The notes beneath the pieces were generated by a model. That model was not told where the DNA came from. It worked only from the letters and a program-made list of their open reading frames with translations, and did not search any database. The position numbers and the translations under genes are program-made. From assembly GCA_010092855.1 (NCBI GenBank), contig JAADYV010000300.1, forward strand, positions 1 through 33,480: a stretch of DNA of 33,480 nt. The letters are read 5' to 3'. The stretch is from Chloroflexota bacterium (GTDB lineage: Bacteria; Chloroflexota; Anaerolineae; Aggregatilineales; Aggregatilineaceae). Positions 1-33,480 of this stretch are shown here, piece by piece (positions within the stretch are counted from its first letter, which is position 1; each line of letters starts with the position of its first letter).

Positions 1-217
1 CCGTTTGGATTTCCCCGGCTGATAGTTCAGCGGTATCCACCCACACCAGCAGTTCGCTGTTGTAGGGCCGGTCCGTCATGGGCAGCACACCCGCATAGAC
101 GCCCGTTATCGGCACGGCGGGGGTGGCCGCATGGACGTGTGAAGAAGCGCCAGGAAGCAGACTGGTGCCCAACAGGGTGATCACAATACACGCGCAAAAA
201 ACGAATCTGGCTCGCAT
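1..217 (-). CDS. Secreted protein of unknown function, N-terminal part only
   Basis: The gene runs off the left edge, so only about 72 N-terminal residues are visible. They start MRARFVFCACIVITLLGTSL and continue with a small-residue stretch ending near HVHAA, which is a typical Sec signal peptide with a likely cleavage site after residue 30 or so. The ATG at 217 is preceded by a strong GAGGAGGAGG Shine-Dalgarno at 222-230, which fixes the start. The visible mature part contains a short beta-like segment (GVYAGVLPMTD, then LLVWVD) but no recognisable domain. It lies 86 bp downstream of the double solute-binding protein on the same strand and may be co-transcribed with it. A secreted or surface role is inferred only from the signal peptide. 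Confidence 0.7.
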   Translation of the reverse strand, partial: MRARFVFCACIVITLLGTSLLPGASSHVHAATPAVPITGVYAGVLPMTDRPYNSELLVWVDTAELSAGEIQT

Positions 218-303
218 ACGGAACCTCCTCCTCGGTCTTGTTAACTATCATACGCAAGACGCTGTTGGTGGAGAGCAGGTTCCCGGTTGCGCGCTATTTC
301 ACG

Positions 304-2112
304 CTACGATCCCGGCGCGATCACGGTATCCGGGCTGACCTCGGCAAAATAGGGAATCGGGATCGGGTCGCCCAGGCCGAAGTAGGTGTCCCAATACTGC
401 TGGTAGACGCCGTCACGCGCCATGTCTTGCAGCGCAAAGTCCACCAGGGCGCGGAAGTCGGCGTCGTTGCGCGGCACGGCAAATGTAATTGGCAGGATGT
501 CGCCATACCAATCATCCAGCAGCTTGACCGAGTCCCCATCGCCTTCGCGCATCAGGGCCAGCAGGCGCAGGCTGTCGCCGTAGATGGCGTTGATGTTGTC
601 TTCCTGCACCATCGTGTAAATCGCCTGGTCTTCATTGTATATCTGGAACGGGTCGCGTACGTTCTGGCCCACGCCGAAGAATTCGGCATAATAGCGGATG
701 TGGTCGGCGTCGGGTTCGTCGTCGGCAAAGTAGCCGATGAACCAGCCCGTGCCTCTCATCCCGGCAAAACCGGTGATCGTTTCATTGACGGGCACCATCA
801 GCCGGTCGCCATGCTGCACGTAAGGCAGCGAATACTCGACCCGGTCCGCGCCGTCCCAGCGGGGACTGACACCCACTGCCAGGTCCGCCTGCCCGTTGGC
901 GACCAGATCGACGGCATTGCGCGAGGAGTTGGGGATATACTGCACCTGCGCGCCCCATTGCAGCGCCATGTAATCCACCATCGCGCGGTTCATGTCGTTG
1001 AGAATGCGCGCCTGGGCGGGTGGGTCCTCGTCGTCGATGACCAGACCCGCGACGCGAATCGGCAGCCCGTTTTGAATACGCTCCAACACCGGGCTGGGCG
1101 GATAGGGGATATCGGGATTGAAGTCGTCCAGGCCACGCGCGTCTTCGTACAGCGTTTCATAGACCGGGATCAGGCTGTTGAAGTCGATGTCGGCGTTCGG
1201 GAACCACTCGTCGTAGATTTCGTCCATGCGCCCGCTGGCCTTGAGCTTTTGCAGCGAACGGTTGAGCAGGTTGCGCAGGTTTACGTCATAGCGGCGCACA
1301 GCAATTGCATACGGTTCGGTCAGGATTGGCTGGTCGATCAGGCTCATCTGCTGGCGACCGGCACGGCGCAGGCTGTCCAACGTGCCGACCATGCCCTCGA
1401 CGTCGCCGTTGGCCAGCGCATCGAGCGCGGCGCTCTCGCTGAAGTACGTGCGGATGTCGTACTGAATGCCGCTGGTGGCCGCGTAGTTGAGTAGCGCGCG
1501 GTGGCCCCGGCTGCCGATCTCGACGCTGATCGGCAAATTCGCCATCTGGCCCAGCGTGGTGTAGGGCGTGCCCTGGCGGATGACCATGCGCTCCTCGTTG
1601 ATGTAGTAGGGGTGGCAGAAATCGAGTTGTTCTTCGCGGTCGCGGGTGTGCACCTGCTGGCCGATCAGGATATCGACGTTGCCGCTGAGCAGGCTTTCGA
1701 CATCGTTCTGGCGCGTGACCTGCACGAATTCTATGTCCACGCCCAGTTCGATCCCGATGGCGCGCATTACGTCGGTTTCGTAACCGTCCACCACGCCGGT
1801 CTGGTTCAGCCAGGCGAAGGGGTAGGCGTTGTAGTAGGTGCCGACGCGCAGCACGCGGTTCTCCTGAATATCGGCCAGCGCCGAGAATTCTGCGCGGACG
1901 ACGGCTTCTTCCCCGGCCTGGACCGGTACCAGCGTCGGCGGGACCAGGGTCGGTGCGCCGGGCGTGGGCGTGGCTTGAATAGCGGCGGCGCTCAGCCCGC
2001 TGCCCGAAAACGCCAGCGCGAGCAGGGCGATCACCAGCAGAGCGCTGGCGGAAAGGACTCGAAACCGGGGGATTTGGCTGCCATTTTGACTTCCATTACG
2101 TCGCTGTGCCAT
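304..2112 (-). CDS. Extracellular solute-binding protein with two tandem family-3 domains
   Basis: The protein has about 602 residues. After a basic N-terminus (MAQRRNG) comes a hydrophobic export segment and a Thr/Pro-rich linker typical of cell-surface binding proteins. Two periplasmic-binding (SBP_bac_3) modules follow. The first, roughly residues 70-305, contains VLRVGTYYNAYPFAW, the ligand-domain hallmark GYETDVMRAIGIELG, then VDILIG and a closing DEIYDEWF. The second, roughly 345-585, contains IRVAGLVIDDEDPPAQ, GQADLAVGVSPRWDGADRV and a closing YQQYWDTYFG. Such domains normally bind amino acids or similar polar solutes for ABC importers, but no permease or ATPase gene is nearby. I chose the ATG at 2112 over the upstream GTG at 2154 because the longer start adds residues unlike a signal peptide. 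The start overlaps the end of nadD by 17 bp, indicating translational coupling. The ligand is unknown. Confidence 0.85.
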   Translation of the reverse strand: MAQRRNGSQNGSQIPRFRVLSASALLVIALLALAFSGSGLSAAAIQATPTPGAPTLVPPTLVPVQAGEEAVVRAEFSALADIQENRVLRVGTYYNAYPFAWLNQTGVVDGYETDVMRAIGIELGVDIEFVQVTRQNDVESLLSGNVDILIGQQVHTRDREEQLDFCHPYYINEERMVIRQGTPYTTLGQMANLPISVEIGSRGHRALLNYAATSGIQYDIRTYFSESAALDALANGDVEGMVGTLDSLRRAGRQQMSLIDQPILTEPYAIAVRRYDVNLRNLLNRSLQKLKASGRMDEIYDEWFPNADIDFNSLIPVYETLYEDARGLDDFNPDIPYPPSPVLERIQNGLPIRVAGLVIDDEDPPAQARILNDMNRAMVDYMALQWGAQVQYIPNSSRNAVDLVANGQADLAVGVSPRWDGADRVEYSLPYVQHGDRLMVPVNETITGFAGMRGTGWFIGYFADDEPDADHIRYYAEFFGVGQNVRDPFQIYNEDQAIYTMVQEDNINAIYGDSLRLLALMREGDGDSVKLLDDWYGDILPITFAVPRNDADFRALVDFALQDMARDGVYQQYWDTYFGLGDPIPIPYFAEVSPDTVIAPGS

Positions 2113-2743
2113 GTTCACTTTTCCTATACAGTTTGTTTTCCTCGATGTAATCACACACGGCGTCCGGCGTCAGGTAGCGGATGCTGCGTCCGGTGGCGAC
2201 GCGCTCTGCTGTGCCGGTGGCCGAGATGCCGATTTCGGGCGCATCAACCCACAGCACGCGCTCCGTCAGGCCGGGCAGCGTGCGTTCCAGGTGTTGCAGG
2301 TCAGGCGTGGCACCGGGCCGCCGCATGACGCCCAACCAGGCCAGCGCCAGCAGTTCCAGTGGGCGGGACCACGTTGGCAGCTCGTCCAGCGAGTCCGCCC
2401 CGATCAGAAACACGAATTCCGGCTCCGGAAACTCCCTGCGCAGCAGGCGCAGCATGTCCACGCTGTAATGCGGGCCAGGGCGGTCCATGTCGGCGCGAGA
2501 GAGGGCGAAGCGTGGGTTGCCTGCGACGGCGCGCTCGACCATCGCCAGCCGGTGGTGGGCCGGGGTGCGAATGTCGCCGGGTGCTTTGTGCGGCGGCTGG
2601 GCGGCGGGCACGAACAGCACCCGCGCCAGGTTGAGCGCCCCGGCAGCAGTTTCGGCCAGAATCAGGTGGCCGAGGTGCGGCGGGTCGAAGGTGCCGCCGT
2701 AGATGCCGATGCGGTCGGGGTGTTTGGCGCTATTCGGGGACAC
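2096..2743 (-). CDS. nadD: Nicotinate-nucleotide adenylyltransferase
   Basis: NadD adenylates nicotinate mononucleotide to deamido-NAD in cytosolic NAD synthesis. The 215-residue length is normal for the family. The nucleotidyltransferase signature is clear near the N-terminus: GIYGGTFDPPHLGH at about residues 13-26, followed by FVPAAQPPHK. The other conserved blocks are FLIGADSLDELPTW and, near the C-terminus, a variant of the SxTxxR block (ISATGTAERVATGRSIRYL) leading to VCDYIEE. The start is a GTG at 2743, with AAAAGG about 8 bp upstream. The gene overlaps the following solute-binding protein gene and lies about 490 bp downstream of obg on the same strand. An obg-nadD neighbourhood is common in bacteria, although here a large inverted repeat separates them. 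In the conserved block Ser-Ala-Thr-Gly replaces the usual Ser-Ser-Thr, but overall identity is not in doubt. Confidence 0.95.
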   Translation of the reverse strand: MSPNSAKHPDRIGIYGGTFDPPHLGHLILAETAAGALNLARVLFVPAAQPPHKAPGDIRTPAHHRLAMVERAVAGNPRFALSRADMDRPGPHYSVDMLRLLRREFPEPEFVFLIGADSLDELPTWSRPLELLALAWLGVMRRPGATPDLQHLERTLPGLTERVLWVDAPEIGISATGTAERVATGRSIRYLTPDAVCDYIEENKLYRKSEHGTAT

Positions 2744-3232
2744 GAACCGTTACCTTTTGCGGCGAGTACGTGCCGGTTGCACTGCCTGTATCCGCACAAA
2801 CGGAGGAAAGGGCGAGTAGACGCTGCGCCGTTCCCCCTCTCCGCACGCGGCTATTGGTTGCCATTATCTGTCTGGCTGGCCCAGCTATCGTAGTCAGGAA
2901 AGCGCTGCGCCCCATGCGCTGCGGGCTCAAAGCCGCGCAGCCACATCGAAAGGAAGTCTGCTGAAGCGACTCCTGCGTTTGGGTTCCTACGCATCCGTGT
3001 TGCCCACAACTAAGAACATTATTTTGCGGGAGATAGGAGTCACTTGAGTAGACTTGCATCCTACGTAGCGTGTGCGCTTCCAGTAGCGAAGCGGCTTTGA
3101 GCCACAGGCGGCGATGCGCAACTTCATTCCCCACCCGGAAAACGTGCGCTGCCTGACTTGTGGGTAATGTATGGCCGCGCACGGGGAGGGGGGGAGGGGC
3201 AAGGCTTCTCAAACGGTCTCTGAGTATGGCCA
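2744..3232. other. Intergenic region between nadD and obg with no credible gene
   Basis: This 489-bp gap has no convincing coding sequence. The open frames through it have no family-like composition and no usable ribosome site. Its main content is the nested inverted repeat at 2833-3192, described separately. No T-tract terminator is visible after obg, so read-through into nadD is possible. Confidence 0.6.
2833..3192. repeat. Large nested imperfect inverted repeat (possible structured RNA or decayed palindromic element)
   Basis: Four pairs of complementary arms are nested around a centre near 3005-3025. The outermost pair, 2833-2854 with 3171-3192, matches at 18 of 22 positions. The next, 2892-2898 with 3152-3158, is a perfect 7 bp. 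The third, 2924-2936 (GGCTCAAAGCCGC) with 3091-3103, is a perfect 13 bp. The innermost, 2954-2974 with 3035-3055, matches at 18 of 21 positions, leaving a 60-nt apical loop. As RNA this would form a rod of about 360 nt. Orientation, transcription and function are unknown. It could equally be a decayed mobile palindromic element. Confidence 0.6.
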
Positions 3233-4498
3233 TCAGTCGCCCCATTCGAGTTCCATGTCGCCGATGTAGACGCTGTCGCCGGGTTTGACGCCGGCTTCTT
3301 CCAGCGCGGCGGTGACGCCCATCGATTCCAGAATGCGTTGGAAACGTGTCACGGCCTGGTCGTAGTCCCAGTAGGTCATGGCGACGGCGCGTTCGATGCG
3401 CTGGCCCGCCACGCGGAAGCCGCCGTCCGGCGTGCGCGAAACGGTGAATGCCAGTGGGTCCTCGTCCAGTTCGTAGACCGGTATTTCGGCTACGGCGGGC
3501 GCTTCTTCTTCGGGCAGCTCGTCCAACGCCTGTACCGCGCGGTTGATCAAATCGCGGACATTGCGCTGAGTCACGGCGGAGATGGCCATCGGCTCGTAGC
3601 CCAACTTCACCAGTTCTTCGCGCACTAGCGGCCAGTATTCTTCGGCCTGGGGCAAGTCCATTTTGTTGAGCGCCACGATCTGCGGCTTGGTGCCCAGATG
3701 CTCGTCAAACAGCGCCAGTTCAGTGTTGATCTGGTGGAAGTCCGCGATGGGGTCTTCGGCCATGCCGTCCAGCAGGTGGACCAGTACGCGCGTGCGCTGG
3801 ATATGGCGCAGGAAGCCATGACCCAGGCCAGCCCCGGCATGTGCGCCTTCGACCAGGCCGGGGATGTCGGCAAACACCACGTCACGATCATCCAGCACCA
3901 CGACGCCCAGGTTCGGCTCCAGGGTGGTGAAGGGGTAGGCGGCGATCTTGGGTTTGGCGTTGCTGATGACGGACAGCAGGGTGGATTTGCCCGCGTTGGG
4001 CACGCCCACGATCCCGATATCGGCCAGCAGTTTGAGTTCCAACGTCAGCCAGCGCTCCTGGCCGGGTTCGCCCTTTTCAGCGATGCGCGGAGCCTGGTTG
4101 GTGCTGGAAGCGAATCGCGCATTACCACGTCCGCCGCGGCCACCCTGGGCCACACGCACCCGTTGACCGGGCTGCACCAGGTCCGCGATCACGTCGCCGG
4201 ATCCGGCATCACGCACAATCGTGCCCGGCGGCACCTCGATCAGGACATCATCGCCGCTGCGTCCGGTCTTGTTGGAAGTTCCACCTGGTGCGCCGTTTTC
4301 GGCTTTGAAGTGTGACTGGCGGCTGAAGGCAATGAGCGTGTTGAGCGTGGGGCGCACCACGAAATAGACATCGCCGCCTTTGCCGCCATCGCCACCGGTC
4401 GGACCGCCGCGCGGCACATATTTCTCGCGGCGGAAGTGGACAATGCCGTTGCCCCCGTCGCCGCTGCGCACATGGATTTTTGCTTCATCAAAGGTCAT
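3233..4498 (-). CDS. obg: GTPase Obg (CgtA)
   Basis: Obg is an essential GTPase that binds the 50S ribosomal subunit and links ribosome assembly to growth and stress. The protein has 421 residues in the standard three-domain order. The glycine-rich Obg fold opens with MTFDEAKIHVRSGDGGNG and contains GGPTGGDGGKGGDVYF. The G domain shows the P-loop GVPNAGKST, the G3 block ADIPGLVEGAHAGAGLG and the G4 motif NKMD. A C-terminal OCT domain ends YIGDMELEWGD. I chose the ATG at 4498 because homologues begin at MTFDEAK; an open frame continues 53 codons further upstream but its residues do not resemble the family. The gene diverges from the histidine kinase gene and is followed by the inverted-repeat gap and nadD. 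Confidence 0.96.
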   Translation of the reverse strand: MTFDEAKIHVRSGDGGNGIVHFRREKYVPRGGPTGGDGGKGGDVYFVVRPTLNTLIAFSRQSHFKAENGAPGGTSNKTGRSGDDVLIEVPPGTIVRDAGSGDVIADLVQPGQRVRVAQGGRGGRGNARFASSTNQAPRIAEKGEPGQERWLTLELKLLADIGIVGVPNAGKSTLLSVISNAKPKIAAYPFTTLEPNLGVVVLDDRDVVFADIPGLVEGAHAGAGLGHGFLRHIQRTRVLVHLLDGMAEDPIADFHQINTELALFDEHLGTKPQIVALNKMDLPQAEEYWPLVREELVKLGYEPMAISAVTQRNVRDLINRAVQALDELPEEEAPAVAEIPVYELDEDPLAFTVSRTPDGGFRVAGQRIERAVAMTYWDYDQAVTRFQRILESMGVTAALEEAGVKPGDSVYIGDMELEWGD

Positions 4499-4600
4499 AG
4501 TGCCAGGAAGTGTAGCGCGGGGGTAGGGGGGCGTCAACCTGCGGCTGGCTGCCGGGTAGTCTACGTGGGGATGATGCAAAGGAATGTTAACAAACCTAGC

Positions 4601-4643
4601 AATCGGTACCGATTTAATATAGAATTGATGTAGCGATATCGCT
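4601..4643. promoter_or_regulatory. Two perfect palindromes spaced 30 bp apart, candidate operators
   Basis: AATCGGTACCGATT at 4601-4614 and AGCGATATCGCT at 4632-4643 are both perfect palindromes. Their centres (4607.5 and 4637.5) are exactly 30 bp apart, about three helical turns. They lie in the obg/histidine-kinase divergent gap, around an AT-rich TTAATATAG stretch that could be a -10 region for the kinase. Binding of a dimeric regulator on one face of the helix is inferred. Confidence 0.45.
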
Positions 4644-4679
4644 TTATGAAAAATCAATGAATGTAAGGGTATCGACCGT

Positions 4680-6368
4680 TTGAACCCAGTTTTTCACTTC
4701 ACGTCTTCGTTTAAGACCTGGCTGCTGCACAGTGAGTCGTGCCAGCGTGGCCAACTTATCGACTGCCATCATGCCCGGTTGTTGATCGCATTGCTGGTGA
4801 TATTAGTGCCGATTGGTGTGGCAGCGTCGGCGCTGCGGCCCGTGTTGGGATACGCATCGGTGTGGACCGGGTATGGTGCGCTGGCAATTCCGGTTGCGCT
4901 GGTAGCGTGGCTGGCTATCTTCTGGCTAGCGCGCACCGGGCGGTACCAACACGGTGCAATCCTGGCGATTGTGGCTGCTAACTTGGTCATTGTTGTGACG
5001 GCGCTGCGCCGCCCGGATAACCTGTCCTATTTGCTGATGCCGCTGTTGTTCAGTGCGCTGCTGCTTTCGGTCCAGTTTACGCTGCGGTTGTTCGTGGTGG
5101 ATATTGCGCTGATGGTGGCATTGGCCGCGTTCTTTCCGGAAGCAGTCGTAGTGGAGGTGGTGATCAGGCCGCTGACGTATATGGTGATTGGCTCGGTGCT
5201 GGTGCTGTTGGCCAACCGCCACCGCGACTTGATCGAGCGATTGCGCCAGGCTGCGTTGTCAGAGCGCGAACGCATGTTGCAGGGGGTGGTGGACCAGTTG
5301 AACGAAGGGCTGACGCTGGTCGACGAGCGCGGGGCCGTGTTGGAATGGAACCGTGAGTTAGAACGCATCACCGGGCTGGCGCGTGCAGAGGTTGTCGGCG
5401 AGCCCGTTTGGGAAGTGCAGCAGCGTCTCACCCCGGAGGTAAACATGCGCCAGATGGAAGTTGGGCTGGCGCATTTCCTGCGTAGGGGGGAACAAGTGGA
5501 AGGACCGCCGGTGCAGCAACACCGGGAGCACAACATTATTCGCCAGGATGGGGTGGTGCGCACGATTGAGCAAGCGGCGTTCCCGGTCGAGACGGCCAGC
5601 GGGTGGCTGGTAGCCACGCTGTTCCGTGATGTGACGGAGCATAAGCGTGCCGAAGCACAGCGCCTGGAACTGGAAGTCGAAAAAGAGCGGATGCGCGTCC
5701 TGTCACAGTTCCTGGAAGGGGTGACCCACGAATTCAGCACCGCGCTCTCTGTCATCCAAACCGGCGTCTACCTGATGCAAAACGCCCCGGATGCTGACAA
5801 GCGCGCTGAGCACGCCCAAAATGTATCGCGCCAACTGGGGTACATCAGTGAGCTGCTAGCGGCGATGACGACCATGTCGCGGCTGGATATTGGCACCGAA
5901 CTGCACCTCAACGCGCTCGATGTCAATCGCTTGCTACGCGATGTTATCGCGCGCTTCGAGGCGCAGCTGGCCGAAAAGCAGATCAGTTGTGATCTGCCAC
6001 CGGACGAACCGCTGCCGTCGATCACCGGCGACCAGCACCGGTTGTTCCAGGCGCTGGGGAACCTGCTAGCCAATGCCATCCAGTATACGCCAGAGGGCGG
6101 CACGATCCGGATAAAGACGTACTCGATGGCGGGCAGTGTGGTGATCGAATGCCGGGACAGCGGCATCGGCATCAGTCCGGAAGACCTGCCGCACATCTTC
6201 GAGCGCTTTTTCCGGGGGGATAAAGCGCGCACTTATCGTCAGGCAGGGATGGGGCTGCCGATTGCGCGCAAGATCATCGAGCTTCACGGGGGCCGCATCG
6301 AGGTCAAGAGTGTGCCCGACCAGGGCAGCACGTTTACCGTTTTTCTGCCGGTTCCCGCTGCAGAATAG
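4680..6368 (+). CDS. Membrane PAS-domain sensor histidine kinase (orphan)
   Basis: This 562-residue sensor kinase would autophosphorylate on histidine and pass phosphate to a response regulator. Five or six hydrophobic segments lie between about residues 34 and 180, so sensing may be in or at the membrane. A coiled linker leads to a PAS domain (about 200-325, with GLTLVDERGAVLEWNRELE and LFRDVTEHKRAE). The dimerisation/H box is GVTHEFSTALSVI with His350, an unusual variant of the common HELRTPL. The ATPase domain follows, with N box NLLANAIQYTPEGG, G1 DSGIGI, F box IFERFFRG and G2 GMGLPIARKIIELHGG. The start is probably TTG at 4680, with AAGGG 10 bp upstream; no better ATG is in frame. No response regulator gene is adjacent, so its partner is unknown. 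Confidence 0.9.
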   Translation: MNPVFHFTSSFKTWLLHSESCQRGQLIDCHHARLLIALLVILVPIGVAASALRPVLGYASVWTGYGALAIPVALVAWLAIFWLARTGRYQHGAILAIVAANLVIVVTALRRPDNLSYLLMPLLFSALLLSVQFTLRLFVVDIALMVALAAFFPEAVVVEVVIRPLTYMVIGSVLVLLANRHRDLIERLRQAALSERERMLQGVVDQLNEGLTLVDERGAVLEWNRELERITGLARAEVVGEPVWEVQQRLTPEVNMRQMEVGLAHFLRRGEQVEGPPVQQHREHNIIRQDGVVRTIEQAAFPVETASGWLVATLFRDVTEHKRAEAQRLELEVEKERMRVLSQFLEGVTHEFSTALSVIQTGVYLMQNAPDADKRAEHAQNVSRQLGYISELLAAMTTMSRLDIGTELHLNALDVNRLLRDVIARFEAQLAEKQISCDLPPDEPLPSITGDQHRLFQALGNLLANAIQYTPEGGTIRIKTYSMAGSVVIECRDSGIGISPEDLPHIFERFFRGDKARTYRQAGMGLPIARKIIELHGGRIEVKSVPDQGSTFTVFLPVPAAE

Positions 6369-6552
6369 TTTTCAGCCACCAGTTTGTCAGCTACAAGCAT
6401 AGAAACAAGCCGCGATCTCCACGACGCGCTCGGTCATTTTCGTCTCTGCAATGAAACGTACAGTGGTAATCGTGAGGCTGCCGGTGCGACACCGTCGCGT
6501 GGCGGTATGGCTGGCTCCACTCCACCAGACCCAATCCGAAATGGAGCACCCG

Positions 6553-7437
6553 CTACGCTTGCTGGTGAGTGCGCAGCCGCTGGCGTGCCCGGTCGGCGGT
6601 GGCCGGATCGATCTCGAAGCCGATACAGCGTCGGTCCAGGTTGTGGCAGGCAATGGCCGTCGATCCGCTGCCGACAAATGGGTCAAGCACGACATGCCCT
6701 GGACACGTGGTAAGCGTGATCAGGAATTCAAGCAGGCGCACAGGTTTTTGTGTTTCGTGTAGGCGCGGCTCGTCCGGCTCAAACCAGAAGTCCAGCACGT
6801 TGCCGGGTAGTTTGCCATTCGTGGCGCACGCTGCCGAATTGACCGCGCCGACTTCGCCTTCCAGCACAGCATCGGTCACGGTGTGGTGGTAGGGCTTGAA
6901 CAGCCACGCTACCGGTTCCCACATCGGGGCCAGATTGCCCAGCCGCCAGCCCTGCCAACGCAAGGCATCCGCCTGCAGTCCGCGCCGTTCCAGGACTACG
7001 CTCAGGCGTTGGGCGCGGTGATAGGCGTGGGGTTTGGTCCAGGCCAGGATGTCCTTTAGCAGGAAGCCGCTGTCTTCGAGCGCGACGATGGCGCGGTGCA
7101 GGGTGCGGCGCGCGCCAAACACAAACAGGCTGGCCCCTTCCTTGAGCTTGGGATAGACCAGGTCGGCCCAACGGGTGCACCAGGCCTGGTATTCGCGGGG
7201 AATGTCGCGGTCGGCGGCGCTCCATCCCCGGATCGGTTTGCCGCGGCGTTTGAATGCGCTTTTGCCTGCTTGCGCCGGGGATTGACCCAGCAGCGCGGAA
7301 TTGCTGTTGTTATGTAACACATCCCAATCGGCGTGGTTGATGCCATAAGGGATGTCGGATAGGAAGAGGTGAATGCTGTTGTCGGCTATCGCCGGGAGCA
7401 GGTCCAGGCAGTCGCCGGTCATGATACGGTTTATCAA
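6553..7437 (-). CDS. Solitary DNA methyltransferase, beta-class (N6-adenine/N4-cytosine type)
   Basis: The protein has about 294 residues with the beta-class motif order. Motif IV, SDIPYG, is near the N-terminus (about 27-32), and the SAM-binding motif I, DPFVGSGST, is near the C-terminus (about 252-260), followed by CIGFEIDP. The catalytic motif is DIPY rather than the commoner DPPY. HETQKPVRLLEFLI before motif I is typical of this family. The region between (about 80-230) would hold the target-recognition part; the recognition site cannot be read from sequence. I chose TTG at 7437, preceded by AGAGG, giving MINRIMTGDCLDLL; GTG at 7509 and ATG at 7422 are alternatives. No restriction endonuclease is adjacent, so it may act alone or be a remnant of a restriction-modification or phage locus. 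Confidence 0.85.
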   Translation of the reverse strand: MINRIMTGDCLDLLPAIADNSIHLFLSDIPYGINHADWDVLHNNSNSALLGQSPAQAGKSAFKRRGKPIRGWSAADRDIPREYQAWCTRWADLVYPKLKEGASLFVFGARRTLHRAIVALEDSGFLLKDILAWTKPHAYHRAQRLSVVLERRGLQADALRWQGWRLGNLAPMWEPVAWLFKPYHHTVTDAVLEGEVGAVNSAACATNGKLPGNVLDFWFEPDEPRLHETQKPVRLLEFLITLTTCPGHVVLDPFVGSGSTAIACHNLDRRCIGFEIDPATADRARQRLRTHQQA

Positions 7438-7510
7438 GGCGTGCGCCTCTTGGTTGGAAGGCTCAATAATGGCACAGACCAGCGCTCGCGCGCAGTCTGG
7501 TCTTGGCACC

Positions 7511-7546
7511 GCGCGTGACCTGGTGGTCGCGCGTGACCTAGTGGTC
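7511..7546. repeat. 18-bp tandem duplication at the end of the prenyl synthase gene
   Basis: Two copies of an 18-bp unit beginning GCGCGTGACCT lie head to tail at 7511-7528 and 7529-7546, differing at one base. They cover the last codons (Arg-Asp-His) and stop of the prenyl synthase gene and the bases just after it. This looks like a recent slippage duplication. Confidence 0.6.
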
Positions 7547-8479
7547 GCGCTGGATCACCAACTCGGCCAGGGCGCGCAGGTCATTGACGGGAGGTGACGG
7601 CGGCAGGGCGTCCAGGCTGGCGGCGGCGATTTCGGCCAGTTCGCGCGCTTTGCTGCGCCCCTTCTGAATGGCGAGATCAAGCGCCTGGCCATCGATCAGG
7701 CTTTCCTTGAACGGGCCCGGCGGTGTGTCCCCGGTAACAGCAGGCGGGGTGCGTGTTGCGGACCCATTGCCGCTGCCCAATGCCACACCCAGTCCGCGCC
7801 CCTGCGCGATGTCGATCCCGGCATTTTTGCCGATTTGCTCCGGCTCAGCGATAAGGTCCAGCACGTCATCCGTGATCTGGAAGGCAAGGCCCAGGTTGTA
7901 GGCGTAGGCGCGCAGGGCTTCGCGGGCGGCATCGTCGGCACCCGCAGCCACCGCACCCAACTCAACAGCGGCCACAAACAGCGCTCCGGTTTTTTTTGCG
8001 ATAATCTCCATGTACATATCGGGGTCGATCTGGCCTGCTTTGGCGGCCTGAATTTGCAGGGTTTCGCCTTCGACCAGTTCGATGGCCGCGCGCGCCAGGA
8101 TGCCGTTCAGCTCGTTGGTATAGGGGACCATGATCTCGTAGGCTTTGGTGAACATGAAGTCGCCGGTCAGCAAGGCGAAGGTGCCGCCCCAACGGGAATT
8201 GACCGTTTCGCGACCCCGGCGCAGCGTGCCATGATCGTTGATGTCGTCATGCACCAGGGTGGCCGTGTGGATGATCTCGACCGCAGCAGCCAGCGGCACG
8301 ACAAAGGCCAGGTCCTGGCCGCCGGTGGCCTGGTAAGCGTGGAGGACCAGGCGCGGGCGCAGCCGCTTGCCCCCGGCAGACAGGATGTGGCTGCTGGTGG
8401 CGTGCAACAGATCGACGGAACTGGTAGTGGTTGTGAGCAGCAGATCGTCTACGGCCTGAAGAGCGTCCTGGATCAGCAT
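7538..8479 (-). CDS. trans-Polyprenyl diphosphate synthase
   Basis: This 313-residue enzyme condenses isopentenyl diphosphate with an allylic primer to give a long-chain prenyl diphosphate, probably for a quinone side chain. Family marks in order are GGKRLRP (36-42), the first aspartate-rich motif VHDDINDHGTLRRG (Asp78, Asp79, Asp82), LLTGDF, KTGALF and the second aspartate-rich motif QITDDVLDL (201-209) followed by GKNAGIDI. A Gly/Thr/Pro-rich insert at about 229-257 lies where most homologues are shorter. The start ATG at 8479 has a strong AGGGGAGGG ribosome site. Just upstream is a good minus-strand promoter and an element shared with the neighbouring regulator gene, suggesting control by that regulator. 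Product chain length cannot be told. Confidence 0.92.
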   Translation of the reverse strand: MLIQDALQAVDDLLLTTTTSSVDLLHATSSHILSAGGKRLRPRLVLHAYQATGGQDLAFVVPLAAAVEIIHTATLVHDDINDHGTLRRGRETVNSRWGGTFALLTGDFMFTKAYEIMVPYTNELNGILARAAIELVEGETLQIQAAKAGQIDPDMYMEIIAKKTGALFVAAVELGAVAAGADDAAREALRAYAYNLGLAFQITDDVLDLIAEPEQIGKNAGIDIAQGRGLGVALGSGNGSATRTPPAVTGDTPPGPFKESLIDGQALDLAIQKGRSKARELAEIAAASLDALPPSPPVNDLRALAELVIQRDH

Positions 8480-8513
8480 GTGCCCTCCCCTTACGGGTTG
8501 CTTTTATAACTTT

Positions 8514-8528
8514 CAGAACTTTCTAAAT
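8514..8528 (-). promoter_or_regulatory. Candidate operator shared with the GbsR-like gene
   Basis: On the minus strand this reads ATTTAGAAAGTTCTG. It sits just downstream of the -10 box of the prenyl synthase promoter, over the expected transcription start. The matching site at 9234-9248 occupies the same place in the regulator gene's own upstream region; 10 of 15 positions agree. Repressor binding is inferred. Confidence 0.35.
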
Positions 8529-8530
8529 AG

Positions 8531-8559
8531 ATTATAATTCATTTAAGTGCGTGCGTCAA
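8531..8559 (-). promoter_or_regulatory. Sigma-70-type promoter for the prenyl synthase gene
   Basis: Read on the minus strand, TTGACG (8559-8554) and TATAAT (8536-8531) are separated by 17 bp. The transcription start would fall near 8524, about 45 bp before the ATG at 8479. Confidence 0.65.
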
Positions 8560-8643
8560 TTATCGCGTGGGTAGTGGGACAAAACAGCCACGGCGCTTGA
8601 ATTGTAGCGACCATACTCCATTTGTCGAATAAACCTGATGAAC

Positions 8644-9201
8644 TCATTCGAAATCCACGCGCGTGATGCCGTTGAGGTCGATTTCGCTTTTGGCCTGTTC
8701 GATAACGGACAGCAGAATCAACTGCGCCAATCGGAAGAATTGTTGGAGTTGTTCGACCTTCTGGACGTAGAATTCAGCCTGGGTGCGGTGCTGGTCGCTC
8801 ATCTTAGGCAGCGACACGCGCAGGCTCTCGGCGTCTTCTTCGAGCACGGCCAGCGCCCGGTTGACATCGCGCAGTTCGCGGCTGCTGAGCACGTTGGTGA
8901 GTACCTGCCACAGGTCGTGCTCCGCCTCATAATATTTGCGGCGATCATCCTTGACCCATACCTCACGCACGACACCCATGTGTTCCAGCGTGCGCATGTT
9001 GGTGCTGACGCTGGCTTTGGAAATGCTCAAGGGCTCCATCAGGTCGTCCAGGCTTAACGGCATCGGGCTAAGCAGCAGCGCGCCGAATAACTGGCCCATG
9101 ATCTTGTTGAAGCCAAAATAGCTGGCGAGCTGGCCCAGGCCTTCGAGCACGCTCTGGTGTACCTCTTGCAGCACTTCGTTGTTGGCAGCGGATTCAGTCA
9201 T
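8644..9201 (-). CDS. GbsR/MarR-family transcriptional regulator
   Basis: The 185-residue protein has a winged helix-turn-helix of the GbsR type. After an N-terminal helix come GFNKIMGQLFGALLLSP, the recognition region LSISKASVSTNMRTLEHMGV (about 58-77) and the wing VREVWVKDDRRKYYEAE. A long C-terminal helical part (about 100-180) would form the dimer. GbsR-type proteins often repress osmoprotectant or neighbouring genes. Here the next gene downstream on the same strand is the prenyl synthase, 164 bp away with its own promoter. Both upstream regions carry a similar 15-bp element next to the -10 box, so autoregulation plus control of the synthase is likely. The ATG at 9201 has GGAG about 6 bp upstream. 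The effector is unknown. Confidence 0.85.
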   Translation of the reverse strand: MTESAANNEVLQEVHQSVLEGLGQLASYFGFNKIMGQLFGALLLSPMPLSLDDLMEPLSISKASVSTNMRTLEHMGVVREVWVKDDRRKYYEAEHDLWQVLTNVLSSRELRDVNRALAVLEEDAESLRVSLPKMSDQHRTQAEFYVQKVEQLQQFFRLAQLILLSVIEQAKSEIDLNGITRVDFE

Positions 9202-9233
9202 GGGACTCCAGTTTCTGCTGGTTTTGCAAAGCT

Positions 9234-9254
9234 CTGAACGTTTAGAAAAGTATA
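9234..9254 (-). promoter_or_regulatory. Candidate promoter -10 and operator of the GbsR-like gene
   Basis: On the minus strand TATACT (9254-9249) could be the -10 box. It is followed directly by TTTCTAAACGTTCAG (9248-9234), which resembles the element upstream of the prenyl synthase and contains the near-palindrome CTAAACGTTCAG. The -35 region is not convincing. Confidence 0.35.
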
Positions 9255-9409
9255 ACTGCTTTCAGATGATATCAGGCTGGGGCGGGTGTGGCAAGTGCAG
9301 GCTGGAAATCGATGGCCGAATGGCCCGTGTGGTGGTGCCAGGGGGCCAGGAAAGGGCCAGGTATTTCCGATGCAGTTCCCCTCGATTTTTCGTCTATTTT
9401 AAGCCTGTT

Positions 9410-9438
9410 TTTACACTTCTGTCCGATGACGATATAAT
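9410..9438 (+). promoter_or_regulatory. Strong sigma-70-type promoter for the LPSTG surface protein
   Basis: TTTACA (9410-9415) and a perfect TATAAT (9433-9438) are separated by 17 bp. The transcript would start about 42 bp before the ATG at 9487, leaving a short leader with the AGGGAG ribosome site. Confidence 0.7.
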
Positions 9439-9486
9439 TGGGGCCGTTCACTATTTCACCTTCGGAAGACGCGCAAAGGGAGTACG

Positions 9487-12400
9487 ATGAAATCCAGGCT
9501 GGTATTCTTCTGTGCAGCAGTGGGATTGCTGCTGCCGATTTTGATTTTGGGGACGCCAACCCCGCACGCTCACGCCGCGCCGTGTGCGTCGAATGGCACG
9601 GGGGGCGGTGCCTGGAATGCGTTGTCGACCTGGGGCTGTGGAGCCATTCCGGGGGCGGGCGATGACGTGACGATCCTGGCCGGGGATAGCGTGTCAGTGA
9701 GCGACGATCGCAGCGTCGACAACCTGGTAATACAGGCTGGGGCAGCGCTGGATGTTCCCGCTCAACTGCGCATCTTCGGATCCTCTCTGGTGAACAATGG
9801 CACACTCAACGGGCTGACGGGCACGGTGCGGCTGGATACGGCTGGTGCGGTGGCACTCACCGGGTCCGGTGCGTACCACTTCTATAACCTTACTATCGGC
9901 GGCACCGGCACCACCGTTGATGCCACTGCCGTTGCCACAATCAACGTAGCCGGGCGGTTTTTCATTGGCTTCGGGCGAGCCTTTACGGCTCCGGCGGCCA
10001 CGACCTGGGGCGGCAACGTGCGCACTGATGGCGCGTTTAACCACAACAACAGCACGGTGCGTTTCAATGGGGCGTCGCAGTTGGAATCGAACGTCACGTT
10101 GTACGACGTGGTGATGGATGGCAATGTCGATGCAGACGGCAATACACTGACGGTGTTGCACGACTGGACGTATGTAAGCGGCGGCTGGATCAGCGCGATC
10201 TTTGGCACTGTCCGCTTCGACGGTCCTGGCGCTACCCAGATGATCAACGGTAACGCGTCATTCGAAAACGTGACGGTCGGCGGTCTTCCGTTTAACACGG
10301 TGCAGGTGGCGACGGGCAGCACCCCGGTCTTTGACGGCTCGTTATTCATTGGCAGCGAGCGCTCGCTGGTTGGACCTCCCGGCGGGAGCATCGTGCTGCG
10401 TGGTGACTTCCGGCCTGATGGGGGATCAGCTTACCAGCACAACGGCGGCACGCTGGTGTTTGACGGCGCGACCACGCTGCAGGGCGGCGGTTCGCCCTGG
10501 AACAACGTGCAACTGACCGCTGGCAGCAGTCTGGACGGAAACGGCTTCGCGGTGACGCTGCTTGGCGATTGGACCAACGACGGCGGCTCATACACCAATT
10601 CCGCGACCACGTTTTTCGGTGGCAATGGTGTGACGCAGGTGGTCGGCGGGACGAGCGGCAGTACCTTCGGCCCGGTGACGCTCAGCGGCACGGCCAACAC
10701 GGTCCAGGTGACGCGCCCAATGACAGTCGATGGCCCGCTGTTCATCGGCAGTGGACGCACACTGATCGCGCCCAACCTGGCCAACAGCCCGCTGCTGGTG
10801 ACGGGGGACTTTCTGCGTGACGGAACATTCACGCACAACCGCGGTACGGTGCAGTTCGGCGATGGCACGGGCGGCACGACCAACCTTTCGAATCCCACCG
10901 TATTTAACAACCTGTCCATCACCGCCAACCAGACCTTCAACGCTGGGGGCAACACCGTCACCTTGATGGGCGACTGGTCCAATAACGGTATATTTGCGCA
11001 TGGGAACAGCACGGTGCGCTTCGAGGGCGGCGGCGCGCAGCAGATCGCGGGGACCAGCACCACGTTGTTCAATGACGTGATCATCACGGTCGCAGGTACA
11101 GCCGTCACCACCACCGCCACCAACCTGGACGTGGATGGCCTGTTCTGGGTGAATTTCGGTGCGAGTTTCATCGCTCCGGCTGGCACGATGACGGTCAGCG
11201 GTGATCTGCAAAACAACAGCACCTTCGATGGCGCGTCCGCCGGCGGTCTGGTGGTGTTCGACGGCGTGACGACCTTCACCGGGCGGGGGGCGCACCTGTT
11301 CTACGATGTCGAGGTGGCAGGGACGCTGACCGCGCCCAACCTGAGCTGGCTGCGCATCGAGCGCGATTTTGTGAAGACCGGCGGCGTTTTCAACCACAAC
11401 AACGGCGCGATCTATTTTGACGCGGCCAGTCCCAGCAACCTGACACTGAACGCCGTCACCGATTTCTACGAGATTCGCGTGGGCAGCGGGGGCACGCTGT
11501 ACGAAACCGACGCCGCAGACCGGACCAACATTGCGCCCGGTGGCCAGGTTGTCAACTCGGGCCGTATTGTAAAGACCAAAGCCAGTGAAACCGGGGTCAA
11601 CGTCTTTGGGTTGGTAAGCTGGAATGGGGTTTTCGCCATCAGCCTGACCAGTGGCAGTGCCGGAGACATCACCGTCGAGTGGGTTGGTCAGAATCACCCC
11701 GACGCCACCGCCAATGAGATGACGGGCAACTACTGGACCATCACCCCAACTGAAGCAGGATATACAGCCAATCTTACGCTGCCACATAGTGCACTGCCGG
11801 CCAGTTCGGTATGTGGACACTTAGGCGGCGGGTCGTGGGATTGCGCGACGTCCGGCGCAGCGGGCAGCAGTGTCACGCGGGACGCCATCACTGACCTGGC
11901 CCTCGGCAGTTGGGGAGTGGGCACAACAGCATCAGTGGCCGATATCGCCGTGAGCGAGAGTGTCGCACTGACCAATGACGTGGGCGGCAACGGCCAGTAC
12001 GATCCCGGCGACGGGATTACCTACACCATCACCATCACCAACAACGGACCGCTGGATGTGTCCAACGTGGTAATCGAAGACGCGCTGTCGGCGGGATTGG
12101 ATGCGGCCAGCGCGGTTGTCACGCCCAGCATTGGCGTCTACAGCGTGCTCACCGGCGAGTGGAGCCTGGATGGGGCCGGGCTGGGCAACGGGTTCAGCCT
12201 GCTCAACGGGGCTACTGAAACGCTTACGATCCAGGCCCAGATCCGCTCTGGGACGGCAGGATTGCCGGTGCTCAACACAGTCAGTGTCAGCGTCACGTAC
12301 CCGCCGGCGCTGCCCGATCCCGTACCAGGCAACAACAGCGCATCCGGCAACTTCACGGTGTATGACTCGTCATCCGGTGATGACGACGATGGGGACGGCG

Positions 12401-12933
12401 GCGACGCGACCACGCTGGTATTCTTTGACCCAGCCATCAGTAAGATCGGCACCCTTTCACCGGGTGCGCTGGGGCTGCCGGGAGAACGCATTACGTGGAC
12501 CATCGCGGTGTCGAACGTGGGTTCCGCCCCCGGCACGGAGATTGTGATCACGGATACATTGCGAGACGAGCTGCGCATTGACAGCGTGGAAACGGACCGC
12601 GGCACGTTCGAGGTGGCGGGCCAGACGGTCACCTTCTTCATCCCGGTGCTCAACCCTGGCGAGTTGGTCCAGATGCGGATCACCACCACCGTGCTGGCGG
12701 GACCGGAAAGCAGTCGCCTGGTCAACGAGGCATTGTTGAATGGAACCGGGCCAAATGGTGCGGTTAGCGAGCGCGCGGTGGCCGAGATGCCGGTGCCAAC
12801 CGGTCTGCCCTCGACGGGGTACCCGCCAGATGAGATGGTAAACGCGGGTGAACCGTCTGTGTGGGTGGTCGGACTGGTGGCGTTCGCAATGGTGGCGCTG
12901 ACAGCCTGGTTCGTATGGCGGCGCGGGCAGTAA
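9487..12933 (+). CDS. Large repeat-containing surface protein with DUF11 domains and LPSTG C-terminus
   Basis: The 1148-residue protein begins with a Sec signal peptide (MKSRLVFFCAAVGLLLPIL, cut after about HAHAA). A W/P block (WNALSTWGCGAIPGAGDDVTI) typical of secreted beta-helix or G8-like starts follows. From about residue 110 to 690 there are some nine repeats of 60-70 residues, each with a GTVRFDG-like strand (STVRFNG, GTVRFDG, GTLVFDG, GTVQFGD, STVRFEG, GLVVFDG) and often FNHNN or FTHN, suggesting a stacked beta structure. Two DUF11-type adhesion-stalk domains follow (YDPGDGITYTITITNNGP; ERITWTIAVSNVG), separated by an acidic Asp/Gly linker. The C-terminus is LPSTG (1107-1111), a 13-residue spacer, a hydrophobic helix and RRGQ, the layout of a sortase substrate. 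No sortase gene is in the window. A surface or matrix role is inferred. The start is set by AGGGAG 5 bp before ATG. Confidence 0.88.
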   Translation: MKSRLVFFCAAVGLLLPILILGTPTPHAHAAPCASNGTGGGAWNALSTWGCGAIPGAGDDVTILAGDSVSVSDDRSVDNLVIQAGAALDVPAQLRIFGSSLVNNGTLNGLTGTVRLDTAGAVALTGSGAYHFYNLTIGGTGTTVDATAVATINVAGRFFIGFGRAFTAPAATTWGGNVRTDGAFNHNNSTVRFNGASQLESNVTLYDVVMDGNVDADGNTLTVLHDWTYVSGGWISAIFGTVRFDGPGATQMINGNASFENVTVGGLPFNTVQVATGSTPVFDGSLFIGSERSLVGPPGGSIVLRGDFRPDGGSAYQHNGGTLVFDGATTLQGGGSPWNNVQLTAGSSLDGNGFAVTLLGDWTNDGGSYTNSATTFFGGNGVTQVVGGTSGSTFGPVTLSGTANTVQVTRPMTVDGPLFIGSGRTLIAPNLANSPLLVTGDFLRDGTFTHNRGTVQFGDGTGGTTNLSNPTVFNNLSITANQTFNAGGNTVTLMGDWSNNGIFAHGNSTVRFEGGGAQQIAGTSTTLFNDVIITVAGTAVTTTATNLDVDGLFWVNFGASFIAPAGTMTVSGDLQNNSTFDGASAGGLVVFDGVTTFTGRGAHLFYDVEVAGTLTAPNLSWLRIERDFVKTGGVFNHNNGAIYFDAASPSNLTLNAVTDFYEIRVGSGGTLYETDAADRTNIAPGGQVVNSGRIVKTKASETGVNVFGLVSWNGVFAISLTSGSAGDITVEWVGQNHPDATANEMTGNYWTITPTEAGYTANLTLPHSALPASSVCGHLGGGSWDCATSGAAGSSVTRDAITDLALGSWGVGTTASVADIAVSESVALTNDVGGNGQYDPGDGITYTITITNNGPLDVSNVVIEDALSAGLDAASAVVTPSIGVYSVLTGEWSLDGAGLGNGFSLLNGATETLTIQAQIRSGTAGLPVLNTVSVSVTYPPALPDPVPGNNSASGNFTVYDSSSGDDDDGDGGDATTLVFFDPAISKIGTLSPGALGLPGERITWTIAVSNVGSAPGTEIVITDTLRDELRIDSVETDRGTFEVAGQTVTFFIPVLNPGELVQMRITTTVLAGPESSRLVNEALLNGTGPNGAVSERAVAEMPVPTGLPSTGYPPDEMVNAGEPSVWVVGLVAFAMVALTAWFVWRRGQ

Positions 12934-12992
12934 GCGAGCTATCACCAAACCCACCTGATGCAAAAACGCTAACAACCTCAACCATTAACCAC

Positions 12993-13019
12993 AACGCTCC
13001 CAAACCGGGGGCGTTTTTT
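12993..13019 (+). terminator. Rho-independent terminator after the LPSTG surface protein gene
   Basis: AACGCTCCC (12993-13001) pairs with GGGGGCGTT (13007-13015) across a 5-nt loop, with one G-T pair, and is followed by a run of six T ending at 13019. Confidence 0.85.
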
Positions 13020-13047
13020 GTTGCCAGCCAGAATCGGCTGTGGTGTG

Positions 13048-13875
13048 CTAGGCGGAGGGTGTTTGTTGTTCGGGAGGTGGCACATATCCCTCCGGGCCGC
13101 GTATCAGCCCGGTGGCTGCGGCCAGCTCGGACAGGTAGGCGTAGAGGTGCTCGCCGGGGCACTTGGTATTGCTGTTGAAGTCGCGATGCCCGGCGATGTG
13201 CGTCAGCGCCAGGTGGGTGGCCAGCCAACTGATAAGCATGATCCCGGCCTGGAACTGCTCCTGGGTCAGTTGGTTCTGGGAAATGTTGCTGGCTTTCTCG
13301 AAATTGCCGAAAAACACCACGCCCGCGCTGCCCTGGTTGTACCCTTCGACGTGTACGCCGCGCACGTTCAGCGCCCGGCCTTCGAAAATCGCGCCGTTGC
13401 GCCCCACGCCAAAGTGATAGCCAATATCGGCCCAGCCCCGCCCATCCATGTGCAAGTTCTGGATGGTGCGCATGGTAGTGATGTCGTCGGTTTCGTACAT
13501 GGCCGAATGGTGCACCACGACCGTCTGGTAGTTGTCACGGAGTTCGCCTTCATACTCGCGCCAACCGCCGGGGTTTTCGGCGCTGTAAAACCCGGATTCG
13601 TAGAGCGCCGTATGGTCTGGGAGGCGTGCGCCCCAGTTTGCACGCGAGACGATGGTGGGACGTGGGTAGGCGAAAGTCGGCGACGGCGTTGGCAGCACAA
13701 CCGCCTGGTTAGTGGGGGTGTCGGTCACCACGACGTACTTGGGGCGGTCGTCGGAGCGGTCGCGCATCGCCAAGTAGCCCAGCACACCGCTTATGGTGGC
13801 GACGCCGCCCACCACACCTGCAATCCCAGCCAGGCCGAGGAGTTCGCGTCGTGTCATGGGTTTTACGTTTTTCAT
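13048..13875 (-). CDS. Tat-exported N-acetylmuramoyl-L-alanine amidase (PGRP/Amidase_2 type)
   Basis: The 275-residue enzyme would cleave the amide bond between muramic acid and the stem peptide of peptidoglycan. The N-terminus carries a twin-arginine motif, MTRRELLGLAGIAG (Arg9-Arg10), before a hydrophobic segment, so export folded through Tat is likely. A low-complexity linker (about 40-72) precedes the amidase domain starting IVSRANWGAR. Zinc ligands can be assigned to His122 in VVVHHS, His230 in AGHRDF and Cys239 in KCPGEHLY; GYHFGVGRNGAIFEGR is a further family mark. The start may be the ATG at 13875 or the one at 13857; neither has a strong ribosome site. It lies tail to tail with the surface-protein gene. 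It indicates that peptidoglycan is a substrate here. Confidence 0.9.
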   Translation of the reverse strand: MKNVKPMTRRELLGLAGIAGVVGGVATISGVLGYLAMRDRSDDRPKYVVVTDTPTNQAVVLPTPSPTFAYPRPTIVSRANWGARLPDHTALYESGFYSAENPGGWREYEGELRDNYQTVVVHHSAMYETDDITTMRTIQNLHMDGRGWADIGYHFGVGRNGAIFEGRALNVRGVHVEGYNQGSAGVVFFGNFEKASNISQNQLTQEQFQAGIMLISWLATHLALTHIAGHRDFNSNTKCPGEHLYAYLSELAAATGLIRGPEGYVPPPEQQTPSA

Positions 13876-14057
13876 CGCTGAAGCGCTCTACTACCTTCAT
13901 ATTGGTCTGGTGGCCCAACTACGTGAAGTGGCTAACGTACTTTTCCATCATAGCAGCAGGTGGGCGGCAAGGCAATGACGCGGCCAATGACGGAAAAGCG
14001 CGGTCCGCCAGGCCGGTTTCTACCGGGTGCATGTCAATTTCGGGGCGAGGTGTTTTT

Positions 14058-14123
14058 GTAGGGGGCACTCCTTGGGGTGCCCTGGGTAGGGCCAACGAAC
14101 CGCAGGTTCGCCCCTACCCCTAC
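14058..14123. repeat. REP-like composite palindromic element, GTAGGGG...CCCCTAC
   Basis: The element starts GTAGGGGG and ends CCCCTACCCCTAC. Inside are two hairpins: GGGCACTCC with GGGGTGCCC, and CGAACC-GCA-GGTTCG. The outer GTAGGGG/CCCCTAC signature recurs in a simpler perfect palindrome at 21500-21527. Such elements are known as scattered intergenic repeats in several bacterial phyla. Confidence 0.65.
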
Positions 14124-14216
14124 AGATTCCGTCTCTGGTACTGGAAAGTTGCCCCAGATTTGGAATACACCCGTTTCTATCATGTGGATTGTTATTATCC
14201 TCTAACCATGCTAATA

Positions 14217-14234
14217 TTGTTCAACCATTCACAT
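14217..14234. promoter_or_regulatory. Candidate Rex operator
   Basis: TTGTTCAACCATTCACAT matches the known Rex consensus TTGTGAA-N4-TTCACAA at 11 of 14 defined positions, and the right half keeps TTCACA intact. It overlaps the likely -35 box of the rex promoter, so NADH-relieved autorepression is inferred. Confidence 0.45.
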
Positions 14235-14255
14235 TTAGACCACAATTGTTATACA
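14228..14255 (+). promoter_or_regulatory. Candidate promoter of rex
   Basis: TTCACA (14228-14233) and TATACA (14250-14255) are separated by 16 bp, in an AT-rich stretch about 43 bp before the GTG at 14298. The -35 lies within the candidate Rex box. Confidence 0.45.
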
Positions 14256-14297
14256 CTTACTAGCTTATCGGAAAAAGTAGCAGGGAGGTAAGGGCTT

Positions 14298-14933
14298 GTG
14301 GTGAATGAAGGACCAGGTTCGGGTATTCCGGATATTGTCATCGGGCGACTGCCGATCTATCTACGTGCGCTCAATCGCATGTTGCAGGAAGATAAAGAGT
14401 ACACATCGTCGCACGATCTGGGGCAGCGCCTGGGCATCAGCTCGGCCCAGATTCGCAAGGACCTGTCGCATTTTGGGGAGTTTGGCAAGCAGGGCACCGG
14501 CTACAATGTCTCGTATCTGTACGAACAGATCCGTCACATCCTGCAGGTGGACCGCCAGTGGCCGATGGCGGTGGTCGGGGTCGGCGACCTGGGGCGCGCG
14601 ATTGCAAATTACCGGGGCTTTGTGCCGCGGGGCTTTCGGGTGGTGAGCCTGTTCGATGCTGATCCCGCCAAAGTAGGCGATCGGATCGGGGACCTGACTG
14701 TCTTGTCGTTTGAGGTGATGACGACCGAGATCAAGCGCCAGGGAGTCCAGGTGGCGATGGTGGCCGTGCCAGCGGAAGCCGCGCAGCAGGTCGCTGATCA
14801 ACTGGTAGAAGCGGGTGTGCGCGCGATTCTGAACTACGCGCCGATCATGTTAGCCGTGCCCGAAGACGTGCATGTCCAGTATATCGATCCCGTCATCCAT
14901 TTGCAGCGCATGACGTATTACTTAAAGCCCTGA
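14298..14933 (+). CDS. rex: Redox-sensing transcriptional repressor Rex
   Basis: Rex senses the NADH/NAD+ ratio and represses fermentation and respiration genes when NADH is low. The 211-residue protein has the usual two parts. The N-terminal winged helix includes GRLPIYLRALNRMLQ, SSHDLGQRLGISSAQIRKDL and FGEFGKQGTGYNV. The Rossmann NAD-binding domain has VVGVGDLGRAIANY (about 91-104) and VVSLFDADPAKVG. The C-terminal swapped helix ends HLQRMTYYLKP. The start is GTG at 14298 or the next GTG at 14301, behind GGGAGG. A Rex-like box lies about 65 bp upstream. Together with the nearby ferredoxin and ATP synthase genes this suggests redox-controlled energy metabolism, but targets outside its own promoter are not visible here. 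Confidence 0.95.
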   Translation: MVNEGPGSGIPDIVIGRLPIYLRALNRMLQEDKEYTSSHDLGQRLGISSAQIRKDLSHFGEFGKQGTGYNVSYLYEQIRHILQVDRQWPMAVVGVGDLGRAIANYRGFVPRGFRVVSLFDADPAKVGDRIGDLTVLSFEVMTTEIKRQGVQVAMVAVPAEAAQQVADQLVEAGVRAILNYAPIMLAVPEDVHVQYIDPVIHLQRMTYYLKP

Positions 14934-14996
14934 TCTATCTTCAGGCATGGCGGTCACGGTAGGGCTGTGATCCGACTTAAGTTTTGGCCAAGGAAC

Positions 14997-15527
14997 CTAG
15001 TGTTTTGACCCCGTCTGCCGCAGGGTCTGGTGTGGCGATGCCGGGGTCGTTTTCAACGCGCGCGCGATTCGCGCACGGGCGACCAGCCACCAGCCTCCCA
15101 GCCCGGCCAACAGCGCGCCCGCATAGTCGAAGGCGATATCGAGCACCGAGGCGCTACGCCCGCTGACACACGCCTGATGCAGTTCGTCCATTACGGCGTA
15201 GCTGATGGCGATCAGCACGGCTAGCGCTGCGCCTTCGCGCGGGGCCAGTCCGACCAGCAGCAGCCCTCGCAGGTTCAGCCCGGTCAGCACCGCGTAGGCC
15301 ACCACGTGCGCGCCTTTCTTAAGCAGGAATTCCCACTCGTGCGGGAACACCGGTATAGCGAGTGGAAGGTACCCCGCTTCGGAGAAGTAAATATCATCCG
15401 GCGAGCTGCCAGGCGGCGGCGGGGTCTTAGGCTGGTCGGAGGCTACATACATTATGGCCATCATGGCGATGATGGGCCCCCAGGCGGAAAAATACAGTCT
15501 CAACCGGGAAAATCTACCAGTGCTCAT
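14997..15527 (-). CDS. VanZ-like membrane protein
   Basis: The protein has 176 residues and about four hydrophobic segments. The VanZ-family motif chain is present: KKGAHVVAYAVLTGLNLRG, then the conserved ISYAVMDELHQACVSGRSAS and DIAFDYAGALLAGLGG. The first member, VanZ, raises teicoplanin resistance by an unknown mechanism; most relatives have no known role. There is a non-conserved Pro-rich loop (KTPPPPGSSPDD) after the first membrane segment, probably outside. I chose the ATG at 15527, preceded by AGGA at 8 bp, giving MSTGRFSRLRLYF; an open frame continues 23 codons upstream to a TTG but adds unlikely sequence. It is convergent with rex, and no function can be inferred from neighbours. Confidence 0.82.
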   Translation of the reverse strand: MSTGRFSRLRLYFSAWGPIIAMMAIMYVASDQPKTPPPPGSSPDDIYFSEAGYLPLAIPVFPHEWEFLLKKGAHVVAYAVLTGLNLRGLLLVGLAPREGAALAVLIAISYAVMDELHQACVSGRSASVLDIAFDYAGALLAGLGGWWLVARARIARALKTTPASPHQTLRQTGSKH

Positions 15528-15756
15528 CTTCGTATCCTGCAAACAACACCACTTCCAAAACAGGGGATTGCGCCACAACCGATGTTTATTGATCAATGCG
15601 ACTGGGAATCATCTGTCACACAGTTGATGCGCAGATCGGCGGTTGATTTGTTGGTCATTTCTCACATGTCTGACATCAAAAGGGTGCATTGTTCCTATAT
15701 CTACGTTAACATCGGAGGGAACGAGCAACAAGGGACGTTTGGGCACTGCTTACCTG

Positions 15757-15774
15757 ACGGCGGTTGTACGCCGT
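15757..15774 (+). promoter_or_regulatory. Small hairpin in the proC leader
   Basis: ACGGCG and CGCCGT form a perfect 6-bp stem around a 6-nt loop, ending 6 bp before the GGAGA ribosome site of proC. It could affect translation initiation, but nothing more can be shown. Confidence 0.3.
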
Positions 15775-15791
15775 GACACGGGAGAAGCTTT

Positions 15792-16664
15792 ATGTTTGAA
15801 AATGTGACGGTGGCGTTTATCGGCAGCGGCAATATGGGCGAAGCGATGATTCACGGCTTGCTGGACAAGCAGCTTGTCTCGCCCGAACAGATTACCGCTG
15901 CCGACCCGCGCACCGAACGCGGCCAGGAATTGGCGCAGCGATTTGGCGTGCGCACGACGACGGACAACCTCGACGCTGCGATCCAGGCCGATATCCTGGT
16001 CCTGTCGGTCAAGCCGCAGGTGCTGGAACATGTGCTGCCCGAAGTCCGGCGCGGAGCCCGGACGTGCTCGCTGGTGCTAAGTATTGTGGCGGGTGCATCG
16101 ATCCGCATGATCGCCGACGGGTTGGCCAATCCCAACGTGGTGCGCGTGATGCCCAACACCCCGGCGCGCATTGGCCAGGGTATGAGTGTTTGGACCGCCA
16201 CCCAGGAAGTACCCGATTTGCAGCGTAATCAGGCACGCGCGCTGCTGCAAGCATTGGGTGAGGAAATCTACGTCGAGGACGAGGATTACCTGGACATGGC
16301 GACGGCGCTCAGCGGCACCGGCCCGGCCTATGTGTTCCTGTTCCTGGAAGCAATGGTCGACGCGGGCGTGCACCTCGGTTTTTCGCGGTGGGTGTCGGAA
16401 AAACTGGTGCTGCAAACCATGCGCGGGGCGGTCGAATATGCGGCGGCGTCTGGCGATCACCTGGCCTCACTTCGCAACCAGGTCACCAGTCCAGGTGGCA
16501 CCTCGGCGGAAGCGATCTACCAGTTGGAGAAAGGTAGTCTGCGTACCGTCGTCGCGCGCGCGGTGTGGGCCGCGTACCAGCGCAGCGTTGGATTGGGCGG
16601 CGGGCGCAAGGTGTCGCGGCTGGCGGGGCGGCATCCCGACGAGAACGGGCCAGAAGAGGGTTAG
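15792..16664 (+). CDS. proC: Pyrroline-5-carboxylate reductase
   Basis: ProC reduces pyrroline-5-carboxylate to proline with NAD(P)H, the last step of proline synthesis. The 290-residue protein starts with the Rossmann motif VAFIGSGNMGEAMIHGLL (GSGNMG at 11-16). It then shows LSVKPQ, the conserved VRVMPNTPARIGQG block, and the C-terminal signature ALSGTGPAYVFLFLEAM together with QVTSPGGTSAEAI. A tail beyond about residue 270 (GGGRKVSRLAGRHP) is not conserved. The ATG at 15792 has GGAGA 6 bp upstream. The gene is followed by a hairpin cluster before the atp promoter, so it appears to be a single-gene transcript. Confidence 0.95.
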   Translation: MFENVTVAFIGSGNMGEAMIHGLLDKQLVSPEQITAADPRTERGQELAQRFGVRTTTDNLDAAIQADILVLSVKPQVLEHVLPEVRRGARTCSLVLSIVAGASIRMIADGLANPNVVRVMPNTPARIGQGMSVWTATQEVPDLQRNQARALLQALGEEIYVEDEDYLDMATALSGTGPAYVFLFLEAMVDAGVHLGFSRWVSEKLVLQTMRGAVEYAAASGDHLASLRNQVTSPGGTSAEAIYQLEKGSLRTVVARAVWAAYQRSVGLGGGRKVSRLAGRHPDENGPEEG

Positions 16665-16780
16665 CCGCGCCGGTTTGGGGGAGGGCGCGGGCCGTGCCAA
16701 ACCCTCTCCGGCAAATGTTTAGAAAACCTCATGATTATTTGATTTTTTCCCGTGTTTGCACTATTCTTAACAAAACCTTT

Positions 16781-16848
16781 CGATGCCGAAAAAGCATCGC
16801 TCGATGCCAAACGCGCACCGCGTCGATGCCGGGACAGCATCGGTTTTT
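16781..16848 (+). terminator. CGATGC hairpin cluster with T-run, probable proC terminator
   Basis: CGATGC at 16781 pairs with GCATCG at 16794. A further CGATGC lies at 16802. CGATGC at 16824 pairs with GCATCG at 16837, followed directly by GTTTTTA. The second hairpin with its T-run looks like a Rho-independent terminator, placed just upstream of the atp promoter. The iteration of one hexamer in two hairpins is unusual for a terminator. Confidence 0.5.
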
Positions 16849-16851
16849 ATA

Positions 16852-16880
16852 TTGGGCAATTCTGCACAATTAACTATATT
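16852..16880 (+). promoter_or_regulatory. Promoter of the F1 ATP synthase operon
   Basis: TTGGGC (16852-16857) and TATATT (16875-16880) are separated by 17 bp, directly after the terminator-like hairpin. The leader before the atpA ATG would be about 38 nt and contains AAGGAG. Confidence 0.6.
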
Positions 16881-16924
16881 TTCTCTAGACAAGTCCTTTC
16901 CAAGATGCAAGGAGAACACCATAC

Positions 16925-18442
16925 ATGGCGGATATTACGCAAGGGCTTTTGGAACAAATTAAGGGTTTTGAACGCGAGCGCAAGGCCGTTGACGTTGGGT
17001 ATGTCGAAGAAATCGGCGACGGCATCGCCCGCGTCGAGGGGCTGGACAGTGTGCGTGCCCAGGAACTGGTCGAATTTGAGAACGGGGTCTTGGGCATTGC
17101 ATTCAACCTGGAAGAAGACAACGTTGGTGTGATCATCATGGGTGAGTACACCGACATCAGCGAAGGCGACGAAGTGCGTGGTACGGGCCGGATCGTGTCG
17201 GTGCCGGTGGGCGATGGGATGATCGGGCGCGTGGTGGATGCGCTGGGTCGCCCGGTCGACGGCAAAGGCCCGATCCAGTCCGCTGAACGGTTCCCGGTGG
17301 AGCGTATTGCGCCTGGCGTGATCGAGCGTCGCAACGTGGACCGCCCGGTGCAGACCGGTCTGCGCGCGATTGACTCGATGATCCCGATCGGGCGCGGCCA
17401 GCGTGAGTTGATCATCGGCGACCGGCAGACGGGCAAGACTGCCATCGCGCTTGACACGATTATCAACCAGAAGGGAAAGGACCTGATCTGCATTTATGTG
17501 GCGATTGGCCAGAAGCGCGCCCAGGTGGCGGGCGTGGTGGCTACGCTGGAAGAATACGGCGCGATGGATCACACCATTGTGGTGATTGCTTCGGCTTCTG
17601 ACCCGGCGGCGTTGCAGTTCATCGCCCCTTATGCGGGCTGCGCCATCGGCGAGTACTTCATGGAAGGCGGGCGCGATGCGCTGGTGGTCTACGACGACCT
17701 CTCCAAGCACGCCTGGGCGTACCGCCAGGTGTCGCTGCTGCTGCGTCGTCCCCCCGGGCGCGAAGCGTATCCCGGCGACGTGTTTTACCTGCACAGCCGC
17801 CTGTTGGAACGCGCTGCCCAGCTTTCGGATGCGCGCGGCGGGGGCAGCCTGACGGCTCTGCCAATTATCGAGACGCTGCTGGGCGATGTATCGGCGTATA
17901 TTCCCACCAACGTCATCTCGATCACGGATGGGCAAATTTACCTGGAAAGCGACCTGTTCTATTCGGGTGTGCGCCCGGCGGTCAATACTGGCCTCAGCGT
18001 GAGCCGTGTGGGTGGGGATGCCCAGCGCCACATCCTGCGCAAGATTTCGGGTATGCTGCGCCTGGATATGGCCCAGTTCCGCAGCCTGGCGGCGTTTGCC
18101 CAGTTCGGCTCCGACCTGGACAAAGCCACTCAACAGCAGCTAGATCGCGGGATGCGTCTGCAGGAGATCCTCAAGCAGCCGCAATATCAACCCACATCGC
18201 TCGCCGACCAGGCGGCGCTGCTCTTGGCGGGCACGCGCGGCAAGATGGATCATGTGCCTGTGCCGCAGGTCAAGGAATGGGAGGAACGCTTCTTGCTGTT
18301 CTTCCAGGCTAACTACCCGAACTTCGAGGAGCAGTTGGAAGCCGTCGACTATCGCTTGACAGACGAGATCGAGGCCACGCTGCTGGAAGCGATTGATGAG
18401 TTTAACCTGACCTGGAGGGAACTGGCCGAGGGCGCAGAATAG
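16925..18442 (+). CDS. atpA: ATP synthase F1 subunit alpha
   Basis: The alpha subunit carries the non-catalytic nucleotide sites of the F1 hexamer on the cytoplasmic side of the membrane. The 505-residue length is normal. The N-terminal barrel region contains [16 protein letters not shown]. The Walker A motif is GDRQTGKT at 165-172, and the signature [14 protein letters not shown] is near residues 360-375. The arginine of SRV in this signature is the usual one that reaches the catalytic site. The ATG at 16925 follows AAGGAG. It is the first gene of a four-gene unit atpA-atpG-atpD-atpC; in most bacteria atpH (delta) and the F0 genes precede atpA, but here proC does. Confidence 0.97.
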
Positions 18443-18461
18443 GCTCGCAGGAGGAGCAATT

Positions 18462-19412
18462 ATGGCAACCACACGCGAGATCAAACGCCGTATAAACTCG
18501 GTCAAAAACATCAACCAGGTGACGCGCGCGCTCGAAGCGGTGTCCGCGTCTAGTGTACGCAAAGCCCAGAACGCGGTGTTGGCCAGCCGAACGTATGCCC
18601 AGTATGCGTATGATGTGTTGGTGAACGTGGCCGCGATGAGCAAAGGTAAGCCGCTGCACCCGCTGTTGGAAGTGCGCGAGCAGGTCGGTACGGTCGGCGT
18701 GCTGCTCATCACCGGGGATCGCGGGTTGGCGGGGGCGTACAACGCCAATATCGTGCGCCGCGCGACGCGGTTCGTCGAGCGCTACGAGAAACCGGTGCAC
18801 TGGGTCACGGTCGGGCGCAAAGGTCGTGATCTGATTCGGCGCTGGATTGCGCAGCAGAAAGCCGACGAAACCGCCCCGGACTATCTCAAGCAGCAGCAGA
18901 TCGTGGCCGAGTTTTCGTACATGCCCGCCGACCCAGATTTGAGCGACGTGGCGCAGATCGTCCAGGTTATCTTCGATGAATTCTTAAACGTGCCGGTGGG
19001 CGAGTTCTTTGTCGCCTATACGCACTTCATCAATACCGTCACCCAGCAGCCGCGCGTGTTGCCGCTGTTGCCCTTGCGGCCCTTCGAAGCCAAGAGCCGG
19101 ACCATCTCCGACCTGGTCGAAGCGGACCCCGAAGTCAAACACACCAACCGGGATTACATCTATGAACCGAACGCCGTTGCGATTCTGGACGAGGTGATCC
19201 CGCGCTTTACCGAGCTTCAGATTCTACAGGCGCTGCGCGAAAGCCTGTCCAGTGAGCACAGCGCGCGCATGGTGGCGATGCGCAACGCTTCGGAAGCGGC
19301 GGAAGAACTGGGCGAGGCGCTGCAACTCGAGTTCAATAAGGCGCGCCAGTTGGGTATCACGAGCGAAATTCTTGACATCATCGGTGGCGTAGAAGCGCTC
19401 AAGCAGACATAG
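18462..19412 (+). CDS. atpG: ATP synthase F1 subunit gamma
   Basis: Gamma forms the rotating central stalk of F1. The 316-residue protein is some 25-30 residues longer than the usual 285-290. The N-terminal helix MATTREIKRRINSVKNINQV and the C-terminal helix with RMVAMRNASEAAEE and the closing SEILDIIGGVEAL match the family. The block LLITGDRGLAGAYNANI is also conserved. The extra length is in the middle, around PLRPFEAKSRTISDLVEADPEVKH. The start is preceded by AGGAGGAG, 19 bp after atpA. Confidence 0.96.
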   Translation: MATTREIKRRINSVKNINQVTRALEAVSASSVRKAQNAVLASRTYAQYAYDVLVNVAAMSKGKPLHPLLEVREQVGTVGVLLITGDRGLAGAYNANIVRRATRFVERYEKPVHWVTVGRKGRDLIRRWIAQQKADETAPDYLKQQQIVAEFSYMPADPDLSDVAQIVQVIFDEFLNVPVGEFFVAYTHFINTVTQQPRVLPLLPLRPFEAKSRTISDLVEADPEVKHTNRDYIYEPNAVAILDEVIPRFTELQILQALRESLSSEHSARMVAMRNASEAAEELGEALQLEFNKARQLGITSEILDIIGGVEALKQT

Positions 19413-19456
19413 CAGCGCGCAGACGACGTGCCGGATATATCCCGGAGGAAAAATAG

Positions 19457-20884
<1,428 letters not shown>

Positions 20885-20922
20885 CTGGTAACGCCGTTAC
20901 GCCGGAAAGAGAGTTGGGCGAT

Positions 20923-21366
20923 ATGCCATTAGAAGTTGAAGTTGTATCGCGGGTACGAGAGTTGTACCACACCGAAAACGCCGACATGGTCATCATCCCT
21001 GGCAGCGAAGGTGAGATGGGCGTGCTGCCCAGCCATACGCCGCTGCTGACCACGCTGGCCTTTGGCGAACTCCGCATCATCGAAGGCGACGACGTGATCG
21101 GGTTTGTGGTATATGGTGGGGTGGTCGAAGTGCGACCCGACAAGGTGATCGTGCTGGCTGACGACGCGGAATCGGTGGCCGAAATCGACCTGGAGGAAAT
21201 CGAGGCTGCACGCGCGCGGGCGCGCGAGCTAATGGAGCAAGGGCCTTCTGGCGAGCAGCGGGCGCTCATCGCGCAAGAACTGCGCCGGGCCGAGATCGCC
21301 GTCCGCGTGCACCAGCGGATGGGCGGCGGTCAGCGCATCCGCAGCCTGAGCGAAGACGAAGAGTAG
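20923..21366 (+). CDS. atpC: ATP synthase F1 subunit epsilon
   Basis: Epsilon sits on the gamma shaft and can inhibit ATP hydrolysis. The 147-residue protein has the N-terminal beta-sandwich (LEVEVVSRVRELYHTENAD, IPGSEGEMGVLPSHTPLLT, VYGGVVEVRPDKVIVLADDA) and a C-terminal helical part rich in Ala, Arg and Glu. I chose ATG at 20923 rather than TTG at 20914, since MPLEVEVVSRV fits the family start. It ends the operon, 38 bp after atpD; no T-run terminator follows, and the next 450 bp contain repeats. Confidence 0.94.
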   Translation: MPLEVEVVSRVRELYHTENADMVIIPGSEGEMGVLPSHTPLLTTLAFGELRIIEGDDVIGFVVYGGVVEVRPDKVIVLADDAESVAEIDLEEIEAARARARELMEQGPSGEQRALIAQELRRAEIAVRVHQRMGGGQRIRSLSEDEE

Positions 21367-21428
21367 AGAGCGGTTGTTGGTAGTCAGTTGTTGGTGAGTG
21401 GTAAAAAGCGTGTCCCTTGCTCGTCTTC

Positions 21429-21630
21429 AACTCGACTTTATCCATTTTGACCCAATTAGGGGTCAAAACAATCCTAAAAGGTCGAAAACGCCGTTTTTGG
21501 TAGGGGCGTATTGCAATACGCCCCTACGAGCGTGTCTATTACAAAGGCGAAAATACGTGATTGTAGCGGACGTTTTCCAGCCTCGGACTGACGTTGACTC
21601 GTCCTGAACGAGATTGGATAAAGTCGAGTT
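21429..21630. repeat. 15-bp perfect inverted repeat enclosing 172 bp
   Basis: AACTCGACTTTATCC at 21429-21443 is the exact reverse complement of 21616-21630. The enclosed segment contains the GTAGGGG palindrome. The arrangement resembles a small non-coding mobile element, but no target duplication is obvious. Confidence 0.55.
21500..21527. repeat. Perfect 28-bp REP-like palindrome
   Basis: GTAGGGGCGTATTG is followed immediately by its exact reverse complement. It shares the GTAGGGG/CCCCTAC ends with the composite element at 14058-14123 but has a different core. Confidence 0.75.
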
Positions 21631-21821
21631 CAACTAACGACCAAAAACTAAGAACCACCTACCGAAAACGAATGACTGTTTCTCGCAGGGGCAGACGACG
21701 CCAGTTTGTTCCTGCGTTTTCTGTTGGGAGACGGTTGGTTTTCGCCGTAACGCGCGGCTTGCGGTATAAGTGTGGCGTGTGTTTATCTTGATGCCGGAAA
21801 AGAATTTGGAAGGCGTATCGT

Positions 21822-22829
21822 ATGGGGATGTTATCGAGGAAATTGGGAGTCGATCTCGGCACAGTCAACGTCATGATCTACGCTGGCGGGCAGATCGTGC
21901 TGCAAGAGCCGTCGATGGTGGCGCTCACGATAGAAGAAGAGCGCGTGGTGGCGGTGGGGCAGGAAGCACGCGACATGTACGGGCGGCACCCGGAGCACAT
22001 CGAGGTGCTGCGCCCGCTGCGCGACGGTGTTATCGCCGACTACGAAGTGACCGAAGCGATGCTGCGTTACTTCTTCCGCAAGATTAGTGGGCGGATGCGC
22101 GTGCGCGGGCCAGAAGTTATGCTCAGTGTGCCATATGGCGTGACCAGCGTGGAAAAGCGGGCTGTACACGAGGCAGCGGTCCGGGCCGGGGCGCGCGAAG
22201 CGTACCTGCTGCCGGAGCCGCTGCTGGCCGCATTAGGCGCGGGCTTGCCGATCAGTACCCCGGCGGGCAACATGATCTTTAACCTGGGCGGCGGTGCGAG
22301 CGAGGCGGCGGTGCTGGCCATGAACGGGATTGTGGTGGCCGACAGTGTGCGCATGGGCGGGATGCGGTTGGACGACGCGATCATCAACTACATTCGGCGC
22401 AAGTACAGCCTGGTGATTGGCGAGCCTACCGCAGAATCGATCAAAATCCAAATCGGCGCGGCGACGGCGCTACCCGAAGAATTAAGCATGGAAATCCAGG
22501 GCCGGGACCAGGTGGGCGGGCTGCCGCGCACGATCACGATCACGACCAGCGAAGTGGTCGAGGCCATCGAGGAGCCGCTGCAAGCGGTCGTCGGTGCAGC
22601 GCAGTCCGTGCTGGAAAAGACGCCGCCCGAACTGGCCTCGGACATCATTGACCGGGGTGTGGTGCTGACCGGCGGCGGCGCAATGCTGCGCGGCATTGAT
22701 GAATACATCACGCGCAACGTGGGCGTCCCGGCCTACCGCACCGAAGACCCGATGGTAACGGCGGCGGTCGGGGCCGGGCGTGCGCTGGAAGACATCTCAT
22801 TCTTGCGGCGCACTATGCCCACGATGTAA
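21822..22829 (+). CDS. mreB: MreB-like actin-family protein with altered nucleotide-site residues
   Basis: MreB forms membrane-bound filaments that guide wall synthesis. The 335-residue length and most blocks fit the family: [14 protein letters not shown] at the start, [77 protein letters not shown] and [13 protein letters not shown]. Several usually invariant sites differ. The phosphate-2 block normally reads DIGGGTT but is NLGGGAS here (Asn154 for Asp). LPEP replaces IEEP at 130-133, GGM replaces GGD or AGD at 179-181, and TVNV replaces TANT at 14-17. ATP hydrolysis may therefore be weak or lost. No mreC or mreD follows, so it is probably a paralogue rather than the only MreB. ATG at 21822 follows GGAAGG. 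Confidence 0.85.
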
Positions 22830-22865
22830 TTACCTCACCAGCCTTTATCGAGCATAGAGAACGAA

Positions 22866-22901
22866 AACAGGGACATCTCAATGGGATGCCCCTGTTGTTT
22901 T
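22866..22901. terminator. Bidirectional terminator between mreB-like and metallophosphatase-fold genes
   Basis: AACAGG (22866-22871) pairs with CCTGTT (22891-22896), extended inside by a G-C pair, one mismatch and CATC with GATG. It is followed by GTTTTG on the plus strand and by TTTTC on the minus strand, so it can serve both convergent genes. Confidence 0.65.
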
Positions 22902-22923
22902 GATTCAAAATGTTAGAAGCTGG

Positions 22924-24585
22924 CTACGGTTTGTCGTCGCTCTTGGTGCCGTCCTTGCCGTCTTTGTCGGCGTCTTTGCCGTTTTCTTCTTCGTCGATGG
23001 GCTGGGTGCTGATGCGCTGCGGCGGCGAGTCGTCGCCGTTGGTGCGCGGCGGACGCGGTGTGTATTCACCAGTCCCGAGTGGCGAAGTGCCACGCTTCGG
23101 TGAAGACGCAGACTCGGTGATCGTCGGGCCGATGTAGACCTCGGTGTCCTGGTCGGGGATGGTGATGCGGGCGCGTGTGCCCGGTGTGAGCGGGTTGAAG
23201 CGCTCCAGGTGGCCGTGCAGTACCTCGCGCATCACCCAGGGCATGTCGAACGTAATCACGTTGGGGTCCAGGTCGGAAAAATAGCCGCGCACAGGCATAA
23301 GCTCGTAGTCGGTGGCGGCGACGAGATAGGTGGCTTTGGGATCAATCGGTTTGCCCAAAATCTTGATCTCGCTGACACGCTCGCCGGGTGGGGCCATTGG
23401 GTTTAGGTTGTAAGTCATGCCAGACGCTTGGAGAATGCCGGTCATCGTGCCACGCGTGAGGCGCGACATCTGCTGCCACACTGTGGGGGATGCGCCGTGT
23501 TCCAGCGCGTGGATGATCTGCTGGCCGGTCAGGTTGACCACGCCTGCATTGGCTGGGGAGCGGCAGGCGCGCACCAGGTCACCCAGCGTAATCGACCCGG
23601 CAGCTAACCCGGTCTGCACGTGCCCGGTCACACACATGGCGATGTCGGTCCGCAGCCGGGCGCGCAAGGCGTCGGCAAGTAATTGTCCGATGCCACATGC
23701 CCGGTCGCTGGCCAGGTCCACCGATTCGTTCAGGTGACCAACGGGCTGGCTGAGCTTGGTTTCGGTCTCGGTGCGGATCTTCTCCCACATCTGTTCGGCG
23801 GCAGCGTGCTTGGGGCGCTCCGACGATACGCGCAAGACCTGGCCAAACCACTTGGTTACGTTGTTCGCGTTGTCCAGCGTCAGGTCGAGGCGGCCCAGGA
23901 AATTGCCGAAGTCACCCGCATGACACACCGGGACGCCGCCCACGTCCGTCGGGTGCTTGAGCACGGTGTGCGAATGGCCGCCGATGATGAAGTTCAGGCC
24001 CGGCACGGTTCGCGCCAGTTCGATATCCTGATCATAGCCCAGGTGCGAGAGCACGCCGATAACATTGCAGCCCTGGGCCCGCAGTGCATTGGCGTGGTAG
24101 TGGGCCGTTTCCAGTACGTCCGGCATCCGCACCGGGTAGAATTGCTCGTATAGGCCGTCCATGTCGGTGGTCAGACCCAGCAGACCCACGCGCACGGGGC
24201 CGCGCTCCAGGATGAGGGTGGCGTGCGTGCCGGGGACGGGGATCGGCTGTGGCTGTCGGGTAAGCATGTTGGCGCACAGCAGCGGTACCTCGCTGGCGCG
24301 CGCAATAGCGAGCAGCGACTGGGGCCCATACCACATCGCCGCCGCGTTGCCGATGGCCGAGGCATCGTACCCGGCGGCTTTCAGCAGGCGGAACATGGCC
24401 GCGCCTTTACTGAGATCGCTCTCGATGAGGGCGCGATCTTCGACCTGGCCAGCATCGACCAGCAGTGTGTGGTGTCCGACAGCGTTCAGTTCGTAGCGCT
24501 GGACCTGGGCCATATATGCGACGCGCAGCAGTTGATCGACATGCGCCTGGATATCGGCGGTGTACAAAATCGTGAGCTGAACCAT
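22924..24585 (-). CDS. 5'-nucleotidase-fold protein with degenerate metallophosphatase site
   Basis: The 553-residue protein has the two-domain layout of the UshA/5'-nucleotidase family: a metallophosphatase domain (about 1-230) and a C-terminal nucleotide-binding domain (about 265-480, with ITLGDLVRACRSPANAGVVNLTG). The active site is only partly kept. Asp11, Asn80, His181 (SHLG) and His204/His206 (GGHSH) remain. The usual ND-x-H is DIQ (Gln13), DAGD is DAGQ (Gln47) and GNHE is GNAA (Ala81-Ala82), which would remove metal ligands and the catalytic His. There is no signal peptide although relatives are mostly exported. The C-terminus (about 485-553) is a low-complexity, acid- and lysine-rich tail. 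It could be a non-catalytic nucleotide binder or an enzyme with changed chemistry. The start MVQLTILYTAD has only a weak ribosome site. Confidence 0.85.
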   Translation of the reverse strand: MVQLTILYTADIQAHVDQLLRVAYMAQVQRYELNAVGHHTLLVDAGQVEDRALIESDLSKGAAMFRLLKAAGYDASAIGNAAAMWYGPQSLLAIARASEVPLLCANMLTRQPQPIPVPGTHATLILERGPVRVGLLGLTTDMDGLYEQFYPVRMPDVLETAHYHANALRAQGCNVIGVLSHLGYDQDIELARTVPGLNFIIGGHSHTVLKHPTDVGGVPVCHAGDFGNFLGRLDLTLDNANNVTKWFGQVLRVSSERPKHAAAEQMWEKIRTETETKLSQPVGHLNESVDLASDRACGIGQLLADALRARLRTDIAMCVTGHVQTGLAAGSITLGDLVRACRSPANAGVVNLTGQQIIHALEHGASPTVWQQMSRLTRGTMTGILQASGMTYNLNPMAPPGERVSEIKILGKPIDPKATYLVAATDYELMPVRGYFSDLDPNVITFDMPWVMREVLHGHLERFNPLTPGTRARITIPDQDTEVYIGPTITESASSPKRGTSPLGTGEYTPRPPRTNGDDSPPQRISTQPIDEEENGKDADKDGKDGTKSDDKP

Positions 24586-24761
24586 ATCTTGGTAATTTTT
24601 CCCGCTGGTTGGCCTTTAGTCGAATGCTAACACAAAACAGTATAGCACAACAGCGGCAGTTGCGCCTAACAGCGCGCGTACAGACATATCGCCGAGCAAA
24701 CGATTCGAGCGTCCGCGTAAGGTGCCAACGCCAGGCGAAAAAAAGAAATGTGTAAGAACTG

Positions 24762-24791
24762 TTGTCGCTGCTGTGCTGGGGTCTCTATAAT
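24762..24791 (+). promoter_or_regulatory. Promoter of the superoxide dismutase gene
   Basis: TTGTCG (24762-24767) and perfect TATAAT (24786-24791) are separated by 18 bp. The leader before the ATG at 24858 is about 60 nt. This position rules out the longer open frame that would start at 24762. Confidence 0.65.
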
Positions 24792-24857
24792 CGATATTGT
24801 CGAGAGCTTGTTTCCTCTCATCCTCAGTTTATTTGCACACACAAGGAGATTTTACTC

Positions 24858-25469
24858 ATGGCGACCAAATATGAACTGCCCCCCCTGCCATATGCTTATG
24901 ACGCGCTGGAACCCCACATCGATGAACAGACCATGCGGCTTCATCACGACAAGCATCACCTGGGCTACGTCAATGGGCTGAACAAGGCGCTGGAAAAGCT
25001 GGAAGCAGCGCGCAGCGCGGGCGACTTCGCGATGGTCAAGCACTGGTCGCGCGAAGCAGCGTTTCACGGGTCCGGCCACTTGCTGCACACCGTTTTTTGG
25101 CCGAACATGGCTCCGGCGGGCAACGGCGGTGGTGGCGCGCCGAGCGGTGCGCTGGCCGACCAGATCAACAAGGACTTCGGCAGCTTCGACAACTTCAAGG
25201 CGCACTTCAGCGCAGCAGCCAAAGCCGTCGATGGCAGCGGTTGGGGTTTGCTGGTGTGGGAACCGGTAGGCGGCCAGTTGGCAGTGCTGCAAGCCGAGAA
25301 GCACCACAATCTGACGCAGTGGGGTGTTGTCCCGCTGCTGGTGATCGACGTGTGGGAACATGCCTATTACCTCAAGTACCAGAACAATCGCGGCGGATAC
25401 GTTGATGCGTTCTGGAACGTGGTCAACTGGGCGGATGTGGCGGAGCGCTTCAAAGCGGCGCGCGGTTAA
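24858..25469 (+). CDS. sodA: Superoxide dismutase, Fe/Mn family
   Basis: The enzyme converts superoxide to hydrogen peroxide and oxygen in the cytoplasm. The 203-residue length is normal and there is no signal peptide. It begins MATKYELPPLPYAYDALEP as in the family. Metal-site blocks are LHHDKHHLGYV (first ligand His29), AAFHGSGHLLHTVFWPNM (second ligand His) and the signature VIDVWEHAYYLKYQNNRGGYV (Asp and His ligands). GSGWGLLVWEP precedes them. Which metal is used cannot be decided safely. ATG at 24858 follows AAGGAG by 9 bp. The gene has its own promoter and terminator, next to the ferredoxins and so perhaps part of an oxygen-protection neighbourhood. Confidence 0.95.
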   Translation: MATKYELPPLPYAYDALEPHIDEQTMRLHHDKHHLGYVNGLNKALEKLEAARSAGDFAMVKHWSREAAFHGSGHLLHTVFWPNMAPAGNGGGGAPSGALADQINKDFGSFDNFKAHFSAAAKAVDGSGWGLLVWEPVGGQLAVLQAEKHHNLTQWGVVPLLVIDVWEHAYYLKYQNNRGGYVDAFWNVVNWADVAERFKAARG

Positions 25470-25506
25470 CACTGCCTGAAACACCCATGTACTTTGATGC
25501 ACCTGG

Positions 25507-25537
25507 CCGGATATCCCCAGCGGATATCCGGTTTTTT
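25507..25537 (+). terminator. Rho-independent terminator of sodA
   Basis: CCGGATATCC (25507-25516) and GGATATCCGG (25522-25531) form a perfect 10-bp stem with a 5-nt loop, followed by six T. Confidence 0.92.
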
Positions 25538-25574
25538 CGTGGTTGGATTGCGATAAGAAAGCATTGTGCTGAAG

Positions 25575-25630
25575 GTCACATGCACTAGCTACGTTTTGTC
25601 ACATGACAGCGATGGCACGCGAGGTATAGT
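25575..25630 (+). promoter_or_regulatory. Candidate promoter and direct repeats upstream of ferredoxin 1
   Basis: GTCACATG occurs at 25575-25582 and again at 25598-25605, 23 bp apart. ATGACA (25603-25608) and TATAGT (25625-25630), spaced by 16 bp, could be the promoter. The repeats then lie at and just above the -35, a typical activator position. TTTGTCACA recurs upstream of ferredoxin 2. Confidence 0.35.
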
Positions 25631-25678
25631 CTGGAATAAGGCCCTATAGTTATTACCAACAATTGAGAGGAGCTAACG

Positions 25679-26050
25679 ATGCCTCATATCATTACCAGCC
25701 TGTGCCTGCGCGATGGTGCGTGCCTGGATGTTTGCCCGTCGGAAGCGATTGTGCCCGGTTTCCCGATTGCCGAGTGGCCCTGGTATTTCATCGACCAGGA
25801 CTCGTGCATCGATTGCGGCGCGTGCGTGACCGAATGTCCCTTGGAAGCGATTTTTGAAGAAGACGAAGTGCCGGACGCCTACGAAATGTCGGCAGGACAG
25901 GGCCGCGCTATTTTTGGCCAGATCACGGTCGAAAACGGCGAGCTGGTTCCCACCAAGTACGAGGGTGGCGAAGTGGTGGACCTGACGCCCGATATCCAGG
26001 TCAACTACGATTTCTTCGAAAAGGGCCCTGGTCACGACGCTGCGCCCTAA
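25679..26050 (+). CDS. Seven-cysteine ferredoxin with C-terminal extension (first of a pair)
   Basis: This small cytoplasmic electron carrier has 123 residues. The first cluster motif is C9-x2-D12-x2-C15-x3-C19-P, so an Asp stands where the second Cys of a 4Fe-4S motif would be. The second motif, DSCIDCGACVTECPLEAI, is a complete C-x2-C-x2-C-x3-CP. Seven cysteines with this layout suggest one 3Fe-4S (or Asp-ligated 4Fe-4S) and one 4Fe-4S cluster. IFEEDEVPDAYEM after the second motif resembles 7Fe ferredoxins of the Azotobacter FdI type. About 60 further residues (GGEVVDL, NYDFFEKGPGHD) form an extension shared with the next gene. GAGAGGAG precedes the ATG. The redox partner is not encoded nearby. 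Confidence 0.92.
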   Translation: MPHIITSLCLRDGACLDVCPSEAIVPGFPIAEWPWYFIDQDSCIDCGACVTECPLEAIFEEDEVPDAYEMSAGQGRAIFGQITVENGELVPTKYEGGEVVDLTPDIQVNYDFFEKGPGHDAAP

Positions 26051-26086
26051 CCGGTTCTACGCGGGGCACCGCTGGTATCGATCGAC

Positions 26087-26117
26087 GCCGCTCAAGAGGT
26101 TTTGGGCGGCTTTTTTT
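26087..26117 (+). terminator. Rho-independent terminator of ferredoxin 1
   Basis: GCCGCTCAA (26087-26095) pairs with TTGGGCGGC (26102-26110), with one G-T pair, followed by seven T. The two ferredoxin genes are therefore separately transcribed. Confidence 0.88.
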
Positions 26118-26124
26118 GCTGAAT

Positions 26125-26154
26125 TTGTCACAAGAAAAGATGTTGGGTTAAACT
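26125..26154 (+). promoter_or_regulatory. Candidate promoter of ferredoxin 2
   Basis: TTGTCA (26125-26130) and TAAACT (26149-26154) are spaced by 18 bp, about 50 bp before the ATG at 26205. TTTGTCACA here matches the sequence upstream of ferredoxin 1. Confidence 0.4.
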
Positions 26155-26204
26155 GGATCAAAGTAAATGAAATCTCTTTGGTAGGCTATTAAGGAGCGAC
26201 AACC

Positions 26205-26555
26205 ATGACCCATATCATTACCAGCCTATGCTTGCGCGATGGCGCTTGTGTGGAAGTCTGCCCGGTGGACTGCATCATCCCCGGTTTCCCCGAAAACGAA
26301 TGGCCCTGGTACTTTATTGACCCCGAAACCTGCATTGACTGCGGCGCGTGCATTCCGGAATGCCCGTTCGAGGCGATTTTTGTGGAAGACGAAGTGCCGG
26401 ATGCTTACGAGATGGCCGCCGACCAGGGGCGCATTCCCTGGGACACGAAGGTTGAGATCAAAGCCGAGGGCGGCGAAGTGGTAGACCTGACGGTTGATAT
26501 TCAGCCCAACTACGACTTCTTTGAAAAGGGCCCTGGTTACGACTCCGCGCCGTAA
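26205..26555 (+). CDS. Seven-to-eight-cysteine ferredoxin with C-terminal extension (second of a pair)
   Basis: This 116-residue paralogue of the preceding ferredoxin differs mainly in the middle and in a shorter extension. The first motif is again C-x2-D-x2-C-x3-CP (LCLRDGACVEVCP), but an extra Cys follows in PVDCII, as in many 7Fe and 8Fe ferredoxins. The second motif ETCIDCGACIPECPFEAI is complete. IFVEDEVPDAYEM and the closing NYDFFEKGPGYDSAP match its partner closely. AAGGAG precedes the ATG. The pair probably arose by duplication and may differ in potential or partner, with separate promoters and terminators allowing different expression. Confidence 0.92.
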   Translation: MTHIITSLCLRDGACVEVCPVDCIIPGFPENEWPWYFIDPETCIDCGACIPECPFEAIFVEDEVPDAYEMAADQGRIPWDTKVEIKAEGGEVVDLTVDIQPNYDFFEKGPGYDSAP

Positions 26556-26580
26556 ACACCACTTATGTGCTGAAGAATGT

Positions 26581-26612
26581 AGGGCTGTCTCGAACCAGGA
26601 CGGCCCTTTTTT
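26581..26612 (+). terminator. Rho-independent terminator of ferredoxin 2
   Basis: AGGGCTGTC (26581-26589) pairs with GACGGCCCT (26599-26607), with one T-G pair, followed by a T-run to 26612. It lies 6 bp from the stop of the convergent gene. Confidence 0.88.
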
Positions 26613-26618
26613 GTTTGA

Positions 26619-27512
26619 TCACACTGCTAATAGCGCTTCCGCGCGGGCGCACTCTTCCTCATCGCCTTCTGTTTCACACAGCGCCAGCGCTTGCTGCGCC
26701 AGCACCTGCGCGGCTTCCATTTCGTAGAGGTGCAGCGACTCAGCCACATCCAGCAGTTGGGGGGCGTTGTCCTGGAAGGGCATCCCGTCGTGGCGGATGA
26801 TCAGGTGGGCGGTGGCGCGAAACGCACGCCGGGCGCGGGCATCATCTTCCAGGGAAACAAACGAAACGCCGATCAGGTGGCTGAGAATCGTGATCTGGTT
26901 GGTTTGCAGATGGGCGATTTTGACCAGTGTGTCGAGATTGTCTTGCGCCAGGCGGTTGAAATCGAAGCCCACGAAACGCAGGCTGGCCCGCTTGATCCAG
27001 TTCATCTTAGGCGGCGTCATGGGCGGAATGTCCTGCGCGATGGTGACCAGGTCGGTGGCGGCAATGTCGGTCAGACGGGTGAGAGCGTGGTCCAGCCAGC
27101 GGCGGTTGGCGTCGATGTCGCCCAGCAGGCTATGCGCGTTGGCGACGGCGACATCGATGCGCACGTCGTTGATAGCATCTTCACTAGCGGCCAGCGCCTG
27201 ACTGAACGTGCGCCGCGCACGCTGGTACGGGGTCTCATCGGGATCAGGGGAATCAGACTCCAACTGGGCGGCTTCCTGGCGGTGCAAGACCCGGGCGGTG
27301 TGCAGCTTCAGGATGCTGTCGATCAGTGAGCGGTCGTCGTTGGTGCTTTCGCCATCCAGCGCCGCGCGGAAGGTCGCGCGGTTTTCGGGCGTGAGTGAGT
27401 CTGCATGGTCGGCTAACCAATCTTCCAGAATTTGCAGCGCGTCGTCCAGGCTGTGCTCCCCGCTGAGCACGAGGCTGGTCAGGCTCATGATGCGGTCCAG
27501 TAGGGGGTTCAT
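26619..27512 (-). CDS. Uncharacterised helical protein
   Basis: I do not recognise this protein of about 297 residues. It has no signal peptide or membrane segment. It is rich in Ala, Leu, Asp and Arg, and predicted to be mostly helical. Segments such as ALQILEDWLADHADSL, YQRARRTFSQALAASEDAI, VANAHSLLGDIDANRRWLDH and EMEAAQVLAQQALALCE have the spacing of TPR-like repeats, though none is a clean match. One less regular stretch, KRASLRFVGFDFNRL, sits in the middle. The ATG at 27512 follows AAGGG by 10 bp and gives MNPLLDRIMSLTSLVL; an open frame extends 28 codons further but looks non-coding. It is convergent with ferredoxin 2 and divergent from the propeller protein. A scaffold or adaptor role would be a guess. 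Confidence 0.75.
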   Translation of the reverse strand: MNPLLDRIMSLTSLVLSGEHSLDDALQILEDWLADHADSLTPENRATFRAALDGESTNDDRSLIDSILKLHTARVLHRQEAAQLESDSPDPDETPYQRARRTFSQALAASEDAINDVRIDVAVANAHSLLGDIDANRRWLDHALTRLTDIAATDLVTIAQDIPPMTPPKMNWIKRASLRFVGFDFNRLAQDNLDTLVKIAHLQTNQITILSHLIGVSFVSLEDDARARRAFRATAHLIIRHDGMPFQDNAPQLLDVAESLHLYEMEAAQVLAQQALALCETEGDEEECARAEALLAV

Positions 27513-27629
27513 GCAGCGGATTCCCTTCACCCGTCGATGAAACGTTGATCGTGTCCAATCCTGGCCTGATTGTACCGCAAAAAACCGGGCTGCCATCCAC
27601 TGAGACCACAGCCAGTCAAAGCCTTGAAC

Positions 27630-27658
27630 TTGTTAATATTTTAATATAGTCTATAATT
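27630..27658 (+). promoter_or_regulatory. Strong promoter of the propeller-protein gene
   Basis: TTGTTA (27630-27635) and a perfect TATAAT (27653-27658) are spaced by 17 bp in a very AT-rich stretch. The start site would be about 20 bp before the ATG at 27684, so the leader is very short. Confidence 0.7.
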
Positions 27659-27683
27659 ATCATAAAAATAATGGGAGGTGCGT

Positions 27684-29267
27684 ATGCGGTTACTGAGTTG
27701 GGTAGTTATAGCGGGCTTGCTGTCAGTGGTCATGCTTGTGCCTGGGACAGGAGCTGTCAGTCATGCCCAGGATGATACGCTGGTTATCTTCCAGGAAATG
27801 GACGAATCGATGTATGACGACGCGAACGGGCCTTTGTACTGCGTGCCACTGGCGGGAGGTGAGACTGTCCAGTTGACGCCGGATGAAGTCAAGATCGTCG
27901 AGTTTGAGGTGACTGACAGCGGCTACATTGTCTACCTTGATGACCAGGATGCCTTGTTTAGCGTTCCAGTAACGGGCGGTTCTGTTGTCGCCCTGTCAGG
28001 TAACAATGTGCGCCCGGATTATCGCGTGTCGGGCAATGGAGAATACGTCGTTTATGTACAGGACCTCGTGCTTTACAGCGCACCGGTTGTCGGAGGAGAC
28101 CCGATTCGGTTGAGTCCGGAAGGGTTAGAAATGTACTCGGAGCCTTACGGGTTGCAGAGTAACTTCATAATCAGTCCAGACAACCAGCATGTGGTGTTTA
28201 CCGCGACTGAAACGCCATCAGGCCGCAGCCCGAATCGTATCTTTCAGCTTTACACGGTGCCGATTGGCGGGGGAGAAGCGATCCAGCTTAACTCGCGCTT
28301 GAGTTCGGGCGGGAATGTGACCTCGTTTACAATAGCGCCAGATGCGGCTATGGTTGTTTACCGGGCGGACCAGGTCTCCGACGAAGCATTTGGATTGTTT
28401 AGTGTGCCAACAGCCGGTGGGGAAGTGACACAGTTGACTCCCAATGATCTGCAGGCGTCACGTTGGACGCGCTACATGATCCTGGCGAACAACCGGGTCG
28501 TGTTTTACATTCCTGAGCGTGATACCGTGTTTGCGGTAGATATGGCGGGCGGAGAAGTGGTCGAATTGGCCGATGATAACTGGCGGGCTTGGCAGTGGAC
28601 CGCAGCCGCAGCCGACGACGGCAGTGTCATTGTACCTTCCGAAACCATTGATGGGCTGGTGTTTAATCAGTTTCCGAGTACCGGGGGGAGTGTTACCCTG
28701 GAGATCGCGACCCAGTCTTCTGGTCACTTCCGGCAGTTACCTGATGGGAGTATGCTGATTGGGCATCGGTTTCCTGAGATTGGCGGATGGGATGAAGCCG
28801 CTATCTATCGCTATCCGGCTGATGGTGGCGATTTCGAAGTTGTTGGGTGGCGTGTACGCGAGGTAAGCGGGGACGAAATCTATTTTCCAACCCGCGAAAG
28901 TTGGAACTATTACGCGGTTTTGAGTCCGGACAACCAATATCTTGTTACATATGGTCGTGTAGATGAAGAACTGCCCGTTCCGCAATTTTTCAGCGTTTAC
29001 CTCCCCACCAACGAATGGGCCCGGTTGAGTGAAGTTTCGGGCAGCAGCGGCTTCGGCGGCGTCATGTTCCGAATCACTGCGGACAGCACTCGGGTAGTTT
29101 ATCTCAATGATGAGGACGATCAGGAAATTGGCGATCTGTATACCGTGCCGATTGTGGGTGGTGATGTGGTGCGGTTGACAACCGATGATACGATGGGTGT
29201 GGTTGATTTCCAGCTTTACCCGCGTGGAACACCCTGGCATATCTCTGACCGGGGATATCGACCATAA
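27684..29267 (+). CDS. Secreted TolB/PD40-like beta-propeller protein
   Basis: The protein has about 527 residues with a Sec signal peptide (MRLLSWVVIAGLLSVVML, cut near SHAQ). The rest is built of about nine blade-like repeats with a pattern such as LYSAPVVGGDPIRLSPEG: a Leu-Tyr/Phe-x-Val-Pro turn, two Gly, then Val/Ile-x-Leu. Further examples are LFSVPTAGGEVTQLTPND and LYTVPIVGGDVVRLTTDD. FIISPDNQHVVFTA-type strands lie between them, as in TolB and PD40 propellers. No catalytic domain is attached. The ATG at 27684 follows GGGAGG by 5 bp; the GTG at 27678 would place the ribosome site too close. The codon usage is less GC-rich than its neighbours. The function is probably ligand or protein binding outside the cell. 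Confidence 0.85.
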   Translation: MRLLSWVVIAGLLSVVMLVPGTGAVSHAQDDTLVIFQEMDESMYDDANGPLYCVPLAGGETVQLTPDEVKIVEFEVTDSGYIVYLDDQDALFSVPVTGGSVVALSGNNVRPDYRVSGNGEYVVYVQDLVLYSAPVVGGDPIRLSPEGLEMYSEPYGLQSNFIISPDNQHVVFTATETPSGRSPNRIFQLYTVPIGGGEAIQLNSRLSSGGNVTSFTIAPDAAMVVYRADQVSDEAFGLFSVPTAGGEVTQLTPNDLQASRWTRYMILANNRVVFYIPERDTVFAVDMAGGEVVELADDNWRAWQWTAAAADDGSVIVPSETIDGLVFNQFPSTGGSVTLEIATQSSGHFRQLPDGSMLIGHRFPEIGGWDEAAIYRYPADGGDFEVVGWRVREVSGDEIYFPTRESWNYYAVLSPDNQYLVTYGRVDEELPVPQFFSVYLPTNEWARLSEVSGSSGFGGVMFRITADSTRVVYLNDEDDQEIGDLYTVPIVGGDVVRLTTDDTMGVVDFQLYPRGTPWHISDRGYRP

Positions 29268-29273
29268 TGGTTG

Positions 29274-29304
29274 AGGCCGGGTTCTTTCGCCCGGCCTTTG
29301 TTGT
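29274..29304 (+). terminator. Terminator of the propeller-protein gene
   Basis: AGGCCGGG (29274-29281) pairs perfectly with CCCGGCCT (29290-29297) across an 8-nt loop, followed by TTGTTGTT, an imperfect T-run. Confidence 0.75.
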
Positions 29305-29372
29305 TCAAAGTGACTCCCTATCGCGGTCGTTGCTTCGGGATTGGATAATCGGCGCTATCCGACGCACGCGGC

Positions 29373-31121
29373 CTATTCGCGGTAGAGCTGGTCGTAGCGC
29401 AGCAGGAAGTTGGGTTCGACCAGCACGCCGCTGATGTCATCCCAGGCCAACACTTGAATGTCATCCTGCCAGACCGGGATCAGGGCATATTCGTTATACA
29501 GCAGGCGGCTGACTTCCCGGTAGAGTTGGCCTTGCGCGGCGGGATCATCCAGCAAGGCGGCATCTTCCAGACGGCTGTCAAACTCGTCACGGCTGAAGGC
29601 CCCATTGCTGGGCAGGGGTTGGCTGGAATGGGCCAGCGGCCACAGGTAGGCGTGCGGATGGGGCACAATTGGCGTCCAGGCGAACAGCGCGATTTGCAGC
29701 CTGCCGTTGGAAAGCTCATTGGCAAAGTCCTGGGCGCTGCCCTGCGAAACTGAGGCGTTCCGTGCGCCTCGGTTGATGTAATCGGTGGGGGTGAAGCTTT
29801 CGCTGGCGAGTTCGTCCGCCGCCGCCGCGTACAACACGCCATAGCTGCTCTGGGATGCGAACAGGCTAAAAGCGAGCCGGTTTTGGTCGTTATTGTTATT
29901 GTATCCGGCCTCGATTAGCTTTTCATTCGCACTATCGACGTCCGGCACCATCGGCCAGATGTCTTCGTAAGCGTCCGGAAACAGCGTCGGGACCACGCTG
30001 GTGAGAGGGGTGGCGTTGCCTTCGAGGTACACATCGGTCACGCTGGGGCGGTCAACCAACAGCGTGACCGCCTCGCGCACCTGGGGGACGGAAAATGGTC
30101 TGCGAGGAAGGGTGCTGATAGTGGGTCGGGAGCTGGTGGTCTCGTCTTCGTAGACCTCCTCCGAGTGGTTCATGTAGACATAATACACGCGCGTGCTGGG
30201 TACCTTGCTGATGGTCAGGCCCGCGATGTTGGCGTCTTCTAGTTCCAGCACATGGCCCAGGTACAGGCTGCGCCACGCGATGTCGATCTCGCGATCGCGG
30301 ATTGCGTTGCGCAGGTCCTGGGAGCGGGGGTAGGCGCGCAGCACGATGGTCTCGGTGCGGGCGGCGGGACCATAGCGATAGTCCGGGTTGGCCCGCAGCA
30401 CCAGTTCTTCACCATACGCGAATGAGGCGAGTTGGTAGGGGCCGTTGCCGATCAACTCCGACGAGTTCACGGGATCAAAACGTGCTTCGTTGTTGGGCAG
30501 GTTAGGATGCACCGGGAAGTACGGTGGCAGCGCCAGCAGCGCCAGGAAGTAGGGCGTTGGTTGTTTGAGCCGGAACACGAGTTCGCGCTCGCCATTGGCC
30601 TGGAAGTTGTCTATGTAAGGCGTGATAGCCTGGACTGCGCCGGTGCCCAGGTTCTGGGCGCGCACCAGCGAGTCGGCGAAAATCTGGGCCGTGATAGGCG
30701 TGCCGTCATCAAAGGCGGCGTCTTCGCGCAGTGTGAAGGTATAGGTCAGCCGGTCATCGCTGATGTCCACTGCTTCGGCCAGCGCCAGCTCGTAACCATA
30801 CACGCCGATGATGTCGTCGTCGTTGGCGGGATCATATTCGGCCAGGGCTGAGGTGGTGAACGCACCCGGTTTCTGGCGTACCAGGCCAGTGTAGAGGTGC
30901 TGCAGCACCTCCCACGAGGTGAAATCATAGGCGTCGCCGGGATCAAGACTGCGCGGCAGGGCAGTAAAGCCGATCACGATCGTGTCTGAGTCTTGCACAG
31001 GGTCCCCACTCTGGGCAGGGTCCGCGGCCTGGGCAGGGTTGATCACCAGCACGGATGAAAACGCTCCGGCAGCAAGCGTCAGGAGTAAACACAACGTCGA
31101 TACACGACGCAAAACAGGCAT
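29373..31121 (-). CDS. ABC transporter solute-binding protein, family 5 (peptide/oligosaccharide type)
   Basis: The 582-residue protein binds peptides, nickel or oligosaccharides for an ABC importer in known relatives. It has a Sec signal peptide (MPVLRRVSTLCLLLTLAAG to about PAQA) followed by TIVIGFTALPRSLDPGDAYD, the typical start of the domain. Other family blocks are LYTGLVR, YTFTLREDAAFDDGTPITA with DSLVRAQN, LIGNGPYQLASF, VREAVTLLVDRPSV and YNEYALIPVWQDD near the end. The signal peptide does not carry a clear lipobox cysteine. GGAGG lies 8 bp before the ATG. As with the family-3 protein at the left, no permease or ATPase gene is adjacent, so its transporter is encoded elsewhere. A repeat element lies just upstream. 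Confidence 0.88.
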   Translation of the reverse strand: MPVLRRVSTLCLLLTLAAGAFSSVLVINPAQAADPAQSGDPVQDSDTIVIGFTALPRSLDPGDAYDFTSWEVLQHLYTGLVRQKPGAFTTSALAEYDPANDDDIIGVYGYELALAEAVDISDDRLTYTFTLREDAAFDDGTPITAQIFADSLVRAQNLGTGAVQAITPYIDNFQANGERELVFRLKQPTPYFLALLALPPYFPVHPNLPNNEARFDPVNSSELIGNGPYQLASFAYGEELVLRANPDYRYGPAARTETIVLRAYPRSQDLRNAIRDREIDIAWRSLYLGHVLELEDANIAGLTISKVPSTRVYYVYMNHSEEVYEDETTSSRPTISTLPRRPFSVPQVREAVTLLVDRPSVTDVYLEGNATPLTSVVPTLFPDAYEDIWPMVPDVDSANEKLIEAGYNNNNDQNRLAFSLFASQSSYGVLYAAAADELASESFTPTDYINRGARNASVSQGSAQDFANELSNGRLQIALFAWTPIVPHPHAYLWPLAHSSQPLPSNGAFSRDEFDSRLEDAALLDDPAAQGQLYREVSRLLYNEYALIPVWQDDIQVLAWDDISGVLVEPNFLLRYDQLYRE

Positions 31122-31154
31122 AGGTAAGCCTCCAACAAGTCGTGGGTAAAAATA

Positions 31155-31259
31155 CAGTTGTTGGTGATTGGTGGTTAGTTCTGGGCCAGTGCTTAAGTGG
31201 CTACGAGCGCCAGGTTCTGCAACGCACTAAACAACCAAAAACCAATATGGAAGAACCAC
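31155..31259. repeat. GTTGTTGGT-type intergenic repeat with inverted partner
   Basis: CAGTTGTTGGTGATTGGTGG begins at 31155. A complement-rich partner (ACTAAACAACCAAAAACCAA from 31226, ending GAACCAC at 31259) follows. The same pairing, with the same direction, is found in the atpC-mreB gap at 21373-21402 and 21631-21660. This is a dispersed low-complexity intergenic repeat. Confidence 0.5.
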
Positions 31260-31302
31260 AGACTATCAGCCTGGTCCGTAAGTTATACGCAGCCCAGGCC
31301 GA

Positions 31303-32412
31303 TCATTGTCCCTCCCCAGGCGATGGGCCAAGCAGGGGCGTGGGGTCTATGATAACCGAATCCTGGAAAATCATGTAGTGTAGATCGGGGGAAAGGTGTG
31401 GGTTCCAGCGCGCGATCAGGTCGCCCTTGTGCACTTCGTCACTGTCCTGTACCAGCCACTCGTTCACGCCGGAGATGACGACGGTGGCCTGCGACGCACG
31501 GTTGGCGATCTGGATGCGCGTGCCGTAGACGGCGGTCCAGCGCATGACGTTAATCTCGCCGTCGAGCGTGGCATATACGTCAAGCGCATTATCGGGCGTT
31601 AGCGCTGCCAGGGCTGTGTCGTCCAGCCCCAATGTGATCGCAGGCTGGGGCAGGCTTTCGGTGGAATCGGCAAACGTCGTCACGATCTCGATGCCCGGTT
31701 CGCGCACGGGCCACCCGCTTGGCAGCGAGGGGGGCACATCGGGCGGCGTGCGCTCGTCCCAGTCCAGCCCAAAGGTCAGGAACAGCCACTCGGCAGCGTT
31801 CACGGCGGGCGGCTCTACGTTTTGCAACAGCGACCCGCGCGGCCCGATGGCGAAGTGCAGGTGCGGCTCGATAAACTGCGCGGCCTGCCCGGTGTTACCC
31901 ATTGCGCCAATCGGCTGCCCGGCATAGACGCGCGCACCATCCGCCACCCAGCGCGCGCTCATGTGCCCGTAGTAGTAATCCAGGCCATCGTCGCCTTGGA
32001 GGATGCAGCCGGTGCCGCCTGCTTCGCCGTCATAGGCGAAGACCGTCCCGCTGGTCATTGCGACGAGGGGGGCGCTGGTGACGGCCAGGAATTCGTCGTA
32101 ATCCAGCCCGAACCGCGCTTCGATATCGACGGCGTTGGTGCCGTCCCAATGGTAGCGCGTCCAGGTGTACAGCGTGGGAGCAGCGGCCACCGGGAAGGCA
32201 TAGGTGCGGTTGCTGTTGAAGGTGATTTCCCCAATGCCAAGTGAGTCCGGCGTGGGCAGGGTGGGGAGGGCTGGGGTGGGCGTTGCGGTTGCGGGCTGGG
32301 TAGCAGCGGCCAGACCAGGAGCCAGCAACAACCCGGCCAGGATCAACAATAGCAGGGGCAAAAGATGTTTTACCCCTGCCTGATATGGTGGGTGTGTGCC
32401 GGAACCATTCAC
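31303..32412 (-). CDS. Secreted M23-family peptidase (LytM type)
   Basis: M23 zinc peptidases cut peptide cross-links of peptidoglycan or other glycine-rich peptides. The 369-residue protein has an N-terminal export segment (HLLPLLLLILAGLLLAPGLA) and a Thr/Pro-rich linker. The peptidase domain, about 85-205, keeps the usual zinc and catalytic residues: His and Asp in YHWDGTNAVDI, YYGHMS and the HxH of EPHLHFAIG, with GQPIGAMGNTGQ before it. A second all-beta part follows to the end (about 250-369) and is not recognised. The start is GTG at 32412, 15 bp after the flotillin stop, so the two probably form an operon. The ribosome site is weak and translational coupling is possible. It joins the amidase at 13048 as a second wall-active enzyme. 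Confidence 0.86.
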   Translation of the reverse strand: MNGSGTHPPYQAGVKHLLPLLLLILAGLLLAPGLAAATQPATATPTPALPTLPTPDSLGIGEITFNSNRTYAFPVAAAPTLYTWTRYHWDGTNAVDIEARFGLDYDEFLAVTSAPLVAMTSGTVFAYDGEAGGTGCILQGDDGLDYYYGHMSARWVADGARVYAGQPIGAMGNTGQAAQFIEPHLHFAIGPRGSLLQNVEPPAVNAAEWLFLTFGLDWDERTPPDVPPSLPSGWPVREPGIEIVTTFADSTESLPQPAITLGLDDTALAALTPDNALDVYATLDGEINVMRWTAVYGTRIQIANRASQATVVISGVNEWLVQDSDEVHKGDLIARWNPHLSPDLHYMIFQDSVIIDPTPLLGPSPGEGQ

Positions 32413-32427
32413 AGCCTGGCGCGCGTG

Positions 32428-33480
32428 TTACTTGTCTTCGCTGTCGGCGGGCTTCGGCTGGCTGCCCATCACGCCCGGCAGCGAACTGATTGCGGCGGTC
32501 AGGTCCACGCCGGTCAGCGCTTCGACGGTGGCGGGCACCTGGGCGATGATGCTGGCGATGTCGCCGCTGATCTTGGAGGCACCAGCACCCGCGCCGTCGC
32601 CGTTGCTGATCACGACGATGCGGTCGGTCTTGGAGAGCGGCTGGGCGATGGCGGCAGCGACTTCCGGCAGCGCGTTGATGAGCTGCTGGATGATGGCGGC
32701 CTGGTTATAGTCTTGCCACGCAGCGGCCTTCTTTTCCATCGCTTCGGCTTCGGCCAGACCCTTCTGGCGGATAACTTCGGCTGCGGCCAGACCCTGCGCT
32801 TTCTCGGCATCCGCTTCCGCTTCACCGCGCGCGCGAATGGCGTTGGCTTCACCGTTGGCGCGGGCTTCGATCTCATAGCGTTCGGCGTTGGCCAGCGTCT
32901 CGACCTCGTACTGCTTGGCTTCGGCGGGCTTGCGCACCGTCGCTTCGAGTTCCTTTTCGCGGCGCAGCGCTTCCTGCTCCTGTACCTGGATCTGCTTCTG
33001 TTTCTCGATGATGTCGATCTGCACTTCTTCGGCGCGGATGGTCTGGTTGGTGATCTTGTCTTGCAGCGTACCGGCCAGGTTCGCTTCGGTCTGCTTACGG
33101 GAGACTTCGTTGTCGTAAGCGGCCTGCTGGAGCTGGTAGTCGCGGCGCGCTTCGGCTTCTTTGGTGGCGGCGACCTGCTCGGCGATGGTCGCGTCCCGCT
33201 TGACTTCAGCAATGCGCGGGCGGCCCAATGCGTCGAGATAACCTTCTTTGTCGCGCACATCTTTGATCACGAAGGTGTCGATGCCCAACCCCATGTTGGC
33301 CAGGTCACCGGCGGAAACGTCCTGCACGCTCTGGGCAAAAATATCGCGTTCGCGGTAGATCTGCTCTACGGACAGTGTACCGATGATGGCGCGCAGATGA
33401 CCGGCCAGCGTTTCGTGGGCAACGTTGATGATCTCAGCGCGTGACTTGGAGAGGAACCGTTCGGCGGCAGTGCGGATCGA
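32428..33480 (-). CDS. Flotillin/SPFH-domain protein, N-terminus beyond the right edge
   Basis: Flotillins are membrane scaffold proteins that organise ordered lipid regions. About 350 residues are visible; the N-terminal membrane anchor and the first part of the SPFH domain lie outside. The visible start, AAERFLSKSRAEIINVAHET, followed by LRAIIGTLSVEQIYRERDIF, MGLGIDTFVIKDV and YLDALGRPRIAEVKRDA, matches the end of the SPFH domain. Then comes the long Glu/Ala-rich coiled coil (AEADAEKAQGLAAAEVIRQ) typical of flotillins. The tail has SKTDRIVVISNGDG and ends in a charged, Pro-containing segment. It reads through to the right edge in frame. It precedes the M23 peptidase by 15 bp, so it is likely co-transcribed and may organise that enzyme's site of action. 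Confidence 0.92.
   Translation of the reverse strand, partial: SIRTAAERFLSKSRAEIINVAHETLAGHLRAIIGTLSVEQIYRERDIFAQSVQDVSAGDLANMGLGIDTFVIKDVRDKEGYLDALGRPRIAEVKRDATIAEQVAATKEAEARRDYQLQQAAYDNEVSRKQTEANLAGTLQDKITNQTIRAEEVQIDIIEKQKQIQVQEQEALRREKELEATVRKPAEAKQYEVETLANAERYEIEARANGEANAIRARGEAEADAEKAQGLAAAEVIRQKGLAEAEAMEKKAAAWQDYNQAAIIQQLINALPEVAAAIAQPLSKTDRIVVISNGDGAGAGASKISGDIASIIAQVPATVEALTGVDLTAAISSLPGVMGSQPKPADSEDK

Follow-up and report, generated by a model that had tools for sequence, protein, structure and literature searches.

Di Nocera et al. (2013, PMC3733652) have reported GTAG repeats from Chloroflexi; in their scheme a GTAG inside the dimer marks the tail-to-tail type. They also mention REP dimers or elements inside larger palindromes in A. 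variabilis, T. roseum and H. neapolitanus. The feature described here resembles these dimers in its GTAG tag, its short GC hairpin with an inner GGC/GCC, its inverted pairs with inward tags, its intergenic location, its linkage to Y1 transposase genes and its dispersed units of high copy number. It differs in two ways: a unit here carries an additional hairpin, AGTC..GACT, on that side of the tag which faces the centre, and the outer palindrome is one that we identify as an IS50-type MITE sitting inside a further hairpin family. The comparison with REPINs and RAYTs (PMC3116915, PMC2817692) is close as well. Both have inverted REP pairs whose spacer is fairly constant in length but variable in sequence, and in relatives of our genome the same unit is found on either side of related Y1 genes. 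Unlike in those systems the tags face inward, no REP-flanked Y1 gene was found in the genome's own assembly (87% complete), and the Y1 proteins are IS200/IS605 transposases by NCBIfam, scoring below the cut-off of the RAYT model.

The IS50 subgroup of the IS4 family (Tn5) has a size range of 1350-1550 and duplications of 8-9 bp (PMC2266710). The 19-bp ends of our element fit the consensus of this subgroup, a 1.42 kb insertion sequence from a relative falls in its size range, and the transposase found in relatives has the Tn5 DNA-binding, DDE and dimerisation domains. The duplications here are slightly longer than those listed, however, at 10-11 bp; there is a strong preference for the loops of GC-rich hairpins, and the copy under study is miniature and non-coding. 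Tobes and Pareja (2006, PMC1525189) described insertion sequences with REP hairpins as their target, which likewise land inside palindromic repeats, but in our case the MITE sits as a guest in one hairpin family and itself hosts REP pairs. All the parts are of known kinds. What appears to be new is their combination and the identification of the enclosing palindrome as an IS50-type MITE; we found no prior description of the compound element in this lineage in the open-access literature.

The feature lies between obg and nadD, in a gap of about 490 nt (2744-3232) of the window, by which we mean the whole analysed stretch of 33,480 nt. The genome (G000), of Anaerolineae type within Chloroflexota, is 5.45 Mb in 662 contigs. 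The original prediction saw here four arm pairs around one centre that would form a long rod as RNA, and suggested that the feature could be a structured non-coding RNA, a palindromic element in decay, or a combination of the two. Our re-check finds the four arm pairs where they had been placed, with the same scores (18/22, 7/7, 13/13 and 18/21), but the single centre of symmetry does not hold. The arm midpoints are 3012.5, 3025, 3013.5 and 3004.5, and they differ because the arms come from different modules. A blind repeat finder reported the 13-bp arm pair and no other. As RNA, 2820-3200 folds at -178.3 kcal/mol on the plus strand (z -4.22) and -172.7 kcal/mol on the minus strand (z -6.19), with none of 100 shuffles as good on either, so both strands fold far more stably than shuffled sequence. 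We read the architecture as three nested palindromes: an outer hairpin (A), an IS50-type element (B) and a central REP pair (C). Their parts are listed in Table 1.

Table 1. Parts of the nested palindrome in the window, and duplications at related B elements.
Feature	Position	Strand	Remarks
Natural boundaries	2833-3192; 2851-3174; 2917-3110		everything; transposon-like part; REP pair
Layer A stem, left half, CCCCCTCTCC	2833-2842	.	pairs with 3185-3192
Putative target-site duplication, left, CCGCACGCGG	2841-2850	.	in loop of hairpin A; 8/10 to 3175-3184 by eye
Layer B, IS50/IS4-type MITE	2851-3174 (324 bp)	.	19-bp ends; same ends bound transposase DNA in L100, L221
B end, left, CTATTGGTTGCCATTATCT, decayed	2851-2869	+	13/19 to consensus CTATGCATTACCCATATCT (consensus from other copies; hand count)
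REP unit 1	2917-2972	-	model R1 79.8 bits, E 1.7e-18; local stems covary
REP unit 1, hairpin CTGCG..CGCAG	2919-2940
REP unit 1, tag	2941-2944		GTGG, a changed GTAG; CCAC on + strand
REP unit 1, hairpin AGTC..GACT	2954-2972
REP pair spacer	2973-3036 (64 nt)	.
REP unit 2	3037-3110	+	model R1 43.8 bits, E 2.1e-8
REP unit 2, hairpin	3037-3055
REP unit 2, GTAG tag	3065-3068
REP unit 2, hairpin	3069-3108		with loop insertion
B end, right, ACTTGTGGGTAATGTATGG on +	3156-3174	-	17/19 to B-end consensus ACTTGTGGGTAATGCATAG
Putative target-site duplication, right, CCGCGCACGG	3175-3184	.	8/10 to 2841-2850 by eye
Layer A stem, right half, GGAGGGGG	3185-3192	.	pairs with 2833-2842
Duplications at B elements of relatives			L033 CCGCCAGCGG; L083 CCCCTTGTGGG; L086 CCGCGTGTGG; L100 CCGACGCGGAG; L205 CTGTGTTTTGG; L244 CCACGTGGTGG

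The outermost arms are the two halves of a hairpin, CCCCTCTCC-N-GGAGAGGGG, and several relatives carry members of this hairpin family in numbers from tens to hundreds. By exact pattern the intact hairpin occurs 640 times in G016, 307 in G022, 195 in G006, 174 in G008 and 139 in G005, with 0-2 matches for the backward controls. The same pattern finds no intact hairpin in the genome under study, so layer A may have travelled with layer B there.

Directly inside layer A are the inverted ends of layer B, with the consensus CTATGCATTACCCACAAGT / AGATGTGGGTAATGCATAG. Compared by hand, CTATGCATTACCCACAAGT agrees at all fixed positions with the published IS50-subgroup consensus CW------Y---CA-A--W- (PMC2266710), while the left end in the window is decayed. 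Of 101 genomes from the family and order, 10 contain the right-end motif ACTTGTGGGTAATGCATAG, and the backward-pattern controls gave zero. In relatives, paired B ends sit in the loop of hairpin A with direct repeats of 9-11 bp on either side. A duplication score of at least 7 was reached by 7 of 20 B elements in relatives against 0.44 expected by permutation, and none of 5000 permutations reached the observed sum of scores; for the own genome p = 0.0014 (L017 is an example, TATGCTGTGTG/GATGCTGTGTG). This test, with ends fixed and lengths of 8-12, is the third of three versions tried: a fixed length of 10 gave a weak result, and allowing indels in the ends blurred it by shifted boundaries.

The ends also lead to a transposase. 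In L100 the B element is about 570 bp long, lies in a CCCCCTCT..AGGGGG hairpin with a duplication that matches at 11/11, and holds a Tn5-type DNA-binding domain (PF14706, E 2e-13), the remnant of a transposase. A near-complete IS50-type insertion sequence of 1.42 kb (L221:2461-3880; JALHNB010000027.1, the MAG Anaerolineae bacterium Bin_50_3) lies between the same B ends and has PF14706, DDE_Tnp_1 and Dimer_Tnp_Tn5 domains. It is apparently broken by one frameshift, it ends at the limit of the stretch read, and its long frame matches Tn5 transposase structures with E 4e-33.

Five contigs of another genome, G009, break at one identical insertion sequence end with layer-B termini (L069, L079, L088, L092, L096), which suggests a recent high-copy insertion sequence lost in assembly. 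The layer-B end pattern is also found in JALGUI01 and JALGVA01, MAGs titled Candidatus Zipacnadia (L199, L207, L215, L216, L228 and others), and therefore the group of insertion sequences with these ends may not be limited to Chloroflexota.

The core consists of two homologous GTAG-tagged REP units, inverted and tail-to-tail, inside layer B. Each unit is laid out as GAGTCGCTTCAGCAGACTT, about 9 nt, GTAG and CTGCGCGGCTTTGAGCCCGCAG, in other words a small hairpin, the tag and a second hairpin. In most copies of the own genome the two units stand about 60-65 nt apart, with a spacer that varies widely in sequence. An alignment of 36 units places GTAG at the foot of a short stem-loop. In this alignment the local hairpins reach 46 double-change cells where shuffles give 12.0, and their covariation score is 0.256 compared with 0.103 after shuffling (0 of 500 shuffles in both cases), although inherited subtypes may be partly behind this. 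The long-range inner arms behave differently: across 24 copies they have 14.17 of 19 matches within a copy versus 14.49 between copies (p = 0.98). Compensatory change, which the original prediction would have taken as support for an RNA if seen in relatives, is thus found in the short local REP hairpins but not in the two long inner arms. Judged from these alignments, it is the individual small hairpin that is maintained, not the 360-bp rod.

The hairpins of the REP units carry further repeats. A unit of CAGTAGCGAAGCGGCTTT is single in the hairpin loop of many copies, including the one in the window around 3081-3098, and forms a tandem array in a REP hairpin loop at a contig end (L141, G000:C17:1-110). 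In several REP pairs the inner right hairpin contains an inserted element, about 210-220 bp long and palindromic at its ends, TAGCTCGACTTTATCC...GGATAAAGTCGAGTTTAG (G000 contigs C122, C404, C75, C88 and C64; L008, L015, L026, L023 and L013). This is probably another MITE targeting REP hairpins.

The original prediction held that multiple genomic copies would speak for a mobile element, and dispersed copies are what we find. Searched with 2800-3215, the own genome gives 76 BLAST matches, the query included, and the better ones have 68-90% identity. The REP-unit model R1, which was built from units of this genome alone, has 79 matches in it. On sequence similarity, then, the feature is one of several dozen scattered, non-coding copies of mobile DNA in the genome.

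The same model reaches beyond the genome, with matches in 14 of 60 relatives, among them G038 (58), G025 (35), G006 (33) and G056 (31). The units there are often in the same tail-to-tail order, with spacers typical of each genome; in the named genome collection, an exact pattern for this REP core had no match. Y1 transposase genes have R1 units close to both gene ends in G038, G006, G049 and G056, and on one side of the gene in G025. The Y1 proteins of G038, G025, G006 and G049 score above the cut-off of the IS200 model NF033573, and reach 17-40 bits with the RAYT model NF047646, whose cut-off is 80. At L175 (G006:C290) a Y1 transposase gene adjoins seven clustered REP units that point in both directions, which resembles a REPtron/BIME. 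Three candidates in the own genome were rejected, as none has REP units around it: an IS605-type tnpA/tnpB pair (C221), an IS200-like gene with a stop (C572) and a weak match in a long frame (C401). PF14706 was not found in the own assembly (87% complete) either, and so the mobilisers are seen in relatives alone.

We located obg in 22 relatives and read the DNA downstream. In those that keep obg next to nadD, the two genes are about 0-170 nt apart with no copy of the element between them; some genomes have an extra open frame between the two genes (for example G004, and G005, G013 and G015 of one genus), and nadD was not found at the obg locus of a few of the 22. At this locus the element is therefore specific to the lineage, most probably as a passenger in the intergenic space.

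We believe it is highly probable that the palindrome is a decayed compound MITE, with an IS50-type shell set in a hairpin loop and a REP pair as its core, and that it is not a conserved RNA rod. The palindromic mobile element of the original prediction is borne out by the many genomic copies, the target-site duplications and the autonomous relative with the same ends. The sequences themselves show the nest, its dispersed copies, the 9-11 bp duplications and the transposase genes of relatives, and the absence of the element from this locus in relatives; which enzyme moved what and when is our inference. A REP-associated Y1 transposase would originally have spread the REP pair, and layer B would have been cut and pasted into hairpin loops, together with the REP pair it contains, by a Tn5-type transposase. 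The apparent 360-bp palindrome would then be a stack of inverted-repeat elements, each inserted in the middle of the previous one. Some observations count against this reading. The left B end in the window matches at 13/19 and the duplication at 8/10, and many copies in the own genome have no recognisable B ends. The duplications exceed the listed 8-9 bp, and neither intact A hairpins nor the two kinds of mobiliser were found in the own assembly (87% complete).

It could be argued that REP or REPIN-type mobility is enough, with a Y1 transposase spreading the REP pair and A and B being mere target palindromes, as has been reported for Anabaena variabilis and Thermomicrobium roseum. The GTAG tags, the tail-to-tail pairing and the REP-flanked Y1 genes are all consistent with this, and there is the published precedent of REP dimers inside palindromes (PMC3733652). 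Contigs C178 and C431 have B without the REP core, and C178 is otherwise near-identical to the copy on C198, as expected if the pair had inserted into a ready palindrome; short repeats at the junction allow slippage, however, and are compatible with either insertion or loss of the core. We nevertheless consider this explanation unlikely, since B appears to move on its own account. Genomes G013, G015 and G016 have the Tn5-type gene, the ends and the duplications in the absence of any R1-detectable unit, and there B encloses a different palindrome family. Another, independent Anaerolineae genome (L242) has B with a REP-like pair inside. Among 38 units examined in the own genome, 22 keep the outer segment next to the REP pair, while the left B end is recognisable in 13 and the right in 11. 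More than half thus share the same B-derived flank, which fits joint amplification, so the REP pair in this genome has mostly travelled with B-derived DNA.

The remaining alternatives give the fold a function at this locus. If transcribed, the element would form strong hairpins, and since obg and nadD are co-directional, read-through transcription is plausible. A structured non-coding or cis-acting RNA kept for its fold would account for the very low folding energy on both strands. Yet no curated Rfam family matches anywhere in the window at its gathering score, the readable gaps of relatives are empty of it, the long inner arms do not covary, and dozens of copies are dispersed through the genome. 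We regard a conserved RNA as very improbable, and the original proposal that the whole rod is one is not upheld. The element might instead have been recruited as a large bidirectional terminator or as a hairpin that stabilises mRNA, a role proposed for REP copies elsewhere. This suits its location between obg and nadD and deserves somewhat more credit, but it too is improbable. Relatives manage without the element, and such a role would be a secondary effect of the insertion that leaves the nest unexplained.

The compound MITE reading has consequences beyond this locus. The enclosing palindromes of REP dimers were reported in 2013 without their nature, and here one such palindrome proves to have ends of Tn5 type and target duplications, as well as an autonomous relative that is nearly complete. 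We tentatively suggest, as a possibility we would put at somewhat less than even, that nested palindromes in Anaerolineae build themselves: an IS50-type MITE would insert preferentially into hairpin repeats and would itself carry palindromes, REP pairs among them, and this stack would spread as a compound element by means of two unrelated transposases, a DDE enzyme of Tn5 type for the shell and a Y1 enzyme for the core. The compound MITE reading itself offers a concrete, testable route to long nested intergenic palindromes in bacteria, through serial insertion into hairpin loops and not through selection for a long RNA.
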